A stretch of 64,000 bases of DNA from Acidobacteriota bacterium (GTDB lineage: Bacteria > Acidobacteriota > Vicinamibacteria > Vicinamibacterales > 2-12-FULL-66-21). The DNA is taken from assembly GCA_003222675.1 (NCBI GenBank), contig QHWT01000081.1, forward strand, positions 47,675-111,674, in the 5' to 3' direction. This document shows, piece by piece, positions 1 to 64,000 of the stretch (within the stretch, counting starts at the first letter, position 1; every line of letters begins with the position of its first letter). The notes below the pieces were generated by a model that searched no databases, was not told the DNA's origin, and saw only the letters and a list, made by a program, of their open reading frames with translations. A program made the position numbers and the translations under genes.

Positions 1-1
1 A

Positions 2-556
2 ATTGCCCGTGGGATCGTCACCGATCCGGCCGAGGCGGAAGATGTCGTCCAGCAGGCGTACGTGAACGCGTATTTCCATCTGGACCAATTCGGCAAGCGC
101 GCGAGTTTTTCAACGTGGCTGACGAAGATCGCGGTGTACGAAGCGCTGGGGCGGCTTCGTCGTCGGCAGCGATTTCCGACCGTCACGCTCGAGCTCGACG
201 AAGGATGGCCCATGGATGACAGCAGCAGGCTGGCGGCGCCGGGACCCGATCCGGAACGGCAGGCGTTGACCGCGGAGCTCAAGGTCCTGCTGGAGTCCTC
301 GATCGACGGCTTGCCCGATGCATATCGATCGGTGTTCGTAATGCGGGAGATCGAAGGCCTCAGCACTGCTGACACGGCAGAGTGCCTCGATGTCTCGGAA
401 GAAACGGTAAAGACGCGCCTGCACCGCGCGCGCGGAATGCTCCGCGATGCACTCTGCGAGCGCGTCGGTGTTGCCACGGCGTCAGTATTCGAGCTCCACC
501 TGTCGCGATGCGACGCGATCGTGGCGGGCGTGCTCGCCCGGCTGACGGCATCCTGA
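2..556 (+). CDS. ECF-type RNA polymerase sigma factor (5' end outside window)
   Basis: The frame is open from base 2, so the N-terminus is cut by the window edge and only about 184 residues are visible. Sigma region 2 is recognisable (DPAEAEDVVQQAY, then FSTWLTKIAVYEALGRLRRR), as is region 4 (LPDAYRSVFVMREIEGLSTADTAE followed by VSEETVKTRLHRARGMLR), the helix-turn-helix that reads the -35 element. A short C-terminal extension with one Cys follows region 4. The next gene, a membrane-anchored cytochrome c, starts 9 bases after the stop, so the two are probably co-transcribed. No anti-sigma factor is visible downstream. Confidence 0.9.
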   Translation: MARGIVTDPAEAEDVVQQAYVNAYFHLDQFGKRASFSTWLTKIAVYEALGRLRRRQRFPTVTLELDEGWPMDDSSRLAAPGPDPERQALTAELKVLLESSIDGLPDAYRSVFVMREIEGLSTADTAECLDVSEETVKTRLHRARGMLRDALCERVGVATASVFELHLSRCDAIVAGVLARLTAS

Positions 557-564
557 GGTTCATC

Positions 565-1197
565 ATGCTTCGCACGGCCTTCCGGGTCGTCGTCGGACTT
601 CTTGCCATCGTCGGCGCCATCGCAGTCGTCGGCGGCGCGTCCTTTGCGGCGCGCGGCATCAGCGCGAAGACCCCTCCGGGCCGGCTCGAGACCGTTATGG
701 CGCGCCGCCTGCGCTCCAGAGCGATCCCGCGCGCCGCGCGCGAGCAGCAGAATCCCATCCCGGCGTCGGCCGACGCGATCAAGGGAGGGATGGAGCACTT
801 TGCGGATCACTGCGCCGTGTGCCACGCCAACGACGGAAGCGGCGACACGGAGATGGGCCGGGGCATGAGTCCACGCGCACCAGACATGCGGCAGGCCGCG
901 ACGCAGAATCTCACCGACGGCGAGTTGTTTTACATCATCGAGAATGGCGTGCGTCTGACCGGCATGCCGGCGTGGGGAGGGGGCTCGGAGCACGACGCGG
1001 ACGACAACTGGCGTCTCGTCCGCTTCATCCGTCATCTTCCGAAAGTGACGCAGCCGGAGATCGAAACGATGAAGGGGCTGAATCCGAAGTCGCCGGAAGA
1101 GTATCGACAGGACGAAGAGACGCACCGATTCCTCCAAGGAGGAGCAGCGCCGAAGACCCCGCCGCCGCATCAACATACGCATGGAGGGAAAGGATGA
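565..1197 (+). CDS. Membrane-anchored monoheme cytochrome c
   Basis: The 210-residue protein has an N-terminal hydrophobic segment (residues about 6-30, LRTAFRVVVGLLAIVGAIAV), which is a signal anchor. One CxxCH heme site (CAVCH) follows near residue 90. Downstream LTGMPAW supplies a plausible axial Met. The tail is His-rich (HQHTHGGKG). This is the layout of a periplasmic electron-carrier cytochrome of the class I type. The longer open frame upstream overlaps the sigma factor; ATG 565 is chosen because the signal anchor begins there. Its stop overlaps the next ATG (ATGA). The substrate or partner cannot be told from sequence. Confidence 0.85.
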   Translation: MLRTAFRVVVGLLAIVGAIAVVGGASFAARGISAKTPPGRLETVMARRLRSRAIPRAAREQQNPIPASADAIKGGMEHFADHCAVCHANDGSGDTEMGRGMSPRAPDMRQAATQNLTDGELFYIIENGVRLTGMPAWGGGSEHDADDNWRLVRFIRHLPKVTQPEIETMKGLNPKSPEEYRQDEETHRFLQGGAAPKTPPPHQHTHGGKG

Positions 1198-1505
1198 AGC
1201 GTGTTTCAGCCGCGTTGTTCCTCGTGTTCGCGATCGCTCCCAGGGTGCTCGCGCACGAAGGGCACCTTCACAAGCTGATGGGGACGGTCGCGGCAATCCA
1301 CGGGGAACGTCTTCAGGTGACAACGACGACAGGGGAGACATCCGAGGTCGTTGTGAACGACAAGACCAGGATCCTTCGCGGCGTCACGGCGCAGAAGGCC
1401 GCGGACATCAAGCCCGGCGAACGCATCGTGGTCGTGATGAATGAGTCGAAGAACCAGGCGGGAAAGGCGCTGCCGACGGCGAAGGAGATCCGCCTCCGGA
1501 AATGA
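1194..1505 (+). CDS. Small periplasmic DUF5666-like protein
   Basis: The 103-residue protein has a clear signal peptide (MKRVSAALFLVFAIAPRVLA) followed by HEGHLHKLMGTVAAI and a small beta-rich domain. The sequence VNDKTRILRG then IKPGERIVVV is typical of DUF5666/OB-like domains, found in periplasmic metal- or copper-associated proteins. The start overlaps the stop of the cytochrome gene in an ATGA junction, so it is the third gene of the sigma/cytochrome operon. The His-rich mature N-terminus would suit metal binding, but this is inference. Confidence 0.7.
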   Translation: MKRVSAALFLVFAIAPRVLAHEGHLHKLMGTVAAIHGERLQVTTTTGETSEVVVNDKTRILRGVTAQKAADIKPGERIVVVMNESKNQAGKALPTAKEIRLRK

Positions 1506-1549
1506 GGACCGAGGTCAGCGACACGACACGACCCCGGCCCTTCCGATGA

Positions 1550-1918
1550 TTATTTGGTCGCGGGTTTTTTGCCGGCCGGCATCTCGATCTTCGAGACCGT
1601 GATGTCGTTTCCCTTCATCTCGCCGGTCAGCGCGACGCGATGGCCCGCATGGTCCTTGAGCCCGGCGAAGTCCTGATTCGCGATCTGATACGTCTTTCCA
1701 CCAGTCACGAACACGTACTTCCCGCCCTTGTCGATGCAGGCTTTCGTGCAGTCCGCATCCGTCACTTTCACGCCGTGCTCGTCCTTGGAAGCGTGCTTCC
1801 CGTTGCACATGCTGTCGCTGATGGAGCCGGTCCATGTCTTGTCCGCGGCGAACGTCGGCACACCGTTCAGCAACAGCGCCAAACCTAACCCGAACCCTGC
1901 CAATCTCGCGATACGCAC
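1550..1918 (-). CDS. Secreted small protein of unknown function (DUF5818-like)
   Basis: This 122-residue protein begins at a GTG preceded by a perfect AAGGAGG five bases upstream; the longer frame to 1993 has no such signal. It has a signal peptide (FGLGLALLLNGVPTFA), then KTWTGSISDSMCNGKH, two more Cys in DADCTKACIDKGGKY and a beta-rich C-terminus ending in KKPATK. The pattern W-x-G-x-I-S-D-S-x-C-x-x-K is frequent in small secreted acidobacterial proteins. It is convergent with the sigma/cytochrome operon. Function unknown. Confidence 0.75.
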   Translation of the reverse strand: MRIARLAGFGLGLALLLNGVPTFAADKTWTGSISDSMCNGKHASKDEHGVKVTDADCTKACIDKGGKYVFVTGGKTYQIANQDFAGLKDHAGHRVALTGEMKGNDITVSKIEMPAGKKPATK

Positions 1919-1923
1919 AGTGT

Positions 1924-1930
1924 CCTCCTT
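1924..1930 (-). promoter_or_regulatory. Strong Shine-Dalgarno that fixes a GTG start
   Basis: AAGGAGG on the minus strand lies 5 bases before GTG 1918, which decides the start of the secreted small protein. Confidence 0.75.
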
Positions 1931-2064
1931 GCGGTCTACGGGCCTTCCGTTACACAGAGTATCCAGCACGCGAAAGGTGAGGGGGCGTGTCACCTTTCCT
2001 CGCGGTGTGCATCAACATACATTAGTCGGCGCCGGTGTACCCACCAGCTCATCTGGAGGAGATG

Positions 2065-2562
2065 ATGGAGAGCAAAGCCAAGCTGTTCGGACATCCGATT
2101 CATCCGATGCTCATCGTGCTCCCTCTCGGATTGTTCCTGATGGCGGTGTTCAGTGATGCCGCGTACCTCGTGACGGGTAATATCACGTTCGCCGCGGTGG
2201 CGTACTGGGACATCAGCGCGGGGATTGCAGGCGGGCTGCTGGCCGCTGTTTTCGGGTTCATCGACTGGTGGGCGATTCCATCCGGCACGCGTGCCAAGTC
2301 GATCGGCCTGTATCACGGCGTAGGCAACGTCATCGTCGTCGTGCTGTTCCTCGTCAGCTGCCTGATGCGCTACCGAGTCGAGGGGTACATCCCGTCGATG
2401 ACGGCGTCGGTGCTGATCTTCGCGGGCATCGTGCTCGGCGCCGTGACCGGGTGGCTGGGCGGAGAACTCGTCGATCGCCTTGGCGTCGGCGTTGACGAGG
2501 GAGCGCATCTCGATGCTCCAAGCTCGATGAGCGGCCGGTCCGCGCGTTCCGGGGCACGCTAA
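2065..2562 (+). CDS. DUF2231 family membrane protein
   Basis: About 165 residues with four predicted membrane helices (LIVLPLGLFLMAVFSDAAYL, AGIAGGLLAAVFGFIDWW, VIVVVLFLVSCLM, SVLIFAGIVLGAVTGWL). The N-terminal FGHPIHPMLIVLPLG matches the DUF2231 signature (HPxHP followed by a helix). GGAGGA at 2055-2060 lies close to two ATGs; the second, 2065, has the better spacing. DUF2231 proteins are often near c-type cytochromes, which fits the neighbourhood, but the family has no established activity. Confidence 0.85.
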   Translation: MESKAKLFGHPIHPMLIVLPLGLFLMAVFSDAAYLVTGNITFAAVAYWDISAGIAGGLLAAVFGFIDWWAIPSGTRAKSIGLYHGVGNVIVVVLFLVSCLMRYRVEGYIPSMTASVLIFAGIVLGAVTGWLGGELVDRLGVGVDEGAHLDAPSSMSGRSARSGAR

Positions 2563-2651
2563 GGCAGCTGCCCGATTCCGAACCTCCCCGGGAGCTGAAT
2601 TTGACATTTGGCTGGCAGGCGGTGTCTTTTATCCGCCTGCCGAGGTGGTAC

Positions 2652-3905
2652 ATGCGCCGTTCGCTGCTTGCATCTGGAGTCGTCGTTCGCCCTCGAAGTA
2701 CTGCCAGCGCGACGCCGCTGGATCGCTGGCTTGCCGCGCGACTTCAACGATCGATTGCACCAGCGGGGGTCGGCGTCGAGCTGTGGGACGGGACGTCGAC
2801 TCATCCGGGCGGCGCACGGACAGGCGACCTCCTGATTCGCGATCGCGGCGCGCTCCTCGCGGTCCTCCTGAATCCGGATCTGCAGTATGGCGAGCTGTAT
2901 AGCGCCGAGCGCATCGATGTGCGTGGCGACTTCGCCACGGTCGTCGAGGCCATTTCGCGCGTATCGATCGACGCGCCGATTTCGTGGCGCGAACGGCTGG
3001 CGCTCTGGGCAGCGAGGCCCAACGCGCTCGTGCGCGCGCGGCGCAACATTCGTCATCACTACGATCTCGGCAACGAGTTCTACCGCCTCTGGCTCGATCC
3101 GCAGCTCGTGTACACGTGCGCGTACTACCCGACGCCGTCGGCGAGACTCGAAGAAGCGCAGGTGGCAAAACTGGATCTCGTCTGCCGTAAGCTTCGGCTT
3201 ATGCCGGGAGAAACAGTTATCGAAGCGGGTTGCGGATGGGGAGCGCTGGCCTTGCACATGGCGCGCATGTATGGCGTCCGCGTCAAGGCGTTCAACATCT
3301 CGACCGAGCAGATCACCTTCGCGAAGGAGCGCGCGCGTCGCGAGGGTCTCTACGACCGAGTGACGTTCATCGAAGACGACTATCGCAACGTCTCGGGGCG
3401 CTTCGATGTGTTCGTCTCAGTCGGCATGCTCGAGCACGTCGGCCGCCGGAACTTCTCGTCGCTCGCGGCGATCCTCCGGCGCGTGATCGATCGCCCGGCG
3501 GGACGCGGGTTGTTGCACTTCATCGGCCGCGACACGGCGCGTCCGTTGAACGCCTGGACGCGCCGGCGCATTTTTCCCGGCGCGTACGCGCCGACGCTCG
3601 CTGAAGTGACGACGGAGATCATCGAGCCGGCGCGGCTGTCGGTGCTCGACGTGGAGAACCTCCGCCTGCACTACGCGCGCACGCTCAGGCACTGGCGCGA
3701 GCGGTTCACTCCCGCGGAACCGGAAGTACGCGCGCGATTCGGCGAAGCGTTCTGTCGCGCGTGGCGGCTCTATCTCACCGCGTCGGAGGCGGCGTTCGCG
3801 ATCGGGTCACTGCAGCTCTTCCAGGTGCTGTTCGCGCCCTCCTCGGCGGGCACCGTGCGCTGGACGCGCGCGGAAGTCTACTCCGAGCTGGCCGGGCTCC
3901 TTTGA
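2652..3905 (+). CDS. Cyclopropane-fatty-acyl-phospholipid synthase family methyltransferase
   Basis: About 417 residues, the usual length of the CFA/mycolic methyltransferase family. These enzymes transfer a methylene or methyl group from S-adenosylmethionine to the double bond of a phospholipid acyl chain at the membrane. Visible motifs are IRHHYDLGNEFYRLWLDP, YTCAYY (Cys about 156, equivalent to the conserved active-site Cys region), the SAM site EAGCGWGALALHMA, and AFNISTEQI. Start 2652 is chosen over the upstream TTG because GAGGTGG precedes it. The stop overlaps the ATG of the next gene (TGATG), so it is translationally coupled to a flavin reductase-like protein. That raises the possibility of a methyl-branched rather than a cyclopropane product. 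Confidence 0.9.
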   Translation: MRRSLLASGVVVRPRSTASATPLDRWLAARLQRSIAPAGVGVELWDGTSTHPGGARTGDLLIRDRGALLAVLLNPDLQYGELYSAERIDVRGDFATVVEAISRVSIDAPISWRERLALWAARPNALVRARRNIRHHYDLGNEFYRLWLDPQLVYTCAYYPTPSARLEEAQVAKLDLVCRKLRLMPGETVIEAGCGWGALALHMARMYGVRVKAFNISTEQITFAKERARREGLYDRVTFIEDDYRNVSGRFDVFVSVGMLEHVGRRNFSSLAAILRRVIDRPAGRGLLHFIGRDTARPLNAWTRRRIFPGAYAPTLAEVTTEIIEPARLSVLDVENLRLHYARTLRHWRERFTPAEPEVRARFGEAFCRAWRLYLTASEAAFAIGSLQLFQVLFAPSSAGTVRWTRAEVYSELAGLL

Positions 3906-5020
3906 TGCGGCACGTCGACGTCGTTGTCGCCGGCGGCGGCCCCGCGGGCTCGACGTGCGCCTGGGCGCTCGGGCGCGCGGGTGCGAACGTGCTCGTGCTG
4001 GATGGTGCGCGCTTTCCGCGCGACAAGGTGTGCGCGGGCTGGATTACGCCGCGGGTCCTCGAGGTCCTCGGCCTCACGCCCGAGGAGTACCGGGCGAGCG
4101 GACTCGTGATGCAGGACATGACGGGCTTCCGCACGAGCGTCCTGCCCAATCGACGGCCGGTCTCGACACGATACGAATCCATCGTCAGCTACGGCGTCCG
4201 TCGCTGCGAGTTCGATCGGTATCTTCTCCGCCGCGCGGGCGTCGAAGTGGTCGAAGGGACCGCCGTGTCCACGCTGCGCCGGGTGGCCGATCGCTGGATC
4301 ATCAACGAACACGTGTCCGCCACGCTGCTGGTCGGGGCGGGCGGGCAGTTCTGCCCGGTCGCGCGTCATTTGAACCCGCCGTCACGCGACGGACTCGTCA
4401 TCGCACGTGAGATCGAGCTGCCAATCGACGGGGATCGCTGCAGCATCGACGGAAGCGTACCGGAGCTGTACTTCTGCCACGATTTGAACGGCTACGGCTG
4501 GTGCGTCCGCAAGGGAAATTTCCTCAACGTCGGTTTCGGCCGCCGGACCGGCCATGAGTTCCAGACACACGTGCGCGGGTTCGTTCAGTGGCTGAAGGTG
4601 TCGCGCACGGTACCCGAGCGTGTGCTCGACTGGACGCACTGGCGCGGGCACGCGTATCGTTTGCGGGGCGCGACGCCGCACGTGGCGGGCGAGGGCGTGC
4701 TGCTGATCGGTGACGCGGCGGGACTCGCCTGGCCGGAAAGCGGAGAGGGGATTGCACCCGCGGTGGAGTCCGGCGCGATCGCGGCGAGAACCATCGTCGC
4801 GTCAGGCGGGCATTTCGCGTCGGTCGACGCGCTTGCGTATGCGAATTCGATTGGCGCCACCGCGAAGACCGGCCTCTCCGTTCCCATGCCTCTCGCAAGG
4901 ACTCTGATGCGCGTTCCTCCCCTCGTGCGTTACGCTCTCGATCGCTGGTTCCTGCGCGTCAGCGACCATCGCGAGCGTGCGCGCGCTCTCCTCTGGGAGA
5001 AGCAGAACGCCTCGATGTAA
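3905..5020 (+). CDS. Geranylgeranyl reductase family FAD-dependent oxidoreductase
   Basis: 371 residues. The N-terminal Rossmann motif VVVAGGGPAGSTCAW binds FAD. LDGARFPRDKVCAGW is the family DK-x-C-G block, and LLIGDAAGLAWPESGEGI is the second FAD motif with the substrate-side loop. Geranylgeranyl reductase-like enzymes reduce isolated double bonds in lipids; others act as hydroxylases. Coupling to the CFA-type methyltransferase (one-base overlap) suggests both act on the same acyl or isoprenoid chain. A plausible but unproven role is reduction of a methylenated intermediate. The protein has no signal peptide and is likely cytoplasmic or peripheral at the membrane. Confidence 0.85.
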   Translation: MRHVDVVVAGGGPAGSTCAWALGRAGANVLVLDGARFPRDKVCAGWITPRVLEVLGLTPEEYRASGLVMQDMTGFRTSVLPNRRPVSTRYESIVSYGVRRCEFDRYLLRRAGVEVVEGTAVSTLRRVADRWIINEHVSATLLVGAGGQFCPVARHLNPPSRDGLVIAREIELPIDGDRCSIDGSVPELYFCHDLNGYGWCVRKGNFLNVGFGRRTGHEFQTHVRGFVQWLKVSRTVPERVLDWTHWRGHAYRLRGATPHVAGEGVLLIGDAAGLAWPESGEGIAPAVESGAIAARTIVASGGHFASVDALAYANSIGATAKTGLSVPMPLARTLMRVPPLVRYALDRWFLRVSDHRERARALLWEKQNASM

Positions 5021-5050
5021 AGTATGCGGGTTGCGCGAGGAGACCTTCAC

Positions 5051-5965
5051 ATGCGAAACCCGGTAAGCGCCTGGACGGCGGCGGCGCTCGTCCTGGCTGG
5101 CTCTTTATATGTCACCGCTCAGGAACCGCGCCCTCAGCCGCCGCCTGGCGGCAGGGGCGGTCCGCCATCCGGACTGCAGCAACCGCGCGTGAACGCCGGC
5201 GCGAACGACAAGCCGGGCGTCGACCCGGTCGCTGCGGCCGAGGGCAAGAAGATCTGGGCGCTCGAGTGCATCACCTGTCATGGCACGAACGCGCGCGGCA
5301 CAGACAATGGTCCGAACCTCGTGCGCTCGCTCGTCGTGCTGCGAGATCGCTTCGGAAGCGCGCTCGGTCCGTTCCTGAAGCGCGGCCACAAGATGCAGAG
5401 CGGCCGTTCGAGCGCGCTGCTCTCCGACGATCAGGTCCTCATGCTCGCGCATTTTCTCAGGGACCGCGTGAACGACACGCTGCGCGGATCGTCGGAATTC
5501 GAAGTCAAGAACATCCTCACCGGGGACGCGAAGGCGGGAGAGGCGTACTTCAACACGGAAGGCAAGTGCACCACGTGCCATTCCGTGTCTGCTGATCTGC
5601 GCGGCTATGCTGGAAAGTACGAGCCGGTGGACATACAGCAGCGTTTCCTGTTTCCGCGCAACGCGACGCCGGGCGGCGGGCGCGGGCGCGGGCGCGCTGG
5701 CGGCGGCGCGGCGCCCTCGCCGGCCACGGCGATCACAGTCACAGTGACGCCGCCGAATGGCGAGCCTGTGTCGGGCGTGCTGCTGCAGCTCGACGATTTC
5801 ACGGTGTCGCTGAGGGATGCATCGGGCTGGTTCCGGACGTTCACGCGCACGCCGGCGCTGAAAGTCACGAAGACCGATCCCCTCGCCGCGCACCGCGCGT
5901 TGCTCGAAACGATTACCGACAAGAACATGCACGACGTGGTGGCCTATCTGGAGACGTTGAAATGA
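5051..5965 (+). CDS. Di-heme cytochrome c, partner of the PQQ dehydrogenase
   Basis: 304 residues with a signal peptide (WTAAALVLAGSLYVTAQ) and a Pro/Gly-rich linker. Two CxxCH sites follow, CITCH and CTTCH, about 100 residues apart. A Gly/Arg-rich stretch near residue 215 leads to a C-terminal beta domain (TVTVTPPNGEPVSGVLLQLD) that is common in acidobacterial cytochromes next to quinoproteins. GAGGAGA precedes ATG 5051. The stop overlaps the start of the PQQ dehydrogenase by ATGA, so it very likely accepts electrons from that enzyme in the periplasm. Confidence 0.88.
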   Translation: MRNPVSAWTAAALVLAGSLYVTAQEPRPQPPPGGRGGPPSGLQQPRVNAGANDKPGVDPVAAAEGKKIWALECITCHGTNARGTDNGPNLVRSLVVLRDRFGSALGPFLKRGHKMQSGRSSALLSDDQVLMLAHFLRDRVNDTLRGSSEFEVKNILTGDAKAGEAYFNTEGKCTTCHSVSADLRGYAGKYEPVDIQQRFLFPRNATPGGGRGRGRAGGGAAPSPATAITVTVTPPNGEPVSGVLLQLDDFTVSLRDASGWFRTFTRTPALKVTKTDPLAAHRALLETITDKNMHDVVAYLETLK

Positions 5966-7551
5966 GGCGTGTCGTATTCGTCGCGATAGCGATTGTCTCT
6001 GCGGCCGTGCTTGCCGGCGGCGCACAGGGACTCGATCCCGCCGGCCTGGTCAAGCCGGGAACCGACAGCTGGCCGATGTACAACGGCGACTATTCGGGAC
6101 GCCGCTTCAGCACGCTGACGAAAATCAACGCGGACAACGTGGGCGCGCTGAGCCTCGGTTGGGTGTACCGCCTGAACGGCGGGGCCGCTGCAGCCAACGT
6201 GGGCAGCATCAAGGGAACACCTGTCCTCGTGAACGGCGTGCTGTATCTCACGTCTCCCGACCACGTCTGGGCGATCGACGCGCGCACGGGCCGCGAGCAG
6301 TGGCATTTCGGGTGGGATTCGAAAGGGGGCACGCACATCGGCAACCGCGGCGTCGCCATTCTCGGAGAGTCGCTCTTCTTCGAGACGCCGGACTGCCATC
6401 TCGTCTCGCTCAACATCAAGGACGGCACCGAGCGGTGGCGCAAGGAGATCTGCGATCTCGATCAGTTCTACTACGGTTCGGTCGCGCCGACGATCATCAA
6501 CAATCGCGTCATCGCCGGCGTGAGCGGCGACGACCTCGACATCCCCGGTTACATGCAGGCGCACGATCCGGTTACGGGCGAGATGCAGTGGCGCTGGTAT
6601 GCGGTGCCGCAGTCGAAAGGGGATCCCGGGCTGGAAAGCTGGCCCAACGAAGACGCGGCAAAGCACGGCGGCGGGATGACGTGGCAGCCCGTCACGTACG
6701 ACCCGGATCTGAACCTGATGTACGTCACGACGGGAAACCCGCAGCCCGTCATTGCGCACAAGAATCGCGCGGGCGATAACCTGTTCACCGCCTCCATCGT
6801 TGCGTTGAATCCTGACACGGGAAAGATGGCGTGGGCGTTCCAGTCGTCGCCTCACGACACACACGACTGGGATTCGACACAGACCGCGGTGGTGTTCGAC
6901 GGCGAGATCAACGGCCAGCCGCGGAAGCTGATCGCGCAGGCGGCCCGCAACGGACACTTCTTCGTCCTCGACCGCACGAATGGGAAGGCGCTCGTGTCGA
7001 GCGACTACGCGAAGACGAACTGGACGCTCGGCTACAACGACAGGGGACAGCCGATCCCGAATCCTGCGAAGAACCCGCAGGTTGATGGCGCACTCGTCAC
7101 GCCGAATCAGGGAGGTGCCGCCAACTGGCCGCCGCCGACGTTCAGCCCGCAGACAGGACTCTTCTATGTGAATGCGACACGGGCGTTCAGCGTGTATTAC
7201 ATCTACGATCCCGGCGATAACCCGCAAGGATGGGGAGGAACGGATCGCGGCGGCTGGGGCGAATCGATGCTGCAGGCGATCGACTACAAGACGGGGAAGA
7301 TCCGCTGGAGCCACAAGTGGGAGGGGGGATCATCGCGCGCCGGCCTCCTGAGCACAGCCGGGAATCTTGTGTTCAGCGGCGGCGCATCGAACGATCTTGT
7401 CGCGCTGAATGCGACAACCGGCGAGGCGTTGTGGCATGCGGGCCTCAACGGCAGCGCCAGTAACGGCGCAATCACCTACGAGCTCGATGGCAAGCAGTAC
7501 GTCGTCGTCGGTGCCGGCGACATGCTGTGGACCTTCGTGATGAACCACTGA
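5962..7551 (+). CDS. PQQ-dependent alcohol dehydrogenase-type quinoprotein
   Basis: 529 residues with a signal peptide (VVFVAIAIVSAAVLAGGAQG). Eight-bladed propeller repeats are visible, e.g. DHVWAIDARTGREQWHF, LNPDTGKMAWAFQSSPHD, LVALNATTGEALWHAG. HDTHDWDSTQTAV is the PQQ-proximal block with a candidate catalytic Asp. The vicinal Cys-Cys disulfide of classical methanol and ethanol dehydrogenases is not seen; the equivalent area reads FETPDCHLVSL. It is a soluble periplasmic enzyme co-transcribed with a di-heme cytochrome. The substrate is unknown, and the following DUF1080 gene hints at carbohydrate-derived substrates. Confidence 0.9.
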   Translation: MRRVVFVAIAIVSAAVLAGGAQGLDPAGLVKPGTDSWPMYNGDYSGRRFSTLTKINADNVGALSLGWVYRLNGGAAAANVGSIKGTPVLVNGVLYLTSPDHVWAIDARTGREQWHFGWDSKGGTHIGNRGVAILGESLFFETPDCHLVSLNIKDGTERWRKEICDLDQFYYGSVAPTIINNRVIAGVSGDDLDIPGYMQAHDPVTGEMQWRWYAVPQSKGDPGLESWPNEDAAKHGGGMTWQPVTYDPDLNLMYVTTGNPQPVIAHKNRAGDNLFTASIVALNPDTGKMAWAFQSSPHDTHDWDSTQTAVVFDGEINGQPRKLIAQAARNGHFFVLDRTNGKALVSSDYAKTNWTLGYNDRGQPIPNPAKNPQVDGALVTPNQGGAANWPPPTFSPQTGLFYVNATRAFSVYYIYDPGDNPQGWGGTDRGGWGESMLQAIDYKTGKIRWSHKWEGGSSRAGLLSTAGNLVFSGGASNDLVALNATTGEALWHAGLNGSASNGAITYELDGKQYVVVGAGDMLWTFVMNH

Positions 7552-7555
7552 AGGC

Positions 7556-7675
7556 GCCACAGAAAAACACAGAAGACCACAGAAAATACCGACCGAAATT
7601 CTCTGTTTTTGTTCTTTCGTGTTTTTCTGCGTTTCTCGGTGTTCTTCTGTGTTTTTGTGTGGCACTTTTCTGTGG
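7556..7675. repeat. Long inverted repeat of the CCACAGAAAA type
   Basis: Two 21-base arms (7556-7576 and 7643-7663) are complementary at 20 of 21 positions. A second, inner-phase pair, CCACAGAAAA at 7578 and TTTTCTGTGG at 7666, follows the same spacing. The AT-rich purine/pyrimidine arms stand out from the GC-rich surroundings. The element fills the gap between the PQQ dehydrogenase and the DUF1080 gene. It could act as a transcript-end hairpin or be a dispersed intergenic repeat. Confidence 0.75.
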
Positions 7676-7691
7676 CAAGCGAGGCGTGGCC

Positions 7692-8561
7692 ATGGCAGAT
7701 CGACGGACATTGATATTGATCGCGACGTTGGCCGCGGGCATGAACGTCGCACTCGCGTCCTATCAGGGGGCACCGAAGCCGAAGGACTGGATTCAACTGT
7801 TCAACGGCCGGAATCTCGATGGCTGGGTGCCGAAAATCACAGGTTACGCGCTCGGTGAAAACTTCGGCGACACGTTCGGCGTGAAGAACGGCGTCCTCCG
7901 GGTGTCGTACGACAAGTATTCGCAGTTCGGCGGCAAGTTCGGCCACCTCTTCTATCAACGTCAGAAGTTCTCGTACTACCGCGTAGCCGCGGAGTACCGC
8001 TTCGTCGGCGAGCAGGTGCCGGGCGGCCCGAACTGGGCGCTGCGCAACAACGGTCTGATGCTCCACAGCCAGGCGCCCGAGACGATGGGGAAGGACCAGG
8101 ATTTTCCGATCTCAGTGGAATGCCAGCTCCTCGGCGGCGGCCCGACCGGTGATCGGCCGACGGCGAACGTCTGCACGCCGGGGACGGAGATTTTCATGAA
8201 CGGCACGATGGTGCGCGCGCATTGCACGAACTCGACATCACCCACCTTTCGCGGCGATCAATGGGTGCGCGTGGAGGCGGAGGTCCGTGGCTCGGAGCAC
8301 ATTACGCATTTTGTCGGGGGACAGAAAGTGCTCGAGTACGACAACGTGCAGATCGGCGGCCCCAACGTCAGTGGGTTCGATCCAGCCGTGAAGACCGATG
8401 GCAAGCCGCTCGGCGAGGGCTACATCGCGATTCAGGCCGAGAGCCATCCGACCGAGTTCCGCAAGATCGAAGTCCTCAATCTCTCGGGCTGCATGGACCC
8501 GAAGGCGAAGAACTACAAGCCATACTACATCCACAGAGACGACCAGCAGTGCAAGCGCTGA
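7692..8561 (+). CDS. Secreted DUF1080 (3-keto-disaccharide hydrolase/lectin-like) protein
   Basis: 289 residues with a signal peptide ending near MNVALASYQG. DWIQLFNGRNLDGW is the DUF1080 hallmark (L-F-N-G-x-x-L-x-G-W). FKN-like WALRNNGLMLHS and GYIAIQAESHPTEFRKIEV complete the concanavalin-like beta-sandwich. The C-terminus has an unusual LSGCMDPKAKNYKPYYIHRDDQQCKR tail with two Cys. Family members act on 3-keto glycosides or bind carbohydrate in the periplasm. The gene lies downstream of the PQQ dehydrogenase, separated by an inverted repeat. Confidence 0.85.
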   Translation: MADRRTLILIATLAAGMNVALASYQGAPKPKDWIQLFNGRNLDGWVPKITGYALGENFGDTFGVKNGVLRVSYDKYSQFGGKFGHLFYQRQKFSYYRVAAEYRFVGEQVPGGPNWALRNNGLMLHSQAPETMGKDQDFPISVECQLLGGGPTGDRPTANVCTPGTEIFMNGTMVRAHCTNSTSPTFRGDQWVRVEAEVRGSEHITHFVGGQKVLEYDNVQIGGPNVSGFDPAVKTDGKPLGEGYIAIQAESHPTEFRKIEVLNLSGCMDPKAKNYKPYYIHRDDQQCKR

Positions 8562-8563
8562 CT

Positions 8564-9940
8564 TCAGAGCGCGATGAACAAGATTGCAGCGATCAGCGTC
8601 GGGATCACGGCGCCGGCCAGGAGCTTCAGCGGCGACACGGTGCCTCCGAAACATCCCGCCAGCAACGCCTGTCCTGCCGGATTTGGTGCGTTGGCGATTA
8701 CGGTCAGCCCTCCGCCCGTGACCGCGCCCGCGACGACGGCGTAACGGAGGGTGTCGCTCAGGTCTGGTACAAGCGTCCCGAGATACGTAATCAACGCGTT
8801 GTCGTTGAAGCTTGTGAGCAACGTCGCACCGACGAAGAGCGGCACGCGCGAGAGACTGCCCAGCACCGGCGCGATCCACCACCCCTGGAGCCCGCCGTGG
8901 ATGACGAGTCCGCCCAGGAAGAACAGAAACCCACCGAGAAACAGCGCCGGATAATGCGAGTTGAAGACCATCCAGGCGATGAACAGCAGGTGGACGCCGG
9001 TCACCCACGCCGGCACGGGCAGGAGCGCAGGCGCCGCGCTGTCCGCATCTTCATCGGGTTGTTCGATGTCGACTTCCGCCGGACGGCTCGCAAGCGCCTT
9101 CAGCTCTCGCCTGAACGCGAGGTAATAGCAGGCGGTGGACAGCCAGATTGCGAGCGCGGCGCGCCATCCGAAATGAGTCAGGATGAACGGCGTGTCCCAG
9201 TTCCACGTCCTGGCGACCATCAACACCGGAGGCGCCGCGAAGTGCGTCAACGTGCCGCCGACCGACACATTCACGAACAATAATCCCAGCGTCGCGTATT
9301 TCAGCGGTGTGCTGGGCCGAAGATCGTAGAACTGACGTGCGAGGAGGAGCGCCGAAATGGTCATCGCGCCGGGCTCCGTGATGACCGACCCGAGCAGCGG
9401 CCCCACCGTCAGGATCGACACCCACCAGGCCGCCGGCGTGCCGCGCCCGATGCTCGCCAGCTGCCGCAGCGCATCTTCAGCAAATCGCACGACCGGCCGC
9501 GTCGACGCCAGCGCCATGATGACGACGACGAACAGCGGCTCGGTGTACTTGACGCCGTCGTTCAGGTAATGTGTGGCGACGTCCCATCCCTTGGCGAGCG
9601 TGATCGCAACGAGCAGGACGACGGCCCAGAGGCCGAACACGACCTCGACCTCGCCAAAGAAGTGAAGCATCTCGGCGACGACGCTTGGAACGGGCGCGCG
9701 TCCGCCGGCGCGAGCCCGCGCGTCGTGTTTGCGCTGGACGGCGTCGGCCAACGCGGCGAACCGCGCCGCCGCAAACGTGTGGAGGATGGCGAGCAGGAAG
9801 ATCGCCGTCGCGACGGCGTTGAACGGCTCCGCGTCAATCCGCGCGCGAAGCACGTGGAGGAGCCCTTCTCCGGGTGTGACGGCGGGGTACGCGCTGAGCA
9901 GTGGAGGAAATGCTGGAATAGAACCGACGCTCGAGATCAT
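8564..9940 (-). CDS. Putative Na+/H+ antiporter-like membrane protein
   Basis: 458 residues with about ten hydrophobic helices, including AVVLLVAITLAKGW, VSILTVGPLLGSVITEPGAMT, VSVGGTLTHFAAPPVLMVA and LTSFNDNALITYLGTLVP. Motifs TEPGAM, GGTLTHFAAPPV and SFNDNALITYLG resemble the putative Na+/H+ antiporter family of the ion transporter superfamily. It is convergent with the DUF1080 gene, with two bases between stops. Transported ion not provable from sequence. Confidence 0.75.
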   Translation of the reverse strand: MISSVGSIPAFPPLLSAYPAVTPGEGLLHVLRARIDAEPFNAVATAIFLLAILHTFAAARFAALADAVQRKHDARARAGGRAPVPSVVAEMLHFFGEVEVVFGLWAVVLLVAITLAKGWDVATHYLNDGVKYTEPLFVVVIMALASTRPVVRFAEDALRQLASIGRGTPAAWWVSILTVGPLLGSVITEPGAMTISALLLARQFYDLRPSTPLKYATLGLLFVNVSVGGTLTHFAAPPVLMVARTWNWDTPFILTHFGWRAALAIWLSTACYYLAFRRELKALASRPAEVDIEQPDEDADSAAPALLPVPAWVTGVHLLFIAWMVFNSHYPALFLGGFLFFLGGLVIHGGLQGWWIAPVLGSLSRVPLFVGATLLTSFNDNALITYLGTLVPDLSDTLRYAVVAGAVTGGGLTVIANAPNPAGQALLAGCFGGTVSPLKLLAGAVIPTLIAAILFIAL

Positions 9941-9980
9941 TCGTTCCAGGCTCTATCGTAACCCGGTAAGATCGGGAGAC

Positions 9981-11441
9981 ATGTCAAAACGATCCCGCAT
10001 CATGTGGTACGCGGCTGCTGTCGGCGCCGTGGCCGCAGCAACGGCGTTCACCTTCCTGCTGCGCGGTCTGATGGGCCCGAGCATCTCGTTGCTGTTCTTT
10101 CCGGCCGTGATCCTCACGGCAGTCTACGGCGGCTACGGCCCCGCGCTCTTGGCCACCGTGCTTTCCACCGCCTCGCTCGCGTTCTTTTTTGTTCCGCCCA
10201 TTTTTTCATTTGAGGTCGGCACGGACGACATCATCCGGCTCGCGGTGTTCGCGGCGGTCGGCGTGGTGACGGCGTCGATCAGCGCCGCGCGCCGCCAGGC
10301 GGAAGCGGCACAGCGGGACGCGCTCGAGGAGCTCCAGGCGGCGGTCGATACGCTTCGCAAGGTGAGCGGATGGCCGGTATTCGTCGATGCCTCGCTTGCC
10401 GCCGGCGCACGGAAGGTCCTCGAGCACGCGGTCAATGTCGTCGGCTGCGCGCGTGCGGTCGTCGTCTGGGAAGCCGAGGAGGAGCCCTGGATTTTCGAGT
10501 CCGCATCCAGCGGCGGACCCGATGCGGTCGCGCGACACTCGCCTGTGGAACGCGACGCCGTGGCGCCTGAACCGTTCGACGCGCCGACGCACTACGACAA
10601 GGCGCTCGGTTCCGCGTCCGCCTCGTTCGCGCTGGAACATCTGCGCGGCCGGGTGTCGTTCAGCGGCATCCCCGGCACACCCGCGGACATCGTGCCGCTG
10701 GCGGACATCGTAGCGCGCGAGGTCGGCAACTCGCTCGAGCAGTTGTATCTGCACGATCGGCTGCAGCAGATCGCGATCCGCGAAGATCGGATCCGCGTCG
10801 CGCGCGATCTTCACGACGGCGTGCTGCAGTCGCTGACGGGTATCCGCCTGCAGCTGCAGGCGCTGGCCGACGAGCACGGCGCTCCGTCGTTGATCAGCGA
10901 TCGCCTGCTCGCCGTCGAGCGTGCGATCGCCATCGAGCAGCGCGAGCTGCGGCTGTTCATCGAGGATCTGAAACCCATCGGCAGCCATCGCTCGACCGAG
11001 GCCGATCTCGCGGGCGCGCTCGAGGAGCTGCGCTCGCGCCTTGCGGCAGAGTGGCAGACGCCGATCGTCGTGCGCGTGAGCCCACCCGGCCTGGCCGTTG
11101 CCGCGCCCGTCGAGCAGACGCTGCGCCTGATGGTGCGTGAGGCGGCAATCAATGCGCTCAAGCACGCGCACCCCTCACGCATTGCCGTGGATGTCCAGCC
11201 ACACGGCGCCGACGCGCTGCGCCTCGTGGTCACCGACGATGGGCGAGGGTTTCCGTTTCGCGGCCGGCTGGAGCACGACGCGCTCGTTTCGTCGAATGCG
11301 GGACCGCTCAGCCTCCGTGAACGCGTCGCGGCGGCGGGAGGACGCCTGGCCATCGAGTCGGCCCCGACGGGCTCTCGCGTGGAGATCATCCTGCCCGGGG
11401 TTGCACGGCTACGAGATCAGGAGATACGGAGCTCTTTTTAA
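9981..11441 (+). CDS. NarL-type sensor histidine kinase with DUF4118 membrane domain
   Basis: 486 residues. The N-terminal DUF4118-like region has four helices (about residues 8-90, including LLFFPAVILTAVYGGYGPALLA). A coiled coil (AARRQAEAAQRDALEELQAA) and a GAF-like region follow. The HisKA_3 dimerisation helix carries RVARDLHDGVLQSLTG, with the phospho-accepting His in DLHDG. A HATPase domain has EAAINALKHA and VTDDGRGF. GGGAGAC precedes ATG 9981. The partner is probably the response regulator transcribed convergently just downstream. Confidence 0.88.
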   Translation: MSKRSRIMWYAAAVGAVAAATAFTFLLRGLMGPSISLLFFPAVILTAVYGGYGPALLATVLSTASLAFFFVPPIFSFEVGTDDIIRLAVFAAVGVVTASISAARRQAEAAQRDALEELQAAVDTLRKVSGWPVFVDASLAAGARKVLEHAVNVVGCARAVVVWEAEEEPWIFESASSGGPDAVARHSPVERDAVAPEPFDAPTHYDKALGSASASFALEHLRGRVSFSGIPGTPADIVPLADIVAREVGNSLEQLYLHDRLQQIAIREDRIRVARDLHDGVLQSLTGIRLQLQALADEHGAPSLISDRLLAVERAIAIEQRELRLFIEDLKPIGSHRSTEADLAGALEELRSRLAAEWQTPIVVRVSPPGLAVAAPVEQTLRLMVREAAINALKHAHPSRIAVDVQPHGADALRLVVTDDGRGFPFRGRLEHDALVSSNAGPLSLRERVAAAGGRLAIESAPTGSRVEIILPGVARLRDQEIRSSF

Positions 11442-11559
11442 TGTAACAGGCTGGTGAACACCTGGGCCTGAACGGTCAACTGTCAAATGCCCAATGCTGA
11501 AATTTCCAATCGCTTTCACACATCAGCATTCAGCCTTTCGCCTTGTTAGAGGTGAAGCT

Positions 11560-12198
11560 TCAGCTCAGGCCCCTTTGCTGTGCGATCAGCACGAGCTCCA
11601 GACGGCCATCGACGCCGAGCTTCTCGTAGATGTTGTGCAGGTGCACCTTGACGGTGCCTTCGGAGATCGAGAGCCGCTCGCCGATGGCCTTGTTCCGCAG
11701 CCCCTGCGACACCATGCGCACGATCTCGATTTCGCGCGGTGTCAGCGCGGCCGGCATGTCGCGTGCTGAGGACTGGCGCGCGACGTAGCTCCTGAACGCG
11801 CGCGTGACGGTCTCGCGCTCGATCCATTGCTCGCCCCGAGCGACCTTGCGCACGCAGTCGATCAGCACCTCCGGCTGCGACTCCTTCAACACGAGTCCCA
11901 TGGCGCCGAGTTTCACCGCCTCCATGACCTCTTCGTCGCGCACGGCGGCCGTCAAGAGAACGGTGCGGCATTCTGCCCGCCTGGCTGCAAGAGCGCGCAG
12001 CACGTCGAGCCCGCTCTGGTTCGGCATCCGGAGATCCAGGACGAGCACGTCCGGGTGGCTCTCGAGAACCGCTTCAATCGCGCTGGCCCCGTCGGAGCAG
12101 CAATGCAGCACTTCGAAGTCCGGCTGCCGGGAGAACAGCTGCTGTAGCCCGTGCAGCACGATCTGGTGGTCATCCACGAGCACAACGCGAATGGGCAT
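11560..12198 (-). CDS. NarL/LuxR family response regulator
   Basis: 212 residues. The receiver domain has VVLVDDHQIVLHG (acidic pair), DVLVLDLRMPNQSG (phospho-acceptor Asp) and VLLTAAV, with a conserved Lys in LVLKESQPE. The C-terminal LuxR helix-turn-helix is LTPREIEIVRMVSQGLRNKAIGERLSISEGTVKVHLHNIYEKL. It is convergent with the DUF4118 histidine kinase, so the pair most likely forms one two-component system despite opposite strands. Confidence 0.92.
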   Translation of the reverse strand: MPIRVVLVDDHQIVLHGLQQLFSRQPDFEVLHCCSDGASAIEAVLESHPDVLVLDLRMPNQSGLDVLRALAARRAECRTVLLTAAVRDEEVMEAVKLGAMGLVLKESQPEVLIDCVRKVARGEQWIERETVTRAFRSYVARQSSARDMPAALTPREIEIVRMVSQGLRNKAIGERLSISEGTVKVHLHNIYEKLGVDGRLELVLIAQQRGLS

Positions 12199-12361
12199 GG
12201 TGAGCGGTGATCGTGCCGCAAGTCGCCCCCGGTTTCAATCTTGACGAACCGGTGCGGTCTGTGTGGGTCAGCCGTTGTATATCTGGCGGTATATCGGAAC
12301 CTCCCTTTCAGCATATTCACAGCCGCGCCGCCGGACCGTACCATCGTAGGTGTACCGACAC

Positions 12362-12613
12362 ATGACCCGAACGCCTGCGACACCAACGGGAGGACCGAAC
12401 GAGGCCAGCGAGTGGCTGACGAGCGAGGAGGTCGTCGATCGCCTGCTCGAGGATCCGCTGCTGCGCCGAATCGCGTCGACGTGCGTGCTGCCCGCCGTGC
12501 GGTGCGGGGACGAGTGGCGGTTCCGCAGGAGCGACCTCGATCAGTGGATCGGCCGCCAGCGCCGGCTCCGCGACGACATGAAGCCGGCACATAGGTCTCG
12601 CGACGAGTCATGA
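12362..12613 (+). CDS. Small excisionase/MerR-like helix-turn-helix protein
   Basis: 83-87 residues. SEWLTSEEVVDRLLEDPLLRRIASTCVLPAVRCGDEWRFRRSDLDQWI is the helix-turn-helix plus wing of the HTH_17 family (the wing arginines and DLDQWI end are typical). A GTG at 12350 is an alternative start. It stands alone between a response regulator and a LysR scar. Such proteins occur as phage or island excisionases and as stand-alone regulators, and sequence alone does not separate these. Confidence 0.7.
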   Translation: MTRTPATPTGGPNEASEWLTSEEVVDRLLEDPLLRRIASTCVLPAVRCGDEWRFRRSDLDQWIGRQRRLRDDMKPAHRSRDES

Positions 12614-12641
12614 GAACGACTCATGTGTTAGGCTCCGCCGC

Positions 12642-12875
12642 ATGGACCTCGAGGTCCGCCACCTGCGGTTCGTCGCGGAGATTGCCGACGCCGGCAGCAT
12701 GACCAAGGCGGGGGACCGCCTGTTGCTCACCCAGTCCGCCCTCAGTCACCAGCTACGGGACATCGAAGGCCGGTTCGACACGACCTTCTTCCTGCGCGTG
12801 AGCCGCCGGCTCGTGCTCACGGCGGCAGGACGGCGCGTGCTCGAGACGGCGCGCCGCGTCCCCGCCGCCGCGTGA
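12642..12875 (+). pseudogene. LysR-type regulator, N-terminal DNA-binding domain only
   Basis: The winged helix of a LysR regulator is intact: MDLEVRHLRFVAEIADAGSM, AGDRLLLTQSALSHQLRDIE and FLRVSRRLVLTAAGRRVL. The frame ends after 77 residues (ARRVPAAA), whereas full LysR proteins have about 300 residues; the whole effector domain is missing. The stop overlaps the start of a permease fragment, so a deletion has joined the two. A stand-alone DNA-binding domain could still be made. Confidence 0.75.
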
Positions 12876-13258
12876 ATCTCTGGCTCGTTCGCGCGTTCGC
12901 AACGATCGCACTGCTGCTGGCGGCCGCGGGCGTCTACGCGATGACCGCATTCAGCGTGACGCTGCGCGCACGCGAGCTCGCCATTCGCTCGGCGCTCGGC
13001 GCGCGCCAGGCGCAGAACCTCCGCACGGTGCCGCTCGATGCCGTGAGGCCGATTGGGGTGGGATTGATCGCGGGCGCGGCGCTCGCGCTCGCGTCAGTGC
13101 CTGCGCTCGGCGCCGTGCTCTTCGGTGTCGAGGCATTCGCCGCCGCGCCCGTGGTCCTCGTGTCTGCTACGCTCTTGCTGGTGGGCCTTGCTGCGGCATT
13201 GGCCGCCGCGACGCCCGTGCGACGGATCGATCCCATCGATACCCTGAAAGCAGAATGA
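12872..13258 (+). pseudogene. ADOP-type ABC permease, C-terminal FtsX domain only
   Basis: 128 residues match the last FtsX domain of ADOP/MacB permeases: LWLVRAFATIALLLAAAGVYAMTA, RARELAIRSALGARQAQ, and the terminal RIDPIDTLKAE. Complete proteins of this type have about 800-870 residues (compare 56867-59482). The N-terminal 85 percent is absent and the fragment is fused to the truncated LysR gene. The C-terminal end overlaps the DinB start. Confidence 0.8.
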
Positions 13259-13791
13259 CCATGATCGAACAAGTGTACGAAATGCTGCGTCAGACACCGC
13301 GCGCGATCGAAGCGCTGATCGCCGGCGCCACCGAAGAAGCGCTGATGTTTCGCGACGCCCCTGGCGCATGGAACTGCGTCGAGGTGTTGTCGCATCTCGC
13401 CGACGGCGAGATCACCGATTGGATGCCGCGCATCAAGAAGATCCGATCGGGCGGTGGCCGCTTCACTCCCTTCGATCGAGAGGGAGGGTTCCTGCGTTAC
13501 AAGGGCTGGACCGCGATCGCGCTCGTCGGCGAATTCGCGCAGTTGCGGCGATCGAACCTCGACGCGCTTGACGAGCTGTGCCTGACGTCCGCAGATCTCG
13601 GGAAGACAGGGGAACATCCCGAGTTCGGGCGGGTCACGCTGCGGCAACTCCTCGCGTGCTGGGCGACGCACGATCTCGCGCACGCGGCGCAGATCTCACG
13701 CCTGCTGACGCGCGCGTTTGGCCGCGAAGTGGGTCCCTGGGCCGAGTACTTCAGCTTGTTGAAAGATTGGCAGGCGCCGACTTCCGCTTAA
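13255..13791 (+). CDS. DinB family protein
   Basis: 178 residues of a four-helix-bundle DinB/YfiT-like protein. The metal-site histidines are recognisable in VLSHLADGE and in CWATHDLAHAAQI. These proteins bind a divalent metal and include thiol-dependent transferases; no specific substrate is evident. ATG 13255 overlaps the permease stop, and ATG 13261 is also possible. Confidence 0.85.
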   Translation: MTMIEQVYEMLRQTPRAIEALIAGATEEALMFRDAPGAWNCVEVLSHLADGEITDWMPRIKKIRSGGGRFTPFDREGGFLRYKGWTAIALVGEFAQLRRSNLDALDELCLTSADLGKTGEHPEFGRVTLRQLLACWATHDLAHAAQISRLLTRAFGREVGPWAEYFSLLKDWQAPTSA

Positions 13792-13919
13792 GTCCCTTGC
13801 GGCTTTCACGTTCAAACGGAACACTCACTGCTCTCGTGGCTCCGCGTTCGTCTTCGCGCGAGACGCTTCCACGGACTCGCCGTAGCCTTGGCCGAGGCGG
13901 TCTGGCGGAACGCTGATTG

Positions 13920-14138
13920 TCAGGGTTTCGTTCTGCGTGAACGGCGCTTTGTGCGATCGGCCACCACTGCAGGTGTGTTCTCAGACGGCCACGACTGCTT
14001 ATGAAGAAACGCGCGGGTTGAATGGGCCTTCGGGGCGGGCTCGACCATTCCGAGCAATTCTTCTCTCAGGCGACGCAGCTCTGAGGTGAGCTCGCGAAGT
14101 TCGGCTTTGATGTCGTCCTCGTTTTTCCACTCTGCCAT
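13920..14138 (-). CDS. Small charged coiled-coil protein of unknown function
   Basis: About 72 residues starting MAEWKNEDDIKAELRELTSE, with a predicted coiled coil (residues about 8-30) and a basic C-terminus ending RRSRRTKP. No signal peptide or known domain is seen. It lies between DinB and the HI0933-type flavoprotein; 13792-13919 holds nothing else recognisable. Confidence 0.5.
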   Translation of the reverse strand: MAEWKNEDDIKAELRELTSELRRLREELLGMVEPAPKAHSTRAFLHKQSWPSENTPAVVADRTKRRSRRTKP

Positions 14139-14243
14139 ATGCAGAACTTTGTAACGCCTGGGAGTCAAGAGTGCTTGGCATCGATGCACTTCCACCCTCA
14201 GCCGCAGCGCTGGCGAGATCTATAGCAGTGTTCATGCCACCCC

Positions 14244-15527
14244 TTATTGTCGGGCCCGGACCGCGGCGGAAAGCGCGCGTCCGGCCACGTGTCCCGTCGC
14301 CCACGCCCATTGGAAATTGAAGCCGCCGATACGCCCATCCACGTCGAGGATTTCGCCGACGAGAAACAGTCCAGGGCATCGGCGCGACTGCATCGTCGAG
14401 GGATCGATTTCCGTGATGTCGACACCGCCCGCGGTGACCTCGGCAAAGTTGTAGCCGCGCGTCTCCGTCACACTCAGCGGCCACTCGACCAGCATGCGCG
14501 CGAGGCGGCGCCGATCGGCTCGCGACAGATGTGCGAGCGGCTGGTCACCATCGAGATGAAGGGCGCGCAGTATTGCCGTCGCGAGCGACTCGGGCATCGA
14601 GGCCGCAAGCCGAGTCCTGATCGACGAGCGAGGCCGCTCGGTCGCCGCACCACGCCAGCGTGCGTCCAGCGATTCGTACGTCGCTCCCGGAAAGAAATTG
14701 ACCGTGAGGCGGACGGCGCGTTGCTCGAGTCGTGCGCGCGCCCAGTGACGCGACGCATCGAGCACGACCGGTCCGCTGGCGCCGAAATGAGTCCAGAGCA
14801 ATGCGCCCGCGAGACGGGTCGTGACGGCATTATCGATCCAGATCACGATTTCAACGTCGAGCGCAACGCCCGAGACAGCGCCATGAATGGACGTCGCCGA
14901 AGTTGCGTCGAGCAGCAGCGGCGCAAGCGCAGGTGTCGTCGGCACGATCGTGTGCCCGAGATCGCGTGCGAACGCGTAACCCGCGCCGTCGCTTCCCGTC
15001 TTCGGCAATGACTGTCCACCAGTGGCGAGTACGGCGACCGTCGCCTCGATCGGTCCACGGGAGGTCTCGATCAGGAACTGGCTGCTCTGTTGCTCGATGC
15101 GGTGCGCGCGCGCTGGCGCGACGAGCGACGCACCGCATCGCTCGAGCGCAGCGAGCAGCGCGGCGAGGACGTCACGGGCGCGGTTGGAATCCGGAAACAG
15201 CTTGCCACCAGGTTCCTCGTGGAGCGTCACGCCCATGTCACGGAAGAATGCGACCGTATCGGCGACGCGAAACGCGCGGAGCACGTTGCGGACGACGGTC
15301 CGGCGGCCGCCCCAGAAGTCTGCCTCAGTGACCGCTCCATTCGTCACGTTACAGCGTGTGCCGCCGCTGATGAGGATCTTGGCGCCCGGCCTCGACGCAC
15401 CGTCGAGCACGACGACGCGAAGGGAAGGATCAGCCCGGCGGGCCGCGATCGCCGTTGCCAGGCCGGCGGCGCCCGCGCCGATCACCACAACATCAGATTT
15501 CGAGGGAATTTGGGGCGCGTCGGGCAT
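14244..15527 (-). CDS. HI0933/YhiN-type NAD(P)/FAD-dependent oxidoreductase
   Basis: 427 residues. DVVVIGAGAAGLATAIAA is the FAD Rossmann motif, and GAKILISGGTRCNVTN is the diagnostic HI0933 block. Further conserved stretches are LATGGQSLPKTGSDGAGYAFA, VTAGGVDITEID and GLFLVGEILDVDG-IGGFNFQWAWATG. Members are cytoplasmic flavoproteins, often annotated as aminoacetone oxidase-like, with uncertain substrate. It is monocistronic, divergent from the small gene at 15626. Confidence 0.92.
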   Translation of the reverse strand: MPDAPQIPSKSDVVVIGAGAAGLATAIAARRADPSLRVVVLDGASRPGAKILISGGTRCNVTNGAVTEADFWGGRRTVVRNVLRAFRVADTVAFFRDMGVTLHEEPGGKLFPDSNRARDVLAALLAALERCGASLVAPARAHRIEQQSSQFLIETSRGPIEATVAVLATGGQSLPKTGSDGAGYAFARDLGHTIVPTTPALAPLLLDATSATSIHGAVSGVALDVEIVIWIDNAVTTRLAGALLWTHFGASGPVVLDASRHWARARLEQRAVRLTVNFFPGATYESLDARWRGAATERPRSSIRTRLAASMPESLATAILRALHLDGDQPLAHLSRADRRRLARMLVEWPLSVTETRGYNFAEVTAGGVDITEIDPSTMQSRRCPGLFLVGEILDVDGRIGGFNFQWAWATGHVAGRALSAAVRARQ

Positions 15528-15625
15528 CAGTCAGTTGGGGGATCGCGGGCCAGTCCAGCTTGCGCGAAAAGGCGCCCGGGGCGTAGACTTCTCTGATTCC
15601 CCGCAGTTTATCCGAACGGGACTAC

Positions 15626-15877
15626 GTGGCTGAGTACGCCGTGCAACCGGGCGCACGCGTCGTGTGGTGCCTGCGGCGCCGCGCGGCTGACGTGCGATGC
15701 GTCGTCTTCGCGGACGGCATTCCTGTCGAGGTCCGGGTGATCCACGACCGCGACGTCGTCGTCACAGAAATCTTTCAGGAAGAGTGGATGGCGCTCGACT
15801 GGGCGCGCATCTACGGCGAACGGCTCCGCGCCCAGGGGTGGCAGGACGTGCCCGAAGCGCCTGCGGGGGCCGTCTGA
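15626..15877 (+). CDS. Small conserved-looking hypothetical protein
   Basis: 83 residues from a GTG start (VAEYAVQPGARVVWCLRRRA). The protein has an alpha/beta appearance (DVRCVVFADGIPVEVRVIHD, FQEEWMALDWARIYGERLRAQGW). No signal peptide or known motif. It is convergent with the small membrane protein that follows. Function unknown. Confidence 0.55.
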   Translation: MAEYAVQPGARVVWCLRRRAADVRCVVFADGIPVEVRVIHDRDVVVTEIFQEEWMALDWARIYGERLRAQGWQDVPEAPAGAV

Positions 15878-15879
15878 AC

Positions 15880-16062
15880 TCAGCCGAACACGATAGCTGC
15901 GGCGGCCCACAACAGCACGGCAACAGCAGAGGCGACCGTCAGGTCCTTCCACAGCGGCGGCGCCTGCTCCGATGGCGTTGATTCGTCGAATTCAAGACCG
16001 ACGAGGCGCGGCTCGATCCGCCAGCGTTCAATCGTCCAGTCGTCGACTTTGTGCGTCGTCAT
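15880..16062 (-). CDS. Small single-span membrane protein
   Basis: 60 residues: a hydrophilic N-terminus (MTTHKVDDWTIERWRIEPR) and one C-terminal helix (VASAVAVLLWAAAAIVFG). A C-terminal tail anchor of unknown function, convergent with the preceding gene. Confidence 0.5.
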   Translation of the reverse strand: MTTHKVDDWTIERWRIEPRLVGLEFDESTPSEQAPPLWKDLTVASAVAVLLWAAAAIVFG

Positions 16063-16242
16063 GGGAGAGACACCTCGATGTTGAATCGATATTAAAGTTC
16101 AAGATTGGCGCCAACCCCATTCGTCCGCAATCGTTAGGAATTTCGTCATCGCCAGCTCAGCGTCCGGCTGCTTCCCCGACGGTGTTTGTCGCAAAACCTG
16201 ACACGTCAATGCCACCGTCGGGCTGCTGGGGCTGGGGTCAGT

Positions 16243-16275
16243 TCTCGATTTTCGATTTCGTTCGAAAAATCGAGA
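16243..16275. repeat. AT-rich inverted repeat upstream of the VWA gene
   Basis: Ten-base arms (16243-16252 and 16266-16275, TCTCGATTTT and its complement) surround a 13-base loop. It lies 57 bases before the VWA start, so it could be a regulator site or an attenuator. Confidence 0.45.
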
Positions 16276-16331
16276 TCCGATCCTGAGGTCGGCGCTAGAC
16301 TCGGAAGGCCAGCCTGTCAGCGAGGTGTGAC

Positions 16332-18122
16332 GTGTCCAAATCTGTGATCGCAGTCCTCTTGCTGGCCGTCGCACAGCAACCCACTCCACAGCAGCCGCCA
16401 CGATTCCGCGGCGGCACGAACTTCGTCCAGGTCGATGTCTTCGCGACGCGTGACGGCGTTCCCGTGCAGGACCTGACCGCCGCCGATTTCGAGATCCTCG
16501 AAGACAATGCGCCGCAGAAGATCGACACCTTCGAACACATCGTCGTCGCCCCGGCGGGCCCGCAGGACGCGCGCGTCGAGCCCTCGTCGCCGACCGTGGC
16601 GAACCAGCTCGCGGCGGATCCGCACAGGCGCGTCTTCCTCGTGTTCCTCGACACGTTTCACGTATCCGTCGAGGGCTCGCACCACATCAAGGAACCGCTG
16701 ATCAACCTGCTGACGGAGATTCTCGGCGCAGACGATCTCGTTGGTGTGATGACCCCCGAGATGAGCCCGTCGCAGATCTCGTTCGGCCGCAAGACGCAGG
16801 TCATCGAGGAGGGACTGCGCAGGAACTGGGTGTGGGGCATGCGCGACAGCATCCGGATCGACGCTTACGAGCAGAAGTACGACATCTGTTATCCGCCGAT
16901 GCCGGGGGAACAGGGGCAGCACTCCGCACTGGCGAGCGAACTGATGGGACGTCGCCGCGAACGGGTTGTGCTCGAATCCTTGAACGACATGATCGTTCAC
17001 ATGGGATCGATCCGCGAAGGGCGGACTGCTGTCATAGCGGTGACCGACGGGTGGCTGTTGTACCGCCCAAATCAGACGCTGACCGTTCTTCGCAAGGGTC
17101 CGCTGGGCTGGGAGGAACCGATTCCCGGATCGCCACCGCCCGTGGGCGTCGGACGCGGCGGCACCCTCACGACGAAACAGAACAGGGATCAGTTCGCTGA
17201 CGAGCAGACCGAATGCGACCGCGATCGTATGAACCTGGCAATGATGGACAACGCGCAGTACTTCCGCGACCTGTTCGGCGAAGCCAACCGCGCGAACGTC
17301 AGTTTCTACCCAATCGATCCGCGCGGGCTGGCGGCGTTCGACACGGCCATCGGACCGGATGCGCCACCGGACATCATCACGGACCACGCGATGCTGCGTG
17401 GACGCGGAGACACGCTGCGCACGCTCGCGGTCAATACGGACGGCATCGCGCTCCTGGACAACAACGACCTGAATCGTCAGTTGCGTCGGATCGCCGTGGA
17501 TCTGACATCCTATTACCTGGTCGGTTACTACTCGACCAACAACCAACTCGATGGACGATTCAGGACGATCAAGGTGCGCGCGAAGCGTTCAGGCGTCGAC
17601 ATCCGCGCGCGCAAAGGCTATCGCGCGCCCACCGAGACGGAGGTCGCGTCCGCGGCGAATCTGGCCACGGCGGCCGCCAGCGTGCCCGATGACGCTGCGG
17701 CGGTGAAAGCGTCCCTCAACACGCTCGAGCGGGACGCGCGGATCGACGAATCCCGTACGATGCTGATGTCGCGGACGCCGGAACTGAGCGCGCCGGCGAT
17801 GTTCCGTCGCGGTCCGATGACGGGTAATCAGCTGAAACCCGCACCGAACCGGCGCTTTTCGCGCACGGATCGACTGCATCTCGAGGCCGCCGCAACAGAG
17901 GATGTCACGAGCTGGACCGGCGCGCTCCTCGATCGCACCGGCAAGCGTCTCGGCGTGCCCGTCACCACGGGCGTTCGCACCGATGCATCGAACACTCAGA
18001 AATGCCTGACGGCCGATCTCGTCCTCGCGCCGCTCGGCGCGGGCGACTACATTGTGGAACTGACGTTCACACAGCGTGGCGCGCAGCAACGAATTTTGTC
18101 TGCATTCCGGCTAGGGCAGTAG
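16332..18122 (+). CDS. VWA domain protein, acidobacterial VWFA-related family
   Basis: 596 residues from GTG 16332, with a short signal-like N-terminus. FVQVDVFATRDGVPVQDLTAADFEILED is the N-terminal Ig-like block of the VWFA-related acidobacterial family. RRVFLVFLDTFHVS starts the VWA fold, where the MIDAS DxSxS is replaced by DTFHVS. SVPIDPRGL-like SFYPIDPRGLAAFD, ANTDGIALLDNNDL and YYLVGYYSTN complete it. Likely exported; role unknown. The family is a strong taxonomic pointer. Confidence 0.9.
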   Translation: MSKSVIAVLLLAVAQQPTPQQPPRFRGGTNFVQVDVFATRDGVPVQDLTAADFEILEDNAPQKIDTFEHIVVAPAGPQDARVEPSSPTVANQLAADPHRRVFLVFLDTFHVSVEGSHHIKEPLINLLTEILGADDLVGVMTPEMSPSQISFGRKTQVIEEGLRRNWVWGMRDSIRIDAYEQKYDICYPPMPGEQGQHSALASELMGRRRERVVLESLNDMIVHMGSIREGRTAVIAVTDGWLLYRPNQTLTVLRKGPLGWEEPIPGSPPPVGVGRGGTLTTKQNRDQFADEQTECDRDRMNLAMMDNAQYFRDLFGEANRANVSFYPIDPRGLAAFDTAIGPDAPPDIITDHAMLRGRGDTLRTLAVNTDGIALLDNNDLNRQLRRIAVDLTSYYLVGYYSTNNQLDGRFRTIKVRAKRSGVDIRARKGYRAPTETEVASAANLATAAASVPDDAAAVKASLNTLERDARIDESRTMLMSRTPELSAPAMFRRGPMTGNQLKPAPNRRFSRTDRLHLEAAATEDVTSWTGALLDRTGKRLGVPVTTGVRTDASNTQKCLTADLVLAPLGAGDYIVELTFTQRGAQQRILSAFRLGQ

Positions 18123-18515
18123 CGACGCAGTCCTCTCGATGGTCCCTGTTCGTGGGGACATCATTTTGGACACGGCCAACGCGCGTCGATGTAAGTCATC
18201 GACCCGCACGATTGAAGCCGTCGTTCGTCAGAAGCCCACGCCGATCTGCAACCGGTAGGCAGCGGCTGTTCTCACGTCGCACGGCGACGCGGCACGCTCG
18301 TCAATCTGCTCAGCGTCTTTCCTCGTGGCTTCCGCCTTCAGGCGGAAGTCGCTTGGCAGCGAATGGATTTTCCGGCTAAAGCCGGAAGCCACGAGAGTAG
18401 TGCGATTATTGTGCGGCGCTCGGCTGAACTCCATGAGTGGTCGGTTTCGGCAGATGAATGGTCGTTGCCTCCGTTGTCGCGTCAGATAGGGTCCGGGCGT
18501 GGTAAATAACCTGCA
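18123..18515. other. Intergenic stretch without gene
   Basis: No supported gene. It holds GGGGACATCATTTTGGACAC near 18154, similar to sequence 3' of the integrase remnants at 26975, 53652 and 60612, and a nested inverted repeat at 18322-18395. Confidence 0.6.
18322..18395. repeat. Nested GTGGCTTCCG inverted repeat
   Basis: Outer arms CTCGTGGCTTCCG and CGGAAGCCACGAG close two inner hairpins (CTTCCGCC-TTCA-GGCGGAAG and TCCGGC-TAAA-GCCGGA). Compact, symmetric and not coding, it looks like a dispersed mobile palindrome (REP/MITE-like) rather than a terminator, as no gene ends nearby with a T tract. Confidence 0.75.
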
Positions 18516-20317
18516 GTGAACGGGCTCCTCAACATCGTCGGCCTGACGCTCGGCGCCACGCTGTATGCGATGCTCCTGGCGATGGTCGTGGGCTCGCGGC
18601 AGTCGCGGACCGCGCCTGACCGTCTCCTCGTGGCCACGGCGCTGCTCGGGCTCGCGTGGAACGTGTCCGCGCTGTGGATTTACGAGCTGCCGAGATTCCG
18701 CAGCGGATGGATCGCGGCTGCAGGATTCTCCGCGCTCGGGTTCCTGCCAGCCGTCGTCGTACATAGTGTGCTGCGCGGCAATCGCCGGCCGCAGGGTGGC
18801 CGGACGGCGTTGCTCGGGGTCGCGTACACGGCGAGCGCCGTGGCCGCCGTGCTGCACGTCAACGCTGTCGTCTCGGCCGGTCAGGTGCCGTCGGTGCTGG
18901 CATTACAGCTGCTGACGGTGTGTTTCATCGGCATGCTGCCCGCCTTGTGGATGTTGACGCGCGGGCAGCCGGGCGGACGACGAGCCATCTGGGGTGTCGC
19001 GCTGGCGGCGTTCGCGGTCTCGGCCCTCCACCTCACCCAGCATCACGAAGGTGGTTCCACGTGGCCGATCGAGCTCGTCGGTCACCACGCGTCTATCCCG
19101 CTTGCAGTCGCAATCCTTTATCAGGATTATCCGTTCGCATTCGCTGACCTGTTCCTGAAACGCGCGCTGACGCTCATCGGGCTGGTTGGCGCGGCGTCCG
19201 TTGCCGTGTGTGGGTGGCGATCACACTCGCATATCCGTGGCTTGCGCTCGGCGTCGCGTGGTTCGTGGATGCCGTTCTCTTGACGCGACCCGATTATCGA
19301 GCGGTCGAGGCGCAGTTCGCGCGGCGCGTCGAGATGGTGGAGGATCACGCGCTCGTGCTCGACGAGCTCGGAGCTACGCTGTCACAGGCGCTGAGCGCTG
19401 CTTCGGTGCGGTGGCGCCCTGACGATGCGGCCGAGGCGCGAGTATCGGAGCTCGTCAAAGTCGACGCGGGTCGGCGGGCGGAGATCTGCATTCCTGTCAG
19501 CGAGCAGCCACGGTACGTCGTCGATGTCGACGGATTGACTGGCGGCCGCCGCATCCTCTCAGGCGACGTCACCTTGGTGTCCGCCGTCGCGCTCGTCGCT
19601 GCGCGACGTATCGACGCGATTCGTCTGGCGCAGGAGCGCTACACGCAGCAGCTTCGCGAGCGCGAAATCGCGCAGCTCGCAACGGAAGCGGAGCTGCGCG
19701 CGCTTCGCGCGCAGCTCAACCCGCATTTCCTGTTCAACGCGCTCACGACGATTGGGTACCTCGTGGAGGAAGCGCCCGATCGCGCCGTGGATACGCTGGT
19801 GCGCTTGACGACGCTGCTTCGGGCGGTGCTGAAGTCCGAAGGAGAATTCACCACGCTCGGCCGCGAACTGGAGATGATCGACGCATACCTCGCCATTGAA
19901 CTCGCGCGGTTCGAGCAGCGTCTGCGGGTTCGCGTCGACGTTCCGGCGGAATGCCGGGAGATCCGTGTGCCCGCCCTCCTCATTCAGCCGCTCGTCGAGA
20001 ACGCGGTGAAGCACGGCATCGCGTCCACGCGCTCGGGTGGTGAACTCACGATTTCCGCCCGTCTGGATGGCGCAGAGAGCAGCCGCACACTTCGCGTGAC
20101 GGTTGCAGATGCTGCGAACGACGATCCCTCGAGGCACCGGCGGCGTCCTGGGTGGAAACGTGGTGTAGGCCTCTCAAATGTCGAGCGGCGCCTCGATTGT
20201 CATTACGGTAGCGCGGCGTCGTTGACGATTCGTCCACACGACCTGGACGGAACCGTCGTCGAAGTGGCAATTCCTGCCCCCGCCCCCGCGGCCGCGTTCG
20301 AAAGGAACGCCGGGTGA
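18516..20317 (+). pseudogene. LytS-type sensor histidine kinase, frameshifted
   Basis: Frame one (18516-19283) gives an integral membrane region with about seven helices ending FADLFLKRALTLIGLVGAASVAV. Frame two (to 20317) resumes with WVAITLAYPWLALGVAWFVD and runs through a coiled coil to the His_kinase domain (LRALRAQLNPHFLFNALTTIG), with the phospho-accepting His in NPHFLFN. It ends with an ATPase domain (PLVENAVKHGI, RGVGLSNVERRL). The frame change near 19205 seems to coincide with loss of a segment. The kinase half could be made alone from GTG/ATG near 19208. The stop overlaps the LytTR regulator start. Confidence 0.8.
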
Positions 20318-21096
20318 GCGCGCCATTGCGCATCGTTATCGCCGACGACGAGCGGCCCGCGCGTTCATTCCTCGCAGCGCTGCTGCGCGCGTTCGACGAC
20401 GTGACGATTGTCGGGGAAGCCGACTCCGGCCGTCAGGCCGTCTCGTTGATCGTTCGAGAGAAGCCGGACTTGGCGCTACTGGACCTGCACATGCCGGAGC
20501 TCGGTGGACTAGGCGTCGTTCGCGCGTTGAAGAAACATGAGGTTCCGCTCATCGCGTTCGTGACGGCGTACGAGGAGTATGCCGTCCGCGCGTTTCAGTT
20601 GAACGCGGTTGATTATCTCCTCAAGCCCGTCGACAAGGCGCGGCTGCGCGACACACTGAATCGCGCCCACGAGCGCATCGAACGCACGGAGGACAACGTC
20701 GGGGAAATCCGCCGTGCCGGTGCGGCCGCTACGGCGTACGAGGCGGCGGTTAAACCGGAGCCGCTGGACCGCATTCCCATCCGGAAGCGCGACGAGCTCA
20801 CGTTCCTGCCCGTGGATCAAGTCGCGTCGGTGATCGCCGAGGGAGAACTGCTGCACCTGCACACGCTCATGCAAGGGCGCCAGACGATTACCTTTCGACT
20901 GAAGGATCTCGAAGCCCGGCTCGACCCTTCGCGCTTCGTGCGGCTCGGGCGCGGCACGCTCGCGAATCTGGGAGCGATCGTCAAAGTCAACGTGATGCCA
21001 GGCGGCACGCACGTCGCGCTGATGAGCAACGGACAGAAACTTCAGATCAGTCGCATTCAGTCGCGAAAGCTGCGCTCCCGTTTGTTCAAGCTGTAA
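20314..21096 (+). CDS. LytTR family response regulator
   Basis: 260 residues. Receiver: IVIADDERPARSFL, DLALLDLHMPELGG (phospho-acceptor Asp), FVTAYEEYAVRAFQLNAVDY and LLKPVDKARL. The C-terminal LytTR DNA-binding domain begins DRIPIRKRDELTFLPVDQV and contains RFVRLGRGTLANLGAI. It overlaps the kinase stop by GTGA, so it is the cognate partner of the broken LytS-like kinase. Confidence 0.92.
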   Translation: MSAPLRIVIADDERPARSFLAALLRAFDDVTIVGEADSGRQAVSLIVREKPDLALLDLHMPELGGLGVVRALKKHEVPLIAFVTAYEEYAVRAFQLNAVDYLLKPVDKARLRDTLNRAHERIERTEDNVGEIRRAGAAATAYEAAVKPEPLDRIPIRKRDELTFLPVDQVASVIAEGELLHLHTLMQGRQTITFRLKDLEARLDPSRFVRLGRGTLANLGAIVKVNVMPGGTHVALMSNGQKLQISRIQSRKLRSRLFKL

Positions 21097-21112
21097 AACG
21101 CCGCACACGCGT

Positions 21113-21505
21113 GTGCGCCATCGGCGCACAGGTAGTACCTGCGTAGTGCAGTCGCCCGTGGTAGGCGAGACGGGCGGGAACTATAAGACCGTCAGTGTCC
21201 TCGGCACCGACGTGAACTTTCGTGTGCATTCCTTCCTCGGCGGCGTTCGTGTTCAGAATCGTCGGCCCAAGGTGATGCCCTTCGGACAGTTTCTGGTAGG
21301 CGTCGCGCGCGCGTCGGTCAATCTTCTCGGCGAAGGCGATAGCTCGAACGGATTCGCGATGCAGCCTGGTGGAGGTGTCGATATCCCGCTGACTTCCTCG
21401 CTGGGTGCTCGTGTCCAGGGTGACTTCCGAATGATTCGGTTGGAAGGAGAAACCAGCAACGAGCTCCGCATCGGCGTTGGCCTCGTGTTCGGCTTCTCCA
21501 AGTAG
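21113..21505 (+). pseudogene. Outer-membrane beta-barrel protein, C-terminal part
   Basis: From about residue 17 (VVGETGGNYKTVSVLG) the sequence is that of a small eight-stranded OMP barrel: VNFRVHSFLGGVRV, VMPFGQFLVGVARAS and a last strand ELRIGVGLVFGF. The signal peptide and first strands are missing, so this is a 5'-truncated gene. The open frame begins only inside the intergenic sequence after the LytTR gene. Confidence 0.6.
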
Positions 21506-21519
21506 ACGTGATTAGCAAC

Positions 21520-21546
21520 GTGGTGGGGGTACGCTACCCCCACCAC
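21520..21546 (+). terminator. Hairpin after the beta-barrel fragment
   Basis: A perfect 12-base inverted repeat (GTGGTGGGGGTA / TACCCCCACCAC) with a 3-base loop stands 14 bases after the stop. There is no long T tract, so Rho-independent action is not certain. Confidence 0.6.
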
Positions 21547-21861
21547 GATCCATTACGCGAAGCATTGCCGGGCAGCGCTGCGCCTGACAATTGAGACCCC
21601 ATTGGGGGACATGGGCATGCGACCCAGGCGATTCCAACCCTGTTGCCGGTGTTACTGTTGCTTCCTCAGGGAGCTTCTCAGTCGCCATCGCATATGGACG
21701 CAGCTGCACTCTTTCGCAAGTGCAGCACCCCAGTAGCTCACCATTCAGACTCCTTCGGTCATCACTGAAGAACGTCGTAGGTCCCACCGTGAAGCCTCGG
21801 CGGCAGAGACGTGCTATGAATAACAGGGATCACGAACCTTCAACCACGGGAGTACGCGGCC
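21547..21861. other. Intergenic stretch without gene
   Basis: No convincing gene, promoter or repeat recognised. Confidence 0.5.
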
Positions 21862-22185
21862 GTGAGTGCCGGTGAACGCCTCGCACCGATTGCTGCAGCC
21901 TTTAGCGCGGTAACGACGCTCCTTTGCTGTCTGCCGCTGAGTTTTGCGGGTGCCCTTGGAGCGGCAGGCTTGAGCGCGGCAGTGCTCGAATATCGCTTGT
22001 GGCTTATGGGCGCCTCGCTTGCGCTGCTCGCGGTCGGCTTCCTGCAAGTGTACAGACGGCCGTCACAATGTGCCCGCCGAAGCCGCGTTACTCTTTTTGT
22101 CCTCTGGACGTCAGCGATCGTCGTGATGGTTTTGTTGCTGATGCCGCAGCTCGTCGCGACGTTATTGGCAGACTGGTTTGGGTAA
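21862..22185 (+). CDS. MerT-like small membrane protein with a Cys-Cys pair
   Basis: 107 residues from GTG 21862 with three predicted helices. The first contains FSAVTTLLCCLPLSFAGALGA, where the vicinal CC inside the membrane resembles the metal relay of the mercuric ion transporter MerT. The loop after helix two carries another Cys (RRPSQCARRS). The next gene, a selenocysteine/cysteine thioredoxin-like protein, starts within a few bases, so the pair resembles a MerT-plus-thiol-protein unit. The transported ion (Hg or other soft metal) is not provable. Confidence 0.6.
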   Translation: MSAGERLAPIAAAFSAVTTLLCCLPLSFAGALGAAGLSAAVLEYRLWLMGASLALLAVGFLQVYRRPSQCARRSRVTLFVLWTSAIVVMVLLLMPQLVATLLADWFG

Positions 22186-22189
22186 CGCC

Positions 22190-22792
22190 TTGAGAAAGAC
22201 TGTCGCCGTTGCGATGGGCGTGGTCCTCGCGATCGTCGTCGCGTTCTTCGCCTATACGAATTTCGCGGATCGATCCACGCCTGCTGGTCAAGCGCCGCTG
22301 GTGGAAGTAACCCAACAGACCTTCGACGAATTCAAGAGTGAGTTCAATCGGGCGCGTGGTCAGGTGCGAGTGATCGCGCTGCTGTCTCCCACCTGACCAA
22401 CATGTCTGCGGGGGGCCTCCGCAGTCGATGTCGTGCTGAAGGAGATCGGCGACCAGCCTGTCGCGGTCCTCGCCGTGTGGGAACCAATGCTGCCCACTGA
22501 CTGGACGTCACCAACGGGCTTCGTGCTGCGCAGAATGCGCGACCGGCGGGTGAGACAGTATTGGGACCCCAATCACCTCATTGCCAGGCGCATGGGGATC
22601 GACGCGCGCGCGCCGCAGCCGGAACCTGACTGCTGCGAGCGTCACGGCATTCTGTGGGATCTGGCGGCGGTGTATCCGCCCGGTGCGATGTGGACCGATC
22701 GGATGCCGGCCGCGGTGTTGATCAATGGCCCGATCGTCCACATTGCGGCAGAGATCGCCAATAGAGTCAGAGCCGCACGGTCAGGACAGTAA
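22190..22792 (+). CDS. Thioredoxin-like selenoprotein with a U-P-T-C redox motif
   Basis: Read through TGA 22394-22396, the gene encodes about 200 residues. A signal anchor ([21 protein letters not shown]) is followed by [10 protein letters not shown], then UGA, then [36 protein letters not shown]. The UGA is the first position of a thioredoxin CxxC motif (U-P-T-C), and the frame is intact on both sides. A 6-bp hairpin lies 9 bases after the UGA. Other Cys: PDCCERHG. The start is uncertain (TTG 22190, TTG 22178 or ATG 22214). It is probably a periplasm-facing thiol/selenol redox or metal-binding protein that works with the adjacent MerT-like protein. Confidence 0.8.
22394..22424 (+). promoter_or_regulatory. 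Putative bacterial SECIS element (thioredoxin-like gene)
   Basis: UGA, 9-base spacer, stem CUGCGG/CCGCAG (6 bp, perfect), loop of 7 starting GG. The loop starts 16 bases after the UGA. Confidence 0.75.
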
Positions 22793-22903
22793 AAGGATCA
22801 ACCTGCGTCGGACAATCGTTGTTCACTCGTTTTAGAGTGTCTGGGCGTCACATTGGCCACTCCCTTGTTCCCGGGCGAGATCGAATCGGCGCGATAATGA
22901 TCC

Positions 22904-23212
22904 ATGGCCGATTTACCCGTCGCGTGCACGTTGAGCCCAGCTGCTCTCAACGCACGGCGAAAAGATCTTTTGAACGCACTGTTGCAGCGTGCGAGCGAAC
23001 GCCGCGAACTGCCGAACGGCTGCCGGCTTCGCTTTGCGACCGGGCACGAGATTCTTCTCGACGTCGCGCGGACCGTAGACGCCGAACGGCAGTGCTGCCG
23101 TTTTCTTCAGTTCACCGTCACCGTCGAACCGGACGAGGGACCGATTACGCTCGATCTGACCGGACCGGCAGGCACGCGCGAATTTCTCGCTGCGATGTTC
23201 GATCTGCCATGA
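22904..23212 (+). CDS. Small cytoplasmic protein with a Cys-Cys motif, unknown function
   Basis: 102 residues, [20 protein letters not shown]. Contains [13 protein letters not shown] and [31 protein letters not shown]. The QCCRFLQF block with a beta-rich C-terminus is seen in small proteins of mercury and arsenic gene clusters. The stop overlaps the YnfA start by ATGA. A metalloid-binding role is only inferred. Confidence 0.65.
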
Positions 23213-23537
23213 CCAACGTGCTCGTGTTCGTCACCGCAGCGTTTCTCGAGCTCGCGGGATGCTTCGCGTTCTGGGTGTGGCTCCGGCGCGGCGCATCGCC
23301 GCTCCTCGCGCTGATTGGAATCGGAAGCCTCATTGCGTTTGCGCTCGCACTGACGCGAGCCGACACCGCGTTCGCGGGTCGCGCCTATGCGGCTTACGGC
23401 GGAATTTATATTGCGGCCTCACTCATCTGGTTGTGGCGCGTCGAGGCCACAGGCCGAGTACGACCGACCTGGTCGGGGCCGCGATTGCCGTTGCCGGAGC
23501 TTTAATCATCGTTGGTTTGGCTCCGAAAGTGCCGTAG
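23209..23537 (+). pseudogene. YnfA/UPF0060 membrane protein with single-base frameshift
   Basis: The first frame gives three helices ([53 protein letters not shown]). The fourth, [20 protein letters not shown], is in the next frame. The shift lies at about 23444, where GAGG would read in frame as GAGGG, a one-base loss in a G run. With that base the protein would be a normal YnfA of about 109 residues. Either a recent mutation or a read error. Confidence 0.8.
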
Positions 23538-23566
23538 CCGTCGAGATTCAGACACACAGGAACAGA

Positions 23567-24298
23567 TCAGGCGCCGCCACCGAGCAGCATCCAGGTTCCC
23601 AATGCGAGCAGCAGCAGCGCGACGATGCGACGAAAGAGCGACGCCGGCACCTCTCCGAGTACTCGTGTGCCGACCAATGTGCCCGCAATGACGCCGCCGG
23701 TCGCCATGGCGATGAGCGGCCAGATCTGCAGGAGCTCGGATCGTTCGGACACGATGTAGACCGGCATGCGAGCAGCATCGACGACGAGGCCCACGGCCGT
23801 TGCCGTAGCGACGAACGTCTGCTTGTCGGTATCAAAAGCGAGCAGCGCCGCGGAGCGGATTCCCCCCTGATTGCCCACGAGACCCCCGAACATGCCCGAC
23901 AGGCCTCCAGCAACCCACGCAGATCGGCGGCCAAGCCGGACGTTGTTCATCAACCCTGTCAATTCGGAGAGACCGACAAAGATCAGCAGACAGCCGAAGA
24001 CGACCGCCAGTGCGCGGTTCGACGCGTAGGCGTGCAGCAACGCGCCCAGGAGTCCGCCCGCCGCGCTCGTGAGGCCGAACCAGATGAAGATGCGTCGATT
24101 GACATGGCCGCGCAGCAGCCAGAAACGGACGGCCGTTCCGATCAGATGGGGAATCGAGACCGCGGCGACGGCCAGCTTCGCACCAACGCGAAGCGCCAGC
24201 AACGGCGTGAGCACACTGCCGATGCCGAATCCGGCGAGCGAGGCAATGCCGCCGGCCACCATCGCGGCAGCGGCAACCGCCAACTCGAGTCCCATCAC
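23567..24298 (-). CDS. TSUP family (TauE/SafE) permease
   Basis: 243 residues with about eight helices. VAGGIASLAGFGIGSVLTPLLAL is the family N-terminal half-repeat and GGLSGMFGGLVGNQGGIRSAALLAF the second. TauE/SafE proteins export sulfite, sulfonates or related anions. The gene is last in a minus-strand group DoxX, 40-residue ORF, TSUP with overlapping or abutting ends. Confidence 0.88.
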   Translation of the reverse strand: MMGLELAVAAAAMVAGGIASLAGFGIGSVLTPLLALRVGAKLAVAAVSIPHLIGTAVRFWLLRGHVNRRIFIWFGLTSAAGGLLGALLHAYASNRALAVVFGCLLIFVGLSELTGLMNNVRLGRRSAWVAGGLSGMFGGLVGNQGGIRSAALLAFDTDKQTFVATATAVGLVVDAARMPVYIVSERSELLQIWPLIAMATGGVIAGTLVGTRVLGEVPASLFRRIVALLLLALGTWMLLGGGA

Positions 24299-24421
24299 CT
24301 AGCGCGGCGTAAACTGTGCGAGATCGTAGATGCCGAGCGTCTTCTCGATTGAGGCCACCATCTTTTCGAAGCCATCCTCGCCAAACAGATCGTGTTGCTG
24401 GCAACTGGTGCTCGGAATCAC
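24299..24421 (-). CDS. 40-residue ORF between DoxX and TSUP
   Basis: GTG 24421 overlaps the DoxX stop (GTGA), and the TAG stop at 24299 abuts the TSUP start. The 40 residues start VIPSTSCQQHDLFGEDG and continue FEKMVASIEKTLGIYDLAQ. The composition looks like real protein and the packing is operon-like. It may be a genuine small protein or the C-terminal scrap of a deleted gene; I do not recognise the family. Confidence 0.5.
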   Translation of the reverse strand: MIPSTSCQQHDLFGEDGFEKMVASIEKTLGIYDLAQFTPR

Positions 24422-24867
24422 CCTTCGTCCTGAGCGCGTACCAGGCGTGCATCCACAGACCATGGACCACTGCCGGCGAACAGAACGAAGAGCAGTCCTG
24501 TGAGCATCGCGTAGTCGGTCCGCGCCTCGGCCTCCATCGACCAGAAGCCCCTGGCGAGAAGGATTGGTACCTTTGTGCTGAGAATGGCGACGCTGATGTC
24601 GATAAGCAGCGGCACCGCCGCCAACCGCGTGAGGAGCCCGATCAGGATCAGTGCACCGCAGACGATTTCAACGACGCCGACGAATGGGGCCATCAATCCG
24701 GGGTACGGAATCCCGATGTGCGCGAAACGACCCACTCCCCACTCGGCCGGGAAGAGGAACTTCTTAATCCCTTCGAGGAAGAAGATCAGTCCGACGCCGA
24801 GGCGGATGAAAATGGTCGCGCGCGGTGCGAACAATCTCAGCGTTGCAAGCAACATGGAGTCTTCCAC
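24418..24867 (-). CDS. DoxX family membrane protein
   Basis: 149 residues, four helices. IFIRLGVGLIFFLEGIKKFLFP is the DoxX signature (R-L-x-x-G-x-x-F-x-x-x-G-x-x-K), followed by MAPFVGVVEIVCGALILIGLLTRLAAVPLLIDI. DoxX proteins associate with thiosulfate and thiol redox reactions at the membrane; linkage to a TSUP permease fits sulfur chemistry. Confidence 0.88.
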   Translation of the reverse strand: MEDSMLLATLRLFAPRATIFIRLGVGLIFFLEGIKKFLFPAEWGVGRFAHIGIPYPGLMAPFVGVVEIVCGALILIGLLTRLAAVPLLIDISVAILSTKVPILLARGFWSMEAEARTDYAMLTGLLFVLFAGSGPWSVDARLVRAQDEG

Positions 24868-24948
24868 GACAGGCGTGTGGGTTGCGCGTGCGAGCGATCA
24901 ACGATCGGTACTCGGGAAGCCGCCTGCCGTTTCATCAACCGCATTTCA

Positions 24949-25231
24949 TGTCCATTGATCGACCGCTGATGATTTCCACCGGCCTGACGTTCGGGACGAT
25001 CTCGCGCTGTTCGGTCTCGGCCATGGAATCATTTCGGACGCGCAGTACTCTTACCTGGTCGCGACGGTCATCGGCAGTGCGGTTATTCCGACTCTGCTCG
25101 CACACTCGTTGTTCATGCCGACGCATCTGCTGCCGCAAGAGGGACTCATCGAGACGTGGAGGCGGTGGCAGACGGGGCCATGTAAACAGGGGTCACAATG
25201 GGCGGGCACGACGCTCGCCCGCCTATTCTGA
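24949..25231 (+). pseudogene. CPA2-type cation:proton antiporter, C-terminal fragment with frameshift
   Basis: MISTGLTFGTIS in one frame continues as ALFGLGHGIISDAQYS, VATVIGSAVIPTLLA and PTHLLPQ in the next frame, with the shift near 25003. This matches the C-terminal region of KefB/CPA2-type antiporters (LTFGTISALFGLxxGII, IxSAVxPT). The rest of the approximately 400-residue transporter is missing. The DUF190 genes that follow commonly neighbour such antiporters. Confidence 0.6.
25201..25223 (+). terminator. GC hairpin between antiporter fragment and DUF190 genes
   Basis: Perfect 7-base arms GGCGGGC and GCCCGCC with a 9-base loop, followed by TATTCTGAG. It may end upstream transcription or affect the DUF190 leader. 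Confidence 0.4.
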
Positions 25232-25240
25232 GAGGTTGCC

Positions 25241-25960
25241 ATGCTGCACCAGGGACCGGCGAAGAAGGTGACGATCTACGTCGGGGAAGCCGCGCGCCAC
25301 CGGAGCGAGCCGGTGTACATCGCAGTCCTGAATTACCTCTTCTATCACAACGTGTCGGGCGCGACGGTGACGCGGGGAGCGGCCGGGTTCGGGGCGGAGC
25401 ATCACCTTCAGATGGCGCGCTTCGTCGAAACCAGCCTGAACCTGCCTGTCAAAATCGAGTTCGTCGAGGAACGCGCGAAGACCGAAGAGATCCTGCCCAA
25501 GCTGCTGCAGATCGTCGAGGACGGGCTCGTCGAGATCCAGGACACCACCATTGTCAAAGCCGGCAGGCTCGAGGGTGCGGCGGCGCTCGCGCCACTGGCA
25601 CTCGAGGGAAAGGCGAAGCTGATGCGCATCTTCCTGGGCGAACAAGACAAGTGGCGCGGCAAACGTTTGTACGACGCGATCGTGGAGAGCCTGCGCGCGC
25701 ACGACATCGCGGGCGCGACCGTGTATCGCGGGATCGGCGGCTACGGCGCACACAGCCGCATGCACAAGGAGAAGCGGATGCGCCTGTCGAGCGACCTGCC
25801 CATCATGTTGTCGGTTGTGGACGACGAGAAAAAGCTGCGCGCGTACCTTCCGGTTCTCGAGCAGATGCTCGAGGAGGGCCTTGTCGTGCTGTCGGATGTG
25901 GACGTCATCAAGTACACGCACCGGCTCGAGGCCGGCCTCAAGGAAGCGCAGGAATCATGA
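25241..25960 (+). CDS. Tandem DUF190 (PII-like) protein
   Basis: 239 residues containing two DUF190/UPF0166 domains. The first is KKVTIYVGEAARHRSEPVY with GATVTRGAAGFGAEHH. The second is KLMRIFLGEQDKWRGKRLYD with GATVYRGIGGYGAHSRMH and LPIMLSVVDDEKKL. DUF190 domains have a PII-like ferredoxin fold and are often encoded beside cation antiporters or fluoride channels as nucleotide-responsive regulators. Two copies in one chain are less usual. It is coupled to a third DUF190 gene. Confidence 0.88.
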   Translation: MLHQGPAKKVTIYVGEAARHRSEPVYIAVLNYLFYHNVSGATVTRGAAGFGAEHHLQMARFVETSLNLPVKIEFVEERAKTEEILPKLLQIVEDGLVEIQDTTIVKAGRLEGAAALAPLALEGKAKLMRIFLGEQDKWRGKRLYDAIVESLRAHDIAGATVYRGIGGYGAHSRMHKEKRMRLSSDLPIMLSVVDDEKKLRAYLPVLEQMLEEGLVVLSDVDVIKYTHRLEAGLKEAQES

Positions 25961-26289
25961 CACTCAACGGGCCGGCCAAGATGGTACGGATCCACTTTGG
26001 GGAAGACGATCGCTGGGAAGGAAAGCCGCTGCACGAAGCGATCGTCGAGGAAGCGCGCCGGCAGGATCTGGCAGGCGCGACGGTGTATCGCGGAATCGAA
26101 GGCTACGGCGCGAGCAGCCGGATCCATCGCAGGCACCTGCTGACGTCGGCCGATTTGCCAATCATGGTGTGCCTGATCGATGAGGCGTCAAAGATCGATC
26201 GCTTCATGCCCACCATCAAAGCGATGGTCCAGGAAGGCATGATCGCGATCTCCGATGTCGAAGTCAGAAATCCTGAGCGGCGCGCATGA
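25957..26289 (+). CDS. Single-domain DUF190 (PII-like) protein
   Basis: 110 residues: KMVRIHFGEDDRWEGKPLHEAI, GATVYRGIEGYGASSRIHRR, LPIMVCLIDEASKID. ATG 25957 overlaps the preceding stop by ATGA and its own stop overlaps the EamA fragment start, so all three form one operon. The presumed target, a cation antiporter, is only a remnant upstream. Confidence 0.88.
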   Translation: MTLNGPAKMVRIHFGEDDRWEGKPLHEAIVEEARRQDLAGATVYRGIEGYGASSRIHRRHLLTSADLPIMVCLIDEASKIDRFMPTIKAMVQEGMIAISDVEVRNPERRA

Positions 26290-26498
26290 CCTGGGTGCTC
26301 TGGGCGCTCTTGTCGGCGCTCTTTGCGGGTATGACGGCGGTGTTGGCCAAGGTGGGCGTCACCGGAATGGACTCGAATCTGGCGACGGCGATTCGAACGA
26401 CCGTCGTTCTTCTGTTTACTTGGGGCATCGCGCCTGCCACGCGCAAACCTGGAGCCCTCACGGCCGCTTCGTCGAGAACGTGGATCGCGGCGGCTTGA
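26286..26498 (+). pseudogene. EamA/DMT transporter, 3'-truncated
   Basis: The first 55 residues are a good EamA N-terminus (MTWVLWALLSALFAGMTAVL, then VGVTGMDSNLATAIRTTVVL). The frame then ends at IAAA, so about 70 residues and three further helices of a usual one-domain EamA protein are missing. The sequence after the stop does not restore them. Confidence 0.75.
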
Positions 26499-26848
26499 CG
26501 CCTGGCGCCGACAGCCTGACACTAACCAACGTTCATCCGTCATCGACATGAGGAACCCGCGCTTTACAAGCTCGCTGTGATTAGCTAATTCGCTAATCAT
26601 GCAGGAAACGAAGCGTCGTGAGTTCTTCTAATCAGGCGTTCCGCGCTCTCCGACGAGACGCGGCGAGACACGAAGAGCTGGGACTCAGCCCTCACTTGAA
26701 TTAAGACGGAAGCCGGTTCGTCGTGGTCTACCGAAGTCGCCAGAAGGTCGAGGGTAACCTGATCGACGTTGCGTCCGGTGGGCCAGCCGGGTCAGTTTCG
26801 CTTGGAGTTCATCGACACCTGCCGGTTCATAAGGCCCGGCGATCCAGG
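26499..26848. other. Intergenic stretch between EamA and integrase fragments
   Basis: No gene seen. It contains a palindrome, TGATTAGC-6-GCTAATCA, at 26578-26599. Confidence 0.5.
26578..26599. repeat. AT-rich palindrome, possible operator
   Basis: Perfect 8-base arms with a 6-base spacer in an otherwise gene-free stretch, beside island debris. Confidence 0.45.
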
Positions 26849-26995
26849 AGTTGGTAGGAGACGCGGACCTGTCGACGCCGCAGCGTTACATGCTCCTGAA
26901 TCCAGCGGCAACGGAAACCCCGATCCGATTGCTCGACGAGCGACTGTCCGGCGGCGAACTCGCGGAAAACTTTGGACATCATTTGGACTCAGCCA
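26849..26995 (+). pseudogene. Tyrosine recombinase, C-terminal fragment
   Basis: DADLSTPQRYMLLNPAATE then IRLLDERLSGGELAE matches the last part of the recombinase at 60017-60730 (DLSTTQRYMHLSPAATE), including the region of the catalytic Tyr. The rest of the gene is gone. It is followed by TTTGGACATCATTTGGAC, akin to sequence after the other recombinase copy. It marks an old integration event. Confidence 0.75.
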
Positions 26996-27031
26996 TGGGG
27001 CGGACGATTCTCAATGGACGTCACGTGATTT

Positions 27032-29179
27032 CTAAAAGCGCACCCGCAGTCCGCCGTTAATGTTGCGGCCTTCAAGCGGTGCCCAGGCATCGACGGTCCA
27101 TCGACCATCACTCGCGCGTGTGGGGCGCAGCAGCGGATCCCAATGCGTCTGTCTGACAGCTGTCAAATTCTCGCCGTTCACGAACAGCCGGACGCGAGCA
27201 ACTTGACGCTCCGCCAGCAGGCCCACCACAGCGTACGGCCTGCTGATCGTGCGGTAGGGGTTGTCTTCGAGCGGCTGTCGGCCTGTGTAGTACCACTCGA
27301 TCCCGACGCGCCCCACGTCCTCCGCCTCCCACATACCGACGATGCCAGCGCTGTGCCGCGGCGTTAGGGGCACGTCCTGTCGGTGAGCCGCGATGGCTTC
27401 GCGCGCGCGAACGTAGGTGTATGTCGTCGTGACCGAGAATGGGTCCCGCCGGAACGTGCCGAGGAGCTCCATCCCCACATTGGTACTCGCACGCGTCAGC
27501 TTGCCCAACACGTATTCCGGTGATCGGTCCACATGGATGGGATCCGCAATTCGCGACGCAAACAGCGTGGCCGTAAATGAGAGCGGACCGTCCGTACGCG
27601 AGAGATCGAATGACGTGCTCAGCCCGCGCTCGGCGTTCAATCGCTGACGGATCGTCAGCCGGGTCAGGCCCGCGGCCTCCGTTTCTTCCGTGTTCGGTGT
27701 GGGACCAAAGAACCCCCTGCCAACAGAGAACCGGCTGGTCCACCGTCCCTTGCGTGCGAGTGCGGACACCCGGGGACTGACGAACGTGCCGTACTCACTA
27801 TGAAAGTCCGCGCGGCCGCTCGACGACAGCGACAGGACGCGGTTCACGTCGACGTCGTATTGCGCGAACAGTCCCGGCACGATGAACGCGTAATGGAATC
27901 TCGGCACGTCGCGCGGCGTATAAGCGTCGCGCTCAATGGCAATGCCCGCCACCCATGTGTGCCGGCCCGTCGTTGTGCGCATCGCCGTCTCACCGAACGC
28001 AGTGTCGTGCCGATCGCGCTCAGCGATTTCACCGAACTGATGATCGTGGCTCTGGCGCGCGCCCGCCGCACGTGTGGTGATGACGTAGCGGCCCTTGACC
28101 AAGAACTGCGCGACAGCGCCGGCATCGTACTGCCGCGTTCGTAGCGACTCGACGTAGGGCAGCCCGGTTGGTGCCAGCACCTGCCCGTCAGGAGTTCCGC
28201 CGTTTCGATCTTCGTAGGTAAATCCCGTGGTGACGAACAGTGTTCGTCCGGAGCCGCCATCCCAGAATAGGCGCGGCCGCACGACCGCTCGCGAGTAGCC
28301 AGGCAGGTCCGCCCATCCGTCGTCGTTCACGTCATTCGTGTTCTGCCAGTGGCCACCGCCAAGCAGGGAGGCGGTCCAGCGGCGACCCAGCGGGCCGGAT
28401 AGAAAAGTGACGGCGTCCGTGGCGCCGCGGGTGGAGCGATTCAGCAGGAACTCGCGCTGAGGTTTCGTTGTCGGCCGCCGCGATAGCAGATTGACGACGC
28501 CTCCCATTGCACCGGCGCCATAGAGCGCTGACGCCACGCCTTTGATGACTTCGACCTGCCCAAGATCCATTGGCGGGATTTGCAGCAGTCCGAGCCCGCC
28601 CACGTCGCCGAACAACGGCAGGCCGTCAGAGAGGACACGGGTGTAGCGTCCACGCATGCCTTGAATCCTTACGGTCGCTGCGCCCAACGAGGGCGACGTC
28701 GCCTGCACACGCATGCCCCCCATTTCGTTGAGCATCATGACGATGTCGCCGGGCGTCATGAGCATCTTTTCCTCGATCTCTTCACGCGCGAGCACCTCGA
28801 CGCGCATCGGCTGATCTTCCAGACGCTTGTCGGTTCGCGTGGCGGCGATGACGGTGACGTGCTCCTCGATCGTTGGCTGCGGTTGCAGCTCGATGACGAT
28901 GTCGCGCTGAGCGCCGCTTGCAACCTGCACGGCTACAGTCGTCGGGGAATATCCCGTTTTCACGATTGTGACTTCAACCGCACCCGCGAATGACGTAATC
29001 GTGACAACGCCGAATTCGTCTGTGTGGTGGGTCATACCGCCGACAACGACATCCGCGTTTGCGACCGGCTGGCCGGCTGCCCGTACTTCAACGCGGATGG
29101 AACCGTTCGCACCCTGCGCTTCGACAGACTCGACGCAGAAGCCGGCCAGAATAGAGAATGCGAGGACAAACGCACGCAT
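27032..29179 (-). CDS. TonB-dependent outer-membrane receptor
   Basis: 715 residues with a signal peptide (FVLAFSILAGFCVESVEA). A carboxypeptidase-regulatory-like domain covers residues about 25-95 (VEVRAAGQPVANADVVVGG). The plug domain follows (TPGDIVMMLNEMGGMRVQ, VRIQGMRGRYTRVLSDGLP, VEVIKGVASALYGAGAMGGVVNL). The barrel ends in NINGGLRVRF with a terminal Phe. It imports a substrate across the outer membrane using TonB energy; the substrate is unknown. Upstream on the same strand lies a small Cys-rich secreted protein. Confidence 0.92.
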   Translation of the reverse strand: MRAFVLAFSILAGFCVESVEAQGANGSIRVEVRAAGQPVANADVVVGGMTHHTDEFGVVTITSFAGAVEVTIVKTGYSPTTVAVQVASGAQRDIVIELQPQPTIEEHVTVIAATRTDKRLEDQPMRVEVLAREEIEEKMLMTPGDIVMMLNEMGGMRVQATSPSLGAATVRIQGMRGRYTRVLSDGLPLFGDVGGLGLLQIPPMDLGQVEVIKGVASALYGAGAMGGVVNLLSRRPTTKPQREFLLNRSTRGATDAVTFLSGPLGRRWTASLLGGGHWQNTNDVNDDGWADLPGYSRAVVRPRLFWDGGSGRTLFVTTGFTYEDRNGGTPDGQVLAPTGLPYVESLRTRQYDAGAVAQFLVKGRYVITTRAAGARQSHDHQFGEIAERDRHDTAFGETAMRTTTGRHTWVAGIAIERDAYTPRDVPRFHYAFIVPGLFAQYDVDVNRVLSLSSSGRADFHSEYGTFVSPRVSALARKGRWTSRFSVGRGFFGPTPNTEETEAAGLTRLTIRQRLNAERGLSTSFDLSRTDGPLSFTATLFASRIADPIHVDRSPEYVLGKLTRASTNVGMELLGTFRRDPFSVTTTYTYVRAREAIAAHRQDVPLTPRHSAGIVGMWEAEDVGRVGIEWYYTGRQPLEDNPYRTISRPYAVVGLLAERQVARVRLFVNGENLTAVRQTHWDPLLRPTRASDGRWTVDAWAPLEGRNINGGLRVRF

Positions 29180-29319
29180 ATAAACACCCGTCCACCAGAC
29201 GCTGACAGACGCTTTAGGAGATCTCGACTGCAGTGTTTACGCGCGCGGAGGATGCTCGACAGAGCGAAGAATCGCGTCGACTGGAGGGAGCAGGATCGGA
29301 GTCGCGACACCGCCGACGA

Positions 29320-29523
29320 TTATTTCAGCAGGTCTGAGCTCGGGTCGGGTCGACGAGCCGAGGCCGCCGCTACACAGGACACAGGCGCCGGCGCAGCACG
29401 ACGCATGCTGCTCCTGCAGGGGAGATTGTCCTTCTGAGTACAGCCGTCAGGGCAGCACACGCCATCGATTGCGGTGAGCGCCGTGAAAACAGTCAGCACA
29501 AGGGCGGCAACGAAGCGACGCAC
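29320..29523 (-). CDS. Small secreted Cys-rich protein
   Basis: 67 residues: signal peptide MRRFVAALVLTVFTALTAID, then GVCCPDGCTQKDNLPCRSS and PVSCVAA. Five to six Cys in a mature part of under 50 residues suggest metal binding or disulfides. It lies upstream of the TonB receptor and divergent from the ArsR gene. Similar short Cys-rich secreted proteins stand before the efflux genes at 41510 and 49739. Confidence 0.6.
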   Translation of the reverse strand: MRRFVAALVLTVFTALTAIDGVCCPDGCTQKDNLPCRSSMRRAAPAPVSCVAAASARRPDPSSDLLK

Positions 29524-29593
29524 GTACGGAATTATACGGTCGATTGGTCTCGTTGCCGTTCGGTCGGTCGTGGCACGCTACGGCAAGAGGGTG

Positions 29594-29630
29594 TTGACAC
29601 GACTCATCAAGTGGTCTATTGATTACTTGA
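29594..29630 (+). promoter_or_regulatory. Promoter with ArsR-type operator
   Basis: TTGACA at 29594-29599 and TATTGA at 29617-29622 (17-base spacing) form a sigma70-like promoter. An inverted repeat TCAAGT-12-ACTTGA (29607-29630) covers the -10 and ends 4 bases before the ATG. The form is that of ArsR/SmtB operators (ATCAA...TTGA), so autorepression by the downstream ArsR protein is likely. Confidence 0.65.
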
Positions 29631-29634
29631 CCAT

Positions 29635-30315
29635 ATGCCCAAGCATCGTGACTTCAAGGACCGCCTGTACGGCCAGTTCGCCCGAATCGGCAAAGCGCTC
29701 GGCAATCCGCACCGACTGGAATTCCTGGAACTCCTGGCTCAGTGCGAGCGCACCGTCGACTCGCTTGCGACTGAAACTGGAGTGTCGCTGGCAAATGCCT
29801 CGCAGCACCTTCAGGCGTTGAAGCAGGCCGCACTGGTCGAAAGCCGCAAGCAAGGGCTTTTTGTCTATTACCGCCTCGCCGATCCCGCGGTGTTCGAGTT
29901 GTGCGCGGCCATCCAGAGTGTCGCCCAGCGCAGGCTCGCCGATCTCGAGCGGCTCGTGCATGAGCAGTTCGGCGACCGAGCGACCCCGGAACCAGTTCGG
30001 CTGGAGGAGCTCCTCGAGCGACGCCGGTCGAGCGCTGTGATTGTTCTCGACGCACGGCCGGTGAGCGAATACCAGGCCGGGCATATCGCGGGCGCGATTT
30101 CGGTCCCGGTCGACGAGCTCCAACGGCGTCTTCGACAGCTGCCGAAAAACAAGGAATACGTCGCCTATTGCCGTGGCCCGTACTGCGTGTACGCGGATCG
30201 CGCGGTGGAACTCCTCCGAGGCAGTAAGCGCCGAGCCCGACGACTGCTGCAGGGATTCCCCGAATGGCGGGCGGCTGGCTTCCCTGTCGAGCATGGAGGT
30301 GACGTATGGCACTGA
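29635..30315 (+). CDS. ArsR family regulator fused to a rhodanese domain
   Basis: 226 residues. The N-terminal winged helix is of ArsR type (IGKALGNPHRLEFLELLAQC, VSLANASQHLQALKQAALVE, GLFVYYRLAD). The C-terminal rhodanese domain is VIVLDARPVSEYQAGHIAGAI with the active-site loop YCRGPYCVYA, containing two Cys. A persulfide- or metalloid-sensing repressor is a reasonable reading, since rhodanese Cys can carry a persulfide. No ELCVC As-site is present. The stop overlaps the ArsM start by 10 bases, making it the head of the operon. Confidence 0.9.
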   Translation: MPKHRDFKDRLYGQFARIGKALGNPHRLEFLELLAQCERTVDSLATETGVSLANASQHLQALKQAALVESRKQGLFVYYRLADPAVFELCAAIQSVAQRRLADLERLVHEQFGDRATPEPVRLEELLERRRSSAVIVLDARPVSEYQAGHIAGAISVPVDELQRRLRQLPKNKEYVAYCRGPYCVYADRAVELLRGSKRRARRLLQGFPEWRAAGFPVEHGGDVWH

Positions 30316-31118
30316 CCTGTCCGATTGACTTGGACGTCGCGGGTCTCCGGGCGGAGGTCCAGACGATGTACTCGCGTGTTGCCGCATCGCCCGACGGCGA
30401 TTTTCATTTCCATCGTGGCCCCGAGTACGCGGCCACGAAGCTCGGGTACGACGCGCGCGAGCTCGCAGCGCTACCGTCAGACGTCACTGCTTCGTTCGCT
30501 GGCGTTGGCAACCCGCACGCCATCCATCGAATTGAGGAGGGCAGCGTCGTGCTGGACATCGGCTGCGGTGCAGGAACCGACCTGCTCCTGGCCGCGCGCC
30601 GATCCGGACCTCGCGGGCGCGCGATTGGCGTCGACATGACCGAGGCGATGCGAGAACGCGCTGTCGCCGGCGCCGCGGCATGCGGACTCTCGAATGTTGA
30701 CGTGCGCAACGGCGATGCGACCTCGCTGCCGGTCGACGATCGCAGTATCGATATCGTGATCTCGAACGGCGTGTTGAATCTCGTGCCCGACAAGCACCGG
30801 GCGATTGCGGAGATCTGCCGGGTCCTCAAACCTGGCGGCCGCGTACAGATTGCAGACATCGTGATCGGCGAGACCCTGCCCGACCGCGCGCTGCGCGACG
30901 TCGATCTCTGGACCGGTTGAATCGCTGGCGCTCTGCTGGAAGCAGAGCTCATTTCGGCGTTCGCGTCCGCAGGTTTCGAGGCCCCGCGCATCGTCGCGCG
31001 ATTCGACTGTTTCGCCGGAACCACCAAAGAGCGCACGGCCCGACGGTACGGCGTCGGCGGTGTGAATCTTCTCGCAATCCAATCCCACCATCACGAGCAC
31101 GCCCGTCGTATTCGGTAG
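30306..31118 (+). CDS. arsM: ArsM-like arsenite methyltransferase, selenocysteine form
   Basis: Read through TGA 30918-30920, the product is 270 residues with Sec about 205. The SAM site is VVLDIGCGAGTDLLLAARR, then GVDMTEAM, NGDATSLPVDDRSIDIVISN and VLKPGGRVQIADIV. The UGA sits in LRDVDLWTG-U-IAGALLEAEL. ArsM-type enzymes have a substrate-binding Cys at this place (a C-x-A-G-A-L-type block). After it the frame continues to RFDCFAGTTKERTARRYGVGGVNLLA, the usual C-terminus, ending at TAG 31116. A perfect hairpin follows the UGA. The enzyme methylates As(III) with SAM in the cytoplasm; operon with ArsR-rhodanese and MBL hydrolase. Confidence 0.88.
30918..30948 (+). promoter_or_regulatory. Putative bacterial SECIS element (ArsM gene)
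   Basis: UGA, 9-base spacer, stem GCUCUGC/GCAGAGC (7 bp, perfect), loop UGGAA with G at position two; loop starts 17 bases after the UGA. Confidence 0.8.
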
Positions 31119-31145
31119 TGTCGACTACCGGAGAAGGAGATGATC

Positions 31146-31892
31146 ATGATCTTCCGACCGTTCTATTACTTCGATCGTGGGTGCTCCGCATACGTGTTCG
31201 GCTGCGGCGGCCTCGGGCGATGCGCCGTCGTAGACGCGCGTGCGGAAGACGTGGAGTCGTATGCCTCCTTCGCCGCAGAGAAGGAGATGCAGATCACGCA
31301 CGTGATCGACACACACGTCCATGCCGACCACCGTTCGGGCGGTCCGGAACTGGCGCGGCGCATGGGCGTGCCCTATTGCGTACACGAATCGGCGGACGTT
31401 GACCTGCCGTTTACGCCCTTGAAGCATGACGACGAGATCGAGTTGGGAAACACGAAGCTCAAGGTGATTCACACGCCCGGTCACTCCGAGGACAGTGTCT
31501 GTCTCCTCGTCACAGATCTCAAACGTGGACCGGATCCGTGGTTCGTGTTGACGGGCGACACCCTGTTCGTCGGCGCAGTGGGACGTCCTGACCTTCCCGG
31601 CCGCGCACGTGAGAATGCCGCGGACCTCTACGCCAGCATTCATCAGAAGCTCCTCACGCTTCCCGACGACGTCGAAGTCTATCCCGGGCATTTTTCAGGC
31701 TCCGTGTGCGGCGCTGGGTTGAGCGGAAAGCCGATGAGCACAATCGGGTTCGAGCGCCGGTGGAATGCCATGCTTTCCCTGGACCGCGAGGCGTTTGTCG
31801 AGGCACTCGCGGACGTCCCGCCGAAGCCGGAGGACATGGCCCGGATTCAGGCGTTCAATCGAGGCCACGGGGAGATCCAGGTCGGCTTGTGA
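31146..31892 (+). CDS. Metallo-beta-lactamase fold hydrolase, persulfide dioxygenase-like
   Basis: 248 residues. Metal ligands are in HVIDTHVHADHRSGG (HxHxDH), HTPGHSEDS and VLTGDTLFVGAVGRPDL, with VYPGHFSGSVCG at the C-terminal ligand. This resembles ETHE1/glyoxalase II-type persulfide dioxygenases, although these usually bind one iron. AAGGAG lies 6 bases before ATG 31146; the upstream ATG 31140 has no room for it. With rhodanese domains on both sides, a role in sulfane-sulfur removal is plausible. The stop overlaps the MFS start. Confidence 0.85.
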   Translation: MIFRPFYYFDRGCSAYVFGCGGLGRCAVVDARAEDVESYASFAAEKEMQITHVIDTHVHADHRSGGPELARRMGVPYCVHESADVDLPFTPLKHDDEIELGNTKLKVIHTPGHSEDSVCLLVTDLKRGPDPWFVLTGDTLFVGAVGRPDLPGRARENAADLYASIHQKLLTLPDDVEVYPGHFSGSVCGAGLSGKPMSTIGFERRWNAMLSLDREAFVEALADVPPKPEDMARIQAFNRGHGEIQVGL

Positions 31893-33148
31893 GTACGGCT
31901 GTCGATAGGGTGCGGCCCGTCGTGCATCTCGGCCTGCGCGAGAACATCGTTCAGTTCTCGCTGCTGGTGCTCGTGAATGCCTTCGTGGGCGGAATGGTGG
32001 GCATGGAACGCAGCATTCTGCCGGCGTTGGCAGAACAGGAGTTTCAGCTCGCTGCGCGAACGGCTGTCCTGTCGTTCATCGTCGTATTCGGCATCACGAA
32101 AGCGCTGACCAATTACCTGGCGGGGCGGTTCGCCGATCGCGTGGGCCGCAAGCGCATCCTCATTGCGGGCTGGATCATCGCGGCACCCGTACCTTTCTTG
32201 CTGATGTGGGCGCCTAGCTGGTCGTGGGTGCTCGCGGCGAATGCGCTGTTGGGCATCAGTCAGGGATTCACGTGGTCCACGACCGTGATCATGAAGATCG
32301 ATCTCGTTGGATCGGAGCGCCGCGGACTGGCCATGGGACTAAATGAGTTCTCGGGCTACATCGCTGTTGCGGCGGCCGCCCTGGCCACCGGCTGGATCGC
32401 CGCTCGTACCGGTCTGCGCCCCGATCCGTTTTATCTGGGTGTCGTGTTCGTCGTGTTCGGTCTCGGGCTCTCACTCACAGTCATTCGCGAGACAGCGCCT
32501 CACGTCAAACTCGAGACCTCTCTTCGCAACACATCGACTGCCGACCCGTCGCCCCGTGAAGTGTTCTGGCTGACGACGCTCAGGGACCGAAACCTGTCGA
32601 GCATCAGTCAGGCCGGCCTCGTGAACAACCTGAACGACGGCATGGCATGGGGCCTCTTCCCGCTGTTCTTTGCTGCAGCAGGCATGAGTCTGGAGAGGAT
32701 CGCGATCTTAGCCGCCATCTATCCGGGCGCATGGGGTGTTGTGCAACTGGCGACCGGTGCCTTGTCCGATCGCGTTGGGCGGAAGTGGCTGATTGCAAGC
32801 GGAATGTGGACGCAAGCCGCTGGCATTGCTGTAATCGTCCTGTCGGGAGGCTTTGCGGGCTTTGCGTTGGGTGCCGTGTTGCTCGGTGTCGGCACCGCGA
32901 TGGTGTATCCGACGCTTCTGGCTGCGATCGGCGATGTAGCCGCACCGTCCTGGCGGGCATCGTCGATGGGCGTCTACCGCCTCTGGCGTGATCTCGGCTA
33001 CGCCATTGGCGCGCTGCTGGCTGGTATCACCGCAGACCTGCTGGGACTTGCCGGGGCGATATGGATTGTCGCGGGGGTCACGTTCGTTTCAGGGTGGGTC
33101 ACGGCATTCCGCATGAGCGAGACCCGGGTAAGCCCTGCCAGGTCCTAG
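31889..33148 (+). CDS. MFS transporter
   Basis: 419 residues from GTG 31889 (GTGA overlap with the preceding stop), twelve predicted helices. The MFS loop motif is seen twice: AGRFADRVGRKRILIAGW between helices 2 and 3 and ALSDRVGRKWLIASG in the second half. Also FTWSTTVIMKIDLVGSERRG and YRLWRDLGYAIGALLAG. MFS proteins of this type occur in arsenic clusters (efflux of methylated or trivalent forms), but the substrate here is inferred from context only. Confidence 0.9.
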   Translation: MSTAVDRVRPVVHLGLRENIVQFSLLVLVNAFVGGMVGMERSILPALAEQEFQLAARTAVLSFIVVFGITKALTNYLAGRFADRVGRKRILIAGWIIAAPVPFLLMWAPSWSWVLAANALLGISQGFTWSTTVIMKIDLVGSERRGLAMGLNEFSGYIAVAAAALATGWIAARTGLRPDPFYLGVVFVVFGLGLSLTVIRETAPHVKLETSLRNTSTADPSPREVFWLTTLRDRNLSSISQAGLVNNLNDGMAWGLFPLFFAAAGMSLERIAILAAIYPGAWGVVQLATGALSDRVGRKWLIASGMWTQAAGIAVIVLSGGFAGFALGAVLLGVGTAMVYPTLLAAIGDVAAPSWRASSMGVYRLWRDLGYAIGALLAGITADLLGLAGAIWIVAGVTFVSGWVTAFRMSETRVSPARS

Positions 33149-33166
33149 AGAAAGGAGGCACTAACG

Positions 33167-33844
33167 ATGCCTTGCTCTTGTTGCGCGTTCCTCAATGCTA
33201 CCGAACGGCAATTCTCGCAAAAGAAAGCTGCGTCCGAGATCGCTCGCTATCGCGAGAAGGGTCCGGGACCTACGACACGGCTGCTTCGAGATGGGCTGGT
33301 GAACGCAGGCCCCGTTGACGGGACCGTTCTGGACATTGGCGGCGGCGTAGGTGCGTTGTCCTTCGAGTTGCTCGACCGAGGCGTTACGCGCGCCGTTATC
33401 GTTGACGCCTCACCAGCGTATCTCGCGGCCGCCTCCGACGAAGCAAATCGACGAGGCCGCGCTGCCGTGACGTCCGTCGTTCCCGGGGACTTCGTCATGA
33501 TCTCGGACCAGCTCCCGCCGGGTGATCTGGTCACGCTCGATCGTGTGGTCTGTTGTTATCCGGGGTACCAGCCACTCTTGACGGAGTCGCTGCAGCACGC
33601 CGTGCATCGGTTTGCTTATTCGTATCCCCGAGACCGGTGGTTCGTCAGGTTCAGGGTGTGGCTGGAGAACACGCTGAGGTGGTGGCGGTCCAACCCGTTT
33701 CGGACGTTCGTTCATCCGCCTTCCGAGATGCAGCGAATTGTTGAAGCAGCGGGTTTCAGACTTGCGAATCGCCGTTACACGCTGACGTGGTCTGCCGATG
33801 TGTTTGTGAAGGCAGCAGCGGCGGCTATTCCGAATCGCGACTGA
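33167..33844 (+). CDS. SAM-dependent methyltransferase with Cys-rich N-terminus
   Basis: 225 residues after a strong AAAGGAGG. It begins MPCSCCAFLNATERQFSQKK, three Cys in a metal-like cluster. The SAM site is VLDIGGGVGALSFELLDRGV and the following acidic loop VIVDASPAYLAAA. CCYPGYQPLL provides two more Cys. It lies last in the ArsR-led operon and overlaps the 3' end of the convergent response regulator. A thiol, arsenic or selenium methyl acceptor is possible but unproven. Confidence 0.85.
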   Translation: MPCSCCAFLNATERQFSQKKAASEIARYREKGPGPTTRLLRDGLVNAGPVDGTVLDIGGGVGALSFELLDRGVTRAVIVDASPAYLAAASDEANRRGRAAVTSVVPGDFVMISDQLPPGDLVTLDRVVCCYPGYQPLLTESLQHAVHRFAYSYPRDRWFVRFRVWLENTLRWWRSNPFRTFVHPPSEMQRIVEAAGFRLANRRYTLTWSADVFVKAAAAAIPNRD

Positions 33845-34577
33845 GTCGATACCCCGTTTTCCTAATCGTCAGGATGTGTTGCGGCTTCGCCGCGTCGTCC
33901 TCCAGCTTGCGGCGAAGTTCCGCCACATGAGTATCGACCGTGCGCGTAAGGACGCTGGCGGCGTGGCCCCACACCTCTCGAAGCAATTCCACGCGCGATA
34001 CGACGGCTCCGTCACGCTCCAGCAACGCGAGCAGCAGGTTGAACTCCATCGCGGTGAGAGCCACGGCGCGATCGCCCTTTCGCACGGTTCGTGTGTCTGG
34101 ATCGACGAGAACATTCCCGAAGCGCATCGGCGCGGCACGTCCAGAGTGACTGCCCCTGCTTCGCCGCAATAGTGCTTCAATCCGTGCCATCAGTTCCAAA
34201 ATGCCAAATGGCTTGGTCACGTAGTCATCAGCGCCGAGCCTGAAGCCACGGACTTTGTCCGCCTCCTCGCCGCGTGCGGTCAGGATGAGCACGGGCATCT
34301 GAAGATCATCGTCGCGCATCGCACGCAGCACGCGGTAGCCGTCAAGGCCTGGCAACATGAGATCCAGCACGACAAGATCGGGCCGGAGCTCACGCACTCG
34401 GTCCAAGCCCTTTGCACCGTCGGTTGACACCTCAACGGTGTAGCCTTCGATCTCCAGATTGTTACGAAGCCCGTATGCAAGGTCCTCGTTGTCTTCGATG
34501 ACGAGAATTCGCGCAATGAACTCGTGTCGATGACTCGTCGGAGCACTCATCTGCGCTCTCGGCCCAATCGCTAACAT
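33825..34577 (-). CDS. OmpR/PhoB family response regulator
   Basis: 250 residues (a shorter start at the internal M-S-A-P is possible). Receiver: ILVIEDNEDLAYGL, PDLVVLDLMLPGLDGYRVL (phospho-acceptor Asp), VLILTARGEE, YVTKPFGILEL. The winged helix of OmpR type includes ALTAMEFNLLLALLERDGAVVSR and LTRTVDTHVAELRRKLEDD. It is three bases downstream of the sensor kinase stop, so it is co-transcribed with it. The 3' end overlaps the convergent methyltransferase by 20 bases. Confidence 0.92.
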   Translation of the reverse strand: MLAIGPRAQMSAPTSHRHEFIARILVIEDNEDLAYGLRNNLEIEGYTVEVSTDGAKGLDRVRELRPDLVVLDLMLPGLDGYRVLRAMRDDDLQMPVLILTARGEEADKVRGFRLGADDYVTKPFGILELMARIEALLRRSRGSHSGRAAPMRFGNVLVDPDTRTVRKGDRAVALTAMEFNLLLALLERDGAVVSRVELLREVWGHAASVLTRTVDTHVAELRRKLEDDAAKPQHILTIRKTGYRLSRDSE

Positions 34578-34580
34578 GTT

Positions 34581-36245
34581 CTAGACCTTCGCGACGGCCG
34601 ATGGCCACTCGCTCACGTCGGGTGCAATGCTGCCCCCTGCGAATTCGACAACGAAACGCGCCCCACCTGATTCCCGAGGCTCTATCGAGACACGCCCTTG
34701 ATGGAGCTCGACGAGCTTCTTGACGATCGCCAGACCGATCCCGGTGCCGCCGACCGCGGTATCACGCGTCAGTCGATAGAACGGTTGCCAGATCCTGTCA
34801 ATATGTTCAGGTGGTACGCCGGGTCCCTCGTCCTCAACGGCGATGCGCGCGACGTCGTGGTTGCATTGGGCCGACACGGTAATGGTCTGGCCCTGTGGAC
34901 CGTACTTCACAGCGTTGTCGAGAAGGTTGAGCATGATTTGCCGAAATGCCTCGGCGTCAATCGGGGCGGTGAGGCCGCCTTCGATTCGGCGGACGATCGA
35001 CACCCGCCTGGAGTGCGCGAGCGGCGTGAAGCCGTCCACGATGTCGTTCAGTAAGGTATCCACTCGCGCCGCCGCGAGTGAGACAGATGAAGCCCCTCGG
35101 TCGGCGCGCGAGAATTGCAGTACGTTCTCGATCAGATGCGTAAGTCGCCGCGATTCTTGCACGATGATCGCGAGCGACCGCTCCTGTTCGGCAGGTGAAC
35201 GCACCCGGCCAAGAAGCAGGGTTTCACCGAACATCCGGATTTGCGCCAGGGGTGTGCGGAGTTCGTGAGACACACCAGAGATAAAGTCAGCGCGAAGGCG
35301 AGCCAATTCGTGTTCGCGCCGCAACTGCACGATGGCAATGAGAACCAGCGCGGCGGTGAGGACGGTCAGACCGGCGAGCAGCGGAAGCCGGCTGCGAGGA
35401 AGGCCGCCGATGATGAGCGTCCCGGCAGCCGTGGGGTGCAGCGCAACGTCCAGCCGCAGATTACCAAGTTCCGCACCGAGCACCCTCTCGCTTGCGTACG
35501 ACGACCACTCCGAATTCGACGCGTAGATCTCACGCCGGTTCATATCGAGTACCCGCACGCTGACAAGTCGACGCGTGTCGTTGCCCAACGACGGCGGGAG
35601 CAATGGCGATTGGGCGAGAATCCGTTCAAACGGTCCTTTGATGAACGAGAGATCGGCCACGAACCCGATGATGGGCGCTGATTGCGGCGTTTGTGGATCC
35701 GGCACGCGCCACACGAGCACGTGTGGTTCTGGTCCTGCATCGATTCGCACCAGGGGATGGCCAGCGCGGAGCTGGCCGGTCCTCACTTGCGCCAGGCCTT
35801 CGGCGAGCGAGCGTTGGATGGTGTTGGAGAGCGGCCTCCCACTCGTGACGATGTCACCGCCTTGACGCGGAACCGCAAAGAGGCTGCGAACCGCAGCCAG
35901 ATCCGCGCCTCAGGTATCTTTCACGCGTATCCATTGATCGAGTGTGGGAAGGCGGTCACGTCCGTCACATGACGATGCGAGTCGCGTCAGCTGGGTGCCG
36001 ATCACATCGTGCAACTCACGTTCAGTCCGCCGCGTGAGTTCGTCGCCCGCGAGGGCCGCGTAGTCGCGCAGCACGTTCTCTGCCGTCGCTCGGTGGGAAC
36101 GAACAGCCTGCTGCGCCTGGTATGCGAGCGTGGCGGCGACCGCAAGCGTCACGAGTAAGACAGCGGCAATCACGATCGATCGCGCACGCCAGCCCCGGAG
36201 CAGGCGCGATGGTGTCATCGGCCTGAAATCGCGCATCGCCTCCAT
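34581..36245 (-). CDS. Membrane sensor histidine kinase with in-frame UGA (probable Sec) in its sensor domain
   Basis: Read through TGA 35912-35910, it encodes 554 residues. TM1 is about residues 22-45 (SIVIAAVLLVTLAVAATLAY). The periplasmic sensor (46-285) includes LASSCDGRDRLP and DT-U-GADLAAVRSLF with Sec about 112, then GFVADLSFIKGPFERIL. TM2 is 286-307. The HisKA helix is FISGVSHELRTPLAQIRMFGE (His about 327). ATPase boxes are LLDNAVKYGPQG, DEGPGVPPEHI and GTGIGLAIVKKLVELHQG. The frame is intact on both sides of the UGA, and a perfect 7-bp hairpin lies 11 bases after it. The Cys plus Sec pair outside the membrane suggests redox or soft-metal sensing. If not read through, the product is a 111-residue anchor. 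Confidence 0.8.
35882..35912 (-). promoter_or_regulatory. Putative bacterial SECIS element (sensor kinase gene)
   Basis: On the minus strand: UGA, 11-base spacer, stem GGCUGCG/CGCAGCC (7 bp, perfect), loop GUU; loop starts 19 bases after the UGA with G first. Confidence 0.7.
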
Positions 36246-36294
36246 TCTACGACTGCTCGCAGCCTGGGAAGCGTCCGCAACAGGTCAGGGAAAT

Positions 36295-36327
36295 GTCAGA
36301 AACGTGTGAACTTCACCAATTTCTGAC
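36295..36327. promoter_or_regulatory. Inverted repeat between divergent kinase and rhodanese genes
   Basis: Arms GTCAGAAA and TTTCTGAC (perfect, 8 bases) with a 17-base spacer; TGACGT-GCAAT-TGACGT follows directly at 36323. The site is the only intergenic space between the two divergent transcription units, so it is the likely operator for the encoded response regulator. Confidence 0.55.
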
Positions 36328-36398
36328 GTGCAATTGACGTCCACTCCACCTAGTAATGTCGTCCGCTGATTAGGCTGGTGGTCTCAGTGGAGGTCGGT

Positions 36399-37487
36399 AT
36401 GCGCAAGTGGCATCGAGGTGCCGTCGGATTGTTGTTGGCACTGGTCGCGTTTCCGAGTCAGGCGCAAGTTCCGGCAAAGGTGCGGCAGGAGGAAACCGCG
36501 CGCGAAGCGTACCAGAGAGTCGCAGATATTTTCCACGCCATGGGTGTTCAGGCTGGGGCTGTCGTGGCGGACGTTGGCGCCGGCGGCGGCTTTCTGACGG
36601 TGCGGCTCGCCCGGGCTGTGGCCCCTGGGGGCCGAGTCATCGCGGTGGATACCGATACGCGCGTGGTTGAACGCCTTCGAACGCGCGTCCAGCAGGAAGG
36701 GCTCACGAATGTCGAAGTCGTGCAAGGAGCCGAAGACGACCCGCACCTGACACCAGACTCACTCGACGCGGCAGTCATCGTAAACGCCTATCACGAAATG
36801 CGTGCACACGAAGCGATGCTTCGTCGCTTGCGGCGTGCGCTCAAACCGAAAGGACGCCTCGTGATTGTCGAGCCGTTGACAGAGAAACGGCGCCACGAGT
36901 CGCGCGACGTGCTGTTCCGTATGCATGAGATTACGCTGCCGTTCGTCGAACAAGATGCGCGCGACGCCGGCTTCCGAATTGCCCGAGCCGAAGATCCGTT
37001 TACCGAACGCGGCTCTGACATCATGTGGTTGCTCGTTGCGGTCCCTGACCTCCTCGCGTTACCGACCGCGGAAGGGAATTTAGACTCTGAGTCATCAAGC
37101 CGATCTTCTGCATCGAGGCCAACAGCTTCGGACGACGAGGCCTCACTCGCCAGTCCTGACTTGCGCATCCCCTTCGTCCGATTCAAACAGCTCCGTGAAC
37201 AAGGCGAGATCGCGGTCATCGACGTGCGCAGCGAGGAAGAGTACGAATCAGGGCACATTCCTGGTGCGACCTGGATATCGCTGGAGAAGATCGGTGAACA
37301 CGTCGAAGGTCTGCGGAAGTTCGGAAAGCCCATCGCGACCTACTGCAGTTGAATGGCGGAACAAACGAGCGCCCGTGCGGCGCTCGAACTGAGGCGCCGG
37401 GGTTTGTCGGATGTGTGGGCGGTGCGCGGCGGGTTTGAGAATTGGAGATCTGAAGGGAATCCGATTGCGAAGGGACTCGAGCGGTGA
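36399..37487 (+). CDS. Secreted methyltransferase-rhodanese fusion, selenocysteine form
   Basis: Read through TGA 37350-37352, the protein has 362 residues. GGAGG precedes ATG 36399 and a signal peptide follows (GAVGLLLALVAFPSQAQ). The N-terminal SAM-methyltransferase-like domain has VVADVGAGGGFLTVRLARAV, IAVDTD and LKPKGRLVIVEPL. The C-terminal rhodanese domain is IAVIDVRSEEEYESGHIPGA, then the active-site loop ATYCS-U-MAEQTSARAALELRRRG and GGFENWRSEGNPI. The Sec (about 318) is the third residue of a C-S-U/C motif where relatives have C-x-C. A perfect 8-bp hairpin follows. Exported sulfur or selenium transfer is the simplest role. A SAM domain outside the cytoplasm is odd. Confidence 0.85.
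37350..37386 (+). promoter_or_regulatory. Putative bacterial SECIS element (rhodanese gene)
   Basis: UGA, 13-base spacer, stem CGAGCGCC/GGCGCUCG (8 bp, perfect), loop CGUGC with G second; loop starts 22 bases after the UGA. Confidence 0.8.
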
Positions 37488-37593
37488 CTCCCGCTACGGT
37501 CGCGAACTGGCTCTGGTGTCGCAATCCATGCGCGTACAATCGAGGCCGGATCGTCCGGACGGCCGAACGAATTCTTCTTGAAAGGACTGCGAA

Positions 37594-38721
37594 ATGCTCG
37601 GACGCGGATGCGTCGTGCCGGCCACTCTTGGCACGCTCGTGATGCTGACGACAGGGACCGCGGCACGCCAAGCCGAACGCTCGGCTGCGCCCGAGATCGT
37701 CTGGCAGTTTCAAGCCGGAGGCTGACTCGCGCATACGCCCGCGGCTGCGGGCGACAGCGTGTACATCGGGTCCTGCAACGGCATGTTTCGCGAACTCGAT
37801 GCAAGGACCGGGAAAGTACGGTGGGAAACCAACATCCGCGGGACTGCGCTGAAGTACTTCTTTCACGGCGACGTGTTCGTAGCGGCCGATCGCATCATCG
37901 CAAGTACCGACGTCGATCCGGCGACCGGCATGGAGGCGGGTGTCCACGCATTCGATCGAGTCTCGGGCCGTCGGCTCTGGACGCAGCCGACCGGTGAGGG
38001 AGTGAAAGGCGCAGTTGTTGGTCAGGGCCGACGCGTGTTTGTCTACACGGCTACCGGCGATTTGATCGCGCTCGATATTGAATCCGGCAAGCGCGAATGG
38101 AGCAACGCCCTTAATGCCTCGCCGTGGGACAGCCCGGGCGTTGCGGCGCGGCGCGTCTTTGCGGGCTCGAATGACGGGTCGTTATATGCGTTTGACGACG
38201 AGACCGGCCGGATCGAATGGCGCAAGAAATTCGGTACGGCTGTCAGCACGTCGATCCGAGCCACCGAAACGGCTGTGTACGCCGGTACTGCTGATGGGGC
38301 CATGCACCGTTTCGCGCCGAAAGACGGCGAGATTTTGGCGTCGCTCGAGTTGGACTCCAAGCTGAAGCCCGGCAGCGTGCCATTGATCACGCCCAGCGGT
38401 GTGCTTGTCCTGCTCGCCGACAGTCACGCCGAATATCGAGCGCTCGTATCTCTTGACCCTGCATTGGGACGCGTCAACTGGCGTCGTGCCGCGCCCGATC
38501 GCTGGACCACGACGCGTGTATTCGCAACTGAGAAAACTGTTCTTCTTGGCACGCCATCGGGCGAGGTGACGGCCTATTGTGCGGCCGATGGTTCCCCGGC
38601 CTGGTCACACAAATTCCCCGACGCCCCGATCCGTTCGATCGGCGGCTCTGACGACATGCTGTACGTCGGCACACTGCCGGGGGCGCTGTACGCGGTGCGG
38701 CCGCCAGCCGCCTGCATGTGA
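37594..38721 (+). CDS. PQQ-type beta-propeller protein with in-frame UGA (probable Sec)
   Basis: Read through TGA 37723-37725, it is 375 residues with Sec about 44. AAAGGA precedes ATG 37594 and a signal-like N-terminus follows (VPATLGTLVMLTTGTAARQA). The first blade reads EIVWQFQAGG-U-LAHTPAAAGDSVYIGSCNGMFRELD. Further blades are AFDRVSGRRLWTQP, ALDIESGKREWSN, AFDDETGRIEWRKK and YVGTLPGALYAV. Without readthrough only 43 residues are made, so the signal peptide would be split from the propeller. The Cys in IGSCNG, 14 residues on, could pair with the Sec. I know of no described selenoprotein of this fold. Probably periplasmic; downstream of the rhodanese gene. Confidence 0.78.
37723..37753 (+). 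promoter_or_regulatory. Putative bacterial SECIS element (beta-propeller gene)
   Basis: UGA, 10-base spacer, stem CGCCCGC/GCGGGCG (7 bp, perfect), loop GGCU; loop starts 18 bases after the UGA with G first. Confidence 0.75.
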
Positions 38722-38753
38722 CGATCTCTCCAGCACCCAGAAAGGAGCCAGCC

Positions 38754-39281
38754 ATGAATCGAACGCGACAGACTGCGATCGCGGCCGCGATTTTCATCAC
38801 CGGATGTGCGTTGCCGATCCTCGCTCAAAGTCAAACCGGTGATCCGTTGGCGGCGCTACTCAATGAAGTCCATCAACTGCGGCTCACGATGGAACGGGCG
38901 GCGACGACCGCTCCTGAAATGCAATTGCTCGGCGCGCGGCTGCGGGTCCAGAACGAGCGCGTGTCGACGGCGAGTCGCGACGTCGCAGCCATTCGACGGG
39001 AAATTGATGACGTGTCGGACGTAAAGGCCCGCGTAAAGGCCGACGAGGCTAAGCTCGAGGACGCGGTGGCCATCGAGGTCGATCCGACACGGCGTCGTCA
39101 GATCGTCCAGGAACAGGTCCAAATGAAGGAAAGGGCCGAGCAACTGAGTGCCAGAGACCAACAGTTGAGGGCGCGCGAGACGGAGTTGTCAAGCTACTTG
39201 GCCGGAGAACAAACACAGTGGATGGAACTCAATCGCCGTCTCGATGAGCTCGAGCGGGAGATTGCACGCCGTCTGAAGTAA
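38754..39281 (+). CDS. Exported coiled-coil protein
   Basis: 175 residues after AGAAAGGAG. Signal peptide IAAAIFITGCALPILAQ with a lipobox-like GC. The remainder is nearly all helix with long heptad patterns (NEVHQLRLTMERAATT, RVSTASRDVAAIRREIDD, QVQMKERAEQLSARDQQLRARE, LDELEREIARRLK). A periplasmic coiled-coil protein of unknown role, 32 bases after the beta-propeller gene and likely co-transcribed. Confidence 0.75.
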   Translation: MNRTRQTAIAAAIFITGCALPILAQSQTGDPLAALLNEVHQLRLTMERAATTAPEMQLLGARLRVQNERVSTASRDVAAIRREIDDVSDVKARVKADEAKLEDAVAIEVDPTRRRQIVQEQVQMKERAEQLSARDQQLRARETELSSYLAGEQTQWMELNRRLDELEREIARRLK

Positions 39282-39546
39282 GTGACTCGCCTCGCACTAT
39301 CGCAGTGCCTGCTGCTGTGGCTGGGACGACGTTATGGGCCATCTCTTATGCCATTTGCGTAGGCGTTTGGCGGCTGACCTCGAACCAGTGGCCCGATCGG
39401 GAAATCCCTCGGCATTCGGCCGGGGCTGCATCCCGCGCTGCTGCGTTGCTCCTCCCTCAAATACTCCCGGTGTTCTCGGTCGTCGTGCCTTGCATCGCTG
39501 GCGCATCCCCGCCCTCGGTGCTACGAGCGATTTCCCAATCGGACCA
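39282..39546. other. Intergenic stretch without clear gene
   Basis: No supported gene, promoter or repeat recognised. It lies between two convergent units. Confidence 0.5.
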
Positions 39547-40583
39547 CTAGCTTGCCGGGCAACCAAGCAAGCGCTCGCCCCCTTTTCGCTGAACGCGGCG
39601 GTCGCGCGTCGGTGTTGTTTTTCCACCGTGTGCAGCACCTGTAAGAACCGCTGATCGCCTCGCAGCGGATCCAGCCAGGGATCCTGAACGAAGATCGGAT
39701 AGCAGAAGAAACCGGCCGCGACACGCGCTCCAGTACACTCATTGCTCGTTCACTCTCTCCCTAACCGCGCATACGTACGTGCCACGTAGAAGAGTGCTTC
39801 GCCGGCCTGCCCAAGATCACACTGGAGCGCAGCGGGGTTGCTCGTAGACAACCGCGTGAAGCGTTTGAACCACGGAATCCCTGACGAACGGCGGCGTGCC
39901 TGCGATCATTTCAAAGAGAACGGCCGCCCCGGCATGCAGATCCGTTCGATGGTCGACAGTCGGACCCTGGGCTTGCTCGGGAGACATATATGCGGGAGAG
40001 CCCACGACCATTCCCGGGGTCGTCATCCAGATCATCGTGTCGATCGATGCCCTGATCACAGGTCTGGCGAGGCCAAAGTCCAGAAGCTTCACACCATGCG
40101 GCGTCAGAAGAACATTGGAAGGCTTCAGATCGCGGTGAATCAACCCGCGACGGTGCAGTTCTTCGAGCACGGACAGCATGGAGAGCACCAAGGGGACCGC
40201 CGTTGCCAACGGCAGTGCGCCGTTGTGTAAACGTTCCGTGAGTGGTTCTCCTTCCACGAGCTCCATGACGATGAAGATTTCCTCCGCATCCTCGACCAGC
40301 TCGTAGATCTGACAGACGTTCGGATGGTTGATGCCGGCGCCAATCCTCGCTTCGCGCTTCAGTCGCTCACGCGCCGCCGGTCCAGCGGTGCCGCTACGAA
40401 TCTGTTTGATCGCGACGGCACGGTCGAGATGAAGATCGTGCGCCGCATATACCGTTCCCATGCCCCTTCGCCGAGCTGCCGCTCGATGCGGTACCGTCCC
40501 GCAACAACCGTCGGAGAGTTCGGGCTCATTTCCTGGGATGTTATCTCACCAAACCCAGGCTGATCGCCAGAGGGAACCGTCAA
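39547..40583 (-). pseudogene. Serine/threonine protein kinase, broken
   Basis: Three pieces in order on the minus strand. The N-terminus (VAGRYRIERQLGEGA) shifts frame at a G run near 40464 into GTVYAAHDLHLDRAVAIKQI. The kinase core has LIHRDLKPSNVLL, KLLDFGLARP and YMSPEQAQGPTVDHRTDL. A C-terminal piece (FFCYPIFVQDPWLDPLRGD, 39700-39620) is typical of the end of acidobacterial kinase-TPR proteins. The middle several hundred residues are deleted. The frameshift would be repaired by one G. The start overlaps the stop of the TupA-like gene. Confidence 0.75.
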
Positions 40584-41485
40584 TCCGGTAAGTCCTCGGG
40601 TCGCTGACTTTGTCGCTCACGAGGCCACGGATTGAATGCCTGCACATCGGTCCCAACGCGATACCGCTCAATGACGCCGCGGCCGTCGCCGTCGCTGAGC
40701 CAATCAGCAAACGCCACGGCGCTAGTCCCAAGCGGACCGCTCGGGTCCACAATCACGGCGTAGGTATTCAGCAGACTTACTCCACCCTCGAATACGATCA
40801 CAAGTCGAAGACTGGACGCGAGCTGACTGAACGTGGCGCGATCCGTGAGGACGTATGCGCCAACCTCGCTCGCGATTCGAAGCGTTGCTCCCATTCCTGC
40901 CCCAGCGACAACGAGCCGGTCCGAGGGCGGTCGCTTTTCGGCGAACTTCCACAGCGCTTCCTCGCGCTCGTGGGTGCCCGACTGATCACCTCGTGACAGG
41001 AATTTCACTGGGGAAGATGCGATTCGCCGCATCGCATCGACGACGCCGCTGGCGCTCTTCACCTTTGCAGGGTCGTCTGAAGGACCGACGAGCACAAAGT
41101 CATTGAACATGATCTTTCGATATCGCCAATCCGGGCGCTCGCGAAGGGCCACGGCTTCGAGGGCCGGCGCATGGCTGATGACGACGTCGACCTCTCGCTT
41201 CGCGAGCATTTGCAGGGCAAGCCCGCTCCCCACGAGGTGTGAGTGGATTTCGATGCCGTAATATTGATGAAAAGCGGGTGCCAATTGGTCGAGTAGGCCG
41301 GAGTTACCAACACTGGTCGTTGTGGCAAGCGTCAGCGCGGGTGGGGCAGCGACATGGCAACTGAGGCACACGACAGCAATGAGAAGCCCGGAAGTCACGC
41401 GCCAGGGCGCGCGAACCAGCCCGGAGTCGACCGCGTGGGCCGTGGAATATCGGACTAATTTGACTCTGTCGCAGAAGTCCCGCAT
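40580..41485 (-). CDS. tupA: Tungstate/molybdate-type ABC substrate-binding lipoprotein
   Basis: 301 residues. A lipoprotein signal (LLIAVVCLSCHVAAPP) is followed by LTLATTTSVGNSGLLDQL, the anion-binding T-T-S block of TupA. SPVKFLSRGDQSGTHEREEALW is the diagnostic SRGDxSGTHxxE motif, and GAGMGATLRIASEVGAYVLTDRATF completes the family pattern. TupA binds tungstate or molybdate in the periplasm and delivers it to TupBC. No permease or ATPase genes are here; a kinase gene follows, coupled by a TTGA overlap. The start is uncertain; a shorter one nearer the signal is likely. Confidence 0.8.
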   Translation of the reverse strand: MRDFCDRVKLVRYSTAHAVDSGLVRAPWRVTSGLLIAVVCLSCHVAAPPALTLATTTSVGNSGLLDQLAPAFHQYYGIEIHSHLVGSGLALQMLAKREVDVVISHAPALEAVALRERPDWRYRKIMFNDFVLVGPSDDPAKVKSASGVVDAMRRIASSPVKFLSRGDQSGTHEREEALWKFAEKRPPSDRLVVAGAGMGATLRIASEVGAYVLTDRATFSQLASSLRLVIVFEGGVSLLNTYAVIVDPSGPLGTSAVAFADWLSDGDGRGVIERYRVGTDVQAFNPWPRERQSQRPEDLPD

Positions 41486-41509
41486 TCTAGGGGGGTGCGG
41501 TCGCTGATC

Positions 41510-41896
41510 ATGCGCCTCGCCGCTGTTCTAGTGTTGATCGCTCTGCCTCTGAGCGCCTGGGTTCAGTGTGCTGGCTGGCAGAGCACGGCTGAAGCCCGCA
41601 TGGCGTGCTGTGCACAAGAACATCAGTGCCCAATGCACTCCGGCGGCCATGGCTCCGGGAACCGCGCAAGGGTGACGCAGGCGCAAGCCGATTCCTGCTG
41701 TGCGCTTTCTGAACATTCACCGTCCATGCCGTCGGCTCCTTCGCATGCCGTCGGGATCACGCTCGCCGTCGTGTCCACGTTGGTTTCATTTCCTCTACCG
41801 GACCTTGCACCGCTCCGGGACGGCTGGCGGGCGGGCGTTCCGATCGCCGTCAGTGCGACTCCGCGACACCTCCTCCTCTCCGTCTTCCTCGTTTAG
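41510..41896 (+). CDS. Small exported Cys/His-rich protein before the Cus genes
   Basis: About 128 residues: signal peptide RLAAVLVLIALPLSAWVQC, then ARMACCAQEHQCPMHSGGHG and QADSCCALSEHSPSMPS. The CC/HQC/MHSGGHG run looks like soft-metal ligands. The C-terminal half has a hydrophobic stretch. It stands before cusC; a periplasmic copper or silver binding role is inferred. GTG 41495 is an alternative start. Confidence 0.6.
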   Translation: MRLAAVLVLIALPLSAWVQCAGWQSTAEARMACCAQEHQCPMHSGGHGSGNRARVTQAQADSCCALSEHSPSMPSAPSHAVGITLAVVSTLVSFPLPDLAPLRDGWRAGVPIAVSATPRHLLLSVFLV

Positions 41897-42061
41897 CTCC
41901 TGACACTCGTCGTGTATTCGCGCGCCCGGTGCGCGCGGATATTGTCGCGTCGGCGCATCTGATGCGCGCCGACAGCTGCCTTTGCGAGCGCTCCGACCAC
42001 GCGAGTTCCTTCCGCGTGATCCGGACGAGCCGCAAGCCGGCGGGACGTCTGAGAGGTTTCT

Positions 42062-43411
42062 ATGAGGAAGAACATTGTGTTGGCGTTCGCCATCCTGACC
42101 GGTGCGATCGGTGGCGACTCAGTGGTCAGCGGCCAGGTTCCGAGATCCGCAGGGGCGCAGCATGCGCAGGAGTATCGAAATTACGAGGGGCCGCCAGTCA
42201 CGCTGACCGCTCTGCTCCGGGAAGCTGCCGACAAAAATCCTGATCTCATTGTTCTGCGGCAACAGATCGACGTCATGCGTCAACGTCCGGCACAACAGCG
42301 GGGATTGAATCCGCCGATGGCCGAAGCGCAGATCTGGCAGTGGCCAATCAACTCCATCAACCCTGCGAACACGAACATGTACATGTTCATGGTCAGCCAG
42401 GAACTGCCTGGCCGCGGGAAGCGTGACCTGCGAGCCGCGGTCGCCGAAAAGGACATCGCGCTGGCGGAGAACGACGTCACGGTCCGGGCGCGGCAGATTG
42501 TCAACGAAATCAAGCAGGCCTACGCGACGCTGTTCATCGCACGGAAAGCGATCGATGTGCACCTGGAAAGCGTCGATTTGCTGCGCCAGATTGCCGACGT
42601 CTGACAGGCGAAGTACACGACGGGGCGGATCTCGCAACACGACGTGCTGAAGCCCGTCGTGGAGCTCTCGAAGCTCCATGACCACATCATCATGTTTGAT
42701 GAACAGGCGAATCTGGCCACCGCGAAGCTGAACCTGCTCTTGGATCGTGCACCAGAGACGCCTCTTGGTCCGCTCATGGAGCCAGGCGAAGAGATGCTGC
42801 TCCCGGCGACGGCCGATCTGCAGCGAACGGCAATCGGGCAGCATCCTGAACTGGAGCGCGCGCGTATCGAGATCGACCGGGCCCAAGCGGAGCTCGCCGT
42901 CGCTCGACGTGACTACAAGCCCGATGTCAGCGTGCAGGCCGGCTACATGCTGGCGCCTCGCATGACTGATGCCTGGATGGGCAGCATCGCGGTCACCTGG
43001 CCCAAGGCGCCGTGGTCGCGCGGGAAGGTCGACGCGCGTGTCGCCGAACAGGCTGCGGCGGTCGAGGCGGCCAAAGCCCGCGCTCGCGCGATGGAGAACA
43101 CGGTGCGCCTGGCCGTGCAGGAGGCGTACGTCCGCGCCAAAGCTGCGCAGGAACGAGCCGCGCTGTTGCGGACCACGATCCTGCCCCAGTCGCAGCAGAC
43201 CCTCGAGGTCTCGCGCGTTGCGTATCAAACGGACCGCGTCGACTTCCAGGCGTTGATCGACAACGAACGGATGCTGCTCGACGCGCGGTTGGACTACTTC
43301 CGCGCCTTGAGCGACTTCAGCCAGGCGCTCGCGGATCTCGAACGGGCCGTCGGCAGCGACCTACCGGCGGGGACAACCGCCGTTGTGTCCGTTCAGGAGA
43401 CACGAAGATGA
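42062..43411 (+). pseudogene. cusC: CusC/TolC-type outer-membrane efflux protein with in-frame UGA
   Basis: The frame encodes about 449 residues broken once by TGA 42602-42604. Before it: signal peptide, YRNYEGPPVTLTALLREAAD, GLNPPMAEAQIWQWP, SQELPGRGKRDLRAA. After it: QAKYTTGRISQHDVLKPVVE, ARIEIDRAQAELAVARRDYKPD, VAYQTDRVDFQALIDNERML. Relatives have a small residue (Ala, Ser or Thr) at the UGA, not Cys, and no short hairpin follows. A nonsense mutation or base error is therefore more likely than Sec. The stop overlaps the cusB start (ATGA). Confidence 0.8.
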
Positions 43412-44946
43412 GACGCGTCTTCTACGTCCTCATCATCCTGGTCGGCGTCGTGCTCCTCGTCGCCGCAGGCGCCTACGCGATCCGCACGCGCAGCAATCGC
43501 GCGTCCGCCCCGAACGCTCAGAGCGCCGCGCCGCAGGCCATGCCGGGCATGCCGGCCGGGAATGCACCCGCCATCTCCAAACCGGCCGGCACTCCCCGTG
43601 GACCCGTCACCATCGATCCGCGGCGTCAACAGTTGATTGGCGTCAAGACGGTGGCTGTAACGCACGAACCGATGCAGCAGACCGTGCGGACCGTTGGCGT
43701 GGTGAGGTACGACGAGACTCGGCAAGCGGACATCAATCTCCGGGTGGAGGGATGGATTCGCGACCTGTACGCTGACTACACCGGCCAGCCGATTCAGAAG
43801 GGACAGCCCTTGTTCACGCTGTACAGCCCCGACCTCCTGGCGACGCAACAGGAGTACCTGTTGGCTCTCAAGACTCGTGATCAGATGCAGGGCTCGGCAA
43901 TTTCGGATGCACGCGACCGTGCAGACCAGCTCGTCGCGTCTGCGCGACAGCGCCTTGCGCTCTGGGATCTTCCCGCAGAACAGATTCGCGCTCTCGACGA
44001 CAAGCGGCAACCGCTGGAAGTGGTGACCTTCCGATCGCCCGTCACGGGATTCGTGATCGAGAAGCAGGCCATAAAAGGGCTGCACATCATGCCTGGACAG
44101 AGTCTCTATCGCGTGGCTGATCTCTCCGTGGTCTGGGTGGAAGCAGACGTATACGAACGCGAGCTGTCGACGGTTCGTCGCGGTGCGACGGCCCTAATCA
44201 CCATCGATGCCTATCCGGGGGAGCGCTTCAGCGGTCGCGTGATTTACGTGTATCCGTATGTCGACGAGAAGAGCCGCACGAACAAAGTGCGTTTCGAGTT
44301 TGCGAACCGCGGCGGTCGCCTGAAGCCGGGCATGTACGCGACGGTCGAACTTCGCAGCACCGGCGGCATGGCCTTCATCGTACCAACGAACGCGGTGCTC
44401 GACTCGGGCCAAGAGCAAGTCGTGTTCGTGGCGCAGGGCGACGGGGTGTTCGAGCCACGCAACGTCAAGATCGGACGCCGCGTGGGTGATTCCGTCGAGA
44501 TCCTCGAAGGGCTCAAAGAAGGCGAACAGGTCGCAACGGGGGCAGCCTTCTTCCTCGATTCCGAGAGCCAGCTGCGCGCCTCGCTGCAAGGGTACGAAGC
44601 GGCGCCCGCTCCGACGGTCTCGCCGGCATCCTCCGCCACTGAGATTACGTTCCGGACGGTACCAGAACCGGCAAGGACGGGCGAGAACCAGCTCGAAGCG
44701 ACGGTCAAGGATGCGACTGGCAAACCCGTCGACGACGCGGAAGTGACGGTGCAGTTCGTCATGCCCGCGATGCCGACGATGAACATGCCGGCCATGCGGA
44801 GCGACGCCAAGCTGTCGCCCGCTGGGAACGGGACGTATCGAGGGACGGGACAAGTCATGATGGCCGGCCGTTGGGACGCGACCGTGACGGTGACGCGAGG
44901 GGGGCAGCGCCTCGGAACCAAACAGCTGCCGGTCGTCACACGTTGA
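43408..44946 (+). CDS. cusB: CusB-type RND periplasmic adaptor with C-terminal YtkA-like domain
   Basis: 512 residues. An N-terminal anchor (VFYVLIILVGVVLLVAAGAY) leads to a Met-rich stretch (PQAMPGMPAGNAP). The barrel-sandwich domain is EGWIRDLYADYTGQPIQKGQPLF and LYSPDLLATQQEYL, and the barrel VVWVEADVYERELSTVRRG, PYVDEKSRTNKVRFEF, GMYATVELRS. From about residue 415 a second domain follows (LEATVKDATGKPVDDAEVTV, VMPAMPTMNMPAMRSD, VMMAGRWDATVTV), the same YtkA/FixH-like fold as the next gene. It joins CusA and CusC for Cu/Ag export. Intact, unlike both partners. Confidence 0.92.
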   Translation: MRRVFYVLIILVGVVLLVAAGAYAIRTRSNRASAPNAQSAAPQAMPGMPAGNAPAISKPAGTPRGPVTIDPRRQQLIGVKTVAVTHEPMQQTVRTVGVVRYDETRQADINLRVEGWIRDLYADYTGQPIQKGQPLFTLYSPDLLATQQEYLLALKTRDQMQGSAISDARDRADQLVASARQRLALWDLPAEQIRALDDKRQPLEVVTFRSPVTGFVIEKQAIKGLHIMPGQSLYRVADLSVVWVEADVYERELSTVRRGATALITIDAYPGERFSGRVIYVYPYVDEKSRTNKVRFEFANRGGRLKPGMYATVELRSTGGMAFIVPTNAVLDSGQEQVVFVAQGDGVFEPRNVKIGRRVGDSVEILEGLKEGEQVATGAAFFLDSESQLRASLQGYEAAPAPTVSPASSATEITFRTVPEPARTGENQLEATVKDATGKPVDDAEVTVQFVMPAMPTMNMPAMRSDAKLSPAGNGTYRGTGQVMMAGRWDATVTVTRGGQRLGTKQLPVVTR

Positions 44947-44952
44947 CGCGAC

Positions 44953-45050
44953 AAGGCGCCTGCGGCCCGAGCGAGGCGCCGGAGGGCAGCGCGGCTCGGC
45001 CGCGCCGCCCGAGTGCGAGCGGGGGTGGCGCCCCGCGAGCCATTGAAAAA
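44953..45050. repeat. GC-rich intergenic element of the GCGCCTGCGGCC family
   Basis: GGCGCCTGCGGCCCGAGCGA and GCGCCGGAGGGCAGC resemble the start of the direct repeats at 53362 and 60741. It lies between cusB and the YtkA-like gene. Confidence 0.5.
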
Positions 45051-45057
45051 GGAGTGT

Positions 45058-45503
45058 ATGGACATGCGTACGTTTCAAGCACTGATTCGTTCCGTTGGCC
45101 GACACGCCGCGATGGGACCTGCGGTCATAGCGATGTTGGGGATCACTGCAGCGGCGGCATCCGCCCAGGCGAAATCGCAGCCAAGGGCGGCCAAGAAATC
45201 GAGCATCGATATCGTGCTCGCGCAACCGGCGCAGCCAAAGGCCGGCGACAACCAATTCGAGGTCACGGTGAAGGGTGCGGACGGCAAGCGATCGACAACG
45301 CCGACGTGTCGGTCCTCCTCGTCATGCCGCCGATGGGCCAAATGGGCGAGATGCGGAATGAGGTGAAGCTGAAGTCCGCAGGCGCCGGAAAGTACACGGG
45401 CTCCGGAAACGTGATGATGGCCGGCAAATGGAACGCAACCATCACGGTCAAGCAGAACGGAAAACATCTCGGTCAGAACAAAATTGTGCTCACTGCAGCG
45501 TGA
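45058..45503 (+). pseudogene. Exported YtkA/FixH-like protein, frameshifted
   Basis: An AAAAAGGAG site precedes ATG 45058. The first frame encodes a signal peptide (IAMLGITAAAASAQA) and KAGDNQFEVTVKGADGK; the second continues IDNADVSVLLVMPPMGQMGE and VMMAGKWNATITVKQNGKHLG. The junction near 45290 lacks one base compared with the paralogous domain of CusB. Repaired, it would be about 147 residues. Met-rich VMPPMGQMGEM suggests Cu(I)/Ag(I) binding. Confidence 0.75.
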
Positions 45504-45530
45504 CCGACGGCAGCGCCGGGGTGTGGCCCG

Positions 45531-45817
45531 ACGCGGAGTAGGAAATCACTGCCACAAGTTCAACCCGCGGCGCAGCTAACAAGATCCGGAGCAGAAGCGA
45601 CGGCCGCGCGTGCGGGTGGGGCCCCACGCGGAGTAAAACCGGATTGCCGCAAGTTCAACGCGAGGCGTTCGTAAAAAGATCCGGAGCGTAAGCGACGGCA
45701 AGCGCGTGGGGATGGGGCCCCACGCGGAGTGATGAATGTTTGCCGCAAGTTCAACGCGAGGCGTTCGTAAAAAGATCCGGAGCGGAAGCGACGGCAAGCG
45801 CGTGGGGGTGGGGCCCC
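45531..45817. repeat. Three tandem repeats of about 96 bp before cusA
   Basis: ACGCGGAGT recurs at 45531, 45626, 45722 and 45818, giving units of 95, 96 and 96 bp. The last two units are almost identical, the first more diverged. Each ends in the perfect palindrome GTGGGGCCCCAC or a variant and contains GCGAGGCGTTCGTAAAAAGA. No protein reading is convincing; the array ends 14 bases before the cusA ATG, so it is the leader of that gene. Confidence 0.85.
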
Positions 45818-45831
45818 ACGCGGAGTAATAA

Positions 45832-48800
45832 ATGATTGCACGCATTATCGATTGGTGTGCGTCGAATCGGTTCCTGGTGTTCACCGGCACCCTTGTTCTC
45901 ACAGTGTGGGGCATCTGGGCGATGACGAAGACGCCGCTGGACGCCGTGCCCGATATCTCGGACGTGCAGGTGATCGTCTCGACGGATTGGATGGGTCGCA
46001 GCCCCGATTTGATCGAGGACCAGATCACCTATCCGATCGTCAGTGCCCTGATTTCCACGCCCCGGGTGAAGGCCGTCCGGGGCTTCACCGACTTTGGTAT
46101 TTCGTACGTCTATGTGATCTTTCAGGACGGCACCGACATGTACTGGGCGCGCAGCCGGGTCGTCGAGTACCTGCAGGGCATTCGCGGGCAATTACCTGAA
46201 GGCGTGAATCCGGTGATCGGGCCGGATGCGACCGGCGTCGGGTGGGTGTTCGAGTACGCGCTGGTCGATGAAAGCGGTCAACACAATCTGGCCGAACTCC
46301 GCAGCTTTCAAGACTGGCATCTCCGTTATTGGCTTGCGTCCGTGCCAGGCGTTGCCGAGGTGGCAAGCATCGGTGGGTTCGTCAAGCAGTACCAGGTCAA
46401 TCTCGATCCGAACAAGCTTTCTGCCTACAACCTTGGCGTGAAGGACGTGACCAACGCGATCAAGATGAGCAATAACGACGTCGAGGGTCGCCTCCTCGAG
46501 TTCGCCGGCCGCGAATACATGGTCCGCGGCCGTGGCTATCTCACGTCCATCGCCGACATCGAACGCGTCTCGCTTGGAGCCGATGCGAAAGGCACGCCGA
46601 TTCGCGTCGGCGACGTGGCACAGGTCCGCCTCGGACCGGATATCCGTCGCGGCGTGGCCGAGCTCGATGGCAAAGGCGAAGCGGTCGGCGGCATCATCGT
46701 CATGCGATTTGGTGAGAACGCGTTAACGGTGATTGATGGCGTCAAGGCCAAACTCCGGGAAGTCCAGCACTCGATGCCGGCCGGCATGAAGATCGTGCCC
46801 ACCTACGATCGATCATGGCTGATCGGCGAATCGATCGGGACGCTGCGCCGCACGTTGATCGAAGAAGCGATTGTCGTGTCGATCGTCATCATCGTCTTCC
46901 TGTTCCATTTCCGGTCGGCGCTCGTGCCGATCCTGGCGCTGCCGATCGCCGTGCTCGCCTCGTTCATCCCGATGTACTACCTCGGGGTGACCTCGAACAT
47001 CATGTCGCTCGGCGGCCTGGCTCTGGCGATCGGCGTGCTCGTCGATGCGTCCATCGTCATGGTGGAAAACGCCTACCGCCACGTATCGGAACCAGAGCAC
47101 ACGGTCGATCTGCCGGCGGCAAGTGGTACGCCTTCGAACGATGTGGACGTTCACGGAGGCACAACCGAACCGCACACCGTTCCGTACGCGCAGCAGCCAA
47201 GGCTCATCGTGCGGGCTGCAAAGCAAGTCGCCCGCGCCATCTTCTTCTCTCTGGCCATCATCGTCATCTCGTTCGTACCGGTGTTCCTGCTCGAGGCGCA
47301 GGAAGGGCGGATGTTCCGTCCACTCGCGTTCACGAAGACGTTCGCGATGATGGCGGCGTCCATTCTGTCGATCACCTTGGTGCCCGTGCTGATGATCATC
47401 TTCATCCGTGGCAAGCGGTTGAAGCCCGAGTCTCACAATCCAATCTCGCGTTTGTTCACCTGGATCTACGACCCAATCATCCGCCTGGCCCTCGATTGGA
47501 AATGGACCGCGCTGGCCCTGAACTTCGCGGTCGTGCCATTGACGATCCCATTGCTGTTCATGATTGGCAGCGAGTTCATGCCGCCGCTCTACGAGGGATC
47601 ACAGCTCTATATGCCAACATCGCCGCCCGGCCTCTCGATTACCGAAGCGACGAAGCTGCTGCAGGTACAGGACAAGATGCTGCGGAAGTTTCCGGAAGTC
47701 GATACCGTATTTGGCACCGTTGGCCGGGGCACGACCTCAACCGATAACACACCGATGGGCATGGTGAATACCACCGTGACGCTGAAGCCCAGGGATCAGT
47801 GGAGGACCGGCCTGACATTCGAGAAGCTGCAGGCCGACATGGATGCGGAGCTGCAGTTTCCGGGATTCCCGAACGTCTGGACACAACCGATCAGGAACCG
47901 GCTGGACATGCTCCTGACTGGCATCAAGACACCCGTGGGCATCAAGATTCTGGGATCCGACTTGAACGAAATTCAGCATATCGGGGGACAGATCGAACGG
48001 ATTCTTCAAGGTGTTCAAGGCACGCGCAGCGTGTACGCCGAACGGGCGGCCCAGGGTACTTCACTGACATTCGCATCGATCGCGAAGCGATCGCGCGCCA
48101 CGGCTTGATGATTGGCGATGTGCAGGATGTGATCGAGTCGGCGATCGGTGGTCAGAATATTACCCGCACGATCGAGGGCCGGGAACGCTATCCAGTCAAC
48201 GTCCGGTACGAGCGCGGATTTCGCGACAATCTTCCAGACCTGGAACGCGTTTTGGTCAAGACGCCGGCCGGCGCGCAGATCCCACTCGGTCAACTCGCAG
48301 AGATCACGCTGGCATCAGGCCCGGCGATGATCCGTGATGAGAACGGTCAGCTCGCCGGCTATGTCTACGTCGATACGGCGACCGGGGACATCGGCGGGTA
48401 CGTCGAGCAGGCCAAGGCTGCCATTGCGCAGGGACTCAAGCTGCCGTCGGGGTACACGCTTCTCTGGACCGGGCAGTACGAATTCCAGGTCCGCGCGCGT
48501 GAGCGGCTGAAGGTCCTCATCCCGCTGGTGTTTTTCATCATCTTCATGCTGCTGTACATGACCTTTCATTCGGCCTCGGAGGCGAGCATCGTCATGCTGT
48601 CGGTCGTGTACGCGATGACGGGCGGCGTCATCCTGCAGTGGCTGCTTGGCTATGACTTCTCGGTGGCCGTCTGGGTGGGGTACATCGCGCTCTACGGCGT
48701 CGCTGTCCAGACCGGCGTCGTCATGGTTGTTTATCTGCACGAGGCCCTTGATAAACGGCTGCGCCAGGGCGGCGACATCACCGAACGCGATGTCCGCGAA

Positions 48801-49055
48801 GCGACCATCGCCGGCTCGGTGCTGCGACTGCGGCCGAAGCTGATGACCGTCAGCGTCGTGATGGCGGGGTTGGTGCCGATCCTGTGGAGCACCGGCGTGG
48901 GTTCCGATGTCATGAAACCTATCGCAGCGCCGATCATCGGCGGAATGGTGACCTCGACGATCCATGTCCTGGTCATCACGCCTGTGATTTTCTACGTCAT
49001 GAAGCTGCGAGCGTTGCGTAAGGGACGGCTGAGAGTATCTGGTATGACCCTGTAA
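45832..49055 (+). pseudogene. cusA: CusA/CzcA heavy-metal RND pump with one frameshift
   Basis: Frame one (45832-48108) covers TM1 (LVFTGTLVLTVWGIWAM), the porter domain (PDISDVQVIVSTDWMGRSPD, VGWVFEYALVDESGQ), and TM helices with GGLALAIGVLVDASIVMVENAYRH, the acidic proton-relay region. Frame two resumes GYFTDIRIDREAIARHG and runs to VHVLVITPVIFYVMKLR. The shift near 48050 (ERAAQG/GYFTD) needs one added base. The total would be about 1074 residues, normal for the family. An acidic/polar loop of about 30 residues near residue 425 (SEPEHTVDLPAASGTP) is a common CusA insert. Cu(I)/Ag(I) export is likely. Confidence 0.85.
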
Positions 49056-49105
49056 GCCGCGAGAGAACGCGACGAGCTCTGTGCGAGGCGCGTTGGAAGG
49101 ATCAC

Positions 49106-49659
49106 GTGAATCAAAAAGCTCTGATTTAGATCGTCATTGCCCTCGCTGTGCTCGTGTTGATCCCGCTGCTCGGAATGATGGGGATGGGAACGAGACGTTC
49201 TGGACAGCGTTCTTCCTGGCCAGCCACCCGGGCGTCGCGCTGTTCTGGAGTCCCATCGTCGGCCCACTCGTCGCAGTGGCGTCATTCGTGTGCTCGGTGG
49301 GCAACGTGCCGCTCGCCGCTGTGCTCTGGAATAGCGGCATCAGTTTCGGTGGCGTCGTCGCATTCATTTATGTTGATCTGATCGTGTTGCCGGTTCTAAA
49401 CATCTACCGCAAGTACTGCACGACTGGCATCGCGTGGCTTCTGACCTGGAGGCAGTTCTTCGCGATGGCATCTGCAGGGATGATCGTAGAGTTCGTGTTC
49501 AAGGCGCTCGGCTGGGTGCCCGCTGAGCGCACAGCGGTGGTAACCGAAGCGCATGTGACGATGAATTACACGACGATTCTCAACCTCGTGTTCCTCGGCC
49601 TTGCTGGAGTGCTGGTCTGGCGAGCCGGATCAACGGATGGTTTCGTATGCCCTCCATGA
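49106..49659 (+). pseudogene. YraQ/ArsP-type permease, 5'-truncated and fused to a small-protein start
   Basis: The 5' part reads VNQKALI, a TAG, then IVIALAVLVLIPLLGMMGMG, a small membrane-anchor protein. Near 49190 the frame changes to FWTAFFLASHPGVALFWSPI, FVCSVGNVPLAAVLWNSGIS and VDLIVLPVLNIYRKY, the second half of a DUF318 permease. The first half (about 150 residues) is missing. FVCSVGNVPLAA contains the Cys and helix break seen in ArsP/YraQ permeases. A deletion scar with a nonsense codon. Confidence 0.75.
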
Positions 49660-49738
49660 TGCGGGCATCTGCCGGTTCACACTCGCGCCATTGAGATGGC
49701 CGGCGCCATTCACTGACGCGTACGATAGGATCGGTGAA

Positions 49739-50143
49739 ATGAAGGCAGCGGCTCGCTTTTTCGTGCTCGTGCTTGCCGTGGCAGTTGCCGGCGCGCCTGT
49801 GCTGCTCAACGGCTGTCTCATGAGCTGTCAAACACCCACCGGTTCGCATCGACTCTCGGGTTCGAGTGAGCACGCTTGTCATCATGCCGCCGCCCATTCG
49901 GATTCGCCATATCACGTACGTGGCGATTCGAAGCGCTGCAGCCACGAGCATGGGCAGCCGGCGACACAAGTCGCCGCCGCGACAGACGGCGGCAGCCGCT
50001 TGACGCTTCTACAGGCACCGATGGCACTCGTCGCATGTGCGAGCGCTCGTGAAGTCCAGGCCGCGTTCGCCGCTGCACCTCCGTTCAGGCTCTCTCCGGG
50101 CTCTCCCATCGCCTCCTCCTTCGCCGCGCCATTGCGCGTTTAG
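49739..50143 (+). CDS. Small exported Cys/His-rich protein before the porin-like gene
   Basis: 134 residues: signal peptide KAAARFFVLVLAVAVAGAPV, then LNGCLMSCQTPTGSH and SEHACHHAAAHSD, SKRCSHEHG. Cys-His clusters resemble those of the protein at 41510, although order and spacing differ. A soft-metal binding role is inferred from composition and position. Confidence 0.6.
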   Translation: MKAAARFFVLVLAVAVAGAPVLLNGCLMSCQTPTGSHRLSGSSEHACHHAAAHSDSPYHVRGDSKRCSHEHGQPATQVAAATDGGSRLTLLQAPMALVACASAREVQAAFAAAPPFRLSPGSPIASSFAAPLRV

Positions 50144-50236
50144 ATCCTCTTCCAGTTCACCTCGACACGCTGATTGCCGATGCGATGCAGATGTCGCAAG
50201 CGGTGTTTCTTTCTCTAGGAGATCTGGAATCAGACT

Positions 50237-51556
50237 ATGTCTAGGCACGCTTTTCGTATTCTTCTGGGGTCGGGGCTGAGCCTTTGTCTCGCCGCTTCCG
50301 CGATCGGGCAATCTGCCAACGGCCAACAGGCCGCCGCGACAGCAACGCCGAACCCGCAGAGTCAGCCGCCCGAGCATCAACACATGCAGATGGAGATGGA
50401 CCAGACGACATGGCAGTTCATGCAGGACGGCGTGATGTTCGGTCTGTTCAATCATCAGGGTGAGCCGCGCGGCGGCAACGAATTCAAGGCACCGAACTGG
50501 TGGATGGGCATGCTCTCGCGAAAAGTCGGATCGTCGCAGCTGACGCTCAACGCGATGCTGAGTCTTGACCCGGCCACGGCCGGCAAGCGCGGGTACAGGG
50601 AGCTGTTCCAAGTGGGCGAGGCCGCAGACGGCCGCCCGCTAATCGATCGTCAGCATCCGCACGATCTCTTCATGCAGCTCGCCGCGATTTGGCGCATGCC
50701 GCTTTCGAGTGGAACGGGCTTGACTCTCGCGGGCGGGCCCGTAGGTGAGCCGGCGCTGGGCCCCATAGCGTTCATGCATCGAGCATCCGCCGCTGAGTAC
50801 CCGCTCGCATCACTGGGACATCACACCTTTGATTCAACACACATTGCGTTTGGCGTGATCACGGCGGCTGTCGATCACGGGCCATGGATCGTCGAAGGCT
50901 CCGTGTTCAACGGTCGTGAACCAGATGAAAACCGTTGGAATTTCGATTTCGGCGCCCTCGACTCCGTATCAGGACGTGTGTGGTATCGGCCGACGGAGCA
51001 GTGGGAATTCCAGGCCTCCACCGGTCATCTGACACATCCTGAGGAGCTCGAGCCCAGCAACATTCAACGCACGACGGCATCAGCATCCTGGTTCAAACGG
51101 AGTGGTGCGGACTTCACGGCGGTTACCGTCGGGTACGGCGTCAACGCGACAGACGCAGGCAAACGCCAGGCGAGTTTCGGTGAGGCGACGCGACACGTTG
51201 GTATGAATTCGGTCTTCGGCCGGATCGACGTGGTTCAGGTCGAAACCGACCTGCTGGTCAACGACGCGATTCCGTTGACGGGCGATGCCGCGGCCAGGAA
51301 AGACACCGTCGGTGCATTCACGATTGGCGGACTGCGGGACCTCAAGCCGTGGCGCCGGTTCGAAGGGGGCATCGGCGCCGCGCTGACGTTGTACGCCGTC
51401 CCCGAGGTTTTGAAGGTGACCCACGGTGAACACCCGGTGTCGTTTCAAATCTACTTCCGGCTGCGTCCGCCGGTCAGCAGTATGGGACGCATGTGGAACA
51501 TGCGGATGTCGCAGCCGATGCTGGGGCATTCGATGAGTCATGAGATGAAGCACTGA
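50237..51556 (+). CDS. Outer-membrane protein with His/Met-rich ends
   Basis: 439 residues. Signal peptide ILLGSGLSLCLAASAIGQS; mature N-terminus PPEHQHMQMEMDQTTWQFMQDG; C-terminus MGRMWNMRMSQPMLGHSMSHEMKH. The central part shows alternating beta strands (SSQLTLNAMLSLDP, FEFQASTGHLTHPEE-like WEFQASTGHLTHPEE, ASASWFKRSGADFTAVTVGYG). His and Met at both ends suit Cu(I)/Ag(I). Proteins of this appearance occur in acidobacterial copper clusters; no biochemical role is known to me. Confidence 0.75.
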   Translation: MSRHAFRILLGSGLSLCLAASAIGQSANGQQAAATATPNPQSQPPEHQHMQMEMDQTTWQFMQDGVMFGLFNHQGEPRGGNEFKAPNWWMGMLSRKVGSSQLTLNAMLSLDPATAGKRGYRELFQVGEAADGRPLIDRQHPHDLFMQLAAIWRMPLSSGTGLTLAGGPVGEPALGPIAFMHRASAAEYPLASLGHHTFDSTHIAFGVITAAVDHGPWIVEGSVFNGREPDENRWNFDFGALDSVSGRVWYRPTEQWEFQASTGHLTHPEELEPSNIQRTTASASWFKRSGADFTAVTVGYGVNATDAGKRQASFGEATRHVGMNSVFGRIDVVQVETDLLVNDAIPLTGDAAARKDTVGAFTIGGLRDLKPWRRFEGGIGAALTLYAVPEVLKVTHGEHPVSFQIYFRLRPPVSSMGRMWNMRMSQPMLGHSMSHEMKH

Positions 51557-51559
51557 TCG

Positions 51560-53287
51560 GTGCGGTTATGGGATGGCGAAGACCGCCGGACGAATTTCGG
51601 CGACGAACTGCGCCTGCGCGAAGACACGCGCGAGATCTGGGGCTGGACCTGACTCGATCGTCTGCATCAGGATCTGACATACGGCGCCCGCGTGCTTCGC
51701 AATGCCCCCGGCTTTACCCTCACGGCGATGCTGGTTCTGGTTCTTGGCATCGGCGTTCCGTTGAGTGTCTTTCGTCTAGTGGTGACCGACCTTCACGGAG
51801 GCTCGTACCAGACCCGGATTCTGCTGCTCGTCGCGGCCTGCGCCAATCTCGGGACACTCGTCCTGGCCCGCGGCGTGACGCGCGAACGCGAGATTCGCGT
51901 CCACATGGCGCTCGGTGCCGGTCGCCTGCGTGTCGTGCGCCAGCTGTTCACCGAATCGCTCCTGCTGGCGGTACTCAGCGGTCTGTGTGCGTTGCTCCTC
52001 AGCACCGTCGTCCTGAAGATGATTCAGCTGCAGCACAATTCAACCGCAAGCGTGGGCCCGGATTGGCGCGCGCTCGCCGCCACATTCGGAGCGGCGATGG
52101 TGTCCGCGTTGGTCTTTGGGCTGCCGCCGGCTTTTCGGCTCGCCAGCCTGGTGCCGCGCGCGGGACGCGCCCGCACGATATTCCTGGGCGCACAGGTGGC
52201 CGTGAGCTGTCTGCTGCTGGTCGTCTCCAGTCTTCTGGTCAACAGCCGGCAACGGCTTGGCGCCACTGACCCTGGCTTCGACTACCTCCATCTCGTCCGG
52301 ATTTCGCCGGGCCTGAAGGCGCATGGCTATGGGGGACCAGCCGCGCAGGCGTATCTCGATCTGCTTCGTGCGCGGACTGCCGCATGGCCGGACGTGAAGG
52401 CGACATCCCAGCTCTGGCTCGGGCCGTGGGACGACCTCCACATGGGAGCGAACTGGATGGGGCGCGAGTACGCGGGCAATCACGTGGATCCGCAATTTCT
52501 GGACACGATGGGAATGCGCCTCGTGCGTGGGCGCAACTTCCGGCCGGGCGAAGACGGAGTGGCGATAATCAGCGAGGCGTCGGCGCGCGTGCTGTGGCCG
52601 GACCAGGATGCGCTCGGCAAGTCGCTCCCGTGGGATCCTCCGGGCCAGACGGTGATCGGCGTCCTGCGAAACGCCTCGACCGCCTACGTGGACAATCGCG
52701 AACCCCTGGAATTCTACCTGCCGCCATTGCGAAGCGACGCGCCGGACTCCGTCCTGCTGGTCCGTGTCTCAGGCTCGCCGCGCGATTTCGTCCGACGTCT
52801 CCAGGAGACGGCCCGCGGTCTCGATGCACGGCTGCAACCAACGGTGCAGGTGGTCACGGATACGTACGACCGGGAAGTGGAGAGAGCCTCCGCTGCGATC
52901 GCGGCGATCGCGATCCTGGGTATCGTGGCCATCCTGCTCTCGGTCATCGGGCTGGCCGGCCTCGCTGGTTACACCGTGGCGCAGCGCACTCGCGAGATCG
53001 GACTGCGCATCGCGCTCGGAGCCCGCGCGAGCCACGTTGTCCGCGCCATTCTGGCCCCGATGAGCCGTTCGATCGTCATTGCTTTCGTCTGCGGCGCTTT
53101 TGGCGGGTCGGCTGTGGCCGGAGTCCTGCGGAGCGGAATCCCTACGATGTCCGGGATCAATGTGTTCGAGCCGCTCCCATACGTGATGGCCATGGCGTTT
53201 TTCGCGGCGGTGGTCGCACTCTCCATCCTGGCACCCGGACGGCGCGCCACCCGTATCAATCCTAGTCAAGCGCTGCAGCACGAGTAG
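51560..53287 (+). pseudogene. ADOP-type ABC permease with nonsense codon and internal deletion
   Basis: The frame reads FGDELRLREDTREIWGWT, then TGA 51650 in place of the expected Trp (relatives have W-x-W-L-x-x-L), then LDRLHQDLTYGARVLRNAPGF and TM1. TM1 runs almost directly into LLLVAACANLGTLVLARGVTREREIRV, so the first periplasmic domain (about 250 residues) is missing. The second half is intact: IGLAGLAGYTVAQRTREIGLRI and TRINPSQALQHE. Translation from GTG/ATG near 51692 could give the C-terminal 531 residues. Confidence 0.75.
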
Positions 53288-53736
53288 CGTCGCCTTCGCG
53301 CTAACGCGCTACGGCGAGACAACTTTCGCGTGGATCGCGGCAGGCCGAAAGTTGGCGAAGCGCGCCTGCGGCCGCAAGCGAGCGCCGGAGGGAAGTCGCG
53401 AGGGCGCCAACGCGCAGCGTTGGCCCGAAGCGACCGCGAGCGCGCAGCGAGGTGGGGAATGTGAAAGGGCCCCCCCGAGCGAAGTAAGGATTGGATAGCG
53501 GGCTACGGGGATCGAACTCGATTAACCCTGTTTTTCCAAGTCGGTGATGGCGCGCGATTTCTGGTGCGAAGGGTTTGATCTCCAAGCGGCTAGCGCTTCC
53601 ACAACCGTCCACCAGCGTGCACTGAAATCCTCCGGATTCTGTCAGCGTCGTGGAGACATTTTGGACACAGTTACAGGGTCACGTGTGAGCCCGCATCAGT
53701 GGAGCTCCGGTGCTGGAAAGGGTTGTTGGACGACAT
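53288..53736. other. Intergenic stretch at the left island boundary
   Basis: No gene seen. It contains the left copy of the direct repeat (53362-53520) and GGAGACATTTTGGACACAG at 53652, like the sequence 3' of the recombinase at 60612. Confidence 0.6.
53362..53520. repeat. Left direct repeat with tRNA-Gly 3' end (att-like)
   Basis: About 159 bp, nearly identical to 60741-60897 (start GCGCCTGCGGCCGCAAGCGA, end AGCGGGCTACGGGGATCGAA). The last 24 bases are the T-arm and acceptor 3' strand of tRNA-Gly in minus orientation; similarity stops inside the T-arm. This is what a recombinase that uses a tRNA 3' end leaves behind. Confidence 0.85.
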
Positions 53737-54084
53737 CTACTTGAGGACCGCCGCGAGTCCACCCAGAGGGGCTACACGTCTACCAGACTGCTGACACGTC
53801 CACCGCTTGTCCAGGTACCAAAGTGGATGACGAGAGTGATCCGGACACCGGGGCCAACTCGTGTCGACGAAACTGTCGTGCATCGCTTGTTGCACGTCGT
53901 CGACAACACGATTCTCGAAGTCGTCGGGGCCGTCGCTGAACAGAAGAATGCGCGCAGCAGCCTCTATAACGATCGGCTCATGGCCGGGCCCGATGGTGCA
54001 GACTAAATCGCGGACGAGGAGGTCAACGACTCGTACCTCGTCGGCTGGTGAGACGCTACCCGACCTCTCGCGAAGGCGCCGCAT
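53737..54084 (-). CDS. Hypothetical protein of the island
   Basis: 115 residues. The block MHDSFVDTSWPRCPDHSRHP then LWYLDKRWTCQQSGRRVAPLG has the look of a small zinc-ribbon-like C-terminus (C-x2-H ... W-x-C). The N-terminal half is acidic and helical (EAAARILLFSDGPDDFENRV). No family name can be given. It is followed by nothing on its strand. Confidence 0.55.
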   Translation of the reverse strand: MRRLRERSGSVSPADEVRVVDLLVRDLVCTIGPGHEPIVIEAAARILLFSDGPDDFENRVVDDVQQAMHDSFVDTSWPRCPDHSRHPLWYLDKRWTCQQSGRRVAPLGGLAAVLK

Positions 54085-54136
54085 CTCGTCGCAGGCTTCG
54101 CAATTGGCAACGCCCTTCCTGACGATGAGGTGGATA

Positions 54137-54412
54137 TTACAGAAGACGCGGGCGCACAGAATGCAAAAACCAAATGAGAGATCGGCCAGTGGCGCGTTGC
54201 ACTTGAAGCATCAGGTGAAATCGATACGTGTTGAATGTTTGACCATCGTCCTCCGAAATACACGCCCGACCGGCGATAATCGCTGCGTCAGGCTGATGGT
54301 CGTCCGGCACGAAACCGTCGCACCAGAGAAATCGCAGCCGGTTATCGGAGAGGCCTCGTAGTCCCCGGCAGACACGATACTCGAGGTCTGTCCAGAATTC
54401 GCTTTTTGTCAT
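54137..54412 (-). CDS. Hypothetical protein of the island
   Basis: 91 residues: MTKSEFWTDLEYRVCRGLRG, RLRFLWCDGFVPDDHQPDAA, AGRACISEDDGQTFNTYRFHL. The sequence is balanced and protein-like, without signal or membrane segment. It lies upstream of the previous gene on the same strand, 52 bases apart. Unknown function; immunity-type small proteins look like this, but nothing proves it. Confidence 0.5.
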   Translation of the reverse strand: MTKSEFWTDLEYRVCRGLRGLSDNRLRFLWCDGFVPDDHQPDAAIIAGRACISEDDGQTFNTYRFHLMLQVQRATGRSLIWFLHSVRPRLL

Positions 54413-54745
54413 GGCGCTCGGTTGTCCCTTGTGCTCTCAGATACGGGTGGGTGGCTGCCGCATCCTTGAGCGGTACTTGACTCAGGCAGCGCGCGCGCCT
54501 TCAGCTGATGATAGCCGCAGTGACGCGAGCACATTTTCGCGAGCGGGCGCCCAGTGTTCACTTGGTCGAAAAATCGGCTCGTGGCAGTTGACCGGGCGCG
54601 CGTCGATGTGAAAGCTCCTACAGCACCATCGTGCGGTACGCCTAATGCGAAATCGTGAACGAGCGCGTTTATGGTTTCAGCAGGTCGACGAGTCCGGCGC
54701 AACCATACGCTTGCCGGCCGCTTGGGAAACCCGTAAAGTAGCTGT

Positions 54746-54976
54746 ATGAGCCCTCTCCGAGCTCGTGTCCAGAACGGGCGGCTGGTCCTCGATGAGGCGA
54801 CAACCTTGCCCGAGGGGACGGTCATAGACCTGGTGGCGGACGATGAGGGTGATGACCTCACCGAGGACGAGCGCCGTGCCCTTCATGACGCGCTGTCTGC
54901 GTCTTGGCAATCCGCTGAGTCCGGTCACGTCCGGCCGGCGTCGGCGATTCTGGATGAACTCCGCCGCCGTCGGTGA
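54746..54976 (+). CDS. Antitoxin of a ParE-type toxin-antitoxin pair
   Basis: 76 residues. RARVQNGRLVLDEATTLPEGTVIDLV is an AbrB/AF2212-like N-terminus, followed by an acidic helical tail (LTEDERRALHDALSASWQSA, ASAILDELRRRR) of the kind that wraps a toxin. Its stop overlaps the toxin start by ATGA-type coupling (GTGA). Confidence 0.85.
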   Translation: MSPLRARVQNGRLVLDEATTLPEGTVIDLVADDEGDDLTEDERRALHDALSASWQSAESGHVRPASAILDELRRRR

Positions 54977-55452
54977 GCCTGCCAGTCACAACCACTCCAG
55001 AAGCAGACGAACAGATCCGCAACATTGACGACTGGTGGCGCGAGAACCGTTCCAGTGCACCGAACCTGTTCGCCGACGAGTTGCTGGCGGCCTTCGATGT
55101 CATCGGTCACACGCCTCAAATCGGTCGCGTTTACCGCCAATCGCCCGTCCTAGGGACGCGTCGGATTCTGCTGAAGGGCAGCCGCTATCACGTGTACTAC
55201 GTCCCTCGGGCGGCGGACGTGAGAGTGCTTGCGGCCGAGCACAAGAAGGAGTGGATGCACGGCGGATCCCGGGTCCGGTCTAATCCAGCCGGAAGCCACT
55301 TCGTTGTGATCGAGCAGTCGGCCTTCGCGGGCGGCGAGGCGGCCCTTCTCGACCCCGCGCCGGAACCATTCGTCATGGTCGACGCAGCTCACCAACAGGT
55401 CCAAAGCGACTTCGTCGACAGCGCGCCCGGTCCGTGCAGCGAGGCGCGTTAG
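54973..55452 (+). CDS. RelE/ParE-type toxin, C-terminus doubtful
   Basis: Residues 1-90 are ParE-like: VTTTPEADEQIRNIDDWWRE, APNLFADELLAAFDVIGHTP, RRILLKGSRYHVYYVPRAADVRVLA. Known toxins end soon after this strand. Here the frame runs on for 65 residues, antisense to the next gene, and a frame change near 55235 would give an earlier natural end. ParE/RelE toxins act on gyrase or ribosome-bound mRNA. The 3' end overlaps a convergent antitoxin-like gene. Confidence 0.75.
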   Translation: MSLPVTTTPEADEQIRNIDDWWRENRSSAPNLFADELLAAFDVIGHTPQIGRVYRQSPVLGTRRILLKGSRYHVYYVPRAADVRVLAAEHKKEWMHGGSRVRSNPAGSHFVVIEQSAFAGGEAALLDPAPEPFVMVDAAHQQVQSDFVDSAPGPCSEAR

Positions 55453-55488
55453 CTTCGCTTCGAGTTCCGGAGGTAGCTGCAAGTTCAC
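55150..55488 (-). CDS. Ribbon-helix-helix type antitoxin, C-terminal end doubtful
   Basis: The first 70 residues are typical: MNLQLPPELEAKLTRLAART then AVDEVALDLLVSC and DHDEWFRRGVEKGRLAAREG, LLDHNEV. This is the pattern of small antitoxins paired with ParE toxins. Beyond residue 70 the frame reads antisense to the toxin gene and is probably not original. Its own toxin is missing. Confidence 0.65.
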   Translation of the reverse strand: MNLQLPPELEAKLTRLAARTGRAVDEVALDLLVSCVDHDEWFRRGVEKGRLAAREGRLLDHNEVASGWIRPDPGSAVHPLLLVLGRKHSHVRRPRDVVHVIAAALQQNPTRP

Positions 55489-56525
55489 GAGGCCAGCGTA
55501 GGAGAGAAGGCCTCGGTCAACTGATGACGGACGGCTCCAAGATCACCTTCGCCCTCCCTGCTTTGCCACAGCTGAAATCGAAACGGCTGACGCCGCGAGG
55601 GTAGCCGCGAGATCAGGAGATGGTTGGCGTGCGCGCGATAGCGGAAACCGACGTCAAAATCCTCGATCGAATCGCTGCATCCGTTCGCGAGCATGGGCGG
55701 CAAATGCAACGGTCGACGGTTACGGCTCGCTTCTCACAGCACGCACCTCCACGTGGCGGGCGGCGCTCTGTGCCGGCCGCAGTCCCGCGCACCAGGGAAC
55801 GGGGGCGTGAACGACCCCCCTGCTTTTCGGCCGGTGTCGCCCCGAAGCCGATTCGGAGGGTCGCTCACGCCCCCGCTGTCACAGGCGCAAACAATGCGGA
55901 TCTCGGCGCAAATGTTTGCGCCGTTTGCACGTGCGACGCGTCGCAAATGTCGCGCAGATGGCCATGCACTCTCGCTCACCATCTGCGGCCAAATATCATC
56001 GCTCTTGCTGTCACATTTTGAGTATCGAACCGTGCCCGACATCGTCAAGGCTCTCCGCTGCGCTTCGATCCGCTGCGCGGGCCTTGGGGCCTTGACGACG
56101 TCTGCGCGCGGTTCGAAGGTAGCACTTACGTGATGGCTGCAGGACATTTTCAATAAACGCGCATTCAATCGTTCACAGTCGTGATGCCTCGGCGGATCGT
56201 ACAGATGTCTTCGGTGCCATCGTGCACAATCTCCGTAACCGCTGCATCTGACACGGAGCGCTTGGTCAGCGTCGCTCTCAGAGTCGCGCGGCCCATCTCG
56301 TTCAACAATTGCCTGGGAATCGATCACTCGAATTGTCCTCACGTGCGCGATCGCTACCGGGGATGGGCGATCGTGTGAAGATTGCGATCGCACCGTCGTG
56401 GAGAATGGGCGCTCGACGATTCGCATCCCACTCGCCAGTGGCGGTGAGTACGGTGACCGAAAACGGCTGACTTGGACAGCCGAACGTCCGTGGCATAGAA
56501 TGCCTAACCATTAGGTGTTCTAGGT
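55489..56525. other. One kilobase without a supported gene
   Basis: Contains an inverted repeat (55801-55874). On the minus strand near 56170-56300 a stretch reads NEMGRATLRATLTKRSV and TEIVHDGTEDICTIRRGIT, which looks like the end of a lost gene; a piece in another frame upstream (RAPILHDGAIAIFTRSPIPG) may belong to it. Nothing complete is seen. Confidence 0.5.
55801..55874. repeat. Inverted repeat with 17-base arms
   Basis: GGGGGCGTGAACGACCC and its near-complement (16 of 17) enclose 40 bases, in a gene-free part of the island. Confidence 0.65.
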
Positions 56526-56858
56526 ATGCAACGTCCGACCAACAGCGACCAGCTTCACGGCACCCTCGACATGCTCGTCCTTAAGGTCCTCGAGAGCGGT
56601 CCGCTCCATGGATACGCCATCGCAGTCCGGCTCGAGCGCATGTCCAAGGATGTGCTCAACGTCGAGGAGGGGTCGCTGTATCCGGCGCTGTATCGAATGG
56701 AACGGCGCGGGTGGGTCGCCTCCGCATGGGCAGTGACCGAGACTGGGCGGCGCGCGCGGGTGTACAAGCTCACGAAGGCGGGGCGCGCGCAGCTTGAGGC
56801 CGAGACCACGAGTTGGTTGCGGCTGACCACGGCCGTCGCCCACGTTCTCCACGGGTAG
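56526..56858 (+). CDS. PadR family transcriptional regulator
   Basis: 110 residues. LHGTLDMLVLKVLESGPLHGYAIAVRLE is the PadR winged-helix start, followed by VEEGSLYPALYRMERRGWVA and GRRARVYKLTKAGRAQLE. Such regulators sit directly before ADOP permeases in Acidobacteriota and repress the pair. Eight bases separate it from the permease gene. Confidence 0.95.
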   Translation: MQRPTNSDQLHGTLDMLVLKVLESGPLHGYAIAVRLERMSKDVLNVEEGSLYPALYRMERRGWVASAWAVTETGRRARVYKLTKAGRAQLEAETTSWLRLTTAVAHVLHG

Positions 56859-56866
56859 ACGCTCCG

Positions 56867-59482
56867 ATGATTGTCATGCGAATCGCGATCGCGAGAGTGC
56901 GCGCGCTCTTCCGGCGCGACGCGACGACGGACGAAATCCGCGAGGAGCTTCAGTTCCACGTGCAGATGCGGACCGACGAATACACCCGGCATGGCATGGA
57001 TGCGCGCGCCGCGCGGCAGGCGGCACTGCGCCGGTTTGGCAATCTCGCGGTGATACAGGACCGCGGCTACGACGTGCGCGGCGGAGGCGTGATGGAGACG
57101 ATGCTTCAGGACCTGAAGTACGGGTTCCGCCAAGTGGGCCAGCATCGCTCGTTTTCGATCGTGGCTGTCTTGACGCTGGCGCTCGGTGTCGGCGTGTCGA
57201 CCGCGCTCTTCAGCGTTATCGATGCGGCGCTGCTGCGGCCGCTGCCGTACCCGCATCCCGAAGAGCTTGTCACTCTCAACGTGGACGAAACAACCCAGGG
57301 CAGCCAGCCATCGCGCTATGCGCCGTCCATCGCCGACATTCGAACGTGGAGGAATCTCACCACGATCATCTCGCATGCTGGTAATGGACGCGTCAGCGGG
57401 TTCGTGCCGCTCATCGTCGAAACAGGCGCACCGCAGCGACTGACCGTTGCGGAAGCATCGGAGGACTTTCTCGACGCCTACGGCGTCAACCCGATTCTCG
57501 GCAGAGGCATTCAGCTGGATGATACGCGCGAAGGCGCTTCTGCGGTCGCGCTGCTCGGTCATGCGTTCTGGCAGCGTGAATTCGGCGGTGATCCGCACGT
57601 ACTGGGCCGGGATATTCGCATCCAGAATCGGGTCGTGACGATCGTTGGCGTACTACCCGCGGGCTTCTTCAATGACACGGCCGTCTGGCAGGCCAGACAG
57701 GTCTCGAGCGCCTGGCTCGATAACCGCGGTTCAGGGACGCCGGCGATCGCGCGCTTGCGGCCCGGCGTGACCCTTGCTCAGGCCGCGGCGGCCCTCGACA
57801 GCGTGACGCCGCCGTCCACCATGATGGGGCCGACGCCGGTCCCGGCTCGCGTGGTGATCCAGTCGATGTACGACGACGAAACCGAACAATTCGGCCCCAC
57901 GATTCGGACCCTGTCGATGGCCGTCGGCCTCATCCTGATCATCGCCTGCGTCAACGTGGCGGGTCTGATGCTCGCGCGAGGCGCCACGCGCGACGTGGAG
58001 CTGGCGATAAGGGCATCGATCGGCGCGGGACGAGGACGGTTGGTCCGGCAGTTGCTCACCGAGAGTCTGGTGCTGGCCATCGCCGGCGCCCTCATTGGCG
58101 TCCTGCTCGCGTACGCTTCGCTCGATTCGCTGGTCGCGCTCATCCCGCTGTCGCTGCCGGCCAATTCACCGGTCGCAATCAACGGGACCGTCCTCGCCTT
58201 CGCGCTCGGCCTCACGGTCGCCACGGCGCTGCTCTTCGGTCTCGTGCCGGCGCTCAAACTCTCGCGCGCACCGAAGATGATCAGCACCATGCTCTCCGTC
58301 GGCGGGCGCAGCGGTGCGCCATTGTCGAAGCGCGCCGGACAGTGGCTCATTGGCGTCGAGATAGCCCTGGCACTCGTGCTGATGACCGGGTCCGGGTTGA
58401 TCCTCCGAAGTTTCGCCAAGCTCGTCTCCGTCGACCTCGGTTTCGACACTGCCAACGTTGTCACGTTGGAGGTCGAGCCGCTCGATCAGACGGCGGCTAT
58501 GCGGCGTGAGTATTACGTCTCACTTGCCAACGAGCTTCGGCGGCTGCCGGAGGTCGTGTCGGCTGGCGCCATCGATCAACTGGCCCTGACCGGGGGCGGC
58601 TCGTACGCCTTCCCGACGGCGGATACAGGCGCCAACGTCGAGGGTCCACAGCGCACGGTGCTGCCTGGATACCTCGAGGCGATGGGCGTACGCGCGCTCG
58701 CGGGGCGCCTCTTGGAGAACGCAGACCTGGTGAGCGGCGAAGCGGTCGTCGTCAATGTCACCGTTTCCGAGCGGTACTTCGGCAGCGCGCCGATCGGCCA
58801 TACGCTGCGAGTCGGAGACAAGAACCCACGTGAGTGGCGCATTGTCGGGGTTGTGCCCAACATCCGGCACTCTGGTCCGGAGGGACGCGTGGAGCCACAG
58901 ATGTACGTTCTGCCGGATCCACACGTTTCGGGACCATTTTCGATGACGCTCGCCATGGTCATGCGGCTTCGCGGGCGTGAGTCCGTGCCGCTCGATCGAC
59001 TGAAGCAAATTGCGGAAGCGGTGGGGCCACGCGTCCTCGTGGGAAGGGCCAGGCCGGCGGCGGCAGTGCTGGGCGAGCACGTGGCGAAGCCGAGGCACCG
59101 CATGCTGCTGCTCACGCTGCTCGGCGTCTTCGGGCTGCTGCTCACGCTCGTGGGAATCTTCAGCATGACGGCGTATGCCGTCGCTCGTCGTACGCGCGAG
59201 ATCGGCGTCCGCCTCGCGTTCGGCGCACGTCCTGCCCAGGTCGTCGGGGTAATGGTCCGTGATGCTGTGTGGCCGGTTATCTTCGGCCTCCTCGCGGGTG
59301 TGGCCGGCACATACTACGCAACACGCATCATTACGAGCTTTCTGTTCCAGACGGCCCCGCACGATCCGGCCACACTTGTCGCCGTCGTGGCACTGCTCGG
59401 CGCAGCGGCGTGCCTCGCAGCCTGGTTCCCAGCGACACGTGCAGCATCGGTGGATCCGGTGACGGCTCTGCGCGCGGAATAG
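56867..59482 (+). CDS. ADOP-type MacB/FtsX ABC transporter permease
   Basis: 871 residues, complete for the family. An N-terminal cytoplasmic helix region (DEIREELQFHVQMRTDEYTR, AALRRFGNLAVIQDRGYDVR) and VMETMLQDLKYGFRQVGQHRSF precede TM1 (LTLALGVGVSTALFSVIDAALL). Periplasmic domain one is followed by FtsX domain one (LIIACVNVAGLMLARGATRDVELA). After the second periplasmic domain comes FtsX domain two (GIFSMTAYAVARRTREIGVRLAF), ending SVDPVTALRAE. No ATPase gene is adjacent. Substrate unknown. It is the intact reference for the fragments at 12872 and 51560. Confidence 0.93.
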   Translation: MIVMRIAIARVRALFRRDATTDEIREELQFHVQMRTDEYTRHGMDARAARQAALRRFGNLAVIQDRGYDVRGGGVMETMLQDLKYGFRQVGQHRSFSIVAVLTLALGVGVSTALFSVIDAALLRPLPYPHPEELVTLNVDETTQGSQPSRYAPSIADIRTWRNLTTIISHAGNGRVSGFVPLIVETGAPQRLTVAEASEDFLDAYGVNPILGRGIQLDDTREGASAVALLGHAFWQREFGGDPHVLGRDIRIQNRVVTIVGVLPAGFFNDTAVWQARQVSSAWLDNRGSGTPAIARLRPGVTLAQAAAALDSVTPPSTMMGPTPVPARVVIQSMYDDETEQFGPTIRTLSMAVGLILIIACVNVAGLMLARGATRDVELAIRASIGAGRGRLVRQLLTESLVLAIAGALIGVLLAYASLDSLVALIPLSLPANSPVAINGTVLAFALGLTVATALLFGLVPALKLSRAPKMISTMLSVGGRSGAPLSKRAGQWLIGVEIALALVLMTGSGLILRSFAKLVSVDLGFDTANVVTLEVEPLDQTAAMRREYYVSLANELRRLPEVVSAGAIDQLALTGGGSYAFPTADTGANVEGPQRTVLPGYLEAMGVRALAGRLLENADLVSGEAVVVNVTVSERYFGSAPIGHTLRVGDKNPREWRIVGVVPNIRHSGPEGRVEPQMYVLPDPHVSGPFSMTLAMVMRLRGRESVPLDRLKQIAEAVGPRVLVGRARPAAAVLGEHVAKPRHRMLLLTLLGVFGLLLTLVGIFSMTAYAVARRTREIGVRLAFGARPAQVVGVMVRDAVWPVIFGLLAGVAGTYYATRIITSFLFQTAPHDPATLVAVVALLGAAACLAAWFPATRAASVDPVTALRAE

Positions 59483-59785
59483 CATTGAGTTGCGGCGAAA
59501 CGGCACGGGCGCCCGCAGAGCTCTTGACGGGACCATCGAGCGCGGTATTGTCGAATTCTTTTCGACGGCTGCACGCGCAGCCCCCTTCGCATCGCCCGAT
59601 GCGGAGCGCCAACGAACCGGCGGCCTCAGGTCACGGTTCGTTCTCTTCTCTCGACGCACTTCCTGGTTGGCCCATTCGCGCGACGACGCGTCCGCGAATC
59701 ATGCGATCGATCCGGTCTTGCACCCTGCCCTCAGGGCACAGCGCCAGACCTCCCGCGATGACTCGTCAGTGCCTGGAGGTGGGTC
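59483..59785. other. Intergenic stretch before the excisionase-like gene
   Basis: No gene, promoter or repeat recognised. Confidence 0.5.
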
Positions 59786-60127
59786 GTGGAATTCACGGTC
59801 GAAAACGGCGCCAGCAACTTCGGTGACGACCGCGCGCCAGCCGGCCGGCGCCGCGACTCACTTCCATTGCTGCTGACGGTCGACGAAGCCGCGGCATTGC
59901 TGCGAACGACACGGCGCGCGATCTACGCGATGATCGAACGTCGCCAGGTGCCAGGTGTCATCCGCATTCGTCGGCGCGTGTTGTTCCGCGCGGACTACCT
60001 GCTACAAGTTGTTGCCGAATCCCAAGAAAACAATGGGATTTCACGACTTCGATCAGTACGAGCGACTGCTGACTGTCGCGCGCAAGCGTGGTGCGGACGC
60101 GTACCTGATGCTGTTGTTGGGCGGTGA
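59786..60127 (+). CDS. Excisionase-type helix-turn-helix protein
   Basis: LPLLLTVDEAAALLRTTRRAIYAMIERRQVPGVIRIRRRVLFRADYLLQ is a complete HTH_17/excisionase domain (residues about 28-75). After about residue 85 the frame is antisense-like to the recombinase reading, so the natural end may be earlier. It precedes the recombinase gene and probably served as its directionality factor. Confidence 0.7.
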   Translation: MEFTVENGASNFGDDRAPAGRRRDSLPLLLTVDEAAALLRTTRRAIYAMIERRQVPGVIRIRRRVLFRADYLLQVVAESQENNGISRLRSVRATADCRAQAWCGRVPDAVVGR

Positions 60128-60730
60128 TGCGCGCCTGCGGCTCGGCGAGATCGTCGCGGTCGAATAGTGCGATGTGGATCTGCCGGCGCGCCGTCTCACC
60201 GTGCAGCGATCCGACAGGTTGGGTCACGTCACCGTGCCGAAGGCGGACGGTCACGTCAACTGCCGATGACGCAGCGACTGACGACCGCGCTCAAAGCGGC
60301 GCGGCATCTGCGATCGGAGCGGGTGTTGTGCTTGCCCGAGGGATCGCCCATCACGCGCGATCGCGTGATCGAGGCCGTTCGCGGTGCACAGCGCGTGGCA
60401 GGCTTGCCGGAGCAGGGCGTGCACATCCTGCGGGACACGTTCTGCTCGCGCCTGGCGATGAAAGGTGCGCCCGCGCGGGCCCTTCAGGAGCTGGCCGGAG
60501 AGGCGGACCTGTCGACGACGCAGCGCTACATGCACCTGAGCCCGGCGGCAACGGAAGACGCGATCCGATTGCTGGACGGACCACAGTCCGGTGGCGAACT
60601 CGCGCAAGACGCGGAGATATTTTGGACACGGGACCACGCCGGGAACTACTTGAGGTCCGCCTTCCGCCTTCCGCGGCTGCGCCGCTACGGCGGACAAGTC
60701 GCGCGACGGTGGACAACTCTCGCGTGATCA
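60017..60730 (+). pseudogene. Tyrosine recombinase/integrase, disrupted
   Basis: MGFHDFDQYERLLTVARKRG and LGGDARLRLGEIVAVE run to a TAG (60165) where relatives have Trp; CDVDLPARRLTVQRS follows in frame. A frame change near 60258 leads to LPMTQRLTTALKAARHLRSE, HILRDTFCSRLAMKGAPARA and DLSTTQRYMHLSPAATE. The catalytic Arg (LRLGE), HxxR (HILR) and Tyr (QRYM) regions are visible; the usual second His in LRHTF is Asp. The N-terminal DNA-binding domain is missing. Located 144 bases from tRNA-Gly. Confidence 0.85.
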
Positions 60731-60740
60731 CGGGATCAAA

Positions 60741-60897
60741 GCGCCTGCGGCCGCAAGCGAGCCCCGGAGGGAAGTCGCGAGGACACCAACGCGCAGCGTT
60801 GGCCCGAAGCGACCGAGCGCGCAGCGAGGTGGGGAATGTGAAAGGGGCCCCACCGAGCGAAGTAAGGATTGGATAGCGGGCTACGGGGATCGAACCC
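60741..60897. repeat. Right direct repeat overlapping tRNA-Gly
   Basis: Partner of 53362-53520. Differences are few (one or two indels and some substitutions). Its last part is the 3' end of the intact tRNA-Gly gene. Confidence 0.85.
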
Positions 60898-60945
60898 GTC
60901 TAACTGGCTTGGGAAGCCAGGGCATTACCACTATGCTAAGCCCGC
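60875..60945 (-). tRNA. tRNA-Gly (anticodon CCC)
   Basis: 71 nt on the minus strand. The acceptor pairs GCGGGCT with AGCCCGC and has discriminator T. The D arm holds TAGCATAGTGGTAATGC; the anticodon arm is CTGGC-TTCCCAA-GCCAG, giving anticodon CCC; the T arm is GGGTTCGATCCCC-like. CCA is not encoded. It is the integration site of the island. Confidence 0.95.
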
Positions 60946-60963
60946 GCTCTGAGCGATCGTATC

Positions 60964-61031
60964 AGGCTCACGGCTCAGGGCTCAAGGCTCACGCTGGCGC
61001 CAATCCCTGAGCCGCCATGAGCCCTGAGCCA
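60964..61031. repeat. GGCTCAGGGCTCA intergenic repeat
   Basis: Short direct copies of GGCTCA and a perfect 13-base inverted repeat (60972-60984 and 61018-61030). It lies between the tRNA and the end of the phosphomutase gene and may end transcription of either. Confidence 0.65.
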
Positions 61032-61037
61032 TAAGCG

Positions 61038-62402
61038 CTAAGCCCTGATGAATGTCAGCACCTCGTCGCGCTTCTGTTCCATGATGCGCTCGGTCGTCGC
61101 TTCGAGATTAAGGCGGAGCATCGGTTCGGTGTTCGATGCACGAACGTTGAAGTGCCAGTCGGGGTACTCGACCGACACGCCGTCCATCGAATACACGCGT
61201 CCCCCCTGATAGTGCGCTTCGATCCCGTCGATCTTCTCCTGCACTTTCTTCATGTCGCTGACGCGCGTGTTGATCTCCCCCGAGATGAAGTATTTCTGCC
61301 GCAGGGGCGCCAGCAGCTCACGGAGCGTCTGTCCCTTGCGCGACATCAACTCCAGGATCAGCAGCGCGGGAATGAAGCCGTTATCGGCGTAGAAGTTATC
61401 GCGGAAGTAGTAGTGGCCGGTGACTTCGCCGCCAAAGATCGCATTCTCCTCGCGCATGCGGCGCTTGAAGAACGCGTGCCCCACGCGGTTCATTAGAGCG
61501 GTGCCGCCGTACTTCGCGACGATATCCTTGACGGCGTAGCTCGCGCGAACGTCGTAGACGATTTTCGCGCCCGGATGCTTGATGAGGAACGCCTCGGCGA
61601 GGAGCGCCGTGACGAAATCACCCGCGATGAACTCGCCGGCGCCGTCGATGAAGAAACATCGGTCCGCATCGCCGTCCCACGCGATGCCGATATCCGCCTT
61701 CGTGGCGACCACCCGCTCGACGATGTCGCGACGGTTCTCTTCGATGAGCGGGTTCGCCTCGTGGTTCGGGAACGTGCCGTCGACCTCGAAGCAGAGCGTG
61801 TCGACGCGGCAGGGAAGATGCGCGAACAGCCTCGGCGCCACCATTCCCGCAATGCCGTTGCCCGCGTCGAGGACGACGTTGAACGGCTTGATGATGGACG
61901 GATCGATGAACGACATCACGTGCTTGACGTAGTCGTCGACGACGTTCTGCTGCGTGAGACGGCCCGGCGTCGGCGCAGGCGGCGGAAGCCGGTTCGCCGC
62001 GATCATGTCGCGAATGTCGCCGATGCCGGATTCACCCGAGAGCGGAAACGCTTCCCGGCGCACCAACTTGATACCGTTGTATTCCTTCGGATTGTGCGAC
62101 GCGGTGATCTGCACGCCGCCGTCGTGCCCGTCGCGCGCGACGGCGAAGTACAGCATGTCGGTGCCCATCATCCCGTAGTCGACGACATCGGCTCCCTGCT
62201 GCCGCGCCCCCTCGATGAACGCGGCCGCGACCGATGGCGACGACAGCCGCATGTCGCGCGAGACGGCGATCCGCTTGGCCTGGAGGTAGGCCACAAACCC
62301 ACGCCCGATCAGCCGCGCGGCCTCCTCGTTGACTTCCTGCGGATACAGCCCGCGAACGTCGTAGGCTTTGAAGATGGCGGGATTGATGGATGTTTTCAGC
62401 AT
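61038..62402 (-). CDS. Phosphomannomutase/phosphoglucomutase
   Basis: 454 residues of the alpha-D-phosphohexomutase family. AYDVRGLYPQEV is the N-terminal substrate block, GGVQITASHNPKEYNG contains the phospho-Ser, GIAWDGDADRCFFID is the metal loop, FGGEVTGHYYFRD the sugar-binding loop and VRASNTEPMLRLNLEA the phosphate-binding loop. The enzyme interconverts hexose-1- and hexose-6-phosphate in the cytoplasm. It follows a sugar-nucleotide pyrophosphorylase gene by three bases, giving a GDP- or NDP-sugar supply operon. Confidence 0.95.
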   Translation of the reverse strand: MLKTSINPAIFKAYDVRGLYPQEVNEEAARLIGRGFVAYLQAKRIAVSRDMRLSSPSVAAAFIEGARQQGADVVDYGMMGTDMLYFAVARDGHDGGVQITASHNPKEYNGIKLVRREAFPLSGESGIGDIRDMIAANRLPPPAPTPGRLTQQNVVDDYVKHVMSFIDPSIIKPFNVVLDAGNGIAGMVAPRLFAHLPCRVDTLCFEVDGTFPNHEANPLIEENRRDIVERVVATKADIGIAWDGDADRCFFIDGAGEFIAGDFVTALLAEAFLIKHPGAKIVYDVRASYAVKDIVAKYGGTALMNRVGHAFFKRRMREENAIFGGEVTGHYYFRDNFYADNGFIPALLILELMSRKGQTLRELLAPLRQKYFISGEINTRVSDMKKVQEKIDGIEAHYQGGRVYSMDGVSVEYPDWHFNVRASNTEPMLRLNLEATTERIMEQKRDEVLTFIRA

Positions 62403-62405
62403 GGC

Positions 62406-63536
62406 TCAAATCCGGCTGTAATCGGTGATCACGGTCTTGTCGCCCAGAACGGCAGGTGAATCGATGACGGCATTCCGCCCGACGTGACAGTTGCGGCCGA
62501 GGATCGATCCACGGAGCGTCGCCTCGGGCCCGATCCAGCCGTTCGGCCAGATGATCGATCCGTCGATGACGGCGGCGTCCTCGACATGCGTCTGCCGGCC
62601 GATGACGGAGTGCGCCAGGATCTTGGCGCCGGCCTTGATGACCGCCCCCTCGTCGATGAAACACGGCCCTTGCAACTCCACGCCATGCTCGATCCGCGCG
62701 TCGGGAGAGATCCACGCGAGGCCGGAGCCGTGGAGCTCGTGCATTCCGGATCCGTATGCTCCGCGGCTGCCCTCGGATCCGTGTGAGCCACGAGGCCCCT
62801 GGCTGTTGTTGAACGGTGGAGCGGAGTAACGACCGTCCATGATATCGCGGTGGACCTGCAAGTATTTCGCCGGCGTGCCAATGTCGATCCAGTACCCATC
62901 GTAGATGTACGCGACGAAGGTCTCGCCGCGCTCGATCAGCGAGGGGAAAAAGCTGCGCTCGATCGACCACGCCGTGTCCTTCGGGATGCGATCGAAGGTG
63001 TCGGGCTCGAGTACGTAGATCCCCGCGTTGATCGTATTGCACGTAATCTCGTCCTCGCCCGGCTTCTCGAGGAACCGCTTGATGTTCGCACGGGCGTCCG
63101 TCTCGACGAGCCCGTAGGCCCGCGGATTGTCGACCGGTGTCAGCACGATCGTCGCCTTTGCCTTGCGCTCCCGGTGCAGCCGCAGCACGGCCGCGAGGTC
63201 CACTTCGGTCAGCACGTCGCCGTTGAAGACGACGACCGATTCGCTCAGCGAATCCCCGGCGTAGCGAATGGCGCCGCCGGTGCCGAGCGGCATCGGTTCC
63301 ACCACGTAGCGAAGACGGATGCCGAGCCCTTCACCTTCGCCGAAGATCTCTTCGATGCGGCGCGGCTGGTAATTCAGGCTGAGGATCACCTCGTCGATTT
63401 CCGGCACTTGTTTCAACAAGTCGATCTGATAGTAGAGAAACGGCCGGTTGAGGATCGGCACGATCGGTTTCGGCGTATGGACGGTCAGCGGACGAAGCCG
63501 CGTACCCCTGCCACCAGCAAGAAGAATGGCCTTCAT
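62406..63536 (-). CDS. Sugar-1-phosphate nucleotidylyltransferase with hexapeptide C-terminus
   Basis: 376 residues. MKAILLAGGRGTRLRPLTVH is the nucleotide-binding loop, followed by TPKPIVPILNRPFLYYQ, MPLGTGGAI, FNGDVLTEVDL and GYWIDIGTPAKYLQ. The C-terminus is a left-handed beta-helix (ISPDARIEHGV, CFIDEGAVIKAG, GSIIWPNGWIG, GSILGRNCHVGRNAVI). Between them lies an unusual Gly/Ser/His-rich linker (GPRGSHGSEGSRGAYGSG). Makes GDP-mannose or a related NDP-sugar; paired with the mutase downstream. Confidence 0.93.
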   Translation of the reverse strand: MKAILLAGGRGTRLRPLTVHTPKPIVPILNRPFLYYQIDLLKQVPEIDEVILSLNYQPRRIEEIFGEGEGLGIRLRYVVEPMPLGTGGAIRYAGDSLSESVVVFNGDVLTEVDLAAVLRLHRERKAKATIVLTPVDNPRAYGLVETDARANIKRFLEKPGEDEITCNTINAGIYVLEPDTFDRIPKDTAWSIERSFFPSLIERGETFVAYIYDGYWIDIGTPAKYLQVHRDIMDGRYSAPPFNNSQGPRGSHGSEGSRGAYGSGMHELHGSGLAWISPDARIEHGVELQGPCFIDEGAVIKAGAKILAHSVIGRQTHVEDAAVIDGSIIWPNGWIGPEATLRGSILGRNCHVGRNAVIDSPAVLGDKTVITDYSRI

Positions 63537-63550
63537 GACAATCCGTCATT

Positions 63551-63674
63551 GTAACGAAGCTTTGCCGCAATGAGGCGCAAAAAACATCGGCGCGCAGCGG
63601 CAAAGCTTCGTTACTAGCCTGGCCGTGATTGCTCGCCGAGGGCCGGAACACCGGCGACCGAGCACGGCCAGGCT
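63551..63674. repeat. Two consecutive long inverted repeats
   Basis: First: perfect 18-base arms GTAACGAAGCTTTGCCGC (63551-63568) and complement (63597-63614). Second: perfect 12-base arms AGCCTGGCCGTG (63616-63627) and complement (63663-63674). They fill the divergent gap between the pyrophosphorylase gene and pgsA. Confidence 0.85.
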
Positions 63675-63698
63675 TTGATAAGATCCTCGCAACGGTCC

Positions 63699-64000
63699 AT
63701 GAATCTGCCGAACGCGCTCACCGTGGGCCGGATCTTCCTGGTGCCCCTGCTCGTCGTCGTGCTCCTGACGAAGTTCGAGGGGCGGCTGATTCTCGGCGTG
63801 CGCAAGGAATTCGTCGGCGCCGCGATCTTCGGCCTCGCGTCGCTCACCGACGTGCTCGACGGCTATCTCGCGCGGCGCCGCAAGCAGATCACGACGCTCG
63901 GGCAGTTGATGGATCCGCTGGCGGACAAGCTGCTGGTCACCGCCGCGCTCGTGTCGCTGGTGCAGATGGATCTGGCGCCGGGCTGGATGGTCGTGGTGAT
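63699..64000 (+). CDS. pgsA: CDP-diacylglycerol--glycerol-3-phosphate 3-phosphatidyltransferase (3' end outside window)
   Basis: The first 100 residues are present. MNLPNALTVGRIFLVPLLVV is the usual N-terminus. The CDP-alcohol phosphotransferase motif is complete: DVLDGYLARR followed by TLGQLMDPLADK (D-x2-D-G-x2-A-R-x8-G-x3-D-x3-D). It makes phosphatidylglycerophosphate at the inner membrane. Divergent from the sugar-nucleotide genes. Confidence 0.95.
   Translation, partial: MNLPNALTVGRIFLVPLLVVVLLTKFEGRLILGVRKEFVGAAIFGLASLTDVLDGYLARRRKQITTLGQLMDPLADKLLVTAALVSLVQMDLAPGWMVVV

Follow-up and report, generated by a model that had tools for sequence, protein, structure and literature searches.

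A membrane sensor whose outside domain contains selenocysteine (Sec), the uncommon 21st amino acid, seems to be made by an uncultured acidobacterium from soil and by three or more of its relatives. The account that best explains the locus as a whole, and one that we consider probable, is a Sec/Cys sensor kinase that is decoded by the genome's own SelA, SelB, and tRNA-Sec and drives a PhoB-type regulator at a selenoprotein locus. It was built from sequence features: conservation of a UGA codon, apparent selection on a SECIS hairpin, a Cys hotspot, the decoding machinery, synteny, and a single operator-like site. All coordinates below are positions in the window, which is the whole 64,000-nucleotide stretch of DNA that was analysed.

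A conserved UGA codon in a sensor histidine kinase gene

The minus-strand frame at 34581 to 36245 is 554 codons long, is interrupted solely by a single in-frame TGA, and codes for a sensor histidine kinase. Its predicted product consists of a transmembrane helix (TM1), a periplasmic dCache-like sensor, a second transmembrane helix (TM2), and HisKA and HATPase_c domains. The domain search matched HisKA (3e-18), with its phospho-acceptor His in VSHELRTP, and HATPase_c (2e-29), and a partner response regulator is present. No Pfam sensor-domain match was found in the kinase. The TGA is codon 112 (35910 to 35912, minus strand), in the periplasmic part between the two transmembrane stretches, and a Cys codon lies 19 residues before it (Cys93 in SSCDG; 35967 to 35969, minus strand). 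A first-pass annotation of this DNA had described the frame, the UGA, and the Cys in these terms, and we confirmed all three. A conserved, -10-like TAGAAT box (36244 to 36249, minus strand), just 5' of the kinase start, overlaps the first ATG. Therefore, the second ATG (36236) is probably the real start, which would renumber the Sec to residue 109. At the Sec loci, the start ATG is a few bases past a TAGAAT-like box (36234 to 36249 in the window, minus strand), and the kinase mRNA may be leaderless.

Among 162 genomes of the order, our search recovered three full-length orthologs (64, 61, and 57 to 58% identity), every one of which contains a single internal TGA. It occupies the same aligned codon in all four kinases (KDTUGADLAAVRSLF, KDTUGANLAAVRSIF, KDGUGGSLAAVRSVF, and QDGUKGNLAAVRSVF), none of which has any other internal stop. 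Cys93, the proposed partner of Sec112, is also common to all four. The kinases come from four genera, and two of the three ortholog genomes belong to other families. The search for UGA members covered the order, the class, the phylum, and 395 genomes of the phylum of homolog L054 (a Gemmatimonadetes record), and it found none beyond these four (Sec members, n = 4, with the relatives represented by assemblies from uncultured bacteria). A separate contig-level search recovered three of the four again.

If the UGA were a true stop, the gene would be split or decaying, with a 111-residue fragment followed by a shorter kinase that starts later. A GTG-started open reading frame (34581 to 35786) does lie 3' of the UGA. 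However, the same UGA is found in four genera at 57 to 64% identity, with no other damage and with both sides conserved; no homolog among those aligned starts after it; and the nearest intact relatives that lack the UGA have a whole gene with Cys. Conservation among the orthologs extends to the part that precedes the UGA (TM1, RSHRATAENVLRDYA), and therefore the gene does not start after that codon. This leaves the true stop hardly credible and close to refuted. A decayed gene was rejected on the alignment.

The UGA is followed by a hairpin, GGCUGCG-GUU-CGCAGCC (35882 to 35898, minus strand), which the first-pass annotation had also pointed out. It recurs in all four UGA genes with a 6- to 7-bp stem, a GUU or GUC loop that begins 18 nt past the UGA, and a folding energy of -8.0 to -11.3 kcal/mol, all within the published limits for a bSECIS element (PMC13188914). 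It was absent from the two Cys homologs that we folded. The hairpin spans the codons of a conserved AAVRS motif, so constraint on the protein could explain some of its conservation, but the synonymous positions argue against this. Synonymous recodings equalled the hairpin in only 1.2 to 1.8% of cases per gene (p = 0.012 to 0.018 in each of the four genes). The stem codons for A117, A118, R120, and S121 (GCT GCG. CGC AGC) are identical in all four genes, and the loop codon varies between GTT and GTC. At other invariant residues of the same genes, codon identity was 0% for Ala (n = 20), 7% for Arg (n = 27), and 7% for Ser (n = 14). This suggests that the stem codons are under selection at synonymous positions. 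We used the synonymous-codon test because the stem hardly varies, which makes a covariation test weak: one gene has G-C as the outer pair, two have C-G, and in the fourth these bases are unpaired, so covariation amounts to one compensated pair.

The 7.16-Mb genome that contains the window encodes SelA, SelB, and a tRNA-Sec with a TCA anticodon. SelB and tRNA-Sec are also present in all three other UGA-kinase genomes. We infer that UGA112 is read as selenocysteine. This reading is supported because the codon is conserved as UGA in orthologs and replaced by Cys in further homologs, the SECIS appears to be under selection, and the machinery is in the genome. It is also the reading that the first-pass annotation had proposed.

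A Cys hotspot in a Cache-type sensor domain

In an AlphaFold2 model of the sensor (12 family members; pLDDT 81), two alpha/beta modules come after a long helix. Among solved structures, the model most resembles dCache sensors, such as KinD (Z 10.7 over 183 residues) and PctA, and the periplasmic domain between the two transmembrane helices is accordingly predicted to have a dCache fold. Sec112 and Cys93, which are model residues 93 and 74, are placed in the loop that joins the first helix to the first strand. This loop was modelled at a confidence of 63 to 66, and therefore we claim no distance between Cys93 and Sec112.

Homologs without the UGA often have Cys in this region. L015 (48% identity) and L016 (46%) are whole frames with Cys at the aligned site (CGNGC and ECDCG). 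Gemmatimonadota members often carry CxC at or beside it, and many other homologs lack Cys altogether. The 51 non-Sec homologs have 48 periplasmic Cys residues, of which 30 fall in a 15-residue stretch that surrounds the site (p = 5e-24, which is indicative because the rows are related). The correspondence is exact to within a few residues in distant homologs and is not always to the same column. We conclude from the alignments that the UGA site is a Cys hotspot of this sensor family. The first-pass annotation had suggested looking for Cys or UGA at residue 112 in orthologs, and had named unrelated residues there, or genes that start only after the UGA, as outcomes that would speak against Sec. 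We found UGA in the three orthologs and, further off, Cys at the site or within a few residues, and we encountered neither adverse outcome.

The same residues bear on whether the Sec is only structural, for example in a permanent selenenylsulfide with Cys93 that stabilises the loop. The periplasm is oxidising, and both residues are kept in all four kinases. However, the CxC found in homologs makes a poor static bridge and is a usual metal or redox pair, and Sec is costly and, in selenoproteins generally, seldom used for static bridges. A purely structural role is therefore very improbable.

The gene tree has a single Sec clade (97/97), whose sister rows L015 and L052 are of the Cys type. Frameshifts break L052, yet it reads HCAAGC at the site. 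Because the tree disagrees with the family codes of the genomes and just 7 of the order's 162 genomes have the sensor, we suggest that the kinase gene has spread by a horizontal type of transfer. In the phylum of L054, the sensor family is present in 106 of 395 genomes. Six of its members there (L103, L105, L107, L116, L119, and L120) have CxC and are a natural Cys comparison set.

A putative operator at a selenoprotein locus

An OmpR/PhoB-type response regulator gene (33825 to 34577, minus strand) adjoins the kinase gene in all four Sec loci. Divergent from the kinase is the gene for a secreted methyltransferase-rhodanese (MTrhod) selenoprotein with a YCSU motif (36399 to 37487, plus strand; UGA at 37350 to 37352), for which no NCBIfam model reached its cut-off. 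The arrangement of kinase, regulator, and divergent secreted methyltransferase is kept in all four Sec loci. The C-terminal rhodanese end with its UGA (YCSU or YCTU) is present in three of them (the window, L041, and L043), and the L042 contig stops before it. In a Cys-type relative, G006, the methyltransferase has no rhodanese domain, and the contig is damaged. An ArsM-like methyltransferase selenoprotein with a WTGU motif (WTGUIAGAL) is encoded at 30306 to 31118 on the plus strand (UGA at 30918 to 30920). This UGA is conserved in L042 and L043. ArsM genes with WTGU lie near the kinase in three loci (the window, L042, and L043); in L043, the gene is directly behind the methyltransferase-rhodanese gene on the same strand. 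MBL-fold and MFS genes follow the ArsM-like gene in the window and in L042. Two other plus-strand frames of the window are crossed by a UGA. One encodes a BamB/PQQ-like beta-propeller (37600 to 38721; UGA at about 37723 to 37725, in QAGGULAHTP) and is a candidate for Sec or for a later start. The other encodes a TolC-type outer membrane efflux protein (42062 to 43411; one UGA at 42602 to 42604, in ADVUQAKY), where Sec, an error, or decay could be the reason.

The gap between the kinase and methyltransferase genes contains a palindrome, GTCAG-N6-GTGAACTTCAC-N4-TTCTGAC (36295 to 36327), which is present once in the genome and is a putative operator of the response regulator. The consensus GTCAG-N6-GTGAANTTCAC-N4-TNCTGAC lies in this gap in all four Sec loci. 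Allowing up to three mismatches, each of the four Sec genomes has the palindrome once, always in the gap (the pattern was drawn from these same four loci), and three Cys genomes do not have it. At this threshold there were no further copies outside the gap in the seven genomes, and therefore a wider regulon could not be read. TGAC direct repeats lie 5' of the TAGAAT-like box, with an 11-bp period in three of the four Sec loci. Such 11-bp repeats upstream of a -10-like box are the pattern expected for a PhoB-type activator. The arrangement supports self-regulation of the system and control of the selenoprotein gene through the putative operator. The first-pass annotation had supposed that a Sec-containing sensor would control selenoprotein genes directly, and position favours this: the single-copy palindrome is beside the MTrhod gene, and ArsM is directly downstream in one genome.

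We consider it most likely that a Sec/Cys chemical switch drives this two-component system for a selenoprotein detoxification locus. UGA112 would be translated as Sec by the genome's own SelA, SelB, and tRNA-Sec with the help of the bSECIS hairpin just downstream. Sec112 and Cys93 would lie in the Cache loop where relatives carry Cys, often as a CxC pair, and would react with or bind a periplasmic oxidant or soft electrophile, as a redox or soft-metal switch. A change in the shape of the sensor would then alter phosphorylation of the adjacent PhoB-type regulator. The regulator would act at the lone palindrome in the gap that separates the kinase gene from the methyltransferase-rhodanese gene. 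It would thereby control the kinase, the MTrhod selenoprotein, and, in the one relative that has ArsM behind MTrhod, ArsM as well.

Selenium supply might instead be the signal. The kinase would be made only with selenium, decoding itself would be the sensor, selenoprotein genes would be on only when they can be translated, and Sec112 would need no special chemistry. By its position the kinase would control a selenoprotein operon, and truncation at codon 112 would remove the entire kinase. However, a gate of this kind would work with a UGA anywhere, whereas Cys is concentrated around this site in relatives that lack the UGA. Therefore, a thiol or selenol seems to have been chosen at this site, and a selenium gate on its own is improbable. 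The two readings are compatible, and gating through decoding may act alongside the chemical switch. A combined form, a selenol receptor that is made only with selenium, reads a soft electrophile through its Sec, and switches on selenoprotein detoxification genes, is conceivable but rather doubtful. If true, it would be a feed-forward circuit in which one trace element is required by the sensor and the effectors alike.

For the ligand of the chemical switch, trivalent arsenic or a methylated form of it is our first, tentative guess because ArsM is nearby; an arsenic-sensing role is thus a guess from the gene neighbourhood. We would place reactive sulfur second, because of the rhodanese and metallo-beta-lactamase-fold neighbours, and oxidants third. 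The neighbours of the Gemmatimonadota homologs have no common theme, and therefore no ligand can be inferred from them.

Comparison with known sensors and selenoproteins

Almost every selenoprotein known so far is regarded as a redox enzyme. To our knowledge, no earlier Sec-containing sensor kinase has had the combined support of conservation, SECIS selection, and synteny. With Sec in a sensor's outside domain, selenium would serve in signal sensing, and a transmembrane receptor of this kind would extend the use of Sec to signal detection. The family would offer a clean natural Sec/Cys comparison, in which the contribution of selenium to sensing (lower pKa, reversibility, and metalloid affinity) could be tested. 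Such a receptor would also connect a regulator with a small selenoprotein locus that centres on arsenic methylation and sulfur chemistry.

The first-pass annotation knew of no described example. This agrees with the 2026 catalogue of prokaryotic selenoproteins, whose 119 families include no kinase or sensor (PMC13188914), and we found no match to a known selenoprotein family there or in NCBIfam 20. However, a 2021 paper names "a histidine kinase" among unverified selenoprotein predictions from marine Deltaproteobacteria (PMC8318568). An in-frame UGA and a SECIS were predicted for it, as here; the comparison extends to that one line of a list, which its authors did not verify.

Among the closest counterparts are the Cys members from Acidobacteriota and Gemmatimonadota (L015, L016, L054, L057, L103, L105, L107, L119, and L120), which have the same sensor domain and HisKA kinase and, in those checked, an adjacent regulator. 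They differ in that CxC, CxxC, or CxxxC replaces Sec, with no SECIS in the two checked, and the Gemmatimonadota members have other neighbour genes. The dCache kinases and chemoreceptors (Bacillus subtilis KinD, PDB 4jgr and 4jgo; Pseudomonas PctA; Vibrio cholerae CqsR) share the predicted fold and the layout of a long helix from TM1, two alpha/beta modules, TM2, and HisKA-HATPase. They bind small organic ligands, whereas the Sec kinase would have Sec and Cys in the loop before the first strand. Finally, the selenoproteins of detoxification loci (ArsM with UxxG, rhodanese with CxU [NF041203], and the SAO and Tso operons) also cluster with methyltransferases and rhodanese and have a bSECIS of the usual model. 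However, they are enzymes, transporters, or binding proteins (PMC13188914), whereas the protein described here is a predicted sensor kinase.
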